Shown: positions 1-64,000 of the stretch, piece by piece
Layout of the letters: each line of letters opens with the position of its first letter
How positions within the stretch are numbered: the stretch's first letter is position 1
Source: Limimaricola pyoseonensis
GTDB lineage: Bacteria; Pseudomonadota; Alphaproteobacteria; Rhodobacterales; Rhodobacteraceae
Assembly: GCF_900102015.1 (NCBI RefSeq)
Contig: NZ_FNAT01000001.1
Span: 186,001-250,000 of the forward strand
Direction of reading: 5' to 3'
Length of the DNA: 64,000 bases
Notes under the pieces: generated by a model
Databases searched by the model: none
Told to the model about the DNA's origin: nothing
The model's input: only the letters and a program-made list of their open reading frames with translations
Program-made: the position numbers and the translations under genes

Positions 1-338
1 TGCCCGGCATCGCCGGCATCGTGCTCACCGTCGGCATGGCGGTGGACGCCAACGTGCTGGTCTACGAGCGCATCCGCGAGGAGCTGAAGACCGCGCGCGG
101 GCCGGCCCGGGCGATCGATCTGGGCTACGAGAAGGCGCTCTCGGCGATTCTCGACGGCAACGTCACCACGCTGATCACCGCGGCGATCCTGTTCATGGTG
201 GGCTCCGGCCCGGTCCGCGGCTTCGCGGTCACTCTCGGCCTCGGCATCCTCACCTCGGTCTTCACCGCGATCTTCGTGACGCGGCTGCTGATCGTGATGT
301 GGTTCGAGCGCCGCCGTCCCAAAACCATCGAGGTCTGA
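1..338 (+). CDS. secD: Protein translocase subunit SecD, C-terminal fragment
   Basis: Only the last 111 residues are inside the window; the reading frame is open from base 3 and the 5' end lies upstream. SecD is an inner-membrane, RND-like partner of SecF that uses the proton gradient to help proteins leave the Sec channel on the periplasmic side. The fragment has the conserved membrane segment containing [17 protein letters not shown], followed by two further hydrophobic stretches, as expected for the end of the SecD membrane domain. secF starts one base after the stop codon, the normal secDF arrangement. Identification is firm; nothing can be said of the periplasmic domain. Confidence 0.95.
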
Positions 339-339
339 C

Positions 340-1308
340 ATGCGGCTGCGCATCGTACCCGAAAACACCAAGATCGACTTCTTCCGCGCGGCGCGGATCA
401 CCTTCGGCGCCTCCATCGTCGCCATGGTGCTGAGCATCGCGGCCTTCTTCGCGCTGGGGCTGAACTTCGGGATCGACTTCCAGGGCGGCACCACGATCCG
501 CACCGAGGCCGAGCAGCCCGTCGATGTCGGCGCCTACCGCGAGGCGATCGCGCCGCTGGGGCTGGGCGACGTGGTGATCACCGAGGTGTTCGACCCCTCC
601 TTCGGCGACGACCGCAACGTCGCCTCGGTCCGTATCCAGGCCCAGGAGGGCGCCGAGAGCGTCACCGCCGAGACCATCTCGGCGGTGCAGGGCGCGCTGA
701 GCGAGGTCGATCCGAGCATCACCTTCCCCTCGGTCGAAAGCGTCGGGCCCAAGGTCTCGGGCGAGCTGATCCAGTCGGCGGTCTATGCCGTGCTCGGCTC
801 GCTCGCGGCGATCCTGTTCTACATCTGGCTGCGCTTCGAATGGCAGTTCGCGATCGGCGCCATCGCGGCGCTGGTGCATGACGTGGTGGTGACGATCGGC
901 CTCTTCGCGGTGCTGCAGATCAAGTTCGACCTCGCCATCATCGCGGCGCTGCTGACCATCGTCGGATACTCGATCAACGACACCGTCGTGGTGTTCGACC
1001 GCGCCCGCGAGAACCTGCGCAAGTACAAGACCATGCCGCTGCGCGACCTGCTCAACCTCTCGGCCAACGAGACGCTGAGCCGGACCGTGATGACCTCGGG
1101 CACCACGCTGCTGGCGCTGCTGGCGCTGCTGGTGCTGGGCGGCGACGTGATTCGCGGCTTCGTCTTCGCGATCTTCTGGGGCATCATCATCGGCACCTAC
1201 TCGTCGATCTACGTCGCCAAGAACATCGTGCTCATGCTCGGCGTGAAGCGCGACTGGGACAAGAAGGACCCGAAGGCGGGCACGCAGTTCGCCGACATCG
1301 ACGCCTGA
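340..1308 (+). CDS. secF: Protein translocase subunit SecF
   Basis: This 322-residue protein is the inner-membrane partner of SecD in the accessory SecDF complex, which supports late steps of Sec-dependent export. An N-terminal membrane segment (about residues 20-40) is followed by the family motif GIDFQGGT at 44-51, a periplasmic stretch to about 135, then five hydrophobic segments. The RND-type segment reads GYSINDTVVVFDRARENL. The length is normal for SecF. The start codon lies one base downstream of the secD stop, so the two are cotranscribed and probably translationally coupled. Confidence 0.96.
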   Translation: MRLRIVPENTKIDFFRAARITFGASIVAMVLSIAAFFALGLNFGIDFQGGTTIRTEAEQPVDVGAYREAIAPLGLGDVVITEVFDPSFGDDRNVASVRIQAQEGAESVTAETISAVQGALSEVDPSITFPSVESVGPKVSGELIQSAVYAVLGSLAAILFYIWLRFEWQFAIGAIAALVHDVVVTIGLFAVLQIKFDLAIIAALLTIVGYSINDTVVVFDRARENLRKYKTMPLRDLLNLSANETLSRTVMTSGTTLLALLALLVLGGDVIRGFVFAIFWGIIIGTYSSIYVAKNIVLMLGVKRDWDKKDPKAGTQFADIDA

Positions 1309-1324
1309 CGGGCAGGAGGACGAC

Positions 1325-1678
1325 ATGCGGCTGGTCGAGATCGACTACGACGATTCGAAACCGATCGACGGCTACGGTCCGGGCTTCTTCCGGATCGGCG
1401 GCGAGCTGGTCGAGGGCGCGGTGACGCTGAACCCGACCGGCCTGAAAAGCTGGGGCGGCTTCGAGGACATCGACTCGATCCTCGCCATCGCCGACCGCAT
1501 CGACGTGCTCTTCGTCGGCACCGGCGCCGAGATCGCACATGCGCCGAAGGCGTTCCGCGAGCGGCTGGAGGAGGCCGGTCTCGGGGTCGAGACCATGGCC
1601 ACCCCCGCCGCCTGCCGCACCTACAACGTGCTCTTGTCGGAAGGACGGCGCGTCGGCGTCGCGCTGCTGCCGGTCTGA
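1325..1678 (+). CDS. Mth938-like domain (DUF498) protein
   Basis: This 117-residue soluble protein belongs to the Mth938/DUF498 family, whose mitochondrial member NDUFAF3 is a complex I assembly factor. Family features are the IDGYGPGFFRIGG segment near residues 17-29 and the central LFVGTGAEI turn at about 61-69. A GGAGG-type ribosome binding site precedes the ATG. It sits 16 bases after secF and overlaps the ccmA frame, so it is probably part of a secDF-ccm transcription unit. Function in bacteria is not settled; a role in membrane-complex assembly is inference from the eukaryotic homologue and the neighbours. Confidence 0.85.
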   Translation: MRLVEIDYDDSKPIDGYGPGFFRIGGELVEGAVTLNPTGLKSWGGFEDIDSILAIADRIDVLFVGTGAEIAHAPKAFRERLEEAGLGVETMATPAACRTYNVLLSEGRRVGVALLPV

Positions 1679-2295
1679 GCGACCTCCTCGTCGAGGATCT
1701 CGCCGTCGCACGCGGCGGCGTGCCGGTGCTCGAGGGCGTGAGCTTCCGCGTCGCGCCGGGCCGGGGCCTCGTGCTGCGCGGCCCCAACGGCATCGGCAAG
1801 ACCACGCTCCTGCGCGCCATCGCCGGGCTGCAGCCGCCACTCTCGGGCCGCGTCGAAGGCGCGGGCGAACGGGCGGGCTATGCCAGCCACGCCGACGGCA
1901 TCAAGCCCGCGCTCACCGTGGCCGAGACGTTGGGCTTCTGGGCCGACCTCTACCGCGCCGAGCTGCCAGAGGCGGTCTATGACTGGTTCGACCTCGCCGA
2001 TCTGCGCGACCGCCCGGCCGGCACGCTCTCGGCCGGGCAGGGCCGCAGGCTCGGCCTCGCCCGGCTGGCGGTGATCGGGCGTGAGGTGCTGCTTCTGGAC
2101 GAACCCACCGTCTCGCTCGACGCGGCCTCGGTCCGGCGCTTCGCGGCCTTCATCCGCGACCGCCATCTTGCGCAGGGCGGCATCGCGGTGCTCGCCACGC
2201 ATATCGATCTCGGCCTCGAGCTGCCGGAAATCGACCTCACCCCGCACCGCGCCGCCCCCGAGGCGCGCGGCGGCTCGGACGAGGCCTTCCTGTGA
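1675..2295 (+). CDS. ccmA: Cytochrome c biogenesis ATP-binding protein CcmA (HelA)
   Basis: ATPase of the CcmABCD complex, which releases haem-loaded CcmE for c-type cytochrome assembly. The Walker A motif GPNGIGKTT is near residues 37-45, the ABC signature is LSAGQGRR, and Walker B is LLLDEPT. About 206 residues is a normal length. The start is unusual. No in-frame ATG, GTG or TTG lies where the family begins, and the first GTG, at 1720, would remove a conserved strand before Walker A. A CTG at 1675 overlapping the upstream TGA (CTGA) gives a normal N-terminus (SDLLVEDLAVARGG). ccmB overlaps its 3' end by GTGA. Confidence 0.9.
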   Translation: MSDLLVEDLAVARGGVPVLEGVSFRVAPGRGLVLRGPNGIGKTTLLRAIAGLQPPLSGRVEGAGERAGYASHADGIKPALTVAETLGFWADLYRAELPEAVYDWFDLADLRDRPAGTLSAGQGRRLGLARLAVIGREVLLLDEPTVSLDAASVRRFAAFIRDRHLAQGGIAVLATHIDLGLELPEIDLTPHRAAPEARGGSDEAFL

Positions 2296-2948
2296 GGGCG
2301 GTGCTCGGCCGCGATCTGCGGCTCGCGGTGCGGGCGGGCGGCGGCTTCGGGCTGGGGCTCGCCTTCTTCCTGATCGTGGTGGTGCTGGTGCCCTTCGGCG
2401 TCGGCCCCGAGACCGAGATCCTGTCGCGCATCGCGCCGGGCATCCTGTGGGTCGCGGCCCTTCTCGCGGCGCTGCTGTCGCTCGACCGGATCTTCGCGCT
2501 CGACCACGAGGACGGCTCTCTGCCGCTTCTGGCCACCGCGCCGCTGCCGCTCGAGGGGCTGGCGCTGGCCAAGGCGCTGGCGCACTGGCTGACCACCGGG
2601 CTGCCGTTGGTCGTGGCCGCGCCGATCCTCGGCGTGCTGCTGCACCTCTCCGGGCCGGGGATGCTGTGGCTTCTCGTCTCGCTCGCCATCGGCACGCCGG
2701 CGCTTTCGCTGATCGGCACCTTCGGCGCGGCGCTGACCGTCGGGCTGCGGCGCGGCGGGCTGCTCCTGTCGCTGATCGTGCTGCCGCTCTACGTGCCGGT
2801 GCTGATCTTCGGGGCCGAGGCGGCGCGGCGCGGCGCGGACGGCCTGTCGGTCGCGACGCCGCTCCTGCTGCTCGGCGGCATCGGTCTCGGCTGCGCCGCG
2901 CTGCTGCCATTTGCCGCGGCCGCGGCGCTGCGTGTCACGCTGCGGTGA
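2292..2948 (+). CDS. ccmB: Haem exporter protein CcmB (HelB)
   Basis: This 218-residue integral membrane protein is the permease-like subunit of the CcmABCD haem-handling ABC complex in the inner membrane. About six hydrophobic segments alternate with short Arg/Asp-containing loops, and the family's ALDHEDGSLPLL-type segment appears near residues 70-82. Translation starts at a GTG that overlaps the ccmA TGA (GTGA), which implies coupling. ccmC follows after a 47-base gap. Assignment rests on topology, length and the invariant operon order. Confidence 0.95.
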   Translation: MRAVLGRDLRLAVRAGGGFGLGLAFFLIVVVLVPFGVGPETEILSRIAPGILWVAALLAALLSLDRIFALDHEDGSLPLLATAPLPLEGLALAKALAHWLTTGLPLVVAAPILGVLLHLSGPGMLWLLVSLAIGTPALSLIGTFGAALTVGLRRGGLLLSLIVLPLYVPVLIFGAEAARRGADGLSVATPLLLLGGIGLGCAALLPFAAAAALRVTLR

Positions 2949-2995
2949 GGCGCGCGGGGATTGAGCCGGCCCCCGCCACGATATAGGAAATTTCC

Positions 2996-3739
2996 ATGTC
3001 GATCTGGTCCTACGCCAACCCGAGGAAGTTCCTCGACACCACCGGCCCATGGGTGCCGTGGCTGATGTGGCTGTCCGCCGCCGTGCTGGCGGTTGGCCTC
3101 GTCTGGGGCTTCTTCTTCACCCCCGAGGCCGAGCGTTTCGGCTCGAGCGTGAAGATCATCTACCTGCACGTCCCCTCGGCGCTGATGGCGATCAACGCCT
3201 GGCTGATGATGCTGGTGGCCTCGCTGATCTGGCTGATCCGCCGTCACCATGTCAGCGCGCTGGCGGCCCGCGCCGCCGCGCCCGTCGGCATGGTGATGAC
3301 GCTGATCGCGCTCGTGACCGGGGCGATCTGGGGCCAGCCGATGTGGGGCACGTGGTGGGCCTGGGACCCGCGACTGACCTCCTTCCTGATCCTGTTCCTG
3401 TTCTACCTCGGCTACATCGCGCTCTGGACCGCGATCCCCGATCCGGACCAGGCGGCCGATCTGACCTCCGTGCTCTGCCTCGTCGGCTCGGTCTTCGCGC
3501 TGATGTCGCGTTATGCCGTGAACTTCTGGAACCAGGGCCTGCACCAGGGCGCGTCGCTGTCGCTCGACAAGCAGGAGAACGTGGCCGACGTGTTCTGGGT
3601 GCCGCTACTGGTCTGCATGGCGGGCTTCGTGCTGCTCTTCGTGGCGCTGGTGCTGTTGCGCACCGGCACCGAGATCCGCCTGCGCCGCATCCGCGCGCTG
3701 CGCGCCCGTGCCCGCCGGGCCGAGACGGTGCCTGCATGA
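2996..3739 (+). CDS. ccmC: Haem exporter protein CcmC (HelC)
   Basis: This 247-residue, six-helix membrane protein binds haem and passes it to the chaperone CcmE during cytochrome c maturation. The tryptophan-rich haem-handling motif WGTWWAWDPRLTS lies at residues 118-130 in the periplasmic loop. The two flanking conserved histidines, proposed axial haem ligands in the family, are His58 (YLHVPSA) and His183 (NQGLHQG). An AGGA ribosome binding site precedes the ATG. The 3' end overlaps the ccmD ATG (ATGA). Confidence 0.97.
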   Translation: MSIWSYANPRKFLDTTGPWVPWLMWLSAAVLAVGLVWGFFFTPEAERFGSSVKIIYLHVPSALMAINAWLMMLVASLIWLIRRHHVSALAARAAAPVGMVMTLIALVTGAIWGQPMWGTWWAWDPRLTSFLILFLFYLGYIALWTAIPDPDQAADLTSVLCLVGSVFALMSRYAVNFWNQGLHQGASLSLDKQENVADVFWVPLLVCMAGFVLLFVALVLLRTGTEIRLRRIRALRARARRAETVPA

Positions 3740-3882
3740 TGGATCTGGGCAGATACGCCGCCGAGGTGATCTCGGCCTGGGGCGCGAGCCTCGCGCTTCT
3801 GGGCGGGCTGGTGTGGTGGAGCCTCCGGCGCGACCGTCAGGTCCGCGCCGAGCTGGAGAAGACGGAGCGCGACAATGGCTAG
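3736..3882 (+). CDS. ccmD: Haem exporter protein CcmD
   Basis: A 48-residue single-span membrane protein that stabilises the CcmABC-CcmE complex. One hydrophobic helix (about residues 13-29) is followed by a basic and then charged C-terminal tail, the usual CcmD layout. The first ATG at 3736 overlaps the ccmC stop; a second ATG follows immediately, so the true start could be 3739. The gene ends inside the next gene: ccmG starts at 3875, giving an 8-base overlap. Small size makes sequence identity weak, but position between ccmC and ccmG is diagnostic. Confidence 0.88.
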   Translation: MMDLGRYAAEVISAWGASLALLGGLVWWSLRRDRQVRAELEKTERDNG

Positions 3883-4411
3883 GATCTCGCCGCTGATGAT
3901 CCTGCCGCCGGCGATCTTCGCCGGTCTGGCGGGTCTCTTCGCCTTCGGCATGATGCGCGACGATCCCGACGAGCTGCCCTCTGCGCTGATCGGCCGCGCC
4001 GCGCCCGCCACCGAGACCGGCACGCTGCAGGGGCGCGACGCCTTCGACGCCTCGGTGCTGGCCGATGGCGAGGTCAAGCTCGTGAACTTCTGGGCCAGCT
4101 GGTGCGCGCCCTGCCGGGTCGAGCATCCGAACCTCGCGCTGCTCGCGGAGGAGGGGCTGCCGGTCTACGGCGTCAACTACAAGGACGACCCCGCCAAGGC
4201 GGTGGCCTTCCTCGACGAGCTGGGCGACTTCTACACCGCGATCGGCACCGATGACGGCCCCGTGGCGCGCGACTGGGGCGTCTACGGCGTGCCGGAGACC
4301 TTCGTGGTCGACGGCGAGGGCACCATCATCGCGCGCATGGCCGGCCCCGTGACCCAGCGGGCGATCGAGAACCGGCTGCGCCCGGCGCTCGAAGAGGCTG
4401 CCGCTAGGTAA
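3875..4411 (+). CDS. ccmG: Thiol:disulfide interchange protein CcmG/DsbE (HelX)
   Basis: A membrane-anchored periplasmic thioredoxin of 178 residues that reduces apocytochrome c cysteines before haem attachment. An N-terminal hydrophobic anchor (about residues 5-25) is followed by a thioredoxin fold with the active site WCAPC, cysteines at 77 and 80, and the cis-proline region GVPETFVV. It closes the ccmABCDG cluster, equivalent to helABCDX of Rhodobacter capsulatus. ccmE, ccmF and ccmH are not in the window and must lie elsewhere. Confidence 0.95.
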   Translation: MARISPLMILPPAIFAGLAGLFAFGMMRDDPDELPSALIGRAAPATETGTLQGRDAFDASVLADGEVKLVNFWASWCAPCRVEHPNLALLAEEGLPVYGVNYKDDPAKAVAFLDELGDFYTAIGTDDGPVARDWGVYGVPETFVVDGEGTIIARMAGPVTQRAIENRLRPALEEAAAR

Positions 4412-4455
4412 GCTCTCGATTGCGTGATACCCTCCCGCCGTCATGGGAGGTTTTC

Positions 4456-5304
4456 ATGAAAGTCAGTTCGTTAACGAGTGTCGCCCTGATCGCCGTCGCC
4501 ACGGCCGCCGGGGCCGAGCCGTCGCTGGAACGCGGCGAATATCTGGTGGAAGGCCCCGCCGCCTGCGGCAACTGCCACAGCCCGATGGGGCCCGAGGGGC
4601 CGGTCCCCGACATGCATCTAGGCGGCCGCCTGGTCGAGGAAACGCCGGTCTACACCGCCATCGCCCCCAACATCACCCCCGCCGCACGGGTGGCCGACTG
4701 GAGCGACGACGAGCTTGGCCGGTCGATCCGCGAAGGCCTGCGGCCCGACGGCTCGGTGATCGGACCACCTATGCCGATCGTGCTCTATCGCGGGCTGTCG
4801 GACGATGACCTGCAGAGCATGGTGATGTATCTGCGGCAGGTCCCCGCGGTCGAGAACGACCCGGGCGAGAGCCGCTACGACATCCCGCTGCCGCCGAGCT
4901 ACGGCCCGCCGGTGGAGACCGTCTCCGCGCCCGAGCGCGCCGCCACGGTGGAATACGGCGCCTATCTCGCGGGGCCCGTCGCGCATTGCATCGAGTGCCA
5001 CTCGCCGATGGGGCCGCAGGGCCCGATGAGCGACACCCAGACCGGCGCCGGGGGCTTCGAGTTCCATGGGCCCTGGGGCACGGTCGTCTCGCCCAACATC
5101 ACCTCGGGCGAGGAGGGGATCGCCAAATATTCCGACGCCGATCTGAAGGCGATGATCACGCAAGGCGTGCGCCCCGACGGCGAGCGGATGTCGCTGCCGA
5201 TGCCCTATGCCAGCTACGCGAAAATGACCGAAGACGATCTCGACGCGGTCATCGCCTATCTGCGCAGCCTGCCGGCGCTGCCGACGGGCGGGACGGAAGG
5301 ATAG
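4456..5304 (+). CDS. Periplasmic dihaem cytochrome c
   Basis: A 282-residue exported protein made of two cytochrome c domains. The start at 4456 is chosen because GGAGG lies six bases upstream and a clean signal peptide follows (residues 1-20, cleaved after AAGA); an in-frame ATG 36 bases further upstream lacks this. Haem-binding motifs are CGNCH at 37-41 and CIECH at 178-182, each followed by SPMGP. Candidate axial methionines sit in PPMPIVLY and LPMPYASY. The repeat-like halves suggest internal duplication. It resembles cytochrome subunits of alcohol/aldehyde dehydrogenases, but no dehydrogenase is adjacent, so its electron partner is unknown. Confidence 0.88.
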   Translation: MKVSSLTSVALIAVATAAGAEPSLERGEYLVEGPAACGNCHSPMGPEGPVPDMHLGGRLVEETPVYTAIAPNITPAARVADWSDDELGRSIREGLRPDGSVIGPPMPIVLYRGLSDDDLQSMVMYLRQVPAVENDPGESRYDIPLPPSYGPPVETVSAPERAATVEYGAYLAGPVAHCIECHSPMGPQGPMSDTQTGAGGFEFHGPWGTVVSPNITSGEEGIAKYSDADLKAMITQGVRPDGERMSLPMPYASYAKMTEDDLDAVIAYLRSLPALPTGGTEG

Positions 5305-5328
5305 GAACGAAAACCGGGCATTCGTTCC
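5304..5328 (+). terminator. Hairpin after the dihaem cytochrome gene
   Basis: GGAACGA (5304-5310) pairs with TCGTTCC (5322-5328) across an 11-base loop and is followed by GTTTGTT. It begins inside the stop region of the cytochrome gene and is a plausible weak intrinsic terminator for it, in tandem with the stronger hairpin at 5351. Confidence 0.5.
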
Positions 5329-5350
5329 GTTTGTTCGGGCGGGCGAAAGA

Positions 5351-5381
5351 AAACCGCCCCGGCCATCGGCCGGGGCGGTTT
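5351..5381. terminator. Bidirectional intrinsic terminator between cytochrome c and acnA
   Basis: A perfect 14-base-pair stem (5351-5364 with 5368-5381) has a three-base loop. On the minus strand the stem is followed by TTTT-C-TTT, so it is a good terminator for acnA. On the plus strand the T tract is short (TTT). Confidence 0.85.
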
Positions 5382-5406
5382 CCGGTTCGTCAGAACGCCT
5401 GACGGA

Positions 5407-8184
<2,778 letters not shown>

Positions 8185-8434
8185 GGGGTGTCCCTTCTGG
8201 CTGCGAGCTGTGGGTCTGGCCCGGTTCTGCCCCAGCGGCACGGGACAAATCAAGGCCGGCGCCGCCTATGTATACCATCGCACACTGTTGTCCAGTGGCC
8301 GGCGCGACCGGGCCGGGCGGCCGTGATTTCACGTCCGCTCGCGTACGGATCGCGTTCTATCGCAAGGGCTTGATTGGCCATCGGGGGTCTGGCGGCGTAG
8401 ACCGGGGTGGCTGCAGGCAACGGAGCGGAACGAA

Positions 8435-9124
8435 ATGCGCGGATGGATGGCGGCCCTGGGCCTTTGGGCGAGCGTGACGGGCGGCATGGCCGCCGCCGAG
8501 TCGCCGGTGGTGGTCGAGCTGTTCACCTCACAGGGCTGTTCGAGCTGCCCGCCCGCCGACGAGCTGCTGCGCGAACTGACCCGCCACGAGGACGTCATCC
8601 CGCTCGGGCTGCATGTCGACTACTGGGATTACATCGGTTGGGAGGACAGCTTCGCGCAGCCGGTCTTCACCAAGCGCCAGAAAACCTATGCCGCCGCCGC
8701 GGGCGAGCGCATGGTCTACACGCCGCAATTCGTGGTCGGCGGCGAGGCGCGGATCGTCGGGGCCAAGCCCATGGAGGTGATGGAGGCGGTGATGCAGCGG
8801 CTCGAGATGCCGCCGGTGGTGGATCTCGACCTCGAGGCGGTGGCCGGGTCGATGCAGCTGCGGGCCACGGCGAGCGAGCCGGGGCCGATGCTGGTGCAGC
8901 TCGTGCGCTACAACCCCGGCGCCTCGGTGGCCATCGCGCGGGGCGAGAATGCCGGCCACACGCTGGACTACGCCAACATCGTGACCTCCTGGGAGGTGCT
9001 GGGCCACTGGGACGGTGAGGCCGCGCTCAAGCTCGACTTCACCGTCGAGGGCGAGGCACCGGGCGTGGTGATCCTGCAGGGCGAGGCGGGCGGCGAGATC
9101 CTGGCGGCGGCGCGGCTGCCCTAG
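8435..9124 (+). CDS. DUF1223 thioredoxin-like exported protein
   Basis: A 229-residue protein with an N-terminal signal peptide (about 1-21) and the DUF1223 domain. The start of the mature protein reads VVVELFTSQGCSSCPPAD, with a CSSC pair at Cys35/Cys38 in the position of a thioredoxin active site, and a later YTPQFVVGG segment like the cis-Pro strand. Family function is unknown; a periplasmic redox or thiol role is inference from the fold. A GGAG-type site precedes the ATG. The stop codon shares the palindrome CTAG with the stop of the convergent gene at 9121, so the two genes overlap by four bases. Confidence 0.85.
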   Translation: MRGWMAALGLWASVTGGMAAAESPVVVELFTSQGCSSCPPADELLRELTRHEDVIPLGLHVDYWDYIGWEDSFAQPVFTKRQKTYAAAAGERMVYTPQFVVGGEARIVGAKPMEVMEAVMQRLEMPPVVDLDLEAVAGSMQLRATASEPGPMLVQLVRYNPGASVAIARGENAGHTLDYANIVTSWEVLGHWDGEAALKLDFTVEGEAPGVVILQGEAGGEILAAARLP

Positions 9125-10053
9125 CGCTTGCGGCGATCGGCCTTCCAGCGGTTGTGCACCCAGAACCATTGGCCCGGATCGGCCGCGATCCGCTGCTCGA
9201 GCCGGCGCGTCGCCTCCTGCATCATCGCCAGCGGCTCCGAATGCGGGATCGGCGCTTCGACCGCGACGTCGATGCCGATGCCGTCGGGGCGGCGTATCCC
9301 GAAATAGGGCACGAGCAGCGCGTCGTGGCGCAGCGCCAGCTCGGCCGCGGTGAGCGCGGTCAGCGCTGGGCGGCCGAGAAAGTCGATCTCGACACCGTCG
9401 CGGTCATGCAGGTCGAACAGCAGCGTCGCCATGCCGCCGGCCTTGAGGTGGCGCAGGAAGCCGGTCAGGCCGCGCCGTCCCTTGGCGAAGACCGGGCCCG
9501 AGACGCCCTCCATCGTCGCGGCGTAATGGTCGTTGACGAAGCGGTTCGACATGGCGCGGTAGAGCCCGCCGATCTCGTAGCCCATCGCGGTCAGCACTCG
9601 GCGCGGCGCCTCGTGATTGCCGAAATGGCCGGTCACGAAGACCACGGGCCGGCGTTCGGCGCGCGCCCGTTCGATCGCCTCGAGGCCGGTCGTCTCGGCC
9701 GGCGCATCGGGCAGGCGGCGGGCGAACTCGGCCCCCGAGTAGTTTTCGATCAGCGTCCGGCCGAGATTGTCGCAGCAGGCGGCCGCCAGCGCGGCGCGCC
9801 GCGGCGCGGGCATCTCGGGCCAGATCAGGGCGAGGTTGCGCTCGGCCCGGCGGCGGTAGCCGGCAAGAGGGCCGATCAGGCCCGAGGTCAGCCCGCCCAT
9901 CAGCGCCAGACGCCGCGGATAGGGCAGGGCCATCGCCGTGGCGATGGCGCCGCGCAGCACGCGGTCGGACAGCCAGTCGCCGACGCCGCGCCCCGGCTCG
10001 CGTCCGGCGCCCTGACGCCCCGTGTTCCGGTCCTGTTGCATCCGCCCCGGCAT
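9121..10053 (-). CDS. Lipid A acyltransferase family protein (LpxL/HtrB-like)
   Basis: A member of the LpxL/HtrB acyltransferase family, which adds secondary acyl chains to lipid A on the inner leaflet. The catalytic HX4(D/E) motif appears as HFGNHE, and the C-terminal region has the family's QWFWVHNRWK motif. About 310 residues is normal. I prefer the ATG at 10053 because AAGGGG lies just upstream; an in-frame ATG at 10068 has no clear ribosome binding site. Acyl donor and position cannot be told from sequence. The gene is not clustered with other lipid A genes here, though lpxD lies 14 kb away. Confidence 0.85.
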   Translation of the reverse strand: MPGRMQQDRNTGRQGAGREPGRGVGDWLSDRVLRGAIATAMALPYPRRLALMGGLTSGLIGPLAGYRRRAERNLALIWPEMPAPRRAALAAACCDNLGRTLIENYSGAEFARRLPDAPAETTGLEAIERARAERRPVVFVTGHFGNHEAPRRVLTAMGYEIGGLYRAMSNRFVNDHYAATMEGVSGPVFAKGRRGLTGFLRHLKAGGMATLLFDLHDRDGVEIDFLGRPALTALTAAELALRHDALLVPYFGIRRPDGIGIDVAVEAPIPHSEPLAMMQEATRRLEQRIAADPGQWFWVHNRWKADRRKR

Positions 10054-10123
10054 GATCGGCCCCTTCATCCGCGCCGCCCCGCCATAGGCGCCCCGGCCCG
10101 CCTTGCCAAGACGCCCGCGCCGG

Positions 10124-11194
10124 TCAGGCGGCCTGTTCCGCCCCGATCTCGACCGGCAGGAGCGTGATCTCGCCCGCCGCCTCGGCGGCGCGGATCACCT
10201 CGACGACGGCGATCATCGCGGCTTCGCCCTCGGCCCGGGCGGGGGCCGCGCGCTCGGCCATCTCCTCGCGCAGGCCCTCCGCCATGCGCCGGGACATGTT
10301 CTCCAGAAGATGCGCGGTGGCGCGCGCGGTCCGGTCGCCTGTGGCCTCGCCCGCGGCGAGGGCGGCGATCAGAACGGGCAGGTCGAGGCCGCGCAGGATC
10401 TTCGGCACGTCGGTCGCGGGCACGCGGTCGGGGATGTCGGCGAAGGTGAAGATCGTGCGCCGCACCTCGCCGGCGAAGGCCGGGTCCTCCGTTTCCAGGC
10501 CCTCCAGAAGCGCCTCGCGCGTCTCGTCGCGGCTGGAGTTCAGGATCGCGCCGAGCCGGTCAGGGGCGGGGGCGCCGAAGGCGTCCGCGCGGGGCTGGCA
10601 ATGCTCGGCCGCCAGCGCCGCGCCGATCCGGCCGACGGTGTCGGGGCGCATGTTGGAGATGCGCGACACCGCGCCGGCGATGCGCCGCGCCCGATCTCCG
10701 GGCAGCAGCCCGAGCAGCTCCGCGGCCTTGGCGACCGGCAGCTTCGACAGGAGAACGGCGGCGATCTCGGCGCTTTCGCCCTGCATGACCGGCAGCAGGT
10801 CGCTGCCCTCGAGGGCGGCGAGCCGCTGCCAGGGGTCGATGGCGGCCGGGCCGTCGCGCTCGTCGCGCAGGCGGTCGGCCGTGGCCGGGCTGATGCGGCC
10901 CTGCAACGCGTCGAGCGCGCCCGCGAGCCCGCCGCCGCCGCGCAGCCCCAGCCCCTCGAGCCGGTCGGCGAACTCGGCCGCCACCTGCTCCAGCGTCGTC
11001 CGGTCCACCAGCCGCAGCGCGCCGAGTTCGCGTGCGAGGCGGGCCTGCGCCTCCTCGGGCAGGGCGGCAAGGTCGAGATGCCGCCCCTCGGACAGGACCA
11101 GCTGCACCACCATCGCCGCCTTGCGGCGCGGGTCGAGTGCGGGCGGGGCGGCCGGGCGGGGCCGGGCCGGGTCGGACAGGGAGGTGGATGACAT
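10124..11194 (-). CDS. fliG: Flagellar motor switch-like protein FliG, isolated gene
   Basis: A 356-residue protein with the FliG middle and C-terminal domains. The middle domain is the stretch AEIAAVLLSKLPVAKAAELL, about residues 140-160. The C-terminal domain follows from about 240, including FTFADIPDR and the segment ending EEMAERAAPAR that matches the FliG torque helix. In flagellated cells FliG couples stator force to the rotor and binds FliF and FliM. No other flagellar gene is in the window, which is unusual because fliG normally sits with fliF, fliH and fliN. It lies 64 bases downstream of an HTH-less LuxR-type gene on the same strand and may share its transcript. Confidence 0.85.
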   Translation of the reverse strand: MSSTSLSDPARPRPAAPPALDPRRKAAMVVQLVLSEGRHLDLAALPEEAQARLARELGALRLVDRTTLEQVAAEFADRLEGLGLRGGGGLAGALDALQGRISPATADRLRDERDGPAAIDPWQRLAALEGSDLLPVMQGESAEIAAVLLSKLPVAKAAELLGLLPGDRARRIAGAVSRISNMRPDTVGRIGAALAAEHCQPRADAFGAPAPDRLGAILNSSRDETREALLEGLETEDPAFAGEVRRTIFTFADIPDRVPATDVPKILRGLDLPVLIAALAAGEATGDRTARATAHLLENMSRRMAEGLREEMAERAAPARAEGEAAMIAVVEVIRAAEAAGEITLLPVEIGAEQAA

Positions 11195-11258
11195 CGGGTG
11201 CTCCGGTCGGTCTGCTCGGTGCAGTCTGACCCGAACGGGGTAAAGATGGGGTTGCGGC

Positions 11259-11747
11259 TCAGCCCTGTCGGACCGCGATCCCCATCTTGCGGATCCGCGC
11301 GCAGAGCGGCTCGGGCAGCGTCGGCATCTCGGCGGTCACGGCGTGCAGCGCCCGCATCTCGGCGACGGCGGCCTCGTTCTCCTCGGGGGTGAAGGGCCGG
11401 TCGGCCCGGGCGAAGCCGCCGATCGAGCGCAGCCCGTCGACCAGGGCGCAGCTGAAGCCATGCGTGAGCCCATGCGCCGCGGCCCGCGCCTGCACGCTGT
11501 CGGGCCCGGTCTCGGGAAGATCTTCCCACCGCACGATGCCCTCGTTGACGAAGCACCAGCGCAGCGCGGTGTCGCGCATGCGCAGGCCCTCCTGCGCATA
11601 GCCCTGGACCCAGCTTTCCGGAAAGCCGTTCAGCGCCAGACGCGGCCCGCCGAAGCCCATGTGAAGCCCGAGAGCGAAGCCTGCCGGAGCAATCTGCTTG
11701 AGATGCGCAAGTGACTGACCGATAATGGTGTCAGATGGCTGGCCCAT
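11259..11747 (-). CDS. LuxR-type autoinducer-binding domain protein lacking an HTH
   Basis: This 162-residue protein consists of an autoinducer-binding domain only; it ends where a LuxR helix-turn-helix would begin. Residues aligning with the AHL pocket of TraR are Trp46, Tyr50, Asp59, Trp74 and Gly97, but the proline that normally follows the aspartate is Thr60. The ATG at 11747 is chosen for the GGAG site upstream and agreement with the paired gene; a longer frame upstream looks non-coding. It is divergent from a full-length LuxR-type regulator at 11873 and upstream of fliG. A signal sponge or heterodimer partner is inference. Confidence 0.8.
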   Translation of the reverse strand: MGQPSDTIIGQSLAHLKQIAPAGFALGLHMGFGGPRLALNGFPESWVQGYAQEGLRMRDTALRWCFVNEGIVRWEDLPETGPDSVQARAAAHGLTHGFSCALVDGLRSIGGFARADRPFTPEENEAAVAEMRALHAVTAEMPTLPEPLCARIRKMGIAVRQG

Positions 11748-11872
11748 ATGCGGATTTCTCCATGTTCGCCGGCACGCCCCGTGAATGTTGCAGGTCCAGG
11801 AAGGGTTCCGAGTACGTAAGGTGCGATGACCGGTACGTCCAGCTATATCACGCCCCGACGTGGGGACATGCG

Positions 11873-12472
11873 ATGAACGCCCGGCCCGAAACCGACGCGC
11901 TCGCGCGGCTGGCTCCGGTCGGCTATTACGTCGCGCTGCGCATCGGCTTCGCATTTCCGCTCGAAGAGATCAATCACCTGCCGTTGCACTGGCGCGAGCT
12001 CTACATGCGCGACGCGATGGTTCTGGACGATCCCGCGATCCGCTGGGCCTATGCCAATGTCGGCGTCGCGCGCTGGAGCGACCTCCACGATCCGCAAGGC
12101 ATCCTGTCGCGCGCGAAGGAGGCGGGGCTGACCTACGGCGCCGTGGCCTCGGTGAGCGAGCCGTCCAGCGGCCTGAGGTCCTACGGGCTCTTCGCCCGCG
12201 CCGACCGGGACTACAACGAGGCCGAGCTGGCGATGCTGCACCGGCTGCTCGACGCGCTCCATGCCGCGAGCGCCCCGCCCGCCAACCTGACCGCCGCCGA
12301 GATCGAGGTGCTGCGCCGGGTCAAGGACGGCTACCGGCTGAAGCAGATCGCGCATGAACTCGGCGTCACCGAAGGCGCGATCAAGCAGCGGCTGAAGAAC
12401 GCCCGGATGAAGCTCGGCGCCAGCACGGCGACGCAGGCGGCGACGCTGGCCTCGAGCTACGGCCTGATCTGA
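11873..12472 (+). CDS. LuxR-family regulator with autoinducer-binding domain
   Basis: This 199-residue regulator has an N-terminal autoinducer-binding domain and a C-terminal LuxR helix-turn-helix. The residues lining the AHL pocket in TraR are all present: Trp40, Tyr44, Asp53-Pro54, Trp68 and Gly89. The HTH (about 138-195) includes LTAAEIEVLRRVKDGY and QIAHELGVTEGAIKQRL. The ATG at 11873 is preceded by GGGGAC; the frame is open further upstream, but that part does not resemble the family. No luxI-type synthase is in the window, so it is a LuxR solo here. Its promoter faces that of the HTH-less homologue. Confidence 0.88.
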   Translation: MNARPETDALARLAPVGYYVALRIGFAFPLEEINHLPLHWRELYMRDAMVLDDPAIRWAYANVGVARWSDLHDPQGILSRAKEAGLTYGAVASVSEPSSGLRSYGLFARADRDYNEAELAMLHRLLDALHAASAPPANLTAAEIEVLRRVKDGYRLKQIAHELGVTEGAIKQRLKNARMKLGASTATQAATLASSYGLI

Positions 12473-12514
12473 GCGGGATGGCGACGGGCCGGGGGCCCGC
12501 CGCCGAAGGCTGCC

Positions 12515-13816
<1,302 letters not shown>

Positions 13817-13916
13817 CGGCGGCCCTTTCGGCTTGGGAGGCGGGGATGGCCGGGGTCATAGAGCCCCGGCCGGCCGCGCACAAGCCGCCGATCTGACGCC
13901 GCGGAACCGCGCCGCG

Positions 13917-14768
13917 TCAGTAGCCGATCAGCTGCGGCGCGAGGCTGCCCGAATAGGTGCCGTAGGTCGCGCAGATCCCGGCCGCGGCGATCGCCGCGCT
14001 GCGCAGCCGCGTGCCGTCGCGCCGCAGCTTGAGGCCGAAGAAGCTGCGCACCGGTTCGCGCGGGGCGTCGGGGTCGCGCAGCGCCTCGCGGATCTCGTAC
14101 ATCTCGCGCAGCGTGTGATGCGCCATGGCGGGGGCGTCGTTGGCGGGCATCACCTCGGCGGTCTCGGGCCGCAGCCGGCGCGGCCGCTCGGTGCGGTAGG
14201 TGGGACGCTGCGGCCGCCGCGGGCGGGGCCGGCGCGCGGGCACCTCGGGCGCCAGCTCGGAGACCTGCTCGGCGGTCTCGGCATCGAAGCGCGCCAGCAT
14301 GCGATCGATGTCCTCGGGGCTGGTGTGCAGCCCCGGCCGCGCCGGATCGAGCCCCGGGAGCTCGTCGACCATGCGGTCGATCAGCTCGACCGAGGCGATC
14401 TCGGTGCTGCTTTTCCACAGCATCCGGTCCGACATGAAGCGGGCGTTGATGCGGTCGGCGAGCAGCCTCGCGATCTGGCCCTGGTGCTGGGCGATGCCGC
14501 TGTCGCAGCTGCCGCCGGCATCGGCGCCGACGCCGATCGTCAGGCAGGCGCCGTAACGGCCGGGCAGGCGGTCGGTGAAGGCGAGGATGATCCGGGCATT
14601 GTCGAGTTCGAAGATCGCGATATCCTCGTGATCCCAGCTCAGCCCGCAGTCGCGCGCGGGGCAGTCGTTGAGCGCCGCCCTCAGGTCGGCGACGAGAGCC
14701 GTGAAATCGAGGTCCGGGGCGCTGCGAAATAACAGCTGGGCCACGGTACTGGTGATCGGGTCTGGCAT
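13917..14768 (-). CDS. Conserved-looking hypothetical protein
   Basis: A 283-residue protein I do not recognise. It has no signal peptide or membrane segment in the first half. Residues 1-150 look like a compact alpha/beta domain (AQLLFRSAPDLDFTALVADL, then DHEDIAIFEL and ILAFTDRLPG). Residues 175-205 are an Arg/Pro-rich linker ([13 protein letters not shown]), and the C-terminus carries a weak hydrophobic stretch (AAIAAAGICATYGTYSG). The ATG at 14768 has GGAG eight bases upstream; the longer open frame above it is rejected. It lies upstream of purB on the same strand, 100 bases apart, and could share a transcript. Confidence 0.65.
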   Translation of the reverse strand: MPDPITSTVAQLLFRSAPDLDFTALVADLRAALNDCPARDCGLSWDHEDIAIFELDNARIILAFTDRLPGRYGACLTIGVGADAGGSCDSGIAQHQGQIARLLADRINARFMSDRMLWKSSTEIASVELIDRMVDELPGLDPARPGLHTSPEDIDRMLARFDAETAEQVSELAPEVPARRPRPRRPQRPTYRTERPRRLRPETAEVMPANDAPAMAHHTLREMYEIREALRDPDAPREPVRSFFGLKLRRDGTRLRSAAIAAAGICATYGTYSGSLAPQLIGY

Positions 14769-14944
14769 GACCGGTCTCCAAGATGAGTCGGCTCGTTGGC
14801 CGCGTGAGTGATTGCGGCCAGTAGGGGCACGAAATGTGGTCCCCGAAGGTGCAAAACGGGGTATTTGAATGGATGCCGTGGCGCTTTGCGCCGCCTTCGC
14901 GCCGCATTGTGGCGGGATTGCCGCGGTGAAGGCCAAAATGTGAA

Positions 14945-14966
14945 AGGGGCGCCCGAAGGCGCCCCT
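14945..14966 (-). terminator. Intrinsic terminator downstream of glnA
   Basis: AGGGGCGCC (14945-14953) pairs with GGCGCCCCT (14958-14966) around CGAA. On the minus strand it lies about 30 bases after the glnA stop and is followed by TTTCACATTTT. Confidence 0.75.
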
Positions 14967-14997
14967 TGCGTGGTCCGCAGGCCGCGGTGGGTGCGGC

Positions 14998-16404
<1,407 letters not shown>

Positions 16405-16465
16405 GTGCCTGTTTCCCTGTGGTCCTGTTTCGTGGACGGGCCGGTGGCCCGTGGCGCGCGCCGCG

Positions 16466-16918
<453 letters not shown>

Positions 16919-16944
16919 CTAAATTTTGTGCAGGTTGGTGCGAC

Positions 16945-18501
16945 ATGCGGCAGATTGAGAAAGTCGGAGCCCCTGACGAGGCGGAAACTGCCTGCTCGGC
17001 GGGCAGTCTCGAGGGCAGGGCGCTGCTGACGGCGGCGCAGATGCGGGCTGCGGAGCAGGAGGCGATCGCCGCCGGCACGACCGGCGCCGCGCTGATGGAG
17101 CGGGCCGGGGCCGAGACGGTCGCCGCGCTCCTCGCGCATTGGCCGGACCTGGCCGCGGGCCCCGGGCGCGCGGCGGTGCTGTGCGGCCCGGGCGGCAATG
17201 GCGGCGACGGCTACGTCGTGGCCCGCCTCCTGCGGGCGCGCGGCTGGGAGGTGCGGCTGCACGCGCTGGCGCCCGCGACGCAGGCGGACGCGAAGGCGCA
17301 GGCCGAGGGCTGGGCGCGCATCGGTGCGATCGGGGACTGGGCCGATGCGGCGGGCGCGGTCGCGCAGGCCGACCTCGTCATCGACGCCCTGTTCGGAACC
17401 GGCCTCGCCCGGCCGCTGGGCGACGAGGTCGCCCCGGTCATCGCGGCGATGCGGGGCCGCCGGGTCCTCGCCGTCGACCTGCCCTCGGGGCTGTGCTCGG
17501 ACAGCGGCCGGGTGATCGGCACGCATTGCGTCGAGGCCGATCTGACGGTGGGTTTCCACGCGCCCAAGGCCGGGCAGGTGCTGGATCGCGGCCCCGCGCA
17601 ATGCGGGGCTCTCGCGCTGCGCGATATCGGCCTGGCCGAAGGCGATGCCGTGGCCCGGATCACCGCCGCGCCGCAGGGGCTCGGCAAGCGCGCCGGCCAC
17701 AAATACGGCCATGGCCATGCGCTGGTGCTGGCCGGCGGGCCGGGGCGGGGCGGCGCGGTGCGCATGGCGGCGCAGGCCGCGCTGCGCATCGGCGCCGGAC
17801 TGGTGACGCTAGGCTGTCCGCCGGCCGCCTTGCAGGAGAACGCCGCCCGGCTCGATGCGGTCATGCTGCGGCCGCTGCGCGATGCCGGCGCGCTGCAGGA
17901 CATGCTCGGCGACGCGCGGCTGAACGCGCTCTGCCTCGGGCCCGGCCTCGGCGTCGACCGCGCGGGCGATCTCGTCGCCGCCGCGCTGTCGGCCCGCCGG
18001 GCCACGCTGCTCGATGCCGACGCGCTCACCGCCATCGCCGAACAGGAAGAACTGGCAGGGCAGCTGCACGACGCCTGCCTGCTGACGCCGCATGACGGCG
18101 AGTTCGCGCGGCTCTGCCCGGACCTCTCTGACAGGCTACGGGGTGACGCGACCTCCGGGCCGGCCTTCTCGCGCATCGACGCGGCTGCGGCGGCGGCGCG
18201 CCGGCTGGGGGCCGTGGTGCTGCTCAAGGGGCCGGACACGGTCATCGCCGCGCCGGACGGGCGGGTGGCCGTCAATGCCGGCGTCTATGACCGCGCGGCC
18301 CCGTGGCTGGCCACCGCCGGGGCGGGGGACGTGCTGTCGGGGATCTGCTGCGGCCTGATGGCGCGGGGCTTCGCGCCCTATGAGGCGGCCTGCGCCGGGG
18401 CCTGGCTGCATGTCGCGGCGGCGCGCCGCTTCGGCCCCGGCCTGATCGCCGAGGATCTGCCCGCGACCTTGCCCGCCGTGCTGCGGCAGCTGCTTTCCTG
18501 A
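16945..18501 (+). CDS. nnrD: Bifunctional NAD(P)H-hydrate epimerase and dehydratase
   Basis: A 518-residue fusion that repairs damaged NAD(P)H hydrates. The N-terminal YjeF_N epimerase domain (about 25-220) contains CGPGGNGGDGYVVARLL and DALFGTGLARPL. The C-terminal ribokinase-like dehydratase domain (about 235-515) contains KYGHGHALVLAGGPG, LTPHDGEFARL and the nucleotide-binding ATAGAGDVLSGI. Fusion of both activities is standard in bacteria. The ATG at 16945 has only a weak ribosome binding site, and the first 25 residues are poorly conserved in type, so a downstream start is possible. Confidence 0.93.
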   Translation: MRQIEKVGAPDEAETACSAGSLEGRALLTAAQMRAAEQEAIAAGTTGAALMERAGAETVAALLAHWPDLAAGPGRAAVLCGPGGNGGDGYVVARLLRARGWEVRLHALAPATQADAKAQAEGWARIGAIGDWADAAGAVAQADLVIDALFGTGLARPLGDEVAPVIAAMRGRRVLAVDLPSGLCSDSGRVIGTHCVEADLTVGFHAPKAGQVLDRGPAQCGALALRDIGLAEGDAVARITAAPQGLGKRAGHKYGHGHALVLAGGPGRGGAVRMAAQAALRIGAGLVTLGCPPAALQENAARLDAVMLRPLRDAGALQDMLGDARLNALCLGPGLGVDRAGDLVAAALSARRATLLDADALTAIAEQEELAGQLHDACLLTPHDGEFARLCPDLSDRLRGDATSGPAFSRIDAAAAAARRLGAVVLLKGPDTVIAAPDGRVAVNAGVYDRAAPWLATAGAGDVLSGICCGLMARGFAPYEAACAGAWLHVAAARRFGPGLIAEDLPATLPAVLRQLLS

Positions 18502-18615
18502 GGCCCGAATGGTGCCGTAGCGGAGCGTGTGTTTTTCCCGTGGCGCGCCGCGTCGGGCTTTGCTAGACAGCGCCAGAATTTCACGGGGGGCCGTTCCGCC
18601 CCTCACGGAAGACAT

Positions 18616-18700
18616 GCGGGTGTGGCGGAACTGGTAGACGCACCAGATTTAGGTTCTGGCGCCGCGAGGCGTGGGGGTTCGAGTCCCTTCACCCGCACCA
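18616..18700 (+). tRNA. tRNA-Leu (anticodon UAG)
   Basis: An 85-base gene with GCGGGTG/CACCCGC acceptor ends, an anticodon arm CCAGA-TTTAGGT-TCTGG giving anticodon UAG for CUN leucine codons, the long variable arm of class II tRNAs, a T arm with GTTCGAGTC, and an encoded 3' CCA. It lies 28 bases before tig and may be cotranscribed with it. Confidence 0.97.
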
Positions 18701-18728
18701 TGAAACGACTGAGAAAGAAGGACGACAG

Positions 18729-20057
18729 ATGCAGGTCACCGAGACCCTCAACGACGGCCTGAAGCGCGGCTACACGATCACGCTGCCGGCCGCCGAGCTG
18801 GACGCCAAGGTCCAGGAGAAGCTGGTCGAGGCCCAGCCCGAGATCGCCATGAAGGGCTTCCGCAAGGGCAAGGTGCCGCTGTCGCTGCTCAAGAAGCAGT
18901 TCGGCCAGCGCCTGCTCGGCGAAGCCATGCAGGAAAGCATCGACGGCGCGCTCAACAACCACATGGAAGAGACCGGCGACCGCCCCGCCATGCAGCCCGA
19001 GGTCAAGATGACCAACGAGGACTGGAAGGAAGGCGACGACGTCGAGGTCACCGTGGCCTACGAGAAGCTGCCCGAGATCCCCGAGACCGACTTCTCGGGC
19101 ATCGAGATCGAGCGCCTGAAGGTCGCCGCCGACGACGCCGCGATCGACGAGGCGCTGGGCAACCTCGCCGAGACCGCGCAGAACTTCGAGGACAAGGACG
19201 GCGCGGCCGAAGAGGGCGACCAGGTCGTGATCGACTTCGTCGGCAAGATCGACGGCGAGGCCTTCGAGGGCGGCGCCGCCGAGGATTACCCGCTGGTTCT
19301 GGGCTCGAACTCCTTCATCCCCGGCTTCGAGGATGGCCTCAAGGGCGTGAAGGCCGGCGACGACAAGAACGTCGAGGTCAACTTCCCCGAGGACTACCAG
19401 GCCCAGAACCTGGCCGGCAAGGCCGCCGTGTTCGAGTGCAAGGTCAAGGCCGTCAAGGCCCCGCAGAAGGCCGAGATCGACGACGAGCTGGCCAAGAAGT
19501 TCGGCGCCGAGGACCTCGCCGCGCTGAAGGCGCAGATCGCCGAGCGTCTCGAGGCCGAGTATTCGGGTGCCTCGCGCGCCGTCGCCAAGCGCCGTCTGCT
19601 CGACATCCTCGACGAGAAGGTGTCGTTCGAGCTGCCGCCGAGCCTGGTCGAGGCCGAGGCCAAGCAGATCGCGCACCAGCTCTACCACGAGGAGCACCCG
19701 GAAGATCACGGCCATGACCATGGCGAGATCGAGCCGACCGACGAGCACAACAAGCTCGCCGAGCGCCGCGTGAAGCTCGGCCTGCTGCTGGCCGAGATCG
19801 GCCAGAAGGCCGACGTCAAGGTCACCGACCAGGAGCTGACCCAGGCGATCCTCAACCAGGCGCGCCAGTATCGCGGCCAGGAGCGGCAGTTCTTCGAGTT
19901 CGTGCAGAACAACCCGCAGATGCGCCAGCAGATCCAGGCCCCGATCTTCGAGGACAAGGTCATCGACCACATCTTCGAGCAGGCCAAGGTCGACGAGAAG
20001 GAGGTCTCCAAGGAGGATCTCCAGAAGGCCGTCGAGGCGCTCGAGGACGAGGCGTAA
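18729..20057 (+). CDS. tig: Trigger factor
   Basis: This 442-residue ribosome-associated chaperone and peptidyl-prolyl isomerase binds nascent chains at the exit tunnel. The ribosome-docking loop reads [18 protein letters not shown] near residues 40-58. The FKBP-type domain (about 155-240) contains [20 protein letters not shown], and a long helical C-terminal domain follows. A histidine-rich acidic insertion ([14 protein letters not shown], about residues 319-332) interrupts that domain and could bind metal. The AAGAAGGA site before the ATG is strong. Confidence 0.97.
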
Positions 20058-20083
20058 GCCTCTTCCCCATCGCGATCACGCGA

Positions 20084-20109
20084 AAGGGCCGCCCCTCGGG
20101 GCGGCCCTT
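20084..20109. terminator. Intrinsic terminator between tig and the VOC gene
   Basis: AAGGGCCGCCCC (20084-20095) pairs with GGGGCGGCCCTT (20098-20109), a 12-base-pair arm pair with a tight loop. It lies between two convergent genes and can serve both; the plus strand continues with GTCGTTT. Confidence 0.75.
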
Positions 20110-20146
20110 GTCGTTTGCGGCGTCGCGTGCCGCGTCCGTCGCGGGA

Positions 20147-20644
20147 TCAGCTGTAGGCGCCGGCCGAGTAGGTCAGCTCGTAGCTGTGGCTGTAGATCTC
20201 GAACACCACGCCGAACGGATCCTCGACATAGCACATGCGGTAGGGCTTCTCGCCGGGGAAGTACTCGCGGATCGGCATGCGCTGCTTGCCGCCCGCGGCG
20301 ACGATCTTCTCGACCAGCCCCTCGACGTCCGGGTCCTGGATCGCGAAGTGGAAGGTGCCGTGGCGGCGGAAGTCGAGGTTGTCGTCGGGGGCGTAGTTGC
20401 CGTCGAACTCGAACAGCTCCAGCCCGATCCGGTCGGCGGTGGCGAGATGCGCGATGCGCAGCCGGTTCCAGCCCGGCCCGAGCACGTCGGTGCACATCCG
20501 GCCGATGTCGCTGTCATCCTCCTCGACCGGGGTCGGCTGCATGATGACGTAGAGCCCGAGCACCTCGGTGTAGAATTTCACCGCGGCGTCGAGGTCGGGC
20601 ACGGACAGGCCGATATGCGAAAAGGTCCTGGGGGTGGGGTGCAT
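20147..20644 (-). CDS. VOC family (glyoxalase/dioxygenase-fold) protein
   Basis: This 165-residue protein has two beta-alpha-beta-beta-beta modules of the vicinal oxygen chelate fold. Candidate metal ligands are His10 in SHIGLS, the Glu in GLELFEF, the His in GTFHFAI and the Glu in VVFEIYSH, so it probably binds a divalent metal. Typical family members are lactoylglutathione lyases, dioxygenases and resistance proteins; the substrate is not predictable. It is divergent from a LysR-type regulator 99 bases away, which probably controls it. Confidence 0.85.
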   Translation of the reverse strand: MHPTPRTFSHIGLSVPDLDAAVKFYTEVLGLYVIMQPTPVEEDDSDIGRMCTDVLGPGWNRLRIAHLATADRIGLELFEFDGNYAPDDNLDFRRHGTFHFAIQDPDVEGLVEKIVAAGGKQRMPIREYFPGEKPYRMCYVEDPFGVVFEIYSHSYELTYSAGAYS

Positions 20645-20704
20645 GGCACGCTCCTTCTTGCTGGTTCACGACGGATCTAGGAGCATGGCCCTCGCATTTG
20701 AAAT

Positions 20705-20738
20705 TATCATTTCTCATCCATATCATAACGAAATGGTA
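20705..20738. promoter_or_regulatory. Candidate LysR operator in the divergent VOC/lysR gap
   Basis: TATCATTTC (20705-20713) and GAAATGGTA (20730-20738) form an 8-of-9 inverted repeat spaced by 16 bases. It sits in an A+T-rich patch that stands out from the surrounding GC-rich DNA, just upstream of the lysR ATG. This suits an autoregulatory LysR-type site; it is a prediction only. Confidence 0.45.
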
Positions 20739-20743
20739 TCATC

Positions 20744-21634
20744 ATGCTGAACGCCGGATGGCTCGAGACCTTCGCGACGCTGTGCGAGACGGGGCATTTC
20801 ACCCGCGCGGCCGAGCGGCTGAACATGACCCAGCCCGGCGTGTCGCAGCAGGTCCGCAAGCTCGAGCGGCAGGTCGGGCAGGCGCTGCTGACGAGGGAGG
20901 GCAAGGGCTTCCTGCTGACGCCGGCGGGCGAGGCGGTCTTTGCCATGGCGCGGGCGCGGCGGGCCGAGGAGCGCCGCCTGCGCGAGACGATCCGCGCCGA
21001 CGACCCGGGCCGCGGGGCGGTGGCCGTGGCCTCGTCGGGCAGCTTCGCCATGGCGCTGCAGCCCGCGCTCTGGGCCGAGCTGCGGCAGGCGCCGGGGCTG
21101 TCGGTCCGGCTTGAGGCGGCGCCGCAGAGCAGCGTGCTCGACGGCGTGTCGGAGGGGCGGTTCGATCTGGGCGTAACCGACCATTCTCCGGGCCACCCGC
21201 GGCTCGAGGCCGAGCTGATCGGCCGCGAGGCGCTGTGCCTGCTGCTGCCGGCGGGACATGAGGGCCCGGTCCGCTTCGCCGATCTCGAGGCGCGCGGCTT
21301 CATCGCCCATCCCGATGGCTGGCTCTATGCCGACGAGCTGTTTCCGGAGAACTTTCCCGACGAGTTCCGCGGGGCGGAGCAGCTGCGGGTGCGCGCCGTC
21401 GTCAACCAGATCGGCCAGATTCCGGCCCCGGTCGCGGCGGGGGTGGGCTACACGCTGCTGCCGCGCAGCGGGGTCGAGGCCTATCCGGGGCGTGATCGGC
21501 TCACGCTGGCCTGCCTGCCGCGGCCGCGTCACCGCGAACTGTGGCTGGTGCGGCGGCGGGGGCGGGCGATGCCGGCGCGGGTCGAGCGCATCGCCGAGCT
21601 GCTCAGGGCGACCGCCGGGCGGCTCGACCCCTGA
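20744..21634 (+). CDS. LysR-family transcriptional regulator
   Basis: This 296-residue regulator has an N-terminal winged HTH (about 1-65: LETFATLCETGHFTRAAERL, then MTQPGVSQQVRKLE) and a C-terminal substrate-binding-like effector domain (about 88-290). It is transcribed away from the VOC gene, the classical arrangement for a LysR regulator and its target. The effector is unknown. A strong hairpin terminator follows. The ATG at 20744 begins five bases after the A+T-rich dyad, so the 5' leader must be short. Confidence 0.9.
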   Translation: MLNAGWLETFATLCETGHFTRAAERLNMTQPGVSQQVRKLERQVGQALLTREGKGFLLTPAGEAVFAMARARRAEERRLRETIRADDPGRGAVAVASSGSFAMALQPALWAELRQAPGLSVRLEAAPQSSVLDGVSEGRFDLGVTDHSPGHPRLEAELIGREALCLLLPAGHEGPVRFADLEARGFIAHPDGWLYADELFPENFPDEFRGAEQLRVRAVVNQIGQIPAPVAAGVGYTLLPRSGVEAYPGRDRLTLACLPRPRHRELWLVRRRGRAMPARVERIAELLRATAGRLDP

Positions 21635-21637
21635 CGC

Positions 21638-21669
21638 GAGAGGGGCGCCCCGGATGGGGCGCCCCTCTC
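21638..21669. terminator. Intrinsic terminator between lysR and the DUF882 gene
   Basis: A perfect 14-base-pair stem (21638-21651 with 21656-21669) encloses a GGAT loop. The two flanking genes are convergent, so it can stop both transcripts. T tracts are weak on both sides. Confidence 0.75.
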
Positions 21670-21702
21670 AACCTGTGCAGCAGGTCATCGAAATCGGTGG
21701 GC

Positions 21703-22275
21703 TCAGCTGCCCCAGCTGCGGACCGGGCCGCAATCCATGTGCACGAAGCCCGAGCGCGAGTAGCTGCCCACGCCGCCGGCCTTGCAGGCGGCGGCCGCGC
21801 GCGCCATCTGGCCGACGCTGCGGCTCGACAGCCGCAGGTCCGCGGCCTGGCCCTTCAGGTGCAGGGAATTCTTGGCCACGCCAGAGGAGCGGCGGCGCAG
21901 CATCGCGTTGGTCGCGGGCGAACGGTAGCCCGAGAGCAGCATGTAGGGTTCGTCGCTTTCCAGCAGGGCATGGCTCGCGGCCATGATGTCGACCGTGCGG
22001 CTGTCGATGTTCAGCACCTGGTCGTTGCGCCAGTCGCGCATGAAGACGGTGATCTCGCGCAGCGCCTCGGCGATGTACTCGCCCTCGATCCAGTAGATCG
22101 TGTCGATGCTCTCGCCGGTCCGCTCCGAGTACATCTGCAGCCGCCGCACGTCGCCGGCGCGTCGCAGGAAGCCTGCCGCATTGGAATAGGTGGGGGCCGC
22201 GGTGACCGCCGTGGCCGCGAACGCACCAAGGAGACCGCGGCGGGTCATGCCCGTCGTGCAAATTTTGTTCATCAT
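21703..22275 (-). CDS. DUF882/YcbK-type peptidase M15 family protein
   Basis: A 190-residue exported protein with a Tat-like N-terminus (MTRRGLLGAFAATA, about residues 10-23) and a DUF882 domain of the M15 (VanY/DacA-like) metallopeptidase superfamily. Candidate zinc ligands are the His and Asp in SLHLKGQAADLR and the His in FVHMDCG; the segment LLSGYRSPATNAML is also typical. It probably acts on periplasmic peptidoglycan. It is divergent from an L,D-transpeptidase gene, and the same pair is adjacent in Escherichia coli as ycbK-ycbB, which supports a linked envelope role. Confidence 0.88.
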   Translation of the reverse strand: MMNKICTTGMTRRGLLGAFAATAVTAAPTYSNAAGFLRRAGDVRRLQMYSERTGESIDTIYWIEGEYIAEALREITVFMRDWRNDQVLNIDSRTVDIMAASHALLESDEPYMLLSGYRSPATNAMLRRRSSGVAKNSLHLKGQAADLRLSSRSVGQMARAAAACKAGGVGSYSRSGFVHMDCGPVRSWGS

Positions 22276-22304
22276 GTGAGCGCCTGTCCCGTCGCTTACC
22301 TGTG

Positions 22305-22331
22305 GTCCGCATTTGCGCGGACGTTTTTTTT
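22305..22331 (+). terminator. Orphan intrinsic terminator in the DUF882/ldt divergent gap
   Basis: GTCCGC (22305-22310) pairs with GCGGAC (22317-22322), followed one base later by eight T residues (22324-22331). On the plus strand this is a textbook terminator, yet no plus-strand gene ends here. It lies 260 bases before the L,D-transpeptidase start. It may end a short upstream RNA or act as an attenuator. The rest of this 317-base gap shows no clear coding frame. Confidence 0.6.
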
Positions 22332-22592
22332 GCCATCCATCCCCAGAGGCAGGCCCTCTATCGCATGAGCGCCGTTTTCGACCAATACCGGTTATCGGCT
22401 AACAACGTGAAGATTCCGAAAATCGGCGGGAACTTGCCCACGCGGCGGCGCATTTCCTCCTTGGGCGGCTGGATTGCGGCCCATTTGCCACGCCTGTCGC
22501 CTGCCCGCCCGGATCCGATGGTGCCGCGAAAATCCGGCCCCTATCACTGGTTCCGAGCCCCGACAGGGCACTGCTCAAACGACGGTTGTTCC

Positions 22593-24224
22593 ATGCCCGC
22601 CACCAGCCTGCATCCCCAGCATCCCATCCTTCCCCGCCTGCGTCGCATCTGTCTCGGGGCCGTTCTCGGCCTCGGCGTCGCGGGCGCGCTGCAGGCCGAG
22701 CCGCGGATCACGCCCTTCACTCAGGCCGTGGCCGAGGCGGTGGCACGGGCGCCCGGCCTCGCGCCGGTCTACCGCGATCGCGGCTTTGCCGGGATCTGGA
22801 CCGGCACCGACGCCGCCGCCGTTTCGCGGCGAAACGCTCTGCTCGCCACGCTCGACGCCGCGCCGCGGCACGGCCTGCCGGCCGCGCGCTACGACGTGGG
22901 CGGCCTGATCGAGCGGATGCGCGGGGCGCGCACGCCGGAGGACCGGGCCGCCGTGGACCTGGCGCTGTCGCGCGCCTTCCTGCGCTATGCCCGCGACGTG
23001 CAGACCGGCCTTCTGGAGCCGGGCAAGGTGGTGCCGCTGATCGTGCGCGAGGTGCCGCGCCGCGACCCGGCCGAGCTTCTGGCCGGCCTCGTCGCGGCCG
23101 AGGCGCCCGAGGCCTACCTGCGCGCTCTGGCGCCGCAGACGCCGGAATATGCGCGGCTGCTGCGCGCCAAGCTGCGGCTGGAACGCGCGATCGCCTCCGG
23201 CGGCTGGGGCCTGCCGGTGCCGCAGGGCAAGTACGAGATGGGCGCCGCCGGCGCCGGTGTCACGGCGCTGCGCGACCGGCTGGTCACCATGGGGCACATG
23301 GCGCCCAGCGTGACGCCGCGCTTCGACGCCGACATGCTCGAGGCGGTCAGGGCGTTCCAGTCGGCGCAGGGCCTGACCGTGGACGGCGTGGTCGGCCCCG
23401 GCACGCTGGCCGAGCTGAACCGCCCGGCCGAGGACCGGCTGCAATCGGTGATCGTCGCGATGGAGCGCGAACGCTGGACCAACATGGATCGCGGCGCGCG
23501 GCACGTGCTGGTCAACCTGACCGATTTCAGCGCCGCCATCGTCGACGAGGACCGCGTCACCTTCCGGACCCGGTCGGTGATCGGCGCCGAGGCCAGCGAC
23601 CGCCAGACGCCGGAGTTCTCCGACGTGATGGAGCACATGGTCATCAATCCGAGCTGGTACGTGCCGCGATCGATCGTGGTGAACGAGTACCTGCCGCAGC
23701 TGCAGCGCAACCGCAACGCCGCCTCGCAGATCCTGATCACCGACCGCTCGGGCCGCGAGATCGACCGCAACGCGGTGGATTTCTCGCAATACGGCAAGTC
23801 GAACTTCCCGTTCTCCATGCGTCAGCCGCCGTCGAACTCGAACGCGCTGGGGCTGGTGAAGTTCATGTTCCCCAACCGCTGGAACATCTACCTGCACGAC
23901 ACGCCGGCCAAGTCGCTCTTCGGCCGCGAGAAGCGCGCCTTCAGCCATGGCTGCGTGCGCCTGAACGACCCGTTCGACTTCGCCTACGCGCTGCTGGCGC
24001 TGCAGGAGGACGACCCGAAGGGCTTCTTCCAGTCCAAGCTGTCGACCGGCCGGGAGGCGCGGGTGAACCTCGAGGCGCCGGTGCCGGTGCATCTGATCTA
24101 CCGCACCGCCTTCACCGATGCCGAAGGCGCGCTGCATTTCCGCCGCGACGTCTATGGCCGCGACGCGAAGATCTGGGAGGCACTGGCCGCCGAAGGGGTG
24201 GCGATCTCGCGCCCGGCGAGCTAG
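22593..24224 (+). CDS. YcbB-type L,D-transpeptidase
   Basis: A 543-residue exported enzyme that forms 3-3 cross-links in peptidoglycan. After a signal segment (about 16-38) come a scaffold domain, a peptidoglycan-binding domain (about 222-275, with VRAFQSAQGLTVDGVVGPGT), and a YkuD catalytic domain (about 290-500) with SHGCVRLNDP, nucleophile Cys454. The start at 22593 is placed at the signal peptide; the frame is open for another 290 bases upstream, but that part looks non-coding. lpxD follows after 30 bases. Confidence 0.92.
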   Translation: MPATSLHPQHPILPRLRRICLGAVLGLGVAGALQAEPRITPFTQAVAEAVARAPGLAPVYRDRGFAGIWTGTDAAAVSRRNALLATLDAAPRHGLPAARYDVGGLIERMRGARTPEDRAAVDLALSRAFLRYARDVQTGLLEPGKVVPLIVREVPRRDPAELLAGLVAAEAPEAYLRALAPQTPEYARLLRAKLRLERAIASGGWGLPVPQGKYEMGAAGAGVTALRDRLVTMGHMAPSVTPRFDADMLEAVRAFQSAQGLTVDGVVGPGTLAELNRPAEDRLQSVIVAMERERWTNMDRGARHVLVNLTDFSAAIVDEDRVTFRTRSVIGAEASDRQTPEFSDVMEHMVINPSWYVPRSIVVNEYLPQLQRNRNAASQILITDRSGREIDRNAVDFSQYGKSNFPFSMRQPPSNSNALGLVKFMFPNRWNIYLHDTPAKSLFGREKRAFSHGCVRLNDPFDFAYALLALQEDDPKGFFQSKLSTGREARVNLEAPVPVHLIYRTAFTDAEGALHFRRDVYGRDAKIWEALAAEGVAISRPAS

Positions 24225-24254
24225 ATCGGTCCCCCGAAGCCAAGGGGGCCCGCG

Positions 24255-25322
24255 ATGGACTACACACTGCAACAGATCGCCGAGGCGCTCGGCGCCGAGC
24301 TGAAGGGTGACGGCAGCCTGCGCGTGACCGGCGCCGCCGAGCCGGGCATGGCGGGCGAGGGCGACCTCGCCCTGGCGATGTCGCCGCGCTACGCCGAGGC
24401 GCTGGGGCAGGGCCGGGCGCGGGCCGCGCTGGTCTGGCCGGACGCCGACTGGCAGGCGATGGGCCTGAAGGGCGCGGTGATAGCGCCGCGCGGCCGGCTG
24501 GCCATGGCGCGGCTCACGCAGCTGTTCGACCTGGCCGATGACGCGGCCGGCATCCACCCCTCGGCGGTGATCGACCCCTCGGCCGAGATCGGCGAGGGCG
24601 TGCATGTCGGCCCGCTCGCGGTGATCGGCGCCGGCGCGGTGATAGGCGCGGGCAGCCGGATCATGGCGCAGGCCTCGATCGGGCCGGGCGCGCGGCTCGG
24701 GGAGGGCGCGTTGGTCCACAGCGGTGCGCGGATCGGCCGCAACGTGACGGCGGGCGCGCGGTTGATCGTGCAGCCCAACGCGGTGATCGGCGGCGACGGC
24801 TTCTCCTTCGTCACCGAGAGCGCCTCCCATGTCGAGACCGCCCGCGCCGAGCTGGGGCAGGGCACGGTGGACGAGGCGGCCGACCCGACCTGGCACCGCA
24901 TCCACAGCCTCGGCGGGGTGAGTCTGGGCGACGATGTAGAGATCGGCGCCTGCGCCACCGTCGACGCGGGCACCATCCGGCCGACCCGGATCGGCAACGG
25001 CACCAAGATCGACAACCTCGTGCAGGTCGGCCACAACTGCGTCATCGGCGATCACTGCCTGCTGTGCGGCCATGTCGGCCTCGCGGGCTCGGTGACCATC
25101 GGCGACCGCTCGGTTCTGGGCGGCAAGGTCGGCGTCTCGGACAACCTGACCATCGGCGCCGACGTGGTGCTCACCGGCGGCTCGATCGTGCTGTCCAACG
25201 TGCCGGCGGGGCGGGTGATGATGGGCTACCCGGCCACCAAGATCGACACGCAGGTCGAAAGCTACAAGGCGCTGCGGCGGCTGCCGCGCATCCTGCGGGA
25301 CCTCGCGAAGTCGAAGAGCTGA
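24255..25322 (+). CDS. lpxD: UDP-3-O-acylglucosamine N-acyltransferase LpxD
   Basis: This 355-residue trimeric enzyme transfers a 3-hydroxyacyl chain from ACP to the glucosamine nitrogen in lipid A synthesis. An N-terminal LpxD-specific domain is followed by a left-handed beta helix of hexapeptide repeats (about 100-320). The catalytic His lies in QVGHNCVIGDH, near residue 258. It is separate from the usual lpxD-fabZ-lpxA cluster and is followed by an ACP and a ketoacyl synthase, so it may be a second, specialised copy. Specificity cannot be read from the sequence. Confidence 0.92.
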   Translation: MDYTLQQIAEALGAELKGDGSLRVTGAAEPGMAGEGDLALAMSPRYAEALGQGRARAALVWPDADWQAMGLKGAVIAPRGRLAMARLTQLFDLADDAAGIHPSAVIDPSAEIGEGVHVGPLAVIGAGAVIGAGSRIMAQASIGPGARLGEGALVHSGARIGRNVTAGARLIVQPNAVIGGDGFSFVTESASHVETARAELGQGTVDEAADPTWHRIHSLGGVSLGDDVEIGACATVDAGTIRPTRIGNGTKIDNLVQVGHNCVIGDHCLLCGHVGLAGSVTIGDRSVLGGKVGVSDNLTIGADVVLTGGSIVLSNVPAGRVMMGYPATKIDTQVESYKALRRLPRILRDLAKSKS

Positions 25323-25350
25323 TGCCTCGCCTTTAGCGGTTTCAATGCCG

Positions 25351-25375
25351 CGCCCGAGTGATTATCTCGGGCGCA
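25351..25375 (+). promoter_or_regulatory. Perfect hairpin between lpxD and the ACP gene
   Basis: GCGCCCGAG (25351-25359) pairs perfectly with CTCGGGCGC (25367-25375) around TGATTAT. No T tract follows, so it is not a normal terminator. It could be an RNA processing or stability element that sets ACP levels apart from LpxD. Confidence 0.5.
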
Positions 25376-25406
25376 GGACATGGATCGGCTAAGGGACGCT
25401 GGACAG

Positions 25407-25673
25407 ATGGAACTGCGCGACAAGGTGATCGCCATCATCGCCGAGCAGGCGATGCTCGAGCCCTCGGACGTCAAGCCCGAGCACAGCCCGGCCGATCTCG
25501 GGATCGACAGCCTCGGTCTGGTGGAAAGCATCTTCGCGATCGAGGAGGCCTTTGACATCTCGGTGCCGTTCAACGCCAACGCCCCCGAGGAGAGCGATTT
25601 CGACATCTCCTCGGTCGCGGCGATCGTCTCGGCCGTGGAGCGGCTGGTCCAAGAGCAGCACGCCAGCGCATGA
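25407..25673 (+). CDS. Acyl carrier protein, non-housekeeping type
   Basis: An 88-residue acidic carrier protein with the phosphopantetheine attachment serine at Ser35 in GIDSLGLVE. It differs from housekeeping AcpP in helix II/III (AIEEAFDISVPFNANAPEES) and in its partners. The ATG at 25407 starts MELRDKV; an earlier ATG adds nine unlikely residues. Its stop overlaps the ketoacyl synthase ATG (ATGA), so the two are translationally coupled. It probably carries the acyl chain extended by that synthase. A link to lipid A through the adjacent lpxD is inference. Confidence 0.88.
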   Translation: MELRDKVIAIIAEQAMLEPSDVKPEHSPADLGIDSLGLVESIFAIEEAFDISVPFNANAPEESDFDISSVAAIVSAVERLVQEQHASA

Positions 25674-26890
25674 GCTACGGTCCCCGGCGCGTCGTCATCA
25701 CCGGCGCGGGCACGATCAACAGCCTCGGCCACGACGTGGCGACGACGCTCGAGGCGATGCGCGAGGGCCGCTGCGGCATCGGCCCGCTCGACCTGCGCGA
25801 CGTCGAGCGCCTGTCGGTCCAGATCGGCGGGCAGGTGCGGGGCTATGACGAGCAGGCGCATTTCAATCGCCAGCAGATCGCCCTCTACGACCGCTTCACC
25901 CAGTTCACGCTGCTGGCGGCGCGGCAGGCGATGGCGCAGTCGGGGATCTCCTTCACCGACGAGGAGAGCGAGATGTCGGGCGTGGTGCTCGGCACCGCCG
26001 GCGGCGGGGTGAACACCTGGGACGAGAACTACCGCACCGTCTACGAGGAGGGGAAGAACCGCGTCCATCCCTTCGTGGTGCCGAAGCTGATGAACAACGC
26101 CGCCGCCAGCCATGTCAGTATGGAGTACAACCTGCGCGGCCCGAGCTTCACCGTGGCCACCGCCTGCTCCAGCTCGAACCATGCGATGGGGCTCGCGTTC
26201 CAGATGATCCGCTCCGGCATGTGCCGGGCCATGCTCACCGGTGGCTCCGAGGCGATGCTGTGCTTCGGCGGGGTGAAGGCCTGGGAAGGGCTGCGCGTGA
26301 TGTCGAAGGACGCCTGCCGCCCGTTCAGCGCCAACCGCAACGGCATGGTGCAGGGCGAGGGCGCGGCGGTCTTCGTGTTCGAGGAATACGAGCACGCCCG
26401 CGCCCGCGGCGCCGAGATCCTGTGCGAGGTGGCGGGCTTCGGCATGACGGCGGATGCCGCCGACATCGTCATGCCCTCGGCCCAGGGCGCCGAGCGGGCG
26501 ATGCGCGGCGCGATGCGCGACGCGGGGCTGAACCCTGAGCAGGTGGGCTACATCAACGCCCACGGCACCGGCACCGCGGCCAACGACAAGAGCGAATGCG
26601 CCTCGGTCGCGCATGTGTTCGGCGCGGCGGCCGACCGGCTGATGATCTCCTCGACCAAGTCGATGCATGGCCACCTGATCGGCGGCACCGGCGCGGTCGA
26701 GCTGCTGGCCTGCATCATGGCGCTGAAGGACGGGGTGATCGCGCCGACCATCGGCTACGAGGAGCCCGACCCGGAATGCGCGCTCGACGTGGTGCCGAAC
26801 GAGGCGCGCGAGGCGAAGGTGGACGCGGTGCTGTCCAACGCCTTTGCCTTCGGCGGGCTGAACGCGGTGCTGGCGCTCAAGGCGGCCTGA
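25670..26890 (+). CDS. Beta-ketoacyl-ACP synthase (KAS II-like)
   Basis: This 406-residue condensing enzyme extends acyl-ACP with malonyl-ACP. The full catalytic triad is present: Cys166 in TACSSSNHA, His298 in NAHGTGT and His333 in KSMHGHLIGG. The C-terminal glycine-rich segment FAFGGLNAVL is intact. It resembles FabF/NodE-type synthases but is paired with its own ACP, not with fabG or fabD. Together with lpxD it may make or modify an envelope acyl chain. A strong terminator follows. Confidence 0.9.
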   Translation: MSYGPRRVVITGAGTINSLGHDVATTLEAMREGRCGIGPLDLRDVERLSVQIGGQVRGYDEQAHFNRQQIALYDRFTQFTLLAARQAMAQSGISFTDEESEMSGVVLGTAGGGVNTWDENYRTVYEEGKNRVHPFVVPKLMNNAAASHVSMEYNLRGPSFTVATACSSSNHAMGLAFQMIRSGMCRAMLTGGSEAMLCFGGVKAWEGLRVMSKDACRPFSANRNGMVQGEGAAVFVFEEYEHARARGAEILCEVAGFGMTADAADIVMPSAQGAERAMRGAMRDAGLNPEQVGYINAHGTGTAANDKSECASVAHVFGAAADRLMISSTKSMHGHLIGGTGAVELLACIMALKDGVIAPTIGYEEPDPECALDVVPNEAREAKVDAVLSNAFAFGGLNAVLALKAA

Positions 26891-26910
26891 CGCTCTATCC
26901 CGGAAATGCA

Positions 26911-26942
26911 AAAGGGCGCGGCTCCGGTGAGCCGCGCCCTTT
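26911..26942. terminator. Intrinsic terminator between the ketoacyl synthase gene and ialB
   Basis: A 14-base-pair stem (26911-26924 with 26929-26942) has a four-base loop. The AAA/TTT ends give short T tracts in both directions, which suits the convergent gene pair. Confidence 0.8.
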
Positions 26943-26960
26943 CGCATTATTCGGAGTGGC

Positions 26961-27629
26961 TTACTGTTGCGCCGAGGCGGTCACGGCGTCGAAGCCGGCC
27001 GTGAAGCCCGACAGCGACACGTCCAGCACGACGTCGCTGTCGGGGGCGGCGGCGGGGACGATTCGCAGCTGGCCCGAGCGGCCGCGCTTGAACTGGTCGA
27101 GCTGGGCCTGGCTCACGCCGAAGCGGGCGACGCAGCCGCCGCGGTTGCAGAAGTCGAACGGGTAGCGCGTGGCCTGGCCGCCATCGATCGACAGGGTGAG
27201 CTGTTCGGTCAGCTGGGTCTCGAGCGGCACCACGACCAGCATGCCGGCGGCGGCCTCGGCCTGCGGGTTCAGCGGCAGGACGCTGATCTCGGCCACGGGG
27301 TTGCCGTCACCGTCCTCGAGCAGCTGGTAGAGCTGGCACGGGTCGCGCTCGCCCTCGGGCGTCTTCATGCAGCGCTCGGTCCAGTCGCCATGCTCGGTCT
27401 TGGCATAGGGCTGGCCGGGCTGCGGTTCGGCCGAAGCCGCGGGGGCTTCGGACGGGGCTTCGGGCGATGCGGGGGCCTCGGGCGACGCGGGGGCTTCGGT
27501 GGCGGGCGCCTGCGCCGGGGCGGGCGTCTCGGCCGGCGCCTCGGGCGCGGCGGGGCTCTCCTGGGCGGCCAGCGGGCCCGCGAGGGCGATCAGGGCGGCG
27601 CTGGCGAGAAGTGTCAGTCGGTTCGGCAT
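26961..27629 (-). CDS. Invasion-associated locus B (IalB) family protein
   Basis: A 222-residue exported protein. A signal peptide (1-22, cleaved after LAA) precedes a low-complexity Pro/Ala/Glu linker (about 23-72) built of repeated PEAP and SPEAP units, followed by the IalB domain (about 78-215). That domain carries two cysteine pairs (CMKTPEGERDPC and CNRGGC) likely to form disulfides. IalB was named in Bartonella, but the family is widespread in free-living alphaproteobacteria and its biochemical function is unknown. The linker may span peptidoglycan or hold the domain off the membrane. Confidence 0.87.
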   Translation of the reverse strand: MPNRLTLLASAALIALAGPLAAQESPAAPEAPAETPAPAQAPATEAPASPEAPASPEAPSEAPAASAEPQPGQPYAKTEHGDWTERCMKTPEGERDPCQLYQLLEDGDGNPVAEISVLPLNPQAEAAAGMLVVVPLETQLTEQLTLSIDGGQATRYPFDFCNRGGCVARFGVSQAQLDQFKRGRSGQLRIVPAAAPDSDVVLDVSLSGFTAGFDAVTASAQQ

Positions 27630-27738
27630 GTTGCGGTCCCGTTATTGCTGTCGGATCGCATCTATCATGCCGGTGAAAAGGTGTCAGTCGCGGAGTGGCG
27701 GGCTGCCGGCGGCAGTCCGCCGGCGGGGGCCGGACATG

Positions 27739-27802
27739 AAAAAGGGGCCGGCGGTGCGACCCCTTTTCCCAAGCTCCCTGTCGGACTTGGCCGACTAATT
27801 GC
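27739..27802 (-). ncRNA. Predicted small RNA upstream of ialB
   Basis: On the minus strand a good promoter (27807-27835) is followed within about 65 bases by an intrinsic terminator: CCCCTTTT/AAAAGGGG arms at 27760-27767 and 27740-27747, with T5 ending at 27739. The predicted transcript starts near 27802. It holds a first hairpin with GTCGG and CCGAC arms (27780-27795) and then the terminator stem. No open frame of sense is present. It ends 109 bases before ialB and is separate from it. I cannot assign it to a named family. Confidence 0.55.
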
Positions 27803-27806
27803 CGGG

Positions 27807-27835
27807 ACGCTACGAAACGCGGAACGATCCGTCAA
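27807..27835 (-). promoter_or_regulatory. Sigma-70-type promoter for the predicted small RNA
   Basis: Minus-strand TTGACG (27830-27835) and TAGCGT (27807-27812) are spaced by exactly 17 bases. Transcription should start near 27800-27802. The match to the alphaproteobacterial housekeeping consensus is among the best in the window. Confidence 0.6.
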
Positions 27836-27874
27836 CAGTCAAAGCGTCGCAGCGCAAGTTTCGGATGCCGAAAG

Positions 27875-27903
27875 AAAAAAGGACCGCGCCCGCAGGCGCG
27901 GCC
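27875..27903 (-). terminator. Minus-strand intrinsic terminator, second of three
   Basis: CCGCGCC (27884-27890) pairs with GGCGCGG (27895-27901) around CGCA. On the minus strand six T residues, then CTTT, follow. No annotated minus-strand gene ends here. Just upstream on the same strand are a perfect hairpin (27922-27930 with 27934-27942) and a CCTCCC motif (27914-27919). Confidence 0.75.
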
Positions 27904-27968
27904 AAGTCTAACAGGGAGGACGTCGGGTCATCATGACCCGACAATGCCACCTTGCCACGAGACAGGTT

Positions 27969-27989
27969 AAAAACGGCTTCACGAAGCCG
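27969..27989 (-). terminator. Minus-strand intrinsic terminator, first of three
   Basis: CGGCTT and AAGCCG arms (27974-27979, 27984-27989) enclose CACG. On the minus strand the stem runs into TTTTT (27969-27973). It could end a transcript from the minus-strand TAAAAT -10-like element at 28125-28130, whose -35 region is poor. The span 27990-28247 holds no credible gene and several GC-rich inverted repeats. Confidence 0.6.
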
Positions 27990-28247
27990 AGAAGCGGGCC
28001 GGCGAATCGAATGTCTTGCGACACCGGGGCCGGGGGCGCGCGGCGCGCCGGGCCCGGGCCGCGGTCCGGGGCGGTGATCGACCTGAGGTTGTGCTGAGGC
28101 GCCCGATCGGCCGGGTTTGCCCGAATTTTAAGCACTATGGCTGACCTTGGGTAAACACTTGGGATTGCTACGGAATGCGTAGGGCGCATGAGCCGGAATG
28201 CGCCGCCCGGGCCGCCGACGGACAACTTGCCGCTCACAGACGGTGAC

Positions 28248-28272
28248 GGAACGGAAACACTCATGTAGCGTT
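28248..28272 (+). promoter_or_regulatory. ECF-sigma-type promoter for the NTF2-like gene
   Basis: GGAAC (28248-28252) and CGTT (28269-28272) are separated by 16 bases, the layout of EcfG general-stress promoters in alphaproteobacteria and close to other ECF promoters. The start site would fall near 28279, about 30 bases before the ATG at 28311. Which sigma factor recognises it is unknown. Confidence 0.45.
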
Positions 28273-28310
28273 GAGGCCACGGGAGATGTTTATTTTTCGG
28301 GAGGATCTGC

Positions 28311-28736
28311 ATGGACGAAACCGCGAACGACCTCTGGTCGCTGGAGAAGTCCCGCTGGCTCGACGGTGCGAAGTACTACGAGCGCCGCCTCGGCCCGGAC
28401 GCAGCGATGGTGATCCCCTATCCCGATGGCCTGCAGGATCGCACGGCCGCATTGGAAGGACGGCGCCCCGCGCGCCAGTGGCACGCCATCGAACTGCATG
28501 ACCAGAATCTCCGGCGCGAAGGAGAGACCGTGATGCTCAGCTACAGGATCGTCGCCTGGCGTGATTGCTGCTCGACTCCGATGTCTGCGCTCTGCGCCTC
28601 GACCTATCTCGACGACGACGGCACCTGGCTGCGGCTTTCGCATGACCGCCAGCCGGTGACCCCGCGCGGCGGGACGGGCCGGGCCACGAGCGCTCCCTTC
28701 CACTCCGAAACGGCACCGCTGCTGGGTGCCGCCTGA
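28311..28736 (+). CDS. NTF2-like (SnoaL/DUF4440-type) small protein
   Basis: This 141-residue cytoplasmic protein has the cone-shaped NTF2-like pattern. An N-terminal helix pair (DLWSLEKSRWLDGAKYYERR) is followed by the strands WHAIELHDQ and GETVMLSYRIVA, and a final strand pair DDGTWLRLSHDRQPVTP. No catalytic residues are evident, so substrate or role is unknown. GGGAGGA gives a strong ribosome binding site. It has its own ECF-like promoter and terminator, suggesting a stress-controlled monocistronic gene. Confidence 0.72.
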   Translation: MDETANDLWSLEKSRWLDGAKYYERRLGPDAAMVIPYPDGLQDRTAALEGRRPARQWHAIELHDQNLRREGETVMLSYRIVAWRDCCSTPMSALCASTYLDDDGTWLRLSHDRQPVTPRGGTGRATSAPFHSETAPLLGAA

Positions 28737-28765
28737 CCAGAGACGAAGTTGGTTTTTCCAGTGTC

Positions 28766-28793
28766 GCGCGCGGATCGCTCCGCGCGCTTTTTT
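28766..28793 (+). terminator. Intrinsic terminator of the NTF2-like gene
   Basis: GCGCGCGGA (28766-28774) and TCCGCGCGC (28779-28787) enclose TCGC and are followed directly by six T residues. A textbook plus-strand terminator. Confidence 0.9.
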
Positions 28794-28813
28794 CTTGCCG
28801 GGTCGGCCTGATG

Positions 28814-30121
28814 TCAGACCGGCTCGAGCGGCCGGATCTTCAGCGTCGCGATCCGGTTCTCTTCCTTGGCCATGACCTCGAAGCGGAAGCCATGGAAGCT
28901 GAAGACCTGGCCCTCCGTCGGGATCATCTGCGCCTCGTGGATGACGAGGCCGGCGATGGTGTTGGCCTCCTCGTCGGGCAGGTGCCAGTCCTGTCGGCGG
29001 TTGAGGTCGCGGATCGTCATGGTGCCATCGATGATGTAGGCGCCGTCCTCGGTCATCGCGATCGGCTCCTCGCGCTCGGCGTCGAACTCGTCCGAGATCT
29101 CGCCGACGATCTCCTCGAGGATGTCCTCGAGCGTGATCAGGCCGCGCAGCGCGCCGTATTCGTCCACCACCAGCGCGAAGTGGGTGTGCCGCCGCAGGAA
29201 CTGGCGCATCTGGTCGTCGAGCGTGGTGGTCTCGGGCACGAAATAGGGCGTCATCGCCACGTCGAGGATGTCGAAGCTCTCCAGCTCGGTGGTCTCCACC
29301 GCGCCGTCGGCCATCAGCTTGTGCATGGCGCGCAGCAGGTCCTTGGCGTGCAGGATGCCGACGATGTTCTCAGGTTCGTCCTTGTAGAGCGGCAGCCGCG
29401 TGTGCGGGCTGTCGAGGCAGAGCTTGAGGATCTCGGTGGCCGGCAGGCTCGCATCGATCATCGAGATGTTCGAGCGGTGCAGCATGATCTCCTCGACCGT
29501 GCGGTCGCCCAGATCGAGCGCGCCGAGGATGCGGTCGCGGTCCTCGCGGTCGACCACGCCTTCCTCGTGGCCGAGGCTCAGCGCCCCGGCGATCTCCTCG
29601 CGCACGGCGAGGATCTTGGTGTCGGGGTCGGTCCGAACGCCGAACATGCGCAGGATGCCGCGCACCAGGATCTGCACCGCCGAGACGACCGGCGCGAAGA
29701 CGAGGATGACGAGCCCGATGGGCCGGGCCACCCGGCTGGCCATGGTCTCGGCATTGGTGATCGCGTAGGTCTTGGGCAGCACCTCCGCGAAGATCAGCAC
29801 CAACAGGGTCATCACCAGCGTCGCGACCGCGACGCCGCTTTCGCCGAAGACCTTGGTCAGCACGGCGGTGGCGAGCGAGGTGGCGAGGATGTTGACGACG
29901 TTGTTGCCGAGCAGCACCGAGCCGATCAGGCGTTCGTTGTCCTCGGTGACCTTGAGCGCGCGGGCGGCCCCGGTCGAGCCCTTGTCGGCGGCGGCGCGGA
30001 GCTTGCCGCGCGAGGCGGCGGTGAGGGCGGTCTCCGATCCGGAGAAGAAGCCTGAGGCCACCAGCAACAGCAGGATTGCGAGGCTGGTGATCCAGAAGGC
30101 GGCGTCGAGGGCGGTGTCCAT
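28814..30121 (-). CDS. CNNM/CorC-family membrane protein
   Basis: This 435-residue protein has an N-terminal DUF21 (CNNM) membrane domain with about four hydrophobic segments (residues 10-150), containing SGFFSGSETALTAASR. Two CBS domains (about 200-330) with VVDEYGALRGLITLEDILEEI follow, and then a CorC/HlyC C-terminal domain (about 345-430). Members are proposed Mg2+ or Co2+ efflux proteins; older names call them haemolysins. It is monocistronic, and xerD lies 55 bases upstream on the same strand. Confidence 0.92.
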   Translation of the reverse strand: MDTALDAAFWITSLAILLLLVASGFFSGSETALTAASRGKLRAAADKGSTGAARALKVTEDNERLIGSVLLGNNVVNILATSLATAVLTKVFGESGVAVATLVMTLLVLIFAEVLPKTYAITNAETMASRVARPIGLVILVFAPVVSAVQILVRGILRMFGVRTDPDTKILAVREEIAGALSLGHEEGVVDREDRDRILGALDLGDRTVEEIMLHRSNISMIDASLPATEILKLCLDSPHTRLPLYKDEPENIVGILHAKDLLRAMHKLMADGAVETTELESFDILDVAMTPYFVPETTTLDDQMRQFLRRHTHFALVVDEYGALRGLITLEDILEEIVGEISDEFDAEREEPIAMTEDGAYIIDGTMTIRDLNRRQDWHLPDEEANTIAGLVIHEAQMIPTEGQVFSFHGFRFEVMAKEENRIATLKIRPLEPV

Positions 30122-30176
30122 GGGGTCCTTCGGAAATCCTGTCCGGTCAAGAGTTATGGCCCCGACCGGCCCGGGT

Positions 30177-31136
30177 TCAACCCTGCGCGCGTCGTCGGAC
30201 GCGCGCCAGGGGGTGCTTCTCCTGAACCAGCGCGCTCAGCTGAGCGTCCTGCACGTGGGTGTAGATCTCTGTCGTGGCGAGGTCGGCATGGCCGAGCAGG
30301 GTCTGGATCGAGCGCAGATCGGCGCCCCCTGCCAGCAGATGCGTGGCGAAGGCGTGCCGCAGCACGTGCGGCGTCACCTTCTGCGGCGATATTCCCGCCA
30401 TGCCCGCCAGTTCCTTGACCATCACGAAGAAGCTCTGCCGCGTCAGGTGGCCGTCGCGGCCGCGGGCCGGGAACAGGAACTTCGAGCTTGGCCGTCCGCG
30501 GGCCGCCGCGATCTCTTCCGCGGCATCGCGCCGCACCAGCCAGTCGGCCACGGCGCGCTTGGCCGGTATCGACAGCGGCACCATCCGCTCCTTGCCGCCC
30601 TTGCCGCGCACCAGCAGCATCTCGGGCTCGCCGCGCACCGCCGCCACCGGCAGGCTGACCAGTTCCGAGACGCGCAGCCCGGTGGCGTAGAGCAGCTCCA
30701 TCAGGCAGCTGGCGCGCAGCCGGTCCTTGGGGTGCTCGCGCGCGGCGGCCAAAAGGCGGTTCACCTCCTCGACGCTCAGCGTGCCGGGCAGGCGGCGCGA
30801 GCGGCCGGGGCCGGTGAGCTTGATCGCCGGGTTGTCCTCGCGCCAGCCCTCCTCGAAGGCGAAGCGGTAGATCTGGCGGATCGCCGAGAGGCGCCGCGCC
30901 CGGGTCGAGGCGGCCAGCCCCTCGGCCTCGCAGCCGATCAGGTACTGCTCGACCGTGTCCTTGGAAGCATGCGCGAAATGGTCGCCGCGCCGCGCCAGCC
31001 AGCCGGCGAAGTCGCGCAGGTCGCGCCCATAGGCCAGCAGCGTGTTGCGCGCCGCGTCGAGTTCCGCGGCCTGGGCCTCGAGAAAGGCCGAGATCCACCG
31101 CTCCATCGGCTGCCCGGCGGCGGAGGGCGCGCTCAT
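30177..31136 (-). CDS. xerD: Tyrosine recombinase XerD
   Basis: A 319-residue tyrosine recombinase that, with XerC, resolves chromosome dimers at dif under FtsK control. All catalytic residues are visible: Arg155 (YATGLRVSEL), Lys179, His257 and Arg260 (HVLRHAFATHLL), His283 and Tyr292 (TTEIYTHV). The N-terminal core-binding domain spans about 10-95. The ATG at 31136 overlaps the stop of the upstream gene by ATGA, so it is coupled to two genes of unknown function. Nothing suggests an integrated element; it is the chromosomal housekeeping copy. Confidence 0.94.
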   Translation of the reverse strand: MSAPSAAGQPMERWISAFLEAQAAELDAARNTLLAYGRDLRDFAGWLARRGDHFAHASKDTVEQYLIGCEAEGLAASTRARRLSAIRQIYRFAFEEGWREDNPAIKLTGPGRSRRLPGTLSVEEVNRLLAAAREHPKDRLRASCLMELLYATGLRVSELVSLPVAAVRGEPEMLLVRGKGGKERMVPLSIPAKRAVADWLVRRDAAEEIAAARGRPSSKFLFPARGRDGHLTRQSFFVMVKELAGMAGISPQKVTPHVLRHAFATHLLAGGADLRSIQTLLGHADLATTEIYTHVQDAQLSALVQEKHPLARVRRRAQG

Positions 31137-32665
31137 GCGCCCGTCTCCAGCAGCAGGTATTGCAGCGCCGCGCGCCGCGCCGTCGCCTCGAGGCCGAGCG
31201 CCCGCAACGCGGCCAGCCCGTCCGACAGCGCCGCCGGATCGCCGGTCGCGCCCTGATCGACGAGGGCGATCGCCCGCAGCGCCGCCTCGCCCGGCCGGCC
31301 GGCATCGATCAGCTCGGTCAGCACCTCCGGCGGCTGCCGGTCCGAGAACCCCTCGACCACCGCCAGCGCGCGCGGCCCGTCGGCCTGAACCTGCGAGACA
31401 TCGCCCCGCGCCACCGCCGCGAGCAGGCTGGTCTCGGGCCCGTCGTCCGGCGGCGCCAGCGCCGCCTCCTCGTAGCCGGGGCCGAGCAGGGCGATCTCGA
31501 AGACTTGCCGCGCCGCTTCGCCCTCGAGGTCGAGCGCGGCCAGCCGCTCGGCGTAGTGCTCCGCGAAGGCGGTCTCGAGGCGGGCGTCGCGCATGGCCGA
31601 CCATGCGCTGGACAGCGTCTCGGCGATGGCGTCGCGGTCATTCGCCGCCAGCGCCGCATCCAGGGCCTGGATAGCCGTGGCCCGGTCCCAGATGCCGCCG
31701 GAAGCGGCCGGAACCCGGGCCGCGTAGATCCCGAAGAGCTGCGCGGGCTGGATCGCGCCGTGCCGGGCGAGCCGTTCGGCCGCCTCGATCTGCGCCCGCC
31801 ACGCCTTGTTCGGGCGCAGGTCGGCATGGGAGAAGGCGCGGGGCAGGGTCGCCGCCGGCAGCGCCTCGCCCACGGCCTCGCGCAGCCGGTAGCCCAGCGG
31901 CGTGGCGCGCTCGGGCTGCGGCAGGTCGGGCTCGCCCTCGTAGAGATCGGGGTCGAGGAAGCGCGACAGCATCGCGTCGTCCTCGTCGCTCACCTCGCCC
32001 AGCGCGCGGGCCGAGTTCAGCGTCAGAGCGGCGGCCTGCCAGTCGCCGCCGCGCGCCAGGCAGAAGATCCGGGCATGCAGTGTCGGGGCGAGCGCCGGGC
32101 GATCCTTCATCGCGGCGCAGGCCTCGTTCTCGGTGCCGGTCAGCAGCGCCGCGTCGAACCAGCGGCGGAACCGTTCGGGCGCCGCGGCCGGGCGGCTTTC
32201 GGCCAGCATCGCCAGCGCCGGTTCCAGCGCGCCCATCTCGAGCAGCCGGTCGATCCGCGCGAGGAACAGCCGGCCGTGGCCGTCGGCATCGGCCGGCGCG
32301 TCGGCCTCGGCGATCATCAGCCGGCGCAGCAGCTCTTGCGTGGCCGGTAGCCCGTCGATGCCCAGCGCGGCGATCAACTCGGTCAGACTCTCGGTGCTGC
32401 TGGCGCTCCACAGGTGGCGCGGCAGGCCCGAGACGGCCGGCGCCAGCAGCCCGACCGCATCCGGCGAGGGACCGTCGAGCGGGCGCACGCTCACCGCCGG
32501 GGAGGAGGCGCTGTCGGCGGTCGGCGGTTCGGCCGCGGGCTCTGACGGGGCGGCGACGGATTGCGACAGCCAGTCGATGGCCGAGAGCGGCTCGCCGGGA
32601 TCGGCCTGCTGCGCGCCGGCCGCGCCGGCCAGCGCCATCAGGGCCAGCACTGCGCCATGTCTCAC
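31133..32665 (-). CDS. Exported helical-repeat protein of unknown function
   Basis: A 510-residue protein starting at a GTG (32665) that overlaps the upstream stop (GTGA). A signal peptide (about 1-18, cleaved near AGAQQ) is followed by a Pro/Ala/Ser-rich stretch (to about 70) and then a long alpha-helical region of TPR-like or Sel1-like character (FLARIDRLLEMGALEPALAM, ARGGDWQAAALTLNSAR). I do not recognise a family. It probably resides in the periplasm. Tight overlap with xerD and a small membrane protein suggests one transcript, though not necessarily one process. Confidence 0.7.
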   Translation of the reverse strand: MRHGAVLALMALAGAAGAQQADPGEPLSAIDWLSQSVAAPSEPAAEPPTADSASSPAVSVRPLDGPSPDAVGLLAPAVSGLPRHLWSASSTESLTELIAALGIDGLPATQELLRRLMIAEADAPADADGHGRLFLARIDRLLEMGALEPALAMLAESRPAAAPERFRRWFDAALLTGTENEACAAMKDRPALAPTLHARIFCLARGGDWQAAALTLNSARALGEVSDEDDAMLSRFLDPDLYEGEPDLPQPERATPLGYRLREAVGEALPAATLPRAFSHADLRPNKAWRAQIEAAERLARHGAIQPAQLFGIYAARVPAASGGIWDRATAIQALDAALAANDRDAIAETLSSAWSAMRDARLETAFAEHYAERLAALDLEGEAARQVFEIALLGPGYEEAALAPPDDGPETSLLAAVARGDVSQVQADGPRALAVVEGFSDRQPPEVLTELIDAGRPGEAALRAIALVDQGATGDPAALSDGLAALRALGLEATARRAALQYLLLETGA

Positions 32666-32832
32666 TGCGCGATCTCGAGCGTGACCGGCTTGACCACCGG
32701 TTCGGCCGGCGCGGCGAAATCCGCCGGGAACAGCATCGGACCGACATAGGCATAGGCGAGCAGCCCCAGCCCGGCCAGAACCACCAGCACCAACGCCAGC
32801 TTGACCAGCGCCCAGATCAGTCGTCTCAGCAT
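32662..32832 (-). CDS. Small single-span membrane protein
   Basis: A 56-residue protein with one strong transmembrane helix (about residues 6-30) and a short periplasmic-type tail rich in Pro, Ala and Val. The ATG at 32832 has AGAGGAC upstream; an in-frame ATG at 32928 would add 32 residues but lacks a good site. Its stop overlaps the GTG of the next gene. It opens the three-gene xerD operon and is divergent from aroK. Function unknown; it could anchor the exported helical-repeat protein downstream. Confidence 0.65.
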   Translation of the reverse strand: MLRRLIWALVKLALVLVVLAGLGLLAYAYVGPMLFPADFAAPAEPVVKPVTLEIAQ

Positions 32833-32995
32833 GTGTCTTGTCCTCTCGCCCCATGCGCCCGGGCGGCCGATCGCCGCCTCTTTGCGGGGATTCATAACTG
32901 GTCTTTCGGCCGAGATCACGTCATTCAAGGCAGGAAAATGGAACCGGCGGCATTACGCCGTCCCCTTGAGGGGCCGGGCCCCGGAAAGGAGCGCG

Positions 32996-33595
32996 ATGAC
33001 GGGCGGAACGGGCAGTCGCAGCGGTGTCGGGCAGATGCGGTCGGTGCAGCCGGTGCGCCTGCTGCGGCCGGTGGTCTTCGTCGGCATGATGGGCTCGGGC
33101 AAGACGGCGATCGGCCGGGCCCTGGCCAGCCGGCTGGGCTGCGGCTTCGTCGACAGCGACGCGGCGATCGAGGCGGCTGCCGGCTGCACCATCGCCGAGA
33201 TATTCGAGCGCGACGGCGAGGCGTTCTTCCGAGCCCGCGAGAGCGAGGTGCTGTCGCGCCTCATGGCCGGCGGGCCGCGCGTGATCTCGACCGGCGGCGG
33301 CGCCTTCATGGCCGAGCGCAACCGCGCCACCATCGATGCGGCCGGGGCCGCGCTCTGGCTTAAGGCCGATCCGGCGCTTCTTTGGGAGCGGGTGCGCCAC
33401 AAGTCCACGCGCCCGCTGCTGCGCACGCCCGATCCGCGCGGGACGCTCGAGCGGCTCTGCCGCGAACGCGACCCCGTCTACGCCGAAGCGGGGCTGTGCC
33501 TAGAGGCGCGGCCCGGCGATTCCATCGAGCGCACGACCGACCGCGTCATCGCGCTTCTCGCCGACCGACCCGATATCCTGGAGACCCGCACGTGA
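32996..33595 (+). CDS. aroK: Shikimate kinase
   Basis: This 199-residue P-loop kinase phosphorylates shikimate in the chorismate pathway. The Walker A motif GMMGSGKT is at 30-37. The shikimate-binding region includes DSDAAIEAAAG and FFRARESEVL, and GGGAF supplies the glycine-rich substrate loop. The ATG at 32996 has AAGGAG upstream; the frame is open further upstream but without a site. aroB starts within the stop codon (GTGA), so aroKB are coupled, as in many proteobacteria. Confidence 0.95.
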   Translation: MTGGTGSRSGVGQMRSVQPVRLLRPVVFVGMMGSGKTAIGRALASRLGCGFVDSDAAIEAAAGCTIAEIFERDGEAFFRARESEVLSRLMAGGPRVISTGGGAFMAERNRATIDAAGAALWLKADPALLWERVRHKSTRPLLRTPDPRGTLERLCRERDPVYAEAGLCLEARPGDSIERTTDRVIALLADRPDILETRT

Positions 33596-34719
33596 CCGCA
33601 GAACAACCCGATGTCGCCACCGTCCCCGTCGCATTGCCGGGACGGGAGTACGAGATTCGCATCGGGCGGGGCCTGCTCGACCGGTCCGGCGCGGAGATCG
33701 CGCCGCTGGCTCGGCACGGCCGCGTCGCCGTCATCACCGACGAGACGGTGGCGGGGCTGCATCTGGAGCGCCTGCGGGAGGGGCTCGCGGCCGGCGGGAT
33801 CGCGATGGACAGCCTCGCGCTGCCGGCCGGCGAGGGCAGCAAGTCCTGGGTCGGCCTGTCGCGCGCGACCGAGTGGCTGCTCGAGCAGCGGGTCGAGCGC
33901 GGCGACCTCGTCGTGGCGCTGGGCGGCGGGGTGGTCGGCGACCTGGCGGGCTTCGCCGCCGCCATCGCGCGGCGCGGCGTCCGCTTCGTGCAGATCCCGA
34001 CCACGCTTCTGGCGCAGGTCGACAGTTCTGTCGGCGGCAAGACCGGGATCAACACCGCGCAGGGCAAGAACCTCGCCGGCGCGTTCCACCAGCCCTCGCG
34101 CGTGCTGGCCGACATCTCCCTGCTCGACAGCCTGCCCGAGCGCGAGCTGCTGGCCGGCTACGGCGAGGTGGTGAAATACGGGCTTCTGGGCGATGCCGGC
34201 TTCTTCGAGTGGCTCGAGACGCATGGCCCGGCGCTGCGCGACGGCGACGACGCGGCGCGGCGCGAGGCGGTGCGCCGGTCCTGCGAGATGAAGGCCGAGA
34301 TCGTCGCGCGCGACGAGACCGAGCAGGGCGACCGGGCGCTGCTCAATCTCGGCCACACCTTCTGCCACGCGCTAGAGGCGGCGACCGGCTATTCCGACCG
34401 GCTCAAGCATGGCGAGGGAGTCGCCATCGGCTGCGCGCTCGCCTTCGACCTGTCGTCGCGGCTGGGCCTCTGCCCGCAGGAGGATCCCTCGCGCGTGCGG
34501 GCCCATCTCGCCCAGATGGGGATGTCATGCGACATAGCCGCGATTCCCGGCGAGCTGCCGGGCGCGGAAGCGCTTCTTGAACTGATGGGACAGGACAAGA
34601 AGGTGCAGGACGGGCGGCTGCGTTTCGTGCTGGCGCGGAAAATCGGTGAAGCTTTCGTGACTTCCGACGTGCCGCCCGACGCGGTGCTCGCAGTGCTGCG
34701 CGACAGCGCCGCCGCGTAA
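33592..34719 (+). CDS. aroB: 3-Dehydroquinate synthase
   Basis: A 375-residue NAD-dependent metalloenzyme that converts DAHP to 3-dehydroquinate in the shikimate pathway. Conserved segments are the nucleotide-binding ALGGGVVGDLAGFAAA, PTTLLAQVDSSVGGKTGIN, and zinc ligands in the GYGEVVKYGLL and LLNLGHTFCHALE regions. The GTG start overlaps the aroK stop by GTGA. Length is normal. A gap of nearly 200 bases without a terminator-like T tract follows before the outer-membrane protein gene. Confidence 0.96.
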   Translation: MTAEQPDVATVPVALPGREYEIRIGRGLLDRSGAEIAPLARHGRVAVITDETVAGLHLERLREGLAAGGIAMDSLALPAGEGSKSWVGLSRATEWLLEQRVERGDLVVALGGGVVGDLAGFAAAIARRGVRFVQIPTTLLAQVDSSVGGKTGINTAQGKNLAGAFHQPSRVLADISLLDSLPERELLAGYGEVVKYGLLGDAGFFEWLETHGPALRDGDDAARREAVRRSCEMKAEIVARDETEQGDRALLNLGHTFCHALEAATGYSDRLKHGEGVAIGCALAFDLSSRLGLCPQEDPSRVRAHLAQMGMSCDIAAIPGELPGAEALLELMGQDKKVQDGRLRFVLARKIGEAFVTSDVPPDAVLAVLRDSAAA

Positions 34720-34788
34720 TCGGCGGGGAATGGCCGAACGCGTCAGCGGATCATGGCCGATGAAGTGCGACTGACCTGTGCATTTTTC

Positions 34789-34794
34789 TACAAT
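34789..34794 (+). promoter_or_regulatory. Candidate -10 element for the outer-membrane protein gene
   Basis: TACAAT at 34789-34794 is a good -10 match; a -35 at the right spacing (TGCGAC, 34766-34771) is weak. Use of this promoter would give a 5' leader of about 115 bases that contains two hairpins. Confidence 0.4.
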
Positions 34795-34828
34795 CGCATT
34801 GAACCGTAACCGACCTCAGGTGTTGTCT

Positions 34829-34890
34829 GCCCGGACGAGCCGGGCGTCACCCGGTCGTTTGTCCTGAGCGCCTCCTCCCCAAGAAGGCGC
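34829..34890 (+). promoter_or_regulatory. Structured 5' leader with an anti-Shine-Dalgarno loop
   Basis: Two hairpins precede the outer-membrane protein gene. The first pairs GCCCGG with CCGGGC (about 34829-34845). The second pairs GCGCC (34868-34872) with GGCGC (34886-34890) and exposes a 13-base loop containing CCTCCCC, complementary to Shine-Dalgarno sequences. The downstream ribosome binding site is CAGGAG. A role in folding back on that site or in titrating an RNA-binding protein is inference. Confidence 0.45.
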
Positions 34891-34915
34891 CGGGCAGTAT
34901 GGAACAGGAGCTAAA

Positions 34916-35521
34916 ATGAAATTCTCGACCTCCAGCCTCGCAATCGCCCTCGGCCTCGTGGCCGCTCCCGCCTTCGCCGGCGGCCTCGCCGAGCCGGTTG
35001 CTGACCCCGTCGTGCCCGCCGCGCCCGTCGCGGTGGCCCCCGTCGTGACCGGTTCCGACTGGACCGGCGGCTACGTCGGTGCCCAGCTGGGTTACGGCCA
35101 GGCCGAAACCGACGACGATCCGGCCTCCTTCGACGAGGACGGCGCGATCTACGGTGCCCAGGCCGGCTACAACTACGACTTCGGCAGCTTCGTGCTGGGC
35201 GGTGAACTCGACTTCACCGGCACCGAGCTCGGCAACGACCTCACCGACATCGACGGCATCGCCCGCGCCAAGGTGCGTGCCGGTTACGATGCGGGCGCCT
35301 TCCTGCCCTACCTGACCGCCGGTTACGCCAGCGCCTACACCTCGGAAGAGATCGACGGCGACGACCAGTTCGACGGCTACCTCTACGGTGCCGGCGTGGA
35401 CTACGCCGTGTCCGAGAACATCGTGGTCGGTGCGGAAGTGCTGCAGCACGAGTTCGAGGACGTGGGTGCCGTCGACCTCGACGCCACCACCGCCGCCGCG
35501 CGCGTGAACTACAAGTTCTGA
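34916..35521 (+). CDS. Outer-membrane beta-barrel protein (Omp25-like porin family)
   Basis: A 201-residue protein with a signal peptide (1-21, cleaved after AFA). A Pro/Val/Ala linker (about 25-45) follows, and then an eight-strand barrel with alternating pattern starting DWTGGYVGAQLGYG and ending in a C-terminal Phe (NYKF), the usual outer-membrane insertion signal. The GGELD and GAGVDYAV segments are typical of the Omp25/31-like small porin family in alphaproteobacteria. CAGGAG precedes the ATG, and a strong terminator follows. Codon use is highly biased, suggesting high expression. Confidence 0.9.
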   Translation: MKFSTSSLAIALGLVAAPAFAGGLAEPVADPVVPAAPVAVAPVVTGSDWTGGYVGAQLGYGQAETDDDPASFDEDGAIYGAQAGYNYDFGSFVLGGELDFTGTELGNDLTDIDGIARAKVRAGYDAGAFLPYLTAGYASAYTSEEIDGDDQFDGYLYGAGVDYAVSENIVVGAEVLQHEFEDVGAVDLDATTAAARVNYKF

Positions 35522-35558
35522 TCCGCAGCGGTCCGGCCATGCGCCGGATTGCGGATCG

Positions 35559-35588
35559 CGAAGGGCCGGTCATTCGACCGGCCCTTCG
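35559..35588. terminator. Intrinsic terminator between the outer-membrane protein and aminotransferase genes
   Basis: A 13-base-pair stem (35559-35571 with 35576-35588) with loop ATTC lies between convergent genes, followed by TCGTTT on the plus strand. Confidence 0.8.
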
Positions 35589-35593
35589 TCGTT

Positions 35594-36790
35594 TCAGGCC
35601 GCCCGTCCGGCCGACTTGGCGGCCGCGAAGCGCAGCAGCCGCGACAGCGCTTCCTCGAAGCGATCATCCTCCACAGTCAGCGCCACCCGGACATGGCCCG
35701 CCGCGGCGCGACCGAAGCTTTCGCCCGGCATCACGGCGATTCCCTCCTGCTCCAGCAGCGCATCCGCGAAGGCCTCGCCGCTGAGCCCCGTCGCGCGGAT
35801 GTCGAGCATCGCGTACATCGCGCCCTGCATCGGCAGCGCCCGCACCACCTCCTGCTCTGCGACCAGACGCGCCGCGATCTCGCGCCGCCGCCGGAAGGGC
35901 GCGGCGACCTTCGCCTCGAACTCCGCGCCGAGCTGCAGCGCGTGCAGCCCCGCATCCTGCACGAAGCCCGGGATGCCATAGGTCGTGTGCGTGGCGAGGT
36001 TCTCCATCGCCGCGATCACGTCCTCGGGCCCCGCGACCCAGCCGACGCGGCTGCCGGTCATCGCGTGGCTCTTCGACAGCGAGCCGACCACCAGCGTCCG
36101 ATCGGCGAGGCCGGGCAGGGCGCGCGGGCTCAGATGCGCACCGTCCCAGAGCTGGGTGTCGTAGACCTCGTCCGAGATCAGCCACAGGCCGTGCTCGGCG
36201 CAGAGAGCGCCCAGCGCCTCCAGCGCCTCGCGCGGGTAGACCGCGCCGGTCGGGTTGTTTGGCGTGTTGATCAGCAGCGAGCGCACCCGCCCGTCGAAGC
36301 CCGCGATCTCGGCCTCGATATCTTCGGTCCGCGGCAGGAAGCCGTCCTCGGCCCGCGCCGCCACCGGCAGCGCCACCGCGCCGACCGCGCGCACCGTGCC
36401 GGGATAGGTGGCGTAATAGGGGTCGATATAGAGCGCGCCGTCGCCCTCGTCGCAGGTGGCGTGGTGGGCGGCGAAGAGGCCGGCCTGCCCGCCGGGCACC
36501 ACCAGCACGTTCTCGGGGCCGGTCGGGACGCCTGTGCGTTCGGTCAGCCGCCTTGCAATCTCGGCGCGCAGCTCGGGCGTGCCGGGCACCGCGGCATAGC
36601 CGGTGTGGCCGCCGCGCGCGGCGCGGTCCATCGCCTGCAGGATCTCCGGGTCGGTGCGGATGTCGTGCTCGCCGATGGTCAGCTCGATGACGGGGCGGCC
36701 GGCGGCGACCATGCGCCGGGCCTTGCGGAACAGGTCCCAGCCATCCGGGCCGCCCGCGGTGATATGCGTGATGCGATGCGAAAGTGTCAT
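35594..36790 (-). CDS. PLP-dependent aminotransferase, class I/II
   Basis: This 398-residue fold-type I aminotransferase has Lys240 (SLSKSHAMTGSRVGW) as the PLP Schiff-base residue. NTPNNPTG at 175-182 and SDEVYD at 206-211 supply further cofactor contacts, and an Arg-containing C-terminal segment (GRAAAGHVRVAL) is present. It resembles AspC-like aspartate/aromatic aminotransferases; the amino donor is not predictable. The ATG at 36790 is preferred to a TTG 36 bases upstream. It is divergent from the cysS leader region; minus-strand TTGACA (36821-36826) could be its -35. Confidence 0.88.
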   Translation of the reverse strand: MTLSHRITHITAGGPDGWDLFRKARRMVAAGRPVIELTIGEHDIRTDPEILQAMDRAARGGHTGYAAVPGTPELRAEIARRLTERTGVPTGPENVLVVPGGQAGLFAAHHATCDEGDGALYIDPYYATYPGTVRAVGAVALPVAARAEDGFLPRTEDIEAEIAGFDGRVRSLLINTPNNPTGAVYPREALEALGALCAEHGLWLISDEVYDTQLWDGAHLSPRALPGLADRTLVVGSLSKSHAMTGSRVGWVAGPEDVIAAMENLATHTTYGIPGFVQDAGLHALQLGAEFEAKVAAPFRRRREIAARLVAEQEVVRALPMQGAMYAMLDIRATGLSGEAFADALLEQEGIAVMPGESFGRAAAGHVRVALTVEDDRFEEALSRLLRFAAAKSAGRAA

Positions 36791-36883
36791 GCGCGGCAGC
36801 TGGCCGGGCCGGGGCGCGCTTGTCAATCGCGGCGGGTGTCGAAACGCTGGACGGGCCGGACGGCGGCTGCTAAGGCCGGTGGC

Positions 36884-36925
36884 ATGACGAGCAACTGCAT
36901 CATCGGCTGCATCATTTCCTGCTGA
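36884..36925 (+). CDS. Cysteine-rich leader peptide upstream of cysS
   Basis: A 13-codon ORF encodes [13 protein letters not shown], with three TGC cysteine codons, the last one directly before the stop. AAGG lies eight bases upstream of the ATG. A candidate promoter (TTGTCA at 36820-36825, 17-base spacer, poor -10) would start RNA near 36855. The stop is 80 bases before cysS. Between them GCGGGC can pair with GCCCGC, and a GGGCC...CTC segment can alternatively pair with the GAGGCCC around the cysS ribosome binding site. This fits attenuation by cysteinyl-tRNA supply, but no experiment or comparison supports it here. Confidence 0.6.
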
Positions 36926-37005
36926 CTTGCGTCACGCGGGCCGCTCTCTCGTTTCCCGATGAAACACAGGATCAGCCCGCCGGCGACACCCGCTTGCGAG
37001 GCCCC

Positions 37006-38472
37006 ATGACGACCGACCGGACGACGATCCGCCTGCACGACACCAAGACCCGCCGCAAGGTGGAGTTCGCGCCGATCGACCCCGAGAATGTCAGGCTCTA
37101 TGTCTGCGGCCCCACGGTCTACGACCGGGCGCATCTGGGCAACGCGCGGCCCGTGCTGGTCTTCGACCTGCTCTACCGGCTGCTGCGCGAGGTCTTCGGG
37201 CGTGAGCACGTGACCTACGCGCGCAACTTCACCGACGTCGACGACAAGATCAACGCCCGCGCCCGCGAGACCGGCCGCCCGATCCGCGACATCACCGAAG
37301 AGACCGTGCTCTGGTACCACCAGGACATGGACGCGCTCGGCGCCCTGCGCCCCGATCACGAACCGCGCGCCACCGACTACATCGGCCAGATGGTGGCCAT
37401 GATCGAGCGGCTGCTGCTGTCGGGCCATGCCTATGTCGCCGAGGGGCACGTGCTGTTCTCGGTCGCGAGCTACGAAACCTACGGCGCGCTGTCGGGCCGC
37501 AGCGTCGAGGACATGATCGCCGGCGCCCGGGTCGAGGTCGCGCCCTACAAGCGCGACCCGATGGACTTCGTGCTGTGGAAACCCTCGACCGAGGACGAGC
37601 CGGGCTGGGACGGCCCGGTCTTCGAGGGCGAGCCGGTCGGCCGCGGCCGCCCGGGCTGGCACATAGAGTGCTCGGCCATGTCGTACCAGCTGTTCGGCGA
37701 GAGCTTCGACATCCACGGCGGCGGCATCGACCTGCAGTTCCCGCACCACGAGAACGAGATCGCGCAATCGGCCTGCGCCCACCCGTCGGGCGACTTCGCG
37801 CGGATCTGGATGCACAACGAGATGCTGCAGGTCGAGGGCAAGAAGATGTCCAAGTCCCTGGGCAACTTCTTCACCGTGCGCGACCTGCTCGACCAAGGCG
37901 TCGCGGGCGAAGTGGTGCGCCTCGTCATGCTGGGCACGCATTACCGCAAGCCGATGGACTGGACCGCCGAGAAACGGGCCGAGGCCGAGGCGACGCTGGC
38001 CAAGTGGTACGGGCTGCTGCACGCGCATGGCTTCACCGCCAAGATGGTGCGCGACCTGAAGGCGGCGGGCGACTGGGCGATGGATGCCGAATTCCTCGGC
38101 GTGCTCGCCAACGACCTCAACACCCCCGGCGCGATCGCCCGGATGCACGTGCTGTCGAACGCCAAGACCCCGGCCAAGCTGGTGCCATTCGCGGCAGCGC
38201 TGGAGTTGATGGGGCTGATCGAGGACTGGGACGCGCTGGCCGATCTCGCCGGGGCCGATGCCGGGCCCGAGATCGCGCCCGAGATCGACGCCGCGGTGAC
38301 CGCGCTCCTGACCCGCCGCGCCGAGGCGCGCGCCGCGAAGGACTGGGCCGAGGCCGACCGCATCCGCGACATCCTCAACGCCGCCGGCGTGCAGGTGACC
38401 GACATGGGCGGGCAGGCGAGCTGGCAGCCCGGGCCGGGCTTCGACCCCGCCAAGCTGGAGGCCGCGAAATGA
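37006..38472 (+). CDS. cysS: Cysteinyl-tRNA synthetase
   Basis: This 488-residue class I synthetase charges tRNA-Cys. The zinc/cysteine site begins at Cys34 ([10 protein letters not shown]), the HIGH-type motif is HLGN at 43-46, further metal ligands lie in GWHIECSAM and the HHENE segment, and KMSKS is at 280-284. The C-terminal DALR-like domain is present. The ATG at 37006 follows GAGG; an ATG 12 bases earlier is less likely. Its stop overlaps cimA (ATGA). A short Cys-codon ORF upstream may regulate it. Confidence 0.97.
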
Positions 38473-40097
38473 GCGACCGGCTCTACATCTACGACACCAC
38501 GCTGCGCGACGGGCAGCAGACGCAGGGCGTGCAGTTCTCGACCCGCGAGAAGGTGCAGATCGCGCAGGCGCTCGACGCGCTGGGCGTCGACCACATCGAG
38601 GGCGGCTGGCCCGGCGCCAACCCGACCGACAGCGAGTTCTTCGAAACCGCGCCCGAAACCCGCGCCACGCTCACCGCCTTCGGCATGACCAAGCGGGCCG
38701 GGCGCTCGGCCGAGAACGACGAGGTGCTGGCCGCGGTGCTGAACGCCGGCACGCCCTCGGTCTGCATCGTCGGCAAGACGCACGACTTCCACGTCACCAC
38801 CGCGCTCGGCATCACGCTCGAGGAGAACCTCGACAACATCGGCGCCTCGATCCGCCACATCGTGGCGCAGGGCCGCGAGGCGCTGTTCGACGCCGAGCAT
38901 TTCTTCGACGGCTGGAAGGCGAACCCCGACTACGCGCTGGCCGCGATCCGTGCCGCGCACGAGGCCGGGGCGCGTTGGATCGTGCTCTGCGACACCAATG
39001 GCGGCTCGATGCCCGAGGAGATCGGCGCCATCACCCGCGCGGTGATCGCGGCCGGCATCCCCGGAGAGCGGCTCGGCATTCATTGCCACGACGACACCGG
39101 GCAGGCCGTGGCCTGTTCGCTCGCCGCCGTAGAGGCGGGCGCGCGGCAGATCCAGGGCACGCTGAACGGGCTTGGCGAGCGCTGCGGCAACGCCAACCTC
39201 ACCACGCTGATCCCGACGCTGCTCCTGAAGGAGCCCTACGCCTCGACGCTCGAGACCGGCGTGACGCTCGACGCGCTGAAGGGGCTGCGCCGCGCCTCGC
39301 GGCTGCTCGACGATATCCTCAACCGCGTGCCCTCGAAGCAGGCGCCCTATGTCGGTGCCTCGGCCTTCGCCCACAAGGCGGGACTGCACGCCTCGGCCAT
39401 CGCCAAGGACCCCTCGACCTATGAGCATGTCGAGCCGGGCCTGGTCGGCAACACCCGCATCGTGCCGATGTCGAACCAGGCCGGGCAGTCGAACCTGCGC
39501 GAGCGGCTGATGCGCGCCGGCATCGAGGTCGAGAAGGGCGCCCCGGCGCTCGCCCGCATTCTCGAGCGGATAAAGGAGCAGGAATCGCGCGGCTACTCCT
39601 ACGACACCGCGCAGGCGAGCTTCGAGCTGCTGGCGCTGGACGAGCTGGGCCGCCTGCCGGACTTCTTCGAGATCAAGCGCTACCGCGTCACCGTCGAGCG
39701 CCGCCGCAACAAGCGCGGCCGGATGGTCTCGCTCTCCGAGGCCGTGGTCGTGGTGAAGATCGGCGGCGAGAAGGTGATGAGCGTCTCCGAGAGCGTGGGC
39801 CCCGACGGGTCGGACCGTGGCCCCGTCAACGCGCTCAGCCGGGCGCTGGTCAAGGATCTCGGGCCCTATCAGGGCTTCATCGAGGACGTGCACCTCGTCG
39901 ACTTCAAGGTGCGCATCACCGATGGTGGCACCGACGCCGTCACCCGCGTCATCATCGACAGCGAGGACGGGCAGGGCAACCGCTGGTCCACCGTCGGCGT
40001 CTCGGCCAACATCGTCGATGCGAGCTTCGACGCGCTGGTCGACGCGATCCTGTGGAAGCTGGTGCGCGAGAAGGCCGAACCGGTCGCGGCCCGCTGA
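38469..40097 (+). CDS. cimA: Citramalate synthase
   Basis: This 542-residue enzyme condenses pyruvate and acetyl-CoA to citramalate, a threonine-independent entry to isoleucine synthesis. The HMGL-like TIM barrel starts with [13 protein letters not shown] (residues 9-21), and metal-binding His residues lie in [13 protein letters not shown]-terminal LeuA-type allosteric domain (about 400-535) suggests feedback control by isoleucine. Family signals such as [10 protein letters not shown] and the [10 protein letters not shown] segment favour CimA over 2-isopropylmalate synthase. It overlaps cysS by ATGA, so both are likely to respond together to any control upstream of cysS. Confidence 0.9.
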
Positions 40098-40137
40098 CGT
40101 TGGCCCTGCGTATTCCCCGAAAGGTGAAAGGAACAAC

Positions 40138-40908
40138 ATGAGCGTCGCCGCCTGCGCGGGCCTCGTCCAACGCGGCGACCCGGACCGATTCCTCTCGGCC
40201 ATGGCCGCCCCCGTGCCCGACCGCGAGAAGCTGTTCCCGCTCTATGCCTTCAACCTCGAGGTGGCGCGCGCGCCCTTCGTGACGAAGGAGCCGATGATCG
40301 CCGAGATGCGGCTGCAATGGTGGCGCGACGTGGTCGAGCAGATCGCGGGCGACGGCCCGGTGCGCGCCCACGAGGTCGCGACGCCGCTGGCGCAGGTCGC
40401 GCGCGAGGCGCGTCTTCCCGAGGCGGCGATGGACGCCATGGTCGCGGCGCGGCGCTGGGACATCGAGAACGACCCGTTCGAGGATCAGGCCGCGCTCGAC
40501 GCGCATATCGACGCCACCGCCGGCGGTCTGATGTGGCTTTCGGCCAAGGCGTTGGGCGCGGGGGACGGCGAGGAGGTGGCGATCCGGCAGGCGGGCTTCG
40601 GTCACGGCGTGGCGCTCTGGCTGCAGGCGATCCCGGATTTCGAGCAGAAGAACAAGCGGCCGCTGGTCGATGGCCGGCCCGAGGCGGTGCGCGACTTCGC
40701 GCGGCGCGGTCTCGACGCGCTGAAGGCCGCCCGCCGCGCCCGCATCTCGGCCGCCGCCGTGCCCGCCCTGCGCGCCGCCTGGCAGGCCGAGGGGGTGCTG
40801 AAGCGCGCCGTGGCCGAGCCGCGCCGCGTGGCCGACGGCGCGCTGGCGCCCGCGCCCGCGCAGGCCAAGGCATCGCTGATGCTGAAGGCCGCGACTAGGC
40901 GCTGGTGA
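40138..40908 (+). CDS. Squalene/phytoene synthase-fold protein (NDUFAF6-like)
   Basis: This 256-residue all-helical protein of the squalene/phytoene synthase fold begins MSVAACAGLVQRGDPDRFLS. I do not see the two DxxxD motifs needed for prenyl diphosphate condensation; their positions read MRLQWWRDVVEQI and similar. This fits the NDUFAF6-like branch, whose mitochondrial member is a complex I assembly factor, better than a carotenoid enzyme. GAAAGGAA precedes the ATG. It follows cimA by 40 bases and overlaps the convergent MFS gene by 14 bases. Confidence 0.8.
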   Translation: MSVAACAGLVQRGDPDRFLSAMAAPVPDREKLFPLYAFNLEVARAPFVTKEPMIAEMRLQWWRDVVEQIAGDGPVRAHEVATPLAQVAREARLPEAAMDAMVAARRWDIENDPFEDQAALDAHIDATAGGLMWLSAKALGAGDGEEVAIRQAGFGHGVALWLQAIPDFEQKNKRPLVDGRPEAVRDFARRGLDALKAARRARISAAAVPALRAAWQAEGVLKRAVAEPRRVADGALAPAPAQAKASLMLKAATRRW

Positions 40909-42130
40909 CGGAGGCGCGGCGCTGGTCGATCTTCAGCCAGGCCAGCGCGCCCGCCGCCAGGATCAGCGCCGGGATCATCGCGAGGTTCACCGCCGACCAG
41001 CCCTGCTCGGCGCTGCCGCCCGAGCAGTTCATCAGCCCGCCCGAGGCCAGTGAGGCGACGGTGACGAAGCCGAACACCATCATGTCGTTCAGCCCCTGCG
41101 CCACGCCGCGCTCCTCGGGGCGATGCGCCGCCGTCAGCATCGCCGTCGCGCCGATGAAGCCGAAGTTCCAGCCGAGGCCCAGCAGGATCAGCGTGCCGTA
41201 GAACTGCGACAGATCGGTGCCCGACAGCCCGATCAGTCCGGCGCAACCCAGAAGCATCAGGCCGGTGCCGACGATCCTGCTCGCCCCGAAGCGCGCGATC
41301 AGGTGACCGGTGATGAAGGACGGCGCGAACATCGCCAGCACATGCGCCGAGACGATGTCGTTCGCCTCGTCCCGCCCGAAGCCGCAACCGACCACCGCCA
41401 GCGGCGTCGAGGTCATCACGAGGTTCATCAGCGCGTAGGAGACCATGCCGCAGATGATCGCCACCGCGATCGTCGGCTGGCGCAGCATGTCGCGCTTGCG
41501 GCGGGAGGCCGCGGGCGCGACCTGCGGATCGGTCGCGCCGCCCTTCGGCAGGTCGAGCAGGAGGAACAGCAGCAGCCCGCCGAGGTTCAGCGCCACGATC
41601 GCGGCGTAGCTGCCGAGGAACGGGATCGGGTGCGCGTCGAGCACGAGCTTGTTCAGCTGCGGCCCGATCAGCGCCGAGGCGAGACCGCCCGCCATCACCC
41701 ATGAGATCGCCTTGGGCCGGAACGCATCGGAGGCCGAGTCGGCGGCGGCGAAGCGGAAGAAACCCTGCGACGACATGTAGATGCCGCTGACATAGCTGCC
41801 CAGCAGGACCAGGAGGAACGACCCCTCGAGCAGGCCCAGCGCGGCGATGCCCGCGCCCGCCGCGCCCGCAAGCCCGCCGATCACGAAGCCCGTGCGCCGC
41901 CCGTGCCGCTGCATCAGCGGCGACAGCCAGGGCGCGGTGGTCATCGAGCCGAACACCATCAGCGAAATGGGCAGGGTTGCGAGGCAGGGGTTCGGCGAGA
42001 GCATCGCCCCCACCAGCCCGCCGATCACGAACAGGATCGGCATCTGCGCCCCCAGCACCGCCTGTGCGGCCACGAGCACGGCGGTGTTGCGCTTGGCGCG
42101 GCGGTCGTCGGGAATGGGTGCTGTCGTCAT
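40895..42130 (-). CDS. Major facilitator superfamily transporter
   Basis: This 411-residue inner-membrane protein has 12 predicted helices in two halves, separated by a basic loop (about 205-220, AASRRKRDML). The MFS loop 2-3 signature is present in degenerate form (MQRHGRRTGFVIGG). The substrate is unknown. It does not lie in an obvious operon: cobB starts 31 bases upstream on the same strand, so a cobB-MFS transcript is possible, but a cobalamin link would be guesswork. Its 3' end overlaps the convergent gene. Confidence 0.88.
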   Translation of the reverse strand: MTTAPIPDDRRAKRNTAVLVAAQAVLGAQMPILFVIGGLVGAMLSPNPCLATLPISLMVFGSMTTAPWLSPLMQRHGRRTGFVIGGLAGAAGAGIAALGLLEGSFLLVLLGSYVSGIYMSSQGFFRFAAADSASDAFRPKAISWVMAGGLASALIGPQLNKLVLDAHPIPFLGSYAAIVALNLGGLLLFLLLDLPKGGATDPQVAPAASRRKRDMLRQPTIAVAIICGMVSYALMNLVMTSTPLAVVGCGFGRDEANDIVSAHVLAMFAPSFITGHLIARFGASRIVGTGLMLLGCAGLIGLSGTDLSQFYGTLILLGLGWNFGFIGATAMLTAAHRPEERGVAQGLNDMMVFGFVTVASLASGGLMNCSGGSAEQGWSAVNLAMIPALILAAGALAWLKIDQRRASVTSA

Positions 42131-42161
42131 GCATCACCGCTAGCGGCACGATGCGCGCTTG

Positions 42162-43445
42162 TCACGCGTCCTCTGCCACCCGGTCGATCAGGTGTGCGAA
42201 TGAGCCGCAGACACGACCCTGCCGCAGGCCCATCGCGGGCAGCTTCGTGCCCTCCGCGTCCCGCGCGTCGAAGAGCGGCGCGCCTTCGGCTCTGAGCGTC
42301 GTGGCATAGTGGAACTCGTGCGCCGCCCAGCGCCCGGCGAAGGGACCGGCCTCGGCGCGGACATGGCGGTAGCCCAGATGCAGCTTGCGACGTTCGAATG
42401 ACGTCTCCAGCCGCAGCAGCCCGGCCATGGGGTGACGCGCGCCGTCCGCGTCGATCAGCCCTTCTCCAAGCAGCATGTAACCGCCACATTCTCCATAAAC
42501 ATCAATGTTTTGCGCGGCATTTCTCAGGCTTTTCATGAACTCTTCCGCCGCGGCGAGCCGCCCGGCATGCAGCTCCGGGTAGCCGCCCGGCAGCATGACC
42601 ATGTCCCCGTCCGGCACCGCTTCGTTCGCCAGGGGAGAGAATGGCCGGATTTCGGCGCCCTGCGCTCGCCAGTCGGCCAGAAGATGCGGGTAGGCAAAGG
42701 CGAAGGCCGCGTCGCTCGCGAGCGCGATCCGCTGCGCCGGCGGCGGCACGCACGGACCGGGGGCGTCGGGCAAGGGGGGCGCGGTTTCGGCCAGTGCCGA
42801 CAGCGCGTCGAGGTCGAGATGCGCCTCGACCCGGTCCGCCGCACGATCGAGAAAGGCGTCGAGATCGGGCCGCTCGCCCGCCTGCACCAGCCCGAGATGG
42901 CGCGAGGGATGCCCCAGCCCGGCATCGCGCGGCAGCGCGCCGAGCACCGGCAGGCCGACCCGCGCCAGCGCCGCGCGCAGCATCCGCTCGTGCCGCTCCG
43001 AACCCACCCGGTTCAGCACCACGCCCGCGACTTGCACCTCCCGGTCGAACCCGGCGAAGCCCGCAACCAGCGGCGCGACCGACTGCGCCATCCGGCCCGC
43101 ATCGACCACCAGCACCACCGGCAGCCCCAGCAGCCGCGCGAGATCCGCTGTCGCGCCGCGCCCCTCGGGCGGTGCGCCGTCGAACAGGCCCATCGCGCCC
43201 TCGACCAGCAGCATCCCGTCGCCGCCGGCCAGCGCCCGCAGGCGCTCAGGCCGCATCGCCCAGGCGTCGAGGTTGAAGCAGGGCGCGCCGCAGGCCGCCT
43301 CGTGGAAGCGCGGGTCGATGTAGTCAGGCCCCGACTTCGCGCCCCGCACCGCGACGCCGCGACGCGACAGCGCGCGCAGCAGGCCCAGCGTCACCGTGGT
43401 CTTGCCCGAGCCGGAACTCGGAGCGGACAGGATCAGCCCCGGCAT
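42162..43445 (-). CDS. cobB: (Hydrogeno)cobyrinate a,c-diamide synthase
   Basis: This 427-residue glutamine- and ATP-dependent amidotransferase amidates the a and c side chains of (hydrogeno)cobyrinic acid. The P-loop APSSGSGKTT lies at 8-17, and the C-terminal class I glutaminase domain has nucleophile Cys320 in VYGECGGYM. A short A+T-rich patch around 42490-42535 stands out from the gene's codon use. cobA follows downstream on the same strand. Confidence 0.93.
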   Translation of the reverse strand: MPGLILSAPSSGSGKTTVTLGLLRALSRRGVAVRGAKSGPDYIDPRFHEAACGAPCFNLDAWAMRPERLRALAGGDGMLLVEGAMGLFDGAPPEGRGATADLARLLGLPVVLVVDAGRMAQSVAPLVAGFAGFDREVQVAGVVLNRVGSERHERMLRAALARVGLPVLGALPRDAGLGHPSRHLGLVQAGERPDLDAFLDRAADRVEAHLDLDALSALAETAPPLPDAPGPCVPPPAQRIALASDAAFAFAYPHLLADWRAQGAEIRPFSPLANEAVPDGDMVMLPGGYPELHAGRLAAAEEFMKSLRNAAQNIDVYGECGGYMLLGEGLIDADGARHPMAGLLRLETSFERRKLHLGYRHVRAEAGPFAGRWAAHEFHYATTLRAEGAPLFDARDAEGTKLPAMGLRQGRVCGSFAHLIDRVAEDA

Positions 43446-43453
43446 CTGCGGGC

Positions 43454-43483
43454 GGGATCCGAGTATTTGTAGAGAGAAGTAAG
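43454..43483 (+). repeat. Dispersed intergenic motif, copy 1
   Basis: One of three copies of a motif with core GAGTATTTGYRGAGWRAAG. This copy lies in the 41-base gap between cobA and cobB (both minus strand), so the motif points against transcription. It matches copy 2 at 26 of 30 bases. No coding or terminator role is apparent. Confidence 0.6.
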
Positions 43484-43486
43484 CAC

Positions 43487-44338
43487 TCAGGCCTGTTCGG
43501 CCGGGCGGCCGCGCCCCAGAGGGTCGAGATCGCGTGGCCCCACGCCCGAAAGCTGCCCCTGCCAGTCGAGCACCTGCCGCATCAGCACCGCGCGGCCGAT
43601 GCAGATGATCGCCGGCGGCTCGAGCTTGGTGTCGGCGATGTGCTCGGCCATCCGGCCCAGCCGCGTCTCGAGCACCTTCTGCGTCGGCGTGGTCGCGCCC
43701 GCGACCACCGCCACCGGCTCCTCCGGGTCGCGGCCGGCCGCCATCAGCGCGGTGGCGATCTGCTCGGCATGCTTGATGCCCATGTAGATCACGATCACCT
43801 GGCTGCCCTTCGAGATCGCCGCCCAGTCGAGCGAGGAGGGCGTCGCACCGGACTGGTCGTGGCCGGTGACGAAGGTGACCGACTGGTTCACGTCGCGATG
43901 CGTCACCGGAATGCCGGCATAGGCCAGCCCGCCGATCCCGGCGCTGATGCCTGGCACGATCCGCACCCGCACGCCGTGCTGGATCAGCGTCTGCGCCTCT
44001 TCGCCGCCGCGCCCGAACACGAAGGGATCGCCGCCTTTGAGGCGCAGCACCCGGCGGCCATCGCGCGCCAGTTCCACCAGCCGCAGCGAGATGTCGCGCT
44101 GCTTGGCCGAGGGCTTGCCGCCGCGCTTGCCGGCATAGATCTTCTCGGCCTCGGGCGCCCAGTCGAGGATGCGCTCGTCGACCAGCGCGTCGTAGACGAT
44201 GACGTCGGCTTGCCTGAGCGCGTTGAGCGCGTGCAGCGTCAAGAGCCCAGGATCGCCGGGCCCCGCGCCGCAGAGCCAGACCCAGCCGGGTTCGAGCACG
44301 GGCCAGTCTTGGCCGGGAAGCGAGATCGAGTCGGTCAT
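43487..44338 (-). CDS. cobA: Uroporphyrinogen-III C-methyltransferase
   Basis: This 283-residue SAM-dependent enzyme methylates uroporphyrinogen III at C2 and C7 to give precorrin-2, the branch point for cobalamin and sirohaem. Signatures are GAGPGDPGLLT near residue 25, RLKGGDPFVFGRGGEE and VPGISAGIGGLAYAGIP. The ATG at 44338 follows GGAGG; a longer frame is rejected. It is divergent from cbiD, with a set of inverted half-sites between the two genes. Confidence 0.95.
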   Translation of the reverse strand: MTDSISLPGQDWPVLEPGWVWLCGAGPGDPGLLTLHALNALRQADVIVYDALVDERILDWAPEAEKIYAGKRGGKPSAKQRDISLRLVELARDGRRVLRLKGGDPFVFGRGGEEAQTLIQHGVRVRIVPGISAGIGGLAYAGIPVTHRDVNQSVTFVTGHDQSGATPSSLDWAAISKGSQVIVIYMGIKHAEQIATALMAAGRDPEEPVAVVAGATTPTQKVLETRLGRMAEHIADTKLEPPAIICIGRAVLMRQVLDWQGQLSGVGPRDLDPLGRGRPAEQA

Positions 44339-44352
44339 GCCTCCGTTATTGT

Positions 44353-44382
44353 CGCATCGGCCGCGATGCGAAACCCCGCATC
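44353..44382. promoter_or_regulatory. Three inverted half-sites between cobA and cbiD
   Basis: CGCATCG (44353-44359), CGATGCG (44364-44370) and CGCATC (44377-44382) form a central half-site that is complementary to both neighbours. It could be a three-half-site operator for a dimeric regulator of the divergent cobalamin genes, or two mutually exclusive RNA hairpins in the cobA leader. No cobalamin riboswitch is recognisable. Confidence 0.45.
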
Positions 44383-44385
44383 CGC

Positions 44386-44414
44386 TTTCCACCCCGCGCG
44401 CGGCCTTCTATTGT
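44386..44414 (+). promoter_or_regulatory. Promoter for a probably leaderless cbiD transcript
   Basis: TTTCCA (44386-44391) and TATTGT (44409-44414) are 17 bases apart. The expected start falls at or next to the cbiD ATG (44422), and no Shine-Dalgarno sequence precedes that ATG. Confidence 0.5.
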
Positions 44415-44421
44415 CCGCGCC

Positions 44422-45474
44422 ATGAACACGCCCGCCCAACTCCGCCGCGGCTGGACCACCGGCGCCTGCGCCGCTGCCGCGACGCGCGCGGCGCTGATCC
44501 GGCTCTGGGGCGGCGACTGGCCCGAGAGCGTCACCATCGCCCTGCCGCGCGGCGAGCGGCCGAGTTTTGCCGTCGCGCATCGCGCCGAAGGGCCGGGCTG
44601 GGCCGAGGCTGGCATCGTCAAGGACGCGGGCGACGACCCGGACGTGACCCATGGCGCGCTGATCGTCGCGCGGGTGCGGGCCGCGCCCGGCGGCGTGACG
44701 TTCCGCGCGGGCGAGGGGGTGGGAACCGTCACGAAGCCCGGCCTGCCGATCCCGCCGGGCGAGCCCGCGATCAACCCGGTGCCGCGCGCGATGATGGAGG
44801 AGGTGGTGGCCGAGCTTGCCGCCGAGCACGCCCGTGCGCCAGACATCGAGATCACCGTCTCGGTCCCCGGCGGGGCCGAGATCGCGAAGAAGACCTGGAA
44901 CCCGCGGCTCGGCATCGAAGGGGGCCTGTCGATCCTCGGCACCACCGGCATCGTCCGGCCTTTCTCCTGCGCCGCCTGGATCGCTTCGATCCATCGCGGT
45001 GTCGACGTGGCCCGCGCCGCCGGTCTCGGACATGTCGCGGGCTGCACCGGGGCAACCTCGGAGAAGGTGGTGCAGGCGCTGCACGGCCTGCCGGACCATG
45101 CCATGCTCGACATGGGCGACTTCGCGGGCGGTCTTCTGAAATACCTCGCCAAGCACCCGGTGCCGCGCGTCACCATCGGCGGCGGGATCGGCAAGATCAC
45201 GAAGCTCGCGCAGGGGGCGGTCGATCTGCATTCCGCGCGCAGCCAGGTGGATCTCGAGGCGCTGGCCGATCTGGCGGGGGTGCCGGAGATCGCGGGGGCC
45301 AACACCGCGCTCGAGGCGTCGCGCATGGCGCCCGATCTCGGGCAGAAGGTGGCCGAGGCCGCGCTGGCGCAGCTGGTCGGGCGCTACGGTACCGCTGCCG
45401 ACGGCACGCGCATCGGCTTCGACGTGGTGGTGATCGACCGTGCCGGCACCGTGCTCGGGCGGGCGGGCCCATGA
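44422..45474 (+). CDS. cbiD: Cobalt-precorrin-5B C1-methyltransferase CbiD
   Basis: This 350-residue protein of the CbiD family catalyses C1 methylation during corrin ring contraction. Recognised segments are LRRGWTTGACAAAATRAAL at the N-terminus, GEPAINPVPRAMM and the GCTGATSEKVV loop. CbiD was described from the anaerobic, early-cobalt pathway, whereas the following cobK and the glutamine amidotransferase cobB are shared by or typical of the late-cobalt pathway. In such organisms CbiD is thought to stand in for CobF. The ATG has no Shine-Dalgarno. Its stop overlaps cobK (ATGA). Confidence 0.92.
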   Translation: MNTPAQLRRGWTTGACAAAATRAALIRLWGGDWPESVTIALPRGERPSFAVAHRAEGPGWAEAGIVKDAGDDPDVTHGALIVARVRAAPGGVTFRAGEGVGTVTKPGLPIPPGEPAINPVPRAMMEEVVAELAAEHARAPDIEITVSVPGGAEIAKKTWNPRLGIEGGLSILGTTGIVRPFSCAAWIASIHRGVDVARAAGLGHVAGCTGATSEKVVQALHGLPDHAMLDMGDFAGGLLKYLAKHPVPRVTIGGGIGKITKLAQGAVDLHSARSQVDLEALADLAGVPEIAGANTALEASRMAPDLGQKVAEAALAQLVGRYGTAADGTRIGFDVVVIDRAGTVLGRAGP

Positions 45475-46202
45475 CCGTGCTCGTGCTCGCCGGAACCCGC
45501 GAGGGGCGCGAGATCGCCGCAGGCCTCGCGGAGCGCGCCATCCCCGTGCTCGCCTCGATCGCCGGGCGCACGCGGCGACCGCTCGACCCGGGCGTGCCGC
45601 TCCGGACCGGTGGTTTCGGCGGTGCGGACGGCTTCCGCGACGTGCTGCGCGACGAGGGCGTCACCGCCGTGATCGACGCGACGCATCCCTTCGCCGAGGA
45701 AATCACCGCGCGCACCGCCCGCATCTGCCGCGAGGAGGGGCTGCCGCATCTGCTGCTGCGCCGCCCCGGCTGGACACCCGGTCCCGGTGACGACTGGACC
45801 TTCATCGCGCGCGAGGCCGATCTCGCCCGCCATGCCCCGCCGGGGGCGACGGTCTTCCTCGCCACCGGTCCGCAGAGGATCGACCGCTTCACCGGGCTGG
45901 AGGGTCGCCGCGTGCTCTGTCGCCGGGTCGATCCTGCGCCGGAGCCGTTTCCGTTCGAAGGCGGCGACTGGGTCGTCGGCCGCCCGCCATTCGGCCTCGA
46001 CGACGAGAAGGCGCTTTTCGCGCTGCTGGGCGTCGACCTGCTGGTCACCAAGAATTCCGGCGGCCCGGAGGGTCGCGCAAAGCTCGACGCCGCCCGCGCG
46101 TTGCGCTTGCCGGTGGTGTTGCTCGACCGCCCCCCCTTGCCGGAGGGGGTCGAACCCGTCCAGACCGTGGCCGAGGCATTGCACTGGGCGGAGGAATTGT
46201 GA
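45471..46202 (+). CDS. cobK: Precorrin-6A reductase
   Basis: This 243-residue NADPH-dependent enzyme reduces precorrin-6A to dihydro-precorrin-6. Family motifs include VLAGTREGREIA at the N-terminus, IDATHPFAEEIT, VFLATGPQRI and the C-terminal LVTKNSGGPEGRAKLDAA. It overlaps cbiD at its start (ATGA) and the following glycosylase gene at its stop (GTGA), so it sits in a tightly coupled run that extends beyond cobalamin functions. Confidence 0.93.
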   Translation: MTVLVLAGTREGREIAAGLAERAIPVLASIAGRTRRPLDPGVPLRTGGFGGADGFRDVLRDEGVTAVIDATHPFAEEITARTARICREEGLPHLLLRRPGWTPGPGDDWTFIAREADLARHAPPGATVFLATGPQRIDRFTGLEGRRVLCRRVDPAPEPFPFEGGDWVVGRPPFGLDDEKALFALLGVDLLVTKNSGGPEGRAKLDAARALRLPVVLLDRPPLPEGVEPVQTVAEALHWAEEL

Positions 46203-46828
46203 CCGGACGCATCATCTTGACCGAGGCCGACGTGGCCGAAGGCGCGGACTGGCTCGCCGCCAATTGCGCGCACTTCTCGGGGCTTCTCGAGATCACCGGG
46301 CCGCTGCCGCTCCGCCGCACGCCGGACGGCTTCGCGCAGCTCGCCTCCGCCATCGTCAGCCAGCAGGTCTCGACCGCCTCGGCCCGGGCGATCCGCGGGC
46401 GGCTGGACGACGCCGACCTGATGCGGCCCGAAACCATCGAGGGGGCCTCCGACGAGGCGCTGCGCGCCTGCGGGCTGTCGCGCCAGAAGATGCGCTACCT
46501 GCGCGCGCTGGCGGCCTCGGGCATCGACTTCGACGCCCTACGCGACGCGCCCACCGAGGAGGTGATCGCCACGCTGACCGCCGTGACCGGCATCGGCGTC
46601 TGGACCGCCGAGATCTACGCGATGTTCGCGCTGGGCCGGGCCGACGTCTTCGCGCCGGGCGACCTGGCGCTGCAGGAGGGGGCGCGGCACCTGCTGAAGC
46701 TGGAGGAACGCCCGAAGGAGCGCGCGCTGCGCGAGATCGCCACCCGGTGGTCGCCCTGGCGCGCGGTTGCGGCGCGGGGACTGTGGGAATACTACCACCA
46801 CGTGAAGGGCAGGGAAGGAATCCTATGA
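46199..46828 (+). CDS. DNA-3-methyladenine glycosylase (AlkA/HhH-GPD type)
   Basis: This 209-residue base-excision repair glycosylase of the HhH-GPD superfamily removes alkylated bases. The helix-hairpin-helix (LTAVTGIGVWTAEIYAMF, around 126-143) is followed by the catalytic Asp155 in APGDLAL. SAIVSQQVSTA is the usual N-terminal signature. It lacks the FCL iron-sulfur motif of MutY/Nth. The GTG start overlaps the cobK stop, and its own stop overlaps the next gene, so it is cotranscribed with cobalamin genes without an obvious functional link. Confidence 0.9.
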   Translation: MTGRIILTEADVAEGADWLAANCAHFSGLLEITGPLPLRRTPDGFAQLASAIVSQQVSTASARAIRGRLDDADLMRPETIEGASDEALRACGLSRQKMRYLRALAASGIDFDALRDAPTEEVIATLTAVTGIGVWTAEIYAMFALGRADVFAPGDLALQEGARHLLKLEERPKERALREIATRWSPWRAVAARGLWEYYHHVKGREGIL

Positions 46829-47493
46829 CGCGCGCATTGCAATCCGGCCGGGTCGAACCGCTCAGCGGCGAGAAGCGCTCGGCGGTGGTGTTTCTGCATG
46901 GCTACGGCGCCAACGGCGCCGACCTGCTGGGCCTGGCCGAGCCGCTGGCCGAGCACATGCCCGACACGCTGTTCCTCGCGCCCGACGCGCCCGAGGCCTG
47001 CATCGGCGCGCCGATGGGGTTCCAGTGGTTCCCGATCCCGTGGATCGACGGCTCGAGCGAGGAGGAGGCCCGCGCCGGGCTGGGCCGCGCCGCCGACGAC
47101 CTCAACGCCTTTCTCGACGGGGTGATGGTCGACGAGGACCTGCTGCCCGAGCAGGTCATGGTGCTGGGCTTCAGCCAGGGCACGATGATGGCGCTGCACG
47201 TGCTGCCGCGCCGCGAGGAGCCGATCGCCGGGCTCGTCGCCTTTTCGGGCCGCCTGCTCGAGCCCGAGCTTCTGGCCGACGAGGCGCAAAACCGGCTGCC
47301 GATCCTGCTGGTCCATGGCGACATGGACGAGGTGGTGCCGCCGCAATCGCTGCCGGCCGCCGCGCAGGCGCTGCAGGAGGCCGGCTGGACCGACCTCTAC
47401 GCGCATGTGATGAAGGGCACCGCGCACGGCATCGCGCCCGACGGACTCGAGGTGGCGCTGGCCTTCATGCGCGAGCGGTTGGGGGTCGCCTGA
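46825..47493 (+). CDS. Alpha/beta hydrolase, carboxylesterase/phospholipase family
   Basis: This 222-residue serine hydrolase has catalytic residues Ser117 (GFSQG), Asp168 (HGDMDEVVP) and His201 (GTAHGI), plus an oxyanion segment HGYGANG at 25-31. It belongs to the short-chain carboxylesterase/acyl-protein thioesterase-like family; the natural substrate is unknown. The ATG overlaps the glycosylase stop (ATGA). It is the last gene of the cbiD-cobK operon. Confidence 0.9.
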   Translation: MTRALQSGRVEPLSGEKRSAVVFLHGYGANGADLLGLAEPLAEHMPDTLFLAPDAPEACIGAPMGFQWFPIPWIDGSSEEEARAGLGRAADDLNAFLDGVMVDEDLLPEQVMVLGFSQGTMMALHVLPRREEPIAGLVAFSGRLLEPELLADEAQNRLPILLVHGDMDEVVPPQSLPAAAQALQEAGWTDLYAHVMKGTAHGIAPDGLEVALAFMRERLGVA

Positions 47494-47569
47494 CCGACCG
47501 TTCGGCGACGTCATCTCCCTGACATCTCTCTGCGTCAAGCTGACCGTGGCGGGAACACGGCCTTGGGAC

Positions 47570-47597
47570 TTGCCAGCCTTCCACCGCCAGATATAGT
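47570..47597 (+). promoter_or_regulatory. Promoter for the HNH endonuclease gene
   Basis: TTGCCA (47570-47575) and TATAGT (47592-47597) are separated by 16 bases, a good sigma-70-type match. The leader of about 65 bases includes a small hairpin (GAGCGG with CCGCTC). Confidence 0.55.
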
Positions 47598-47669
47598 CGA
47601 GTTACGGCAGGAGCGGGGCTCCCGCTCTGGTCGTCCGGCAGGGGCTGCGAGAGCGAGGACGGCGTTTCC

Positions 47670-48254
47670 ATGGATGGTGAGTTCAGAACCGAGTTCGTGC
47701 GCGATCCCGCGGCGCTCAGGCAGCACCCGGCCTTGGTGCTGAACGCCGATTACAGGCCCTTGTCCTACTACCCGCTGTCGCTCTGGCCGTGGCAGGAAGC
47801 GGTGAAGGCGGTGTTCCTCGACAGGGTGGATATCGTGGCCGAATACGAGGCCAAGGTGCACAGCCCCTCGACGGTGATCCGAATACCCTCGGTGGTCGTG
47901 CTCAGAGATTACGTCAAACCCCAGAAGCGCGTGGCCTTCACGCGCTTCAATCTTTTTCTGAGGGACGGATTCTGCTGCCAGTACTGCGGCTCGCGGGGGG
48001 ATCTGACCTTCGACCACGTGGTGCCGCGGGCCCGTGGCGGCGTGACCAGCTGGGAAAACGTCGTCGCCGCCTGCGCGCGCTGCAACCTGCGCAAGGGCTC
48101 GAAGAGCCTACGCCAGTCGGGGCTCGCGCTGAAGCGGTCGCCGCGGCGGCCCGGCGCGGAGGAGCTGCGCGACATGGGGCGCAAATTCCCGCCCAACCAT
48201 CTGCACGACAGCTGGATCGATTTTCTCTACTGGGACGCGGAACTCGAGGCCTGA
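47670..48254 (+). CDS. HNH endonuclease family protein
   Basis: This 194-residue protein has a zinc-ribbon HNH nuclease core: Cys103-x2-Cys106, Asp115-His116 (TFDHVVPRARGG), Asn130 and Cys135-x2-Cys138 (CARCNLRKG). The N-terminal half (ALVLNADYRPLSYYPLSLW) and RIPSVVVLRDYV are typical of a widespread housekeeping-type HNH family often annotated only as HNH endonuclease. No phage or restriction gene is near, so it is unlikely to be part of a mobile element. Its target is unknown. Confidence 0.88.
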   Translation: MDGEFRTEFVRDPAALRQHPALVLNADYRPLSYYPLSLWPWQEAVKAVFLDRVDIVAEYEAKVHSPSTVIRIPSVVVLRDYVKPQKRVAFTRFNLFLRDGFCCQYCGSRGDLTFDHVVPRARGGVTSWENVVAACARCNLRKGSKSLRQSGLALKRSPRRPGAEELRDMGRKFPPNHLHDSWIDFLYWDAELEA

Positions 48255-48312
48255 TCCGCACGTGGGGACCGGGCAGGCGATGCGATCCGCTTGCGGCGCG
48301 GTCCGCTATGCC

Positions 48313-48341
48313 TAGACTGCGCGCCGAACCGTCGCTAGATA
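48313..48341 (+). promoter_or_regulatory. Promoter of the zwf-pgl-pgi operon
   Basis: TAGACT (48313-48318) and TAGATA (48336-48341) are 17 bases apart. The start site would fall at about 48348, exactly at the beginning of the adjacent palindrome. Confidence 0.45.
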
Positions 48342-48347
48342 GGCGGC

Positions 48348-48359
48348 GTTAGCGCTAAC
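48348..48359. promoter_or_regulatory. Palindromic LacI-type operator of zwf
   Basis: GTTAGCGCTAAC is a perfect 12-base palindrome with the central CG typical of LacI/GalR-family operators. It overlaps the predicted start site 40 bases before the zwf ATG, so binding should repress. Its core differs from the AAAGCGCTTT sites of the agl locus, pointing to another regulator not in this window. Confidence 0.65.
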
Positions 48360-48398
48360 TGTACGGCTGCCCGGCGGCCGGCCCAGACGGAGACAGCC

Positions 48399-49850
48399 AT
48401 GGTATCGCGCGTCATTCCGGTCGAATGCTTCGATCTCGTCATTTTCGGCGGCACCGGCGATCTCGCCCGCCGCAAGATCCTGCCCGGCCTGTTCCGCCGC
48501 TTCCTTGCCGGCCAGATGCCCGAGAACGCCCGGGTGATCGGCGCGGCACGCTCCGAGATGGAGGATGCGGACTATCGCCAGATGGTGCGCGAGGCGGTGG
48601 CCGAGTTCGGCGGCACCGAGAAGGAGAACGGCTCGCAGCTCGACGCCTTCCTCGAGCGACTGCACTACGTCGCCATCGACGCCACCGGCGACGGCGGCTG
48701 GGACAAGCTGGCCGGGCTGATGCGCGACGGCGTCATCCGCGCCTTCTACTTCTCCGTCGGGCCGTCGCTCTTCGGCGCGCTGGCCGAGCGGCTGCACCAG
48801 CACGGCATCGCCGACGCGGCCAGCCGGATCGTGGTCGAGAAGCCCTTCGGCCATGACCTCGCCTCGGCGCAGGAGCTGAACGCCACGCTGGCGGCGCATT
48901 TCGACGAGCACCAGATCTACCGGATCGACCATTACCTCGGGAAGGAGACGGTGCAGAACCTGATGGCGGTGCGCTTCGGCAACGTGCTGTTCGAGCCGCT
49001 GTGGAACTCGCATTACATCGACCACATCCAGATCACCGTGGCCGAGACGGTGGGCGTGGGCGGCCGGGGCAGCTACTACGACAAGTCCGGCGCGATGCGC
49101 GACATGGTGCAGAACCACCTGATGCAGCTTCTGTGCCTGATCGCGATGGAGCCGCCCTCGATCTACGACGCCGACACCGTGCGCGACGAGAAGCTCAAGG
49201 TGATCCGGGCGCTGCAGCCGGTCGAGCCGCACCAGATCGTGCGCGGCCAGTACGATGCCTCCTCCGAGGGGCCGAGCTACCGCGAGGATGCCGAGAACCC
49301 GCGCAGCTTCACCGAGAGCTTCGTGGCCATGAAATGCCACATCGCCAACTGGCGCTGGGCCAAGGTGCCGTTCTACCTGCGCACCGGCAAGCGGATGAAG
49401 GCGCGCTCCTCCGAGATCGCGGTGGTGTTCAAGGATCTCGGCCATACGATCTTCGAGGGCGACACCGCGCGCCACCGCAACATCCTGTCGATCCGGCTGC
49501 AGCCGAACGAGGGGATGGACCTGCAGGTGACGATCAAGGAGCCGGGGCCGGGCGGCATGCGGCTGGTGGACGTGCCGCTCGACATGACCTTCGCCGATGC
49601 GCTCGGCGCGGACCAGGAGGCGCCCGACGCCTATGAGCGGCTGATCATGGACGTGATCCGCGGCAACCAGACGCTGTTCATGCGCGGCGACGAGGTCGAG
49701 GCCGCCTGGGCCTGGACCGACCCGATCATCAAGGGCTGGGAGGCGCGCAACGACGTGCCCAAGCTCTACGAGGTCGGATCGGCGGGCCCGGACGACGCGT
49801 TGATGCTGATGCATCGCGACGGCCGGCGCTGGCGCGAGATCAAGGGCTGA
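48399..49850 (+). CDS. zwf: Glucose-6-phosphate 1-dehydrogenase
   Basis: This 483-residue enzyme oxidises glucose 6-phosphate to 6-phosphogluconolactone, producing NADPH. The N-terminal nucleotide fold has FGGTGDLARRKI, and the substrate-binding active-site motif is RIDHYLGKE at 175-183 with the catalytic His region following. It starts the zwf-pgl-pgi operon; pgl follows after 43 bases. GGAG lies upstream of the ATG. The LacI-type palindrome at the promoter indicates sugar-responsive repression. Confidence 0.97.
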   Translation: MVSRVIPVECFDLVIFGGTGDLARRKILPGLFRRFLAGQMPENARVIGAARSEMEDADYRQMVREAVAEFGGTEKENGSQLDAFLERLHYVAIDATGDGGWDKLAGLMRDGVIRAFYFSVGPSLFGALAERLHQHGIADAASRIVVEKPFGHDLASAQELNATLAAHFDEHQIYRIDHYLGKETVQNLMAVRFGNVLFEPLWNSHYIDHIQITVAETVGVGGRGSYYDKSGAMRDMVQNHLMQLLCLIAMEPPSIYDADTVRDEKLKVIRALQPVEPHQIVRGQYDASSEGPSYREDAENPRSFTESFVAMKCHIANWRWAKVPFYLRTGKRMKARSSEIAVVFKDLGHTIFEGDTARHRNILSIRLQPNEGMDLQVTIKEPGPGGMRLVDVPLDMTFADALGADQEAPDAYERLIMDVIRGNQTLFMRGDEVEAAWAWTDPIIKGWEARNDVPKLYEVGSAGPDDALMLMHRDGRRWREIKG

Positions 49851-49893
49851 ACCCGCCGAGGACGGGCGGGCCGTAGCAAGGGAAAGGAGCGGC

Positions 49894-50565
49894 ATGGAAT
49901 TCGTCGAATACGCCGATGCCGAGATGATGATGATCGATCTCGCCGACAAGCTGGCGAGCGAGCTGCGCGCGGCCATCGCCGCCGACGGCAGGGCGAGCCT
50001 CGCGGTGCCCGGCGGCACCACGCCGGGGCCGGTCTTCGACACGCTCTCGGCGATCTCTCTCGACTGGGACAAGGTCCACGTCATGCTCACCGACGAGCGC
50101 TGGGTGCCGGAGACCTCCGAGCGGTCGAACACCGGGCTGCTGAAGCGGCGGCTCTTCACCGGCCACGCGGCGGCGGCGCATTACCTGCCGCTCTATGCCG
50201 AGGCCGAGCGCCCCGAGGAGAAGCTCGACGATCTCGAGCAGAGCCTCGCGCCGCATCTGCCGCTTTCGGTGGTGCTCTTGGGCATGGGGGCGGACATGCA
50301 CACCGCCTCGATCTTCCCCGGTGCCGACAGGCTCGAGGACGCGCTTCGCGGCGACGGCGTGCTCTACCCGATGCGCGCGCCGGGCGCGCCCGAGCCGCGC
50401 ATCACGCTTTCGGCCAAGGTGCTGAACGACGCGATGCGGCGTCACATCGTGATCATCGGCGCCGAAAAGCGCGCCGCTCTGGAAAAGGCGCAGGGGCTCG
50501 ACCCCGAGGAGGCGCCGGTGGCGGCGATCCTCAAGGGCGCGACGGTGCATTGGGCGGAGGGCTGA
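49894..50565 (+). CDS. pgl: 6-Phosphogluconolactonase
   Basis: A 223-residue enzyme of the NagB/glucosamine-6-phosphate isomerase superfamily that hydrolyses 6-phosphogluconolactone. Conserved segments are [26 protein letters not shown] and the [14 protein letters not shown] catalytic loop. AAAGGAG gives a good ribosome binding site. It is the middle gene of zwf-pgl-pgi; pgi starts four bases after its stop. Confidence 0.95.
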
Positions 50566-50569
50566 GACC

Positions 50570-52171
50570 ATGTGGGACGATCTGAAGGGCAAGGCCGCGG
50601 CGAATGCCGACCGCCGCATCGAGGCGCTGTTCGACGCGCCGGGCCGCGCGCGCGACTTCTCGGTCAGCGCGCTGGGCATGTTGTTCGACTATTCCAAGAC
50701 CAACATCGACGGCGCCACCCGCGACGCGCTGATCGCGCTGCTCGAGAAGACGGACGTGGCCGGCCGCCGCGACGCGATGTTCTCGGGCGCCAAGATCAAC
50801 GAGACCGAGGGGCGGGCGGTGCTGCACACCGCGTTGCGCAACCTCGATGGCGGGCCGGTCACGGTGGACGGGCAGGACGTCATGCCGGGCGTGCGCAACA
50901 CGCTGAAGCGCATGGACACCTTCGCCGATGCCGTTCGCTCGGGCGAGTTCACCGGGCAGGGCGGCCGGATCACCGACGTGATCAACATCGGCATTGGCGG
51001 CTCGGATCTCGGGCCCGCGATGGCCGCGAAAGCGCTCGCGCCCTACCATGACGGTCCGCGCTGCCACTTCGTGTCCAACGTCGACCCGGCCGACATCCAC
51101 GACGTGCTCGCCGCCTGCGACCCGGCGACGACGCTGGTGATCGTGGCCTCCAAGACCTTCACCACCATCGAGACCATGACCAACGCGCGCACCGCGAAGG
51201 CGTGGATGTCGGAGACGGTGAAGGACCCCGGCGCGCAGTTCGCCGCGCTGTCCTCGGCCGAGGAGAAGACCGCCGCCTTCGGCATCGCGCCCGAGCGGGT
51301 CTTCGGCTTCGAGGACTGGGTCGGCGGGCGCTACTCGATGTGGGGGCCGATCGGCCTGTCGCTGATGATCGCGATCGGCGGCGACGCGTTCCGCGCATTC
51401 CTGCGGGGCGGGCAGGCGATGGACACGCATTTCCGCTCGGCCGCCTGGCACGAGAACATGCCGGCGCTGCTGGCGCTCGTGGGCATCTGGCACAATCAGG
51501 TGCTGGGCCACGCCACCCGCGCCGTGCTGCCCTACGACAACCGCCTCGCGCGGCTGCCGGCCTATCTGCAGCAGCTCGAGATGGAATCGAACGGCAAGCG
51601 CGTCTCGATGGATGGCGAGGATCTCGCGCATGAGAGCGGTCCGGTGGTCTGGGGCGAGCCCGGCACAAACGGCCAGCACGCCTTCTACCAGCTGATCCAC
51701 CAGGGCACGCGGGTGATCCCCTGCGAGTTCCTCGTCGCCGCCGAGGGCCACGAGCCGGGGCTCGAGCACCAGCACCGGCTCCTGATCGCCAACTGCCTCG
51801 CGCAGTCCGAGGCGCTGATGAAGGGCCGCGATCTCGACGAGGCGCGCGGCAAGGTCGCGGGCAAGTTCGAGGGCGACGAGCTGGAGCGGCAGGCGAAGCA
51901 CAGGGTGTTCCCGGGCAACCGCCCTTCGACGACGCTGGCCTATCCGAAGCTCGACCCCGAGACGCTGGGCAAGATCATCGCGCTCTACGAGCACCGGGTC
52001 TTCGTCGAGGGCGCCGTGCTCGGCATCAACTCCTACGACCAGTGGGGCGTGGAGCTGGGCAAGGAGCTGGCGACCGCGCTGCAGCCGGTCGTGGACGGCG
52101 ACGAGGATGCCTCGGGCAAGGACGGCTCGACCGCGCAGCTGGTGGGCTACCTGCGCGCCAACGGCGCCTGA
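50570..52171 (+). CDS. pgi: Glucose-6-phosphate isomerase
   Basis: A 533-residue enzyme that interconverts glucose 6-phosphate and fructose 6-phosphate. Signatures present are [14 protein letters not shown], the SKTFTTIET phosphate loop, [13 protein letters not shown] and the C-terminal [11 protein letters not shown]. It ends the zwf operon; with no phosphofructokinase or edd/eda visible here, it probably cycles fructose 6-phosphate back to the oxidative branch. That is inference. Confidence 0.97.
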
Positions 52172-52192
52172 CTTCGCGCCCGAGTGACATGA

Positions 52193-52225
52193 AGGGGGGG
52201 CGGCCGCTCGCGCGACCGCCCCCTT
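52193..52225 (+). terminator. Hairpin after pgi
   Basis: A G-rich arm (GGGGGCGG-type, from about 52193) pairs with CCGCCCCCTT ending at 52225, with one or two bulged Gs; TTACTTT follows on the plus strand. A plausible but imperfect terminator. Confidence 0.5.
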
Positions 52226-52252
52226 ACTTTACTCTGCAAATACTCGAATCCC
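52223..52252 (-). repeat. Dispersed intergenic motif, copy 2
   Basis: The minus strand reads GGGATTCGAGTATTTGCAGA and onward through a GTAAAGTAAG-like end. It lies between the convergent pgi and ridA genes and partly overlaps the pgi hairpin. It matches copy 1 at 26 of 30 positions. Confidence 0.6.
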
Positions 52253-52273
52253 GGCGCGTCGGCCGCCGCGCGC

Positions 52274-52621
52274 TCAGACGGCGGCGGTGACGATGATCTC
52301 GACGAGGTAGTCGGGCGAGGCGAGCTTCGATTCGCCGGTGTAGCGGGCCGGGGCGTGGCCCTCGGGCACCCACTCGTCCCAGACCGCGTTCATCGCGGCG
52401 AAGTCGGACATGTCGGCGAGCCAGATCTGCGCGGTCAGCAGCCGGGTCTTGTCGGTGCCCGCCAGCGCCAGCAGCCGGTCGATCTCGGCCAGCGTCTCGC
52501 GGGTCTGCGCGCCGGCGTCGCCGGCGGGTCCCTCGATCTGGCCGGCGAGATGGGCGACGCCGTTGTGGACGACGACCTGGCTCATGCGGCGGCCGGTCTC
52601 GTAGCGGGTGATGTCTGTCAT
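52274..52621 (-). CDS. RidA family protein
   Basis: This 115-residue protein of the RidA (YjgF/YER057c/UK114) family has trimer-forming members that hydrolyse reactive enamine/imine intermediates. Typical segments are VVHNGVAHLAGQI near the N-terminus, the QTRETLAEIDRLLALAG helix and the C-terminal KLASPDYLVEIIVTA strand. The arginine that defines true RidA (in the GPxP/R105 context) is not obvious, so it may be one of the Rid subfamilies without deaminase activity. It is a single gene next to tRNA-Gly. Confidence 0.88.
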   Translation of the reverse strand: MTDITRYETGRRMSQVVVHNGVAHLAGQIEGPAGDAGAQTRETLAEIDRLLALAGTDKTRLLTAQIWLADMSDFAAMNAVWDEWVPEGHAPARYTGESKLASPDYLVEIIVTAAV

Positions 52622-52657
52622 GGAAGGCTCCCTGTGGTCATGACCGGCGGGAGTGGC

Positions 52658-52731
52658 TGGAGCGGGTAACGGGAATCGAACCCGTAACTGAAGCTTGGGA
52701 AGCTTTCGTGATACCTTTTCACCATACCCGC
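52658..52731 (-). tRNA. tRNA-Gly (anticodon CCC)
   Basis: A 74-base minus-strand gene with GCGGGTA/TACCCGC acceptor arms, D arm GTGA/TCAC, anticodon loop TTCCCAA giving CCC, T arm ACGGG-TTCGATT-CCCGT, discriminator T and encoded CCA. The outermost anticodon-stem pair is an A-C mismatch. Confidence 0.95.
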
Positions 52732-52783
52732 GCGCTCTGCCCCGAGGTATCCGTGAGCCCTGTCGTCGTCAAGCGGGTTTCGC

Positions 52784-54823
52784 CTATTCCCGCGCGCGTC
52801 TCCGGCGCCGGCCGCCGCCCTCGCTCCCGGCGTTGAAGGCGGGGTCGGGCAGGGGCTGGGCGGCGCGCAGCCCGGCGAAGGGCGCGGTGGCGTGCGGGAT
52901 CGCGTTGGCGGCGACGAAATGCTCCTGGAAGCGCGGCTCGATCGCGGTCTCGACCTTGGTGATCTCGCGCACCAGCCCCTCGATCTCGCGCCGCGCGGCG
53001 AGCGAGCAGAGCGCGATCCGCGCCCCTGTCCCCGCGGCGTTGCCGGCGCTCGTGACCTTCTCGACCGGCACGTCGGGGATCATGCCCAGCACCAGCGCGT
53101 GCAGCGGCGAGATATGCGCGCCGAAGGCCCCGGCGAGCACGACGCGGTCGACATTCTCGACCCCGCGCTCGTCCATCAGGAGCCGCGCGCCGGCGTAGAG
53201 CGCCGACTTGGCGAGCTGGATCGCGCGGATGTCGCCCTGCGTGACGGTGATGCGCGGCCCGCCGGCCTCGGTGCCGTCATGGATCAGGTAGGCATGGGTG
53301 CGGCCCTCGGGCTGCAGCCGCGCGCTTCCGGTCTGCTCGGCCGAGCCAATCAGCCCTTTGGCGTCCAAGAGACCAGCGATGCGCATCTCCGCCACCGCCT
53401 CGATGATGCCCGAGCCGCAGATGCCGGTGACACCGCCCGGGCCGACCGCGTCCCAGAAGCCGGGGTCGTCGGACCACAACTCGCAGCCGATGACGCGGAA
53501 GCGCGGCTCCTTGGTGGCGGGGTCGATGCGGATCGCCTCGATCGCGCCGGGCGCGGCGCGCTGGCCCGAGGAGATCTGCGCGCCCTCGAAGGCGGGACCG
53601 GTGGGCGAGGAGCAGGCCAGCACGCGGGCCCGGTCGCCGAGCAGCAGCTCGGCATTGGTGCCGACATCGACGATCAGCACGAGGTCGTCGGACTGGTCGG
53701 GCCGCTCGGACAGCGCCACGGCGGCCGCGTCGGCGCCGACATGGCCGGCGATGCAGGGCAGGACATAGGCCTGCGCGCCGGGGTTTACCGTGCCGAGGTC
53801 GAGGTCGCGCGCGGGCAGGGCGACGGCGTCCGAGGTGGCGAGCGCGAAGGGCGCCTGGCCCAGCTCGACCGGGTCGATGCCCAGAAGCAGGTGGTGCATC
53901 ACCGGGTTGCAGACGAAGACCGTCTCGACGATGTCGGCGCTCTCGATCCCGGCCTCCGCCGCGAGTTCGCGCGCGAGGTCCGCGATCGCCGCGCGCACGG
54001 CCGTGGTCATCTCGGCCGCGCCACCCTCGTTCATCATGGAGTAGCTGACCCGGCTCATCAGGTCCTCGCCGAAGCGGATCTGCGGGTTCATGACGCCCGC
54101 CGAGGCCTCGACATGGCCGTCCTCGAGCGAGGTGAGATGCGCCGCGATCGTGGTCGAGCCGAGGTCGATGGCAAGGCCCCAGAGCGGCTCGTCGCGGTAG
54201 CCCGGCCAGATGTCGACGATGCTCTGCACGCCGCCGTCGCTTTCGTGGTGCAGCGCGACGGTCACCTCCCAGTTGCCCTTGCGCAGCGCCTGCTGCAGCT
54301 TGGCCAGCACCGGCGGCGCGGCGTCGATCTCGTCGATCCGCCATTGGCCGCGCAGCGCCTCGGCCAAGCGTTCGAGGTCGCCCTTGGGCTCGTGCATGTC
54401 GGGCTCGGGCACGGTGACGAAGTACTTGCGCGTCGCCGGGTCCATGACGATGGGGCGCGCATCGGCGTTCTTGCGCACCACCTGGCGGTGGACCTGGCTC
54501 TCGGGCGGCACGTCGAGCACCACGTCGGAGCAGATCTGCGCCTGGCAGCCGAGACGACGGCCCGGCTTCAGGCCGCGGATCCGGTCGTAGCGCTCCTCGA
54601 CCGCGTTCACCTCGCTCAGCGCGTCGGGCGCGACGGTGACGCCGTGCTTGTCGAAGCGGCCCTTGCCGGGGCTGATCTGGCACTTGGAGCAGATGCCGCG
54701 CCCGCCGCAGACGCTGTCGAGATCGACCCCGAGCCGCCGGGCGGCGGTCAGCACCGTGGTGCCGGCGGGCACGCGGCCGCGCTTGCCCGAGGGGGTGAAG
54801 ATCACGAGGGGGTCCTGGGTCAT
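52784..54823 (-). CDS. Ferredoxin-ASKHA (RACo/DUF4445-type) protein
   Basis: A 679-residue protein with an N-terminal plant-type [2Fe-2S] ferredoxin domain (cysteines 39, 45, 48 and 93; CGGRGICSKC). A linker and then a large C-terminal ASKHA ATPase domain (from about 200: GLAIDLGSTTIAAHLTSLE, VDVGTNAELLLG, LAGAFGAHI) follow. The architecture is that of reductive activators of corrinoid proteins (RACo/RamA-like), which use ATP to reduce an inactive Co(II) corrinoid. No corrinoid methyltransferase is adjacent, so its partner is unknown. It lies between tRNA-Gly and guaB. Confidence 0.88.
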   Translation of the reverse strand: MTQDPLVIFTPSGKRGRVPAGTTVLTAARRLGVDLDSVCGGRGICSKCQISPGKGRFDKHGVTVAPDALSEVNAVEERYDRIRGLKPGRRLGCQAQICSDVVLDVPPESQVHRQVVRKNADARPIVMDPATRKYFVTVPEPDMHEPKGDLERLAEALRGQWRIDEIDAAPPVLAKLQQALRKGNWEVTVALHHESDGGVQSIVDIWPGYRDEPLWGLAIDLGSTTIAAHLTSLEDGHVEASAGVMNPQIRFGEDLMSRVSYSMMNEGGAAEMTTAVRAAIADLARELAAEAGIESADIVETVFVCNPVMHHLLLGIDPVELGQAPFALATSDAVALPARDLDLGTVNPGAQAYVLPCIAGHVGADAAAVALSERPDQSDDLVLIVDVGTNAELLLGDRARVLACSSPTGPAFEGAQISSGQRAAPGAIEAIRIDPATKEPRFRVIGCELWSDDPGFWDAVGPGGVTGICGSGIIEAVAEMRIAGLLDAKGLIGSAEQTGSARLQPEGRTHAYLIHDGTEAGGPRITVTQGDIRAIQLAKSALYAGARLLMDERGVENVDRVVLAGAFGAHISPLHALVLGMIPDVPVEKVTSAGNAAGTGARIALCSLAARREIEGLVREITKVETAIEPRFQEHFVAANAIPHATAPFAGLRAAQPLPDPAFNAGSEGGGRRRRRARE

Positions 54824-54954
54824 GTCGGGCCTTTCCGGTGCGTCGCGGCCCGACCATAGGCGTTTGGCGGCCGGGGGAAAGGGGCCGGGGGCGGCATGCG
54901 GCGATGCGGACGCGACGCTTTGGTCGACGCGCCCCCGTGCCGGCGGTGCGAGAT

Positions 54955-54977
54955 GAGTATTTGCGGAGTGAAGTCAC
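54955..54977 (+). repeat. Dispersed intergenic motif, copy 3
   Basis: GAGTATTTGCGGAGTGAAG followed by TCAC, in the divergent gap between the RACo-like gene and guaB. The 9-base block GAGTATTTG is identical in all three copies; the flank before it is less conserved here than in copies 1 and 2. Confidence 0.55.
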
Positions 54978-55027
54978 AGGCCGTGCGCCGCTTTATACCT
55001 TTCGCCCCCGGGCGATCGGTGCGATAG

Positions 55028-56512
<1,485 letters not shown>

Positions 56513-56563
56513 GACATGGCCCGCCCCGCCGCTCCGGCCGGGCGGGCCGACCGAGGAAGCGCC

Positions 56564-56596
56564 ATGACCCTGCCAGACCGACGAGACGCGCCGTGA
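56564..56596 (+). CDS. Short ORF coupling guaB and the RsmB-type gene
   Basis: ATG at 56564 begins a 10-codon ORF (MTLPDRRDAP) preceded by GAGGAAG, the only good ribosome binding site in the gap. Its TGA overlaps the GTG start of the methyltransferase (GTGA). An in-frame ATG at 56516 would make it 26 codons. It probably serves to deliver ribosomes to a start that lacks its own site. Confidence 0.4.
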   Translation: MTLPDRRDAP

Positions 56597-57750
56597 CCCC
56601 GGCTGCCCGCGCAGCCGCGGCGATGGAGGTGCTGGACGCCTGCCTGGACGGCATTCCGGCCGAGAAGGCGCTGCTCAACTGGTCGCGCGGCAGCAGGTTC
56701 GCGGGCTCGGGCGACCGGGCCGCCGTGCGCGACCTCGTCTTTTCGGGCCTGCGCCGGCGGCGCTCGGCCGCGGCCATCGGCGGCGCCGAGACCGGGCGGG
56801 GCCTTGTGCTGGGGCTCCTGCGCCAGGACGGAGTCGATCCGGACGACATCTTCACCGGCGAGAGACATGCCCCGCCCGTGCTGACCCACGAGGAGCGCGG
56901 CGCGCCGCCCGAGGGCCTGCCTGAGCCGATCCGCCACGACCTGCCCGATTGGCTCTGGGCGCGGTTCGGATCGTCGCTGGGCGACCGGGCCGCGGAGGCC
57001 GCGCAGGCGCTCAGGGACCGCGCGCCCGTCATGCTGCGCGTCAACCGGCGCCGGGCCAGCCTGGCCGAGGCGATCTCGGCGCTGGCGGACGAAGGGATCG
57101 CGGCCGAGCCGCATGGGCAGGTCGCCACCGCGCTGCGGGTGGTTTCCGGCGAACGGCGGCTGACGCGGTCGCGGGCCTATCTCGACGGCCTGGTCGAGTT
57201 GCAGGACGCCGCGTCGCAGGCGGCCGTGGCGCGGCTGCCGCTGCGGGACGGCCAGAGCGTTCTCGACTACTGCGCCGGCGGCGGCGGCAAGGCGCTGGCC
57301 ATGGCGGACCGGGCCGCGCTGCGGATCGATGCCCATGACGCCGACGACCGCCGGATGCGCGACATCCCGGCCCGCGCGGCGCGCGCGGGCGTGAAGATCA
57401 ACATGCCGGACCGGCTGGTGCGGGGCCGCTACGACCTCGTGCTGGTCGACGCGCCGTGCAGCGGCAGCGGAACCTGGCGCCGGAGCCCGGACGCAAAGTG
57501 GGGGCTGACGCCCGAGCGTCTGGACGAGCTCTGCGCGCTGCAGGCCGGCATTCTCGGCGAGGCCGCGCGAATGGTGCGCCCGGGCGGGCTGCTCGCCTAC
57601 GCCACCTGCTCGGTGCTCGAGGAGGAGAACGGGGGCACGGTGTCGCGTTTTCTCGCATCGCATCCCGGCTGGAGCCGGCGTGACGAGATGCGGCTTCTGC
57701 CGGGGCCGGATTGGGACGGGTTTTACCTCGCGCTGCTCGGAGGCGAGTAG
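56593..57750 (+). CDS. RsmB/NOP family RNA (cytosine-5) methyltransferase
   Basis: This 385-residue SAM-dependent methyltransferase has motif I as VLDYCAGGGGKALAMA. The two catalytic cysteines are Cys289 (DAPCSGSGTWRR) and Cys339 (ATCSVLEEENG), matching the release and nucleophile cysteines of RsmB. Compared with E. coli RsmB the N-terminal NusB-like domain is short or divergent. Target RNA (16S rRNA C967 or another site) is inferred only from family. The GTG start has no Shine-Dalgarno and overlaps a short upstream ORF. Confidence 0.88.
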   Translation: MTPAARAAAAMEVLDACLDGIPAEKALLNWSRGSRFAGSGDRAAVRDLVFSGLRRRRSAAAIGGAETGRGLVLGLLRQDGVDPDDIFTGERHAPPVLTHEERGAPPEGLPEPIRHDLPDWLWARFGSSLGDRAAEAAQALRDRAPVMLRVNRRRASLAEAISALADEGIAAEPHGQVATALRVVSGERRLTRSRAYLDGLVELQDAASQAAVARLPLRDGQSVLDYCAGGGGKALAMADRAALRIDAHDADDRRMRDIPARAARAGVKINMPDRLVRGRYDLVLVDAPCSGSGTWRRSPDAKWGLTPERLDELCALQAGILGEAARMVRPGGLLAYATCSVLEEENGGTVSRFLASHPGWSRRDEMRLLPGPDWDGFYLALLGGE

Positions 57751-57815
57751 GCGCAGCATTTACCAAGCGTTAGAGAATTTGCCGTCTTCTGGCCGGGCCA
57801 GCTGGAGGGCGAGAC

Positions 57816-60113
57816 ATGGTCGACATTGATCTGGGCGCGACCGTCGCGGAACGGGCCGACAACCACCCGGGGCCGGCGCAGCTTGTCGTGATCCTGGCGA
57901 CGGCCTCAGCGGCGCTGCTGGGCGCGGCCCTCACCCCGGATGGATATCTCGCCCTGCTGCTCCTGCTGCTGGGGACGACGCTCGCCGCGGTGGCCACGCT
58001 CTACGGGCTCCGCGCCGCGCTGTGGCGCCACAGGCGACGGCGCACGCAAGCCATGTCCGAGCGGTTGCTCTCCGCCGACAGCGCGCCCGGCTACCTGACC
58101 GAAACGGCGGGAGAGGTCCTCTACTGCAACGATGCGGCCCGCCGGCGCTTCCGGTCGCGGGCACCGACGCTCGGCAACGCGCTTTCGGAGGTTTTCGCCT
58201 GCCCCGCCATGGCGCTGCAGCGCCTTGAGCTCAAGGCGGAGCGCGACGGTGGCGCGCAGGACATGGTCGGCTCCCGCCGTGGCCATGTCCAGCTGAGCGT
58301 GGTGGCGCTGGGCGACGGCTTGTTCCTGTGGCGGATCGACGAACATGCGGAGCGGTTGGGGGCGGGGCGGGCTGCGGAGGCGCTGGGCCTGCCGATGCTT
58401 ACCTCCGGCCCGACCGGCACGATCCTCTACATGAACGAGGCCTGCCGCGACCTGACCGGCGGCCGGGCCCGTCGTCTCGAGGCGCTGTTCGAATCCGGGC
58501 CGATCGTCTCGGGCGCCGTGCAGCGAATTCGTGGCAGCGACGGGGAGGTGGAATGCCTCGTCGCGGAGATCCCCGCCAGCGGCGGACGTCGCGAGATCTA
58601 CCTGCTTCCGCCGGGTCGGGCCGGGGCGGCGCCAGCCGGCGGCTGGCAGGCCGAAGCTCTGCCTGTCGCGCTGATGCGGGTTTCGTCCTGCGGCCGGATC
58701 ATGCAGCTGAACGCGGCGGCGCAGGCGCTGATGCCCGAGGCGGAGGTCGATGGGCGCCTGACCGACCTGCTGGAAGGCCTGGGCCGACCGATCTCAGAGT
58801 GGCTGTCCGAGGCGGTGGCGGAGCGTGCGGTGCCCGGGCCGCAGTTCCTGCGCGGTCGCGGCGCGCATAGCGACAAGGTCCTGCAGGTCACGCTGGGGCC
58901 GCCCGATGACCAGGGGCAGATCGTGGCCGTGCTCAACGATGCGACAGAGCACAAGTCCCTGGAGGCACAGTTCGTCCAGGCCCAGAAGATGCAGGCCATC
59001 GGCCAGCTGGCGGGCGGGATCGCGCATGACTTCAACAACCTGCTGACGGCGATCTCGGGGCATTGCGACCTGCTGATGCTGCGGCACGACGAAAGCGACC
59101 AGGACTACGGCGACCTCGTACAGATCCACCAGAATGCCAACCGTGCGGCCAGCCTGGTCGGGCAGCTTCTGGCTTTCTCGCGCAAGCAGAACCTGCGGCT
59201 CGAGCAGATCGACCTTCGCGACACGCTCTCGGACCTCACCCACCTGCTGAACAGGCTGGTGGGAGAGCGGGTCACCCTGTCGCTGAACCACGACCCCGAT
59301 CTGCGCGAGATCCGGGCCGACAAGCGGCAGCTCGAGCAGGTGCTGATGAACCTCGTCGTCAATGCCCGCGACGCCATGCCCACGGGCGGCGAGATCCGGG
59401 TCGAGACCGACAATCTCGACCTCGAGACCCCTTTGCAGCGCGACCGCGCGCTGGTGCCGGCCGGGCAATGGGTGCGGATCCGGGTGATCGACAAGGGCTG
59501 CGGCATCCCGGCGGAGAAGATCGGCAAGATCTTCGAGCCGTTCTACACCACGAAGCGGCCGGGCGAGGGGACCGGGCTGGGCCTGTCCACGGCTTACGGC
59601 ATCGTCAAGCAGACGGGCGGGTTCATCTTCGTCGACAGCACGCCCGGCGAGGGCAGCGTCTTCACCCTGCTGCTGCCCAGCCGGGCGGCGAATGCGGCCG
59701 CAGCGCCAGAGCCCTCGGCCGAGCCCCTGACGCTGTCGCCCCGCCGGGCCGAGGGGATGGTGCTGCTGGTCGAGGACGAGGCGCCGGTCAGGGCCTTCGC
59801 CGCCCGGGCGCTACGGATGCGCGGTCTGTCCGTCATCGAGGCCGAGGACGGGGAGGCCGCGCTGGATATCCTCAGGGATGCCGATCTCGAGGTCGACATC
59901 ATCGTCACGGACGTGATCATGCCGGGCAAGGACGGCCCCACATGGGTGCGCGAGGCGCAGCTCGCGCGACCCGACGTGCAGGTGGTGTTCGTCTCCGGCT
60001 ATGCGGAAGACGACTTTTCAGACCAGCAGGCGGAGATCCCGAACTCGACATTCCTGCCGAAGCCGTTCTCGCTCAACGAGCTGGCCGCCACGGTGGAACG
60101 CCGTATCGCCTGA
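57816..60113 (+). CDS. cckA: Hybrid histidine kinase CckA
   Basis: A 765-residue membrane hybrid kinase at the top of the CckA-ChpT-CtrA phosphorelay, which controls cell cycle, motility and gene transfer agents in alphaproteobacteria. Two N-terminal membrane helices (about 22-70) are followed by degenerate PAS regions (about 85-330), the H-box [18 protein letters not shown] with His404, an HATPase domain (about 490-620, [13 protein letters not shown]) and a receiver domain with Asp699 ([11 protein letters not shown]). The H-box neighbourhood [17 protein letters not shown] is characteristic of CckA. chpT and ctrA are not in the window. Confidence 0.93.
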
Positions 60114-60200
60114 TGCCCGGGCCGGAGAGCGGTTCTCCGGTCCGGGTGTGGCCGCAGGGTCGCCGGTCCGGGCAAGGGCCGCCCGGGCCGTGCGGCCGGG

Positions 60201-61187
60201 TCAGGCGCTGCGGTCCCCCAGCGCGAGGCCCTGGAGATGCGCGGCGCAGCCGATCAGCGCGGCGTAGTCGTCCTCAACCACGGCGACGCCGAAATTGCCC
60301 ATGAAGCCCGCGAAGCGGCCCTTGTCGCGGAAGGCCTCGGCAAAGCCGAAATCGCGCAGATGCGGAGCGATGGCGCGCGCCACGCCGCCGACGAGGTAGA
60401 CGCCGCCGAAGGGCAGCTGCACCAGGGCGAGGTTGCCTGCCACCACGCCGAGGAACCGCACGAAGACCCGCGCCGCCTCGACCGCGCGCGGGTCGCTGCC
60501 GTCGGTGCAGCCCGCCATCACCTCGGCCGCGGTCTTTTCGCGCGGGTCGTGGGCCTCGGCGCCGAGCCAGGCATAGACGCGCTCCAGCCCGCGGCCCGAC
60601 AGCACGTCCTCCACCGCCGGGAAGCCATGCGCGGTGGAGACGAACTGCGCCAGGCGCAGCTCGGCCTCGCTGGCGACCGGCAGGTTGATGTGGCCGGATT
60701 CGGAGGGCGTCACGTAGCGCCCGGTGTCGGTCTCGAACACCGGCGCGGCGTTGAAGCCGGTGCCGACCCCGATCACCAGCCGGGCGGCCTGCGGCGAGGC
60801 GGCGGGGAAGGGCACGATGTCGCGCAGGTGGTCGGGCGCGCAGTGGCCCAGCGCGTGGCCCTGCGCCTGCAGGTCGTTGAGGATGGCGAGGTGTTCGGCC
60901 CCGGTCGCGCGCGCCAGCGTCGTCTTGTCGATGGTCCAGTCGAGATTGGTCATCGTCGCGCGGCCGTCGCGCACCGGGCCGGCCACCGCGACGCAGGCGC
61001 CGTGGCAGTCCACGCCGCCCTCGTCGGCGATGTAGCGCCGCAGCACCGTTTCCAGACCGGCATACTCGCTGTTGGCGTAGCGGCGGATCGAGCCTTCGAT
61101 GATCTCGAGGCCACGGGCCAGCGCAACCCGGGTGTTGGTGCCGCCGATATCGGCGACCAGGGAATAGGCGTTGTCGGGGTGGGGCAT
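60201..61187 (-). CDS. glk: Glucokinase
   Basis: This 328-residue ATP-dependent glucokinase is of the E. coli Glk type. The phosphate-binding segment LVADIGGTNTRVALARG is at the N-terminus, the glucose-binding and catalytic base region includes ILNDLQAQGHALG, and GVGTGFNAAPV is the adenosine-proximal loop. It phosphorylates glucose released by the neighbouring beta-glucosidase or by alpha-glucosidases. It lies 30 bases after bgl with GAGGAA as ribosome binding site, last gene of aglR-bgl-glk. Confidence 0.94.
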   Translation of the reverse strand: MPHPDNAYSLVADIGGTNTRVALARGLEIIEGSIRRYANSEYAGLETVLRRYIADEGGVDCHGACVAVAGPVRDGRATMTNLDWTIDKTTLARATGAEHLAILNDLQAQGHALGHCAPDHLRDIVPFPAASPQAARLVIGVGTGFNAAPVFETDTGRYVTPSESGHINLPVASEAELRLAQFVSTAHGFPAVEDVLSGRGLERVYAWLGAEAHDPREKTAAEVMAGCTDGSDPRAVEAARVFVRFLGVVAGNLALVQLPFGGVYLVGGVARAIAPHLRDFGFAEAFRDKGRFAGFMGNFGVAVVEDDYAALIGCAAHLQGLALGDRSA

Positions 61188-61217
61188 CTGTCAGGTTCCT
61201 CGGTCAGCGGGCCAGAA

Positions 61218-62540
61218 TCAGCGGGCCAGTGCGGCGGCCAGGGCGTGATAGGAGGCTTTGGGCGTACGTGCGAGGCTTTCGAAATCGACATGCACGAGGC
61301 CGAAGCGCTTTTCGTAGCCGAAGGCCCATTCGTAGTTGTCGAGCAGCGACCAGTAGAAGAAGCCGCGCAGGTCGACCCCCTCGTCGATGGCGCGGCGGGC
61401 CTGCGCGAGGTGGGCCTGCATGAAGGCGATGCGCTCGGCATCCTCGACCGCGCCGGCCGCGGGCCGGTCGTCCCAGGCCATGCCGTTCTCGGTCACGTAG
61501 ACGGGGCGGCCGGGCAGGGCGTCGTTCACCTTGTGCAGGAAATGATGCAGCCCCTCGGGGTGGATCTCCCAGCCCATCTGCGTCTTGTCGAGCGGCCCTT
61601 CGACCGCCGCCACCGATGGCCAGGGCTGGTCCGGCGCGGCGCACATCAGGGAGCGCGTGTAGTAATTGACGCCAATCCAGTCGAGCGGTTGCGAGATCGC
61701 CACCATGTCGTCCTGCCAGCCGTCCGGCATGTGCGGCGCAAGCCCGGCCAGCGCGCCTTCCGGATAGCGGCCATGGGCGACCGCCTCGAGGAACCAGCGG
61801 TTGTAGATCTGGTCCTGGATATCGGCCGCGGCCGCGTCGGCCGGCGCGTCGCTGGCGGGCATCGCCCGTTCGAAGTTCAGCACGATGCCCAGCTCCTGCC
61901 GGCCCATGCCGCGCAGGCGCTCGACCGCCAGCCCATGGGCCAGCAGAATGTGATGCATCGCGCGCGCGGCCGCGCGGATGTCGCGCAGGCCCGGGGCGTG
62001 GTGGCCGAGGAAATGCGACAGCCAGGCGACGCACCAGGGCTCGTTGATCGTGGCGGTCGAGGCGACGCGGTCGCCGATCCGGGCGCTGATGACCTCGGCG
62101 AAATCCGCGAAGGCGAGCGCGGTGTCGCGGTTGGCCCAGCCGCCGCGATCGGCGAGCGCCGAGGGCAGCTCCCAGTGGTAGAGCGTCTGGAACGGGCGCA
62201 GCCCGCGCTCGAGGGTCGCGTCCACCAGCCGGTCGTAGAAGTCGAGCCCCTCCTGGTTCACGGGGCCGGTGCCGTTCGGAATGACCCGCGCCCATGAGGT
62301 GGAAAAGCGGTAGGCGTCGAAGCCCGCCTGCGCCATCAGGTCGAGATCTTCCTCGTAGCGATGGTAATGGTCGCAGGCGGTGGCGCCGTCCTCGGCGCGC
62401 ACCACGTTGCCGGGGCCTTGCGCGAAGCTGTCCCAGTGGCAGCGGCCGGCGCCGCCGAACCGGTGCCCCTCGATCTGGTAGGCGGCGGTCGCCGCGCCGA
62501 ACAGGAAGCCCTCGGGGAAGTCGCTGCGCGAGATATCCAT
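61218..62540 (-). CDS. GH1 beta-glucosidase
   Basis: This 440-residue family 1 glycoside hydrolase is cytoplasmic (no signal peptide). The acid/base is Glu167 in TINEPW and the nucleophile is Glu351 in YVTENGMAW. Other substrate-contact motifs are GAATAAYQIEG, YRFSTSWARVIP and YWSLLDNYEWAFGY. It probably hydrolyses disaccharides taken up by the adjacent ABC transporter. The gene lies between aglR and glk, with short gaps of 23 and 30 bases. Confidence 0.94.
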   Translation of the reverse strand: MDISRSDFPEGFLFGAATAAYQIEGHRFGGAGRCHWDSFAQGPGNVVRAEDGATACDHYHRYEEDLDLMAQAGFDAYRFSTSWARVIPNGTGPVNQEGLDFYDRLVDATLERGLRPFQTLYHWELPSALADRGGWANRDTALAFADFAEVISARIGDRVASTATINEPWCVAWLSHFLGHHAPGLRDIRAAARAMHHILLAHGLAVERLRGMGRQELGIVLNFERAMPASDAPADAAAADIQDQIYNRWFLEAVAHGRYPEGALAGLAPHMPDGWQDDMVAISQPLDWIGVNYYTRSLMCAAPDQPWPSVAAVEGPLDKTQMGWEIHPEGLHHFLHKVNDALPGRPVYVTENGMAWDDRPAAGAVEDAERIAFMQAHLAQARRAIDEGVDLRGFFYWSLLDNYEWAFGYEKRFGLVHVDFESLARTPKASYHALAAALAR

Positions 62541-62563
62541 ATGCTCTGCCTCGATGGCGGGCC

Positions 62564-63589
62564 TCAGCTCGGAGCCGGGCCGGTGGATCGGCCGATGATC
62601 AGCTCGGCCTCGAGAAGTTCGTGCCGGTGCGGGGCATCCGGCGCGTCGATGCGTTCTAGAACCATCCGGGCCAGCCGCTGTCCAGCCTCGCGTACGGAGG
62701 AGCGGGTCGCGGTGAAGGCCGGCACCGGCCCGTCGTCGCGCAGGTAGGAAAGCTGGTCGTCATGGGTGATCGCCGAGACCTCGCGCCCGAGCGTCAGGCC
62801 GATCTCCTCGACCGCGCGGCGCACGCCGAGCATGCAGATCACCGACGAGACGAGAAAGGCGGTCGGGGGATCGGGCATGGCCAGCATCTCGCGCGCGGCG
62901 CGGTAGCCGTAGCCTTCGGTCATCTCGTCCTGGCGCATGAGGGCGGGGTCCGGGGCCAGGCCCCGCGCGGCCAGCGCCATCTCGAGCCCCTGCCGGCGCC
63001 GATGCGCGAAGTCCATCTCCTCGTGGCCGTTGATCAGCGCGATGCGGCGATGCCCGAGATCCAGCAGGAACTCGGCCGCGCGACTGAAGGCGCGGCGGTT
63101 GTTGACGTCGAGCCAGCTATAGGGGCGCTCGGTCCCCGTGGCGCGGCCATGCACGGCGTAGGGCAGGCCGATCTCGTCGAGCAGTTCGATCCGCGGATCG
63201 TTCATCCGCGGCGCGCTGACGATCAGCCCGTCCACGAGGCCGCGCGCCTTGATCGAACGGTAGGCGCGCGCCTCGTCGTCGACGTCGACGACCGAGATCA
63301 GCATCTCGTAGCCGGCCTGGCTGTAGGTCTCGCCGGCGCCGGCGATGAAGTCGGCGAAGATCGGGTTGACCATCGCGTGGGTCGAGATCTTGGGGATGAC
63401 ATGGCCGATGGCACGGCTGCGGCCGGTGGCCAGCGCCTGCGCCCGCGTGTTGGGCCGGTACTCATGCGCCTTGGCCGCGGCCAGCACGCGGGCCCGCGTC
63501 GCCTCGCTGACGTCCTTGTAGCCGTTCAGCGCCCGGCTCACCGTGGTCTGGCTCAGCCCGAGCAAGCTGGAGAGTTCCCTGAGATTCAT
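62564..63589 (-). CDS. aglR: LacI-family repressor, AglR-like
   Basis: This 341-residue regulator has an N-terminal LacI HTH (MNLRELSSLLGLSQTTVSRA) and hinge, and a periplasmic-binding-protein-like sugar-sensing domain (about 60-335). The ATG at 63589 gives the standard N-terminus; a TTG at 63607 is rejected. It is the first gene of aglR-bgl-glk and is divergent from aglE. Palindromes with the AAAGCGCTTT core flank both promoters, so it should repress its own operon and the transporter. The inducer is probably a glucoside. Confidence 0.9.
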   Translation of the reverse strand: MNLRELSSLLGLSQTTVSRALNGYKDVSEATRARVLAAAKAHEYRPNTRAQALATGRSRAIGHVIPKISTHAMVNPIFADFIAGAGETYSQAGYEMLISVVDVDDEARAYRSIKARGLVDGLIVSAPRMNDPRIELLDEIGLPYAVHGRATGTERPYSWLDVNNRRAFSRAAEFLLDLGHRRIALINGHEEMDFAHRRRQGLEMALAARGLAPDPALMRQDEMTEGYGYRAAREMLAMPDPPTAFLVSSVICMLGVRRAVEEIGLTLGREVSAITHDDQLSYLRDDGPVPAFTATRSSVREAGQRLARMVLERIDAPDAPHRHELLEAELIIGRSTGPAPS

Positions 63590-63605
63590 CGCGGCACTGC
63601 CGTCC

Positions 63606-63615
63606 AAAGCGCTTT
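63606..63615. promoter_or_regulatory. AglR operator O1
   Basis: AAAGCGCTTT is a perfect 10-base palindrome just downstream of the predicted aglR start site (about 63622). Confidence 0.65.
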
Positions 63616-63628
63616 TGAAGTCCTTCGG

Positions 63629-63657
63629 ACACTACGCTGCGGAATGCGATTGGTCAA
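63629..63657 (-). promoter_or_regulatory. Promoter of aglR-bgl-glk, overlapped by a weak operator
   Basis: Minus-strand TTGACC (63652-63657) and TAGTGT (63629-63634) are spaced by 17 bases. The -35 is overlapped by an imperfect operator-like sequence (CAAAGCGCAGTTTG, 63655-63668). Confidence 0.6.
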
Positions 63658-63724
63658 AGCGCAGTTTGCCTTCCCGGAAGGTCAGCTAAGCCGCCGAAAC
63701 TTGGCGTGCTTTGCACGGTCGGCA

Positions 63725-63753
63725 TTGACAGGTCGTGACGGCTGGGCGAGGCT
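63725..63753 (+). promoter_or_regulatory. Promoter of the agl transporter operon
   Basis: Plus-strand TTGACA (63725-63730) is a perfect -35; a weak -10 (GAGGCT, 63748-63753) follows after 17 bases. Transcription would begin near 63760, directly in front of the operator at 63762. Confidence 0.5.
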
Positions 63754-63761
63754 GGCGAAGT

Positions 63762-63775
63762 CCAAAGCGCTTTGG
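63762..63775. promoter_or_regulatory. AglR operator O3
   Basis: CCAAAGCGCTTTGG is a perfect 14-base LacI-type palindrome at the predicted aglE start site, placed to block transcription. Confidence 0.75.
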
Positions 63776-63839
63776 TGTTGCCTTTGGCGCGTGGAACGAC
63801 AAGAGGTGGCCCGCGGGTCGCCGTGACGGGAGGTTACAC

Positions 63840-64000
63840 ATGAAGACGACTTTTCTGGCGAGCGTCGCCGGTCTCGCCCTGACGGCCGGCGCGGCGGCCG
63901 CGCAGGACCTGAAGTTTCCGGTGGGCGAGGGGGGCTTCAACTGGGACAGCTACAACCAGTTCGCCGATGCGCATGACCTGTCGGGCCAGTCCCTGACCGT
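63840..64000 (+). CDS. aglE: Alpha-glucoside ABC transporter substrate-binding protein AglE, N-terminal fragment
   Basis: The first 53 codons are in the window and the frame runs off the end. A signal peptide (about 1-21, cleaved after AAAA) is followed by DLKFPVGEGGFNWDSY and LSGQSLTV, the start of the AglE type of solute-binding protein. GGGAGG lies six bases before the ATG. It should be followed outside the window by permease and ATPase genes. The divergent aglR and palindromic operators support the assignment. Confidence 0.85.
   Translation, partial: MKTTFLASVAGLALTAGAAAAQDLKFPVGEGGFNWDSYNQFADAHDLSGQSLT

Follow-up and report, generated by a model that had tools for sequence, protein, structure and literature searches.

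A putative ribosome-mediated attenuator with cysteine and isoleucine codons before cysS and cimA in Rhodobacterales and Hyphomicrobiales

Here, we propose that a short ORF in front of cysS in Limimaricola pyoseonensis belongs to the leader of a cysS-cimA operon, and that this leader is a ribosome-mediated attenuator sensing both cysteine and isoleucine, a reading to which we assign a probability of roughly 60%. The DNA analysed was a window of 64,000 nucleotides from this genome, and the features of the leader and of the two genes are listed in Table 1. As originally predicted, there is a 13-codon ORF with three Cys codons 80 nt before the cysS ATG (37006), confirmed by the sequence and by the TIGR00435 match of cysS, and cimA does overlap cysS, its start at 38469 lying inside the end of cysS so that start and stop share the letters ATGA. 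The Cys codons are the 5th, 9th and 13th of the leader, which therefore has no tandem Cys pair, and 4 of its 13 residues are Ile, a point that had gone unremarked. On the other side of the leader promoter, and adjoining it, lies a divergent gene for a PLP-dependent aminotransferase (35594-36790, minus strand), for which none of the best 25 of 69 NCBIfam matches reached its cut-off.

Table 1. Coordinates of the predicted leader features and of the genes downstream (positions in the window)
Feature	Position	Strand	Remark
Probable -35 box, CTGGAC	36847..36852	+	138-locus profile, aligned on the leader's ATG
Probable -10 box, TAAGGC	36871..36876	+	Same 138-locus profile; predicted start at or beside 36884
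Leader ORF	36884..36925	+	3 Cys and 4 Ile codons among 13 residues; probably leaderless
Arm 0, ORF start	36886..36892	+	Pairs with segment D; weak in the window (GAGC:GCUC)
Arm 1, last codons and stop, CCTGCTGAC	36918..36926	+	Pairs with arm 2
Arm 2, GTCACGCGGGC	36931..36941	+	Pairs with arm 1 or arm 3
Segment D, pyrimidine-rich, GCTCTCTCGTTTCCC in the window	36943..36957	+	3' strand of helix 0:D
Arm 3, GCCCGC	36975..36980	+	Alternative partner of arm 2
Shine-Dalgarno-like GAGG of cysS	36998..37001	+	Sequence
cysS, cysteinyl-tRNA synthetase	37006..38472	+	TIGR00435, 428.9 bits (cut-off 340)
cimA, citramalate synthase, isoleucine synthesis	38469..40097	+	TIGR00977, 582.9 bits (cut-off 450)

An element of this kind is already in print. 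The uORFC-8-2 motif (PMC8632094, 2021) was described, in the accessible part of that paper, from 145 examples found exclusively before cysS in Rhodobacterales, having a uORF with a conserved AUG and two tandem Cys codons (highly conserved, though not obligatory), two prominent stems and a 3' U run, and ribosome-mediated attenuation via an intrinsic terminator was proposed for it. The window element likewise lies before the cysS of a Rhodobacterales genome (its nearest named relatives are Rhodobacteraceae) and has a short uORF with a conserved AUG and Cys codons. As these Cys codons are not in tandem, we class it as a diverged member of the motif; stems and a U-rich stretch are seen over the family, as detailed below, and are less evident in the window. 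The original prediction knew of no description in this group, and in this it was mistaken. Its central idea, attenuation of cysS through a Cys-bearing leader, is upheld by conservation, by covariation and by that prior proposal, while the mechanism it had in mind, in which the cysS start is freed, is not (see below). The published description, in the same accessible portion, has Cys codons only; it is silent about Ile codons and about cimA, and equally about leaderless initiation and the downstream pairing segment that we call arm 3 (PMC8632094). In the literature searched we found no further paper that names uORFC-8-2, nor, with most subscription journals outside the search, any description of a dual Cys/Ile leader or of a cysS-cimA operon. 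The kind of switch is therefore already known, and our comparison suggests that dual Cys/Ile sensing and a range that includes Hyphomicrobiales are what can be added to the published description.

Across the family, a short Cys-bearing leader ORF precedes cysS at 138 of 153 loci. Of 149 family genomes searched, 144 had a cysS match, and 130 of these entered the main set, namely the best-scoring ones except G056 and G114. The rest of the set was 23 of 24 named-record loci that were taken for Rhodobacteraceae (2 of the 23 are titled merely Alphaproteobacteria, and L084, with a divergent cysS, was excluded). Species may overlap between the two sources; the 138 aligned rows are all distinct. L162, corrected by hand, is counted among the 138 although its Cys codons come early in the ORF, and L206 was dropped. 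Tandem Cys codons are present in 84 of the 138 leaders. Chance does not explain the leader ORF, since 79 of 152 upstream regions contain an ATG ORF of 12-15 codons with at least three Cys, where dinucleotide shuffles average 0.3 and the reverse strand has 0, in keeping with the earlier claim that so many Cys codons would be improbable at this place.

Eleven of the 14 family genomes omitted from the main set were inspected later (G036, G118 and G072 were unusable), and gave five leaders by the filter (G114, G061, G078, G147 and G098), two by eye (G056 and G131) and, in G033, G136, G066 and G090, no leader by the filter. G033, G136 and G090 have a distant cysS (49-52% identity) with AT-rich sequence upstream, linked cimA and no leader. 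A second, divergent cysS (51% identity) stands alongside the usual copy in G056, G083 and G139. The short ORF MTCAPIACRA of G759, enclosed by a long open frame ahead of cysS, was left out of the counts. A search of the window's own genome for a second copy of the element gave one weak match (L216; 20 bits, E 0.028), which sits where an unrelated open frame ends and was judged to be due to chance.

Isoleucine outnumbers cysteine in the 138 leaders (506 vs 378 residues), and this, together with the way in which leaders with at least two Ile codons track linked cimA, suggests a dual Cys/Ile attenuator. In the 132 leaders of 12-15 codons, positions -3 to -8 form a conserved core of these two residues, with 397 Ile (50%) and 240 Cys (30%) among 792 codons. 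Codon -4 is Cys in 91 leaders, Ile in 36 and something else in 5, so that Ile accounts for 36 of the 41 non-Cys cases. Both spellings of Ile are used at -7 (ATT 53, ATC 36) and at -8 (ATT 26, ATC 51), which would be expected were the amino acid itself important, and the presence of ATT at -3 in 119 of the 132 indicates that the nucleotide letters matter there as well.

Could the leader instead be the Cys-only attenuator that has been published, with the Ile codons as weakly structured filler between the pairing arms? Such an attenuator is what was proposed in the accessible text of PMC8632094, and the near-constant ATT at -3 is an RNA-level and not an amino-acid-level constraint, as this account would have it. 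However, filler would not be almost purely Ile, with Phe, Tyr, Leu and Val rare in the 138 leaders, and the use of both ATT and ATC at -7 and -8 also speaks against it. So does the leader of G014 (locus L203), MNAPNRIIGIIIGG, which contains five Ile and no Cys, lies about 134 nt before the cysS match, has the same structural setting as the other leaders and is accompanied by linked cimA. We consider the Cys-only reading unlikely, the more so in view of the genomes in which cimA is not linked to cysS.

Of the 130 family genomes, 120 were scored as having cimA linked to cysS; 112 of the 120 have a leader and 109 a leader with at least two Ile codons. The eight without a leader by the filter include L178, with too little upstream sequence, and L203, whose Ile-only leader was missed by the Cys filter. 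Once five further linked genomes are included (G056, G033, G136, G066 and G090, of which only G056 adds a leader of this type), at least two Ile codons are found in 110 of 125 genomes with linked cimA vs 0 of 12 assessable genomes without it (Fisher 3e-10 by genomes and 4e-8 with the 12 reduced to their 9 genera, or 4e-11 and 8e-9 without the five, kinship being ignored throughout). The 15 linked loci that have no such leader mean that linked cimA is not sufficient.

The 12 genomes (9 genera) derive from the 17 of 395 family genomes, at a completeness of at least 95%, that were found to be cimA-less (the three best candidates being scored in most genomes). The addition of G045, where cimA is far from cysS, made 18, of which 16 gave a cysS (G570 and G760 had no match) and four were set aside for contig ends (G114, G550, G102 and G675, all with ordinary Ile/Cys leaders). 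Of the 10 genomes among the 130 that were not scored as linked, G105, G045, G011 and G047 enter the 12, and six in which cysS or cimA meets a contig end were set aside (G060, G022, G133, G030, G068 and G102); five of these six have leaders with 2-4 Ile codons and G030 has none. cimA genes apart from cysS were sought in the 130 family genomes only; in G045 and G072, where cimA stands away from the usual cysS, no Cys/Ile leader was found before cimA.

Nine of the 12 genomes without linked cimA have no leader at all. Many cimA-less loci look rearranged, and so the leader may have been lost as a by-product of rearrangement of the locus, which the Cys-only account can accommodate; G045 and G072, with their displaced cimA, gave no leader either. 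The telling cases are the other three genomes, from two genera, in which cimA is unlinked and the leader is Ile-poor: G105 and G797 both have MDWICCLCRA, with one Ile, and G725 has MTKQPASAQSFCSRR, with one Cys and no Ile. Co-control of cimA is plausible and, on this comparison, central, Ile codons going with linked cimA.

The leader ORF is probably leaderless, to judge from the promoter profile of the 138 loci aligned on the ATG of the leader. This profile has a TTG-like box at -36 to -34 (54%, 81% and 53% per position) and a -10 region in which -12 is T or A in 94% of loci and -11 is A in 63%. Position -1 is C in 87%, and nothing like the purine run of a Shine-Dalgarno site precedes the ATG. 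Taken together, the promoter layout and the lack of a Shine-Dalgarno signal point to the A of the ATG as the probable transcription start. The AAGG to which the original prediction had assigned the role of the ORF's own ribosome-binding site falls within the probable -10 box.

Downstream of the start, helices 0:D, 1:2 and 2:3 are supported by comparison of the loci, with 1:2 and 2:3 being mutually exclusive because arm 2 is common to both. In a partner-swap test with wide segments over the 138 loci, z was -13.4 for 0:D, -10.6 for 1:2 and -4.1 for 2:3, the last becoming -8.5 with the arms alone (123 loci); among the 78 loci below 65% identity the values were -10.4, -8.3 and -6.0, and none of 1000 permutations was as low. 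For helices 1:2 and 2:3, the number of paired cells and the covariation score are also above those of 500 shuffles and of slid controls. The counts of double changes are weaker evidence: for doubly changed pairs, 1:2 was matched by 34 of the 500 shuffles and its slid versions were equal in doubly changed cells, and 2:3 was matched by its slid versions in doubly changed pairs, but not in doubly changed cells (110 vs at most 81). Arms 2 and 3 include a G-C to C-G exchange (columns 53/148; 46 and 38 sequences), and covariation thus backs the originally predicted pairing of GCGGGC with GCCCGC. Alignment across relatives, which had been suggested as a check, accordingly bears out the ORF and the covarying helices; it does not bear out the last Cys codon, which had been counted as part of the sensor. 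This codon is TGC in 60 of the 138 leaders, CGC in 39 and GGC in 17, a variation to be expected of a codon that belongs to pairing arm 1.

Segment D presumably corresponds to the U run of the terminator that was proposed in print. Over 127 loci this tract is 53% U and 83% pyrimidine, interrupted by C, and the first 60 nt of cysS are 14% U. The window itself has a short helix 0:D, and the fold of its leader does not surpass that of shuffled sequence (z -0.45). Rfam 15 has no family that reaches its gathering score here, and relaxing E up to 10 gave one weak match, on the other strand. L141, L145 and L191 have an additional hairpin-like insertion between the leader stop and arm 2, as if the 1:2 loop tolerated insertions.

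How might such a leader work? We suppose that transcription would start at the A of the leader ATG and that the leader peptide would be translated without a Shine-Dalgarno sequence. With Cys-tRNA and Ile-tRNA plentiful, the ribosome would complete the leader and depart, helix 0:D would fold around 1:2, and this structure followed by the U-rich tract would stop expression, most simply by transcription termination as envisaged for uORFC-8-2. With charged tRNA-Cys or tRNA-Ile in short supply, the ribosome would stall on the Cys or Ile codons near the end of the leader and cover arms 0 and 1, so that RNA polymerase would read on and arm 2 would pair with arm 3. Because the U-rich tract comes before helix 2:3, a classic antiterminator role is impossible for this helix. 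The Cys codons would report the supply of the cysS product and the Ile codons that of the cimA pathway, and one leader would in this way serve two genes.

Helix 2:3 would be given a role by translational attenuation, in which the competing helices would expose or hide the ribosome-binding site of cysS and nothing would terminate in the leader. Arm 3 does compete weakly with the sequence before cysS (helix 3:4, z -3.2 with separate arms; a first value of -6.8 came from segments that overlap in many loci and was discarded), and the modelled openness of the cysS site over the 138 loci is 0.41 when the ribosome is stalled and slightly lower, 0.36, when it is at the stop (p 0.005). However, openness is 0.39 in the ribosome-free state, from which the stalled state does not differ significantly (p 0.23), it stays at 0.17 in all three ribosome states in the window, and the pairing of segment D with the cysS start (D:4) is without covariation (partner-swap z +0.9). 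We therefore rejected the idea that the switch works by opening the cysS site, the effect being weak over the family and absent in the window, and we regard translational attenuation as doubtful. The same results lend no support to two earlier proposals, that GGGCC...CTC pairs with the GAGGCCC at the cysS start and that stalling frees this start.

A second promoter near cysS is quite unlikely to account, in place of RNA pairing, for a large part of what is conserved beyond the ORF, for although 91 of 138 loci have a TGNTA or TGNCA box immediately ahead of arm 3, and 11 of 14 loci with no detected leader have a TGNTA at most 95 nt before cysS (both raw counts), the box is absent in the window and arms 2 and 3 covary, the G-C to C-G exchange included. 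A second promoter and the pairing of arms 2 and 3 may both be true. In many relatives, the alignment A1 has at columns 121-142, before arm 3, a TTTCCA-like block and then a TGNTA-like box; the pattern of this possible promoter has 15 matches in the window's own genome vs 11 for a reversed control, which is uninformative.

The dual Cys/Ile attenuator, which remains our preferred reading, has candidates beyond the order in which the motif was described. We searched with a model, R1, built from family leaders alone: 106 of the 138 passed a filter (for length and sequence ends, with 21 odd loci listed by hand), and 17 of the 106 were omitted from the alignment (A2) without a stated rule, leaving 89. 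Before cysS, R1 matched Devosia (E 2.5e-10), Ensifer (E 3.8e-5) and six Rhizobium/Mesorhizobium loci (E 3e-4 to 0.016), all of these E-values being rough; we take these and related matched genera to be Hyphomicrobiales. R1-matched leaders such as MKTVICIICRKIIR have the promoter layout seen in the family, and five Hyphomicrobiales leaders, when folded, gave an outer helix and a stop-codon hairpin alike. Conversely, a model built on 11 Hyphomicrobiales loci (R2) found, before cysS, the family genomes G055 and G399, the Bradyrhizobium-like G507 and Stappia (E-values again rough), as well as three genomes of another family (G269, G372 and G458). On this sequence comparison, the element is also present in Hyphomicrobiales, contrary to the published restriction to Rhodobacterales.

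Class-wide searches at E up to 0.01 gave R1 matches in 14 of 190 genomes, five of them in front of cysS (in the window, in two family members, and in L219 and L221, which belong to other families), and R2 matches in 8 of 385 genomes, six of them before cysS; the remaining matches had no cysS in the fetched stretch and were judged to be due to chance. At the R1 match in L219, a Cys-bearing ORF was sought and not found. In 11 of 12 named genomes, cimA follows on the same strand at a distance of 0.1-3.2 kb (assuming the same contig), and the 2.5-3.2 kb between cysS and cimA in Rhizobium, Ensifer and Mesorhizobium makes co-transcription uncertain there. Several other alphaproteobacterial loci have cimA near cysS and no leader that we could detect. 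In Hyphomonas, an Ile-free, Cys-rich ORF, MFDVRFALCPACCCCR, precedes cysS and the best cimA match has 31% identity, a putative likeness to the family leaders.

That a single leaderless attenuator reads the unrelated amino acids Cys (for CysS) and Ile (for CimA), keeping Ile only while the two genes are together, and does so in Rhodobacterales and Hyphomicrobiales alike, is in our estimation slightly favoured. In enterobacterial ilv and thr operons, too, a single leader contains codons for two or more amino acids; there the amino acids come from connected pathways, whereas Cys (charging) and Ile (synthesis) in the cysS-cimA leader are unrelated. The polycysteine ORFs of mycobacteria reportedly control sulfur genes. 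They are short, leaderless, Cys-responsive attenuators with contiguous Cys codons (accessible text of PMC9031893, on Canestrari et al. 2020), and the window leader, as predicted, would resemble them in being leaderless, short and Cys-coded; they belong to another phylum. A further parallel is trpL of the alphaproteobacterium Sinorhizobium meliloti, a leaderless attenuator uORF with ribosome-profiling support, which is a different element, being a Trp attenuator of trpE (accessible text of PMC10117765). The words "cysS" and "cysteine" are absent from the main text of that ribosome-profiling paper (PMC10117765).

If two unrelated amino acids are indeed read, one short leader would tie together two genes with different needs. 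Dual sensing, if true, may help to explain why cysS and cimA are neighbours in many alphaproteobacteria. The range of the element would also be widened to rhizobia, including Ensifer and Rhizobium leguminosarum, which are relatives of the ribosome-profiled S. meliloti.
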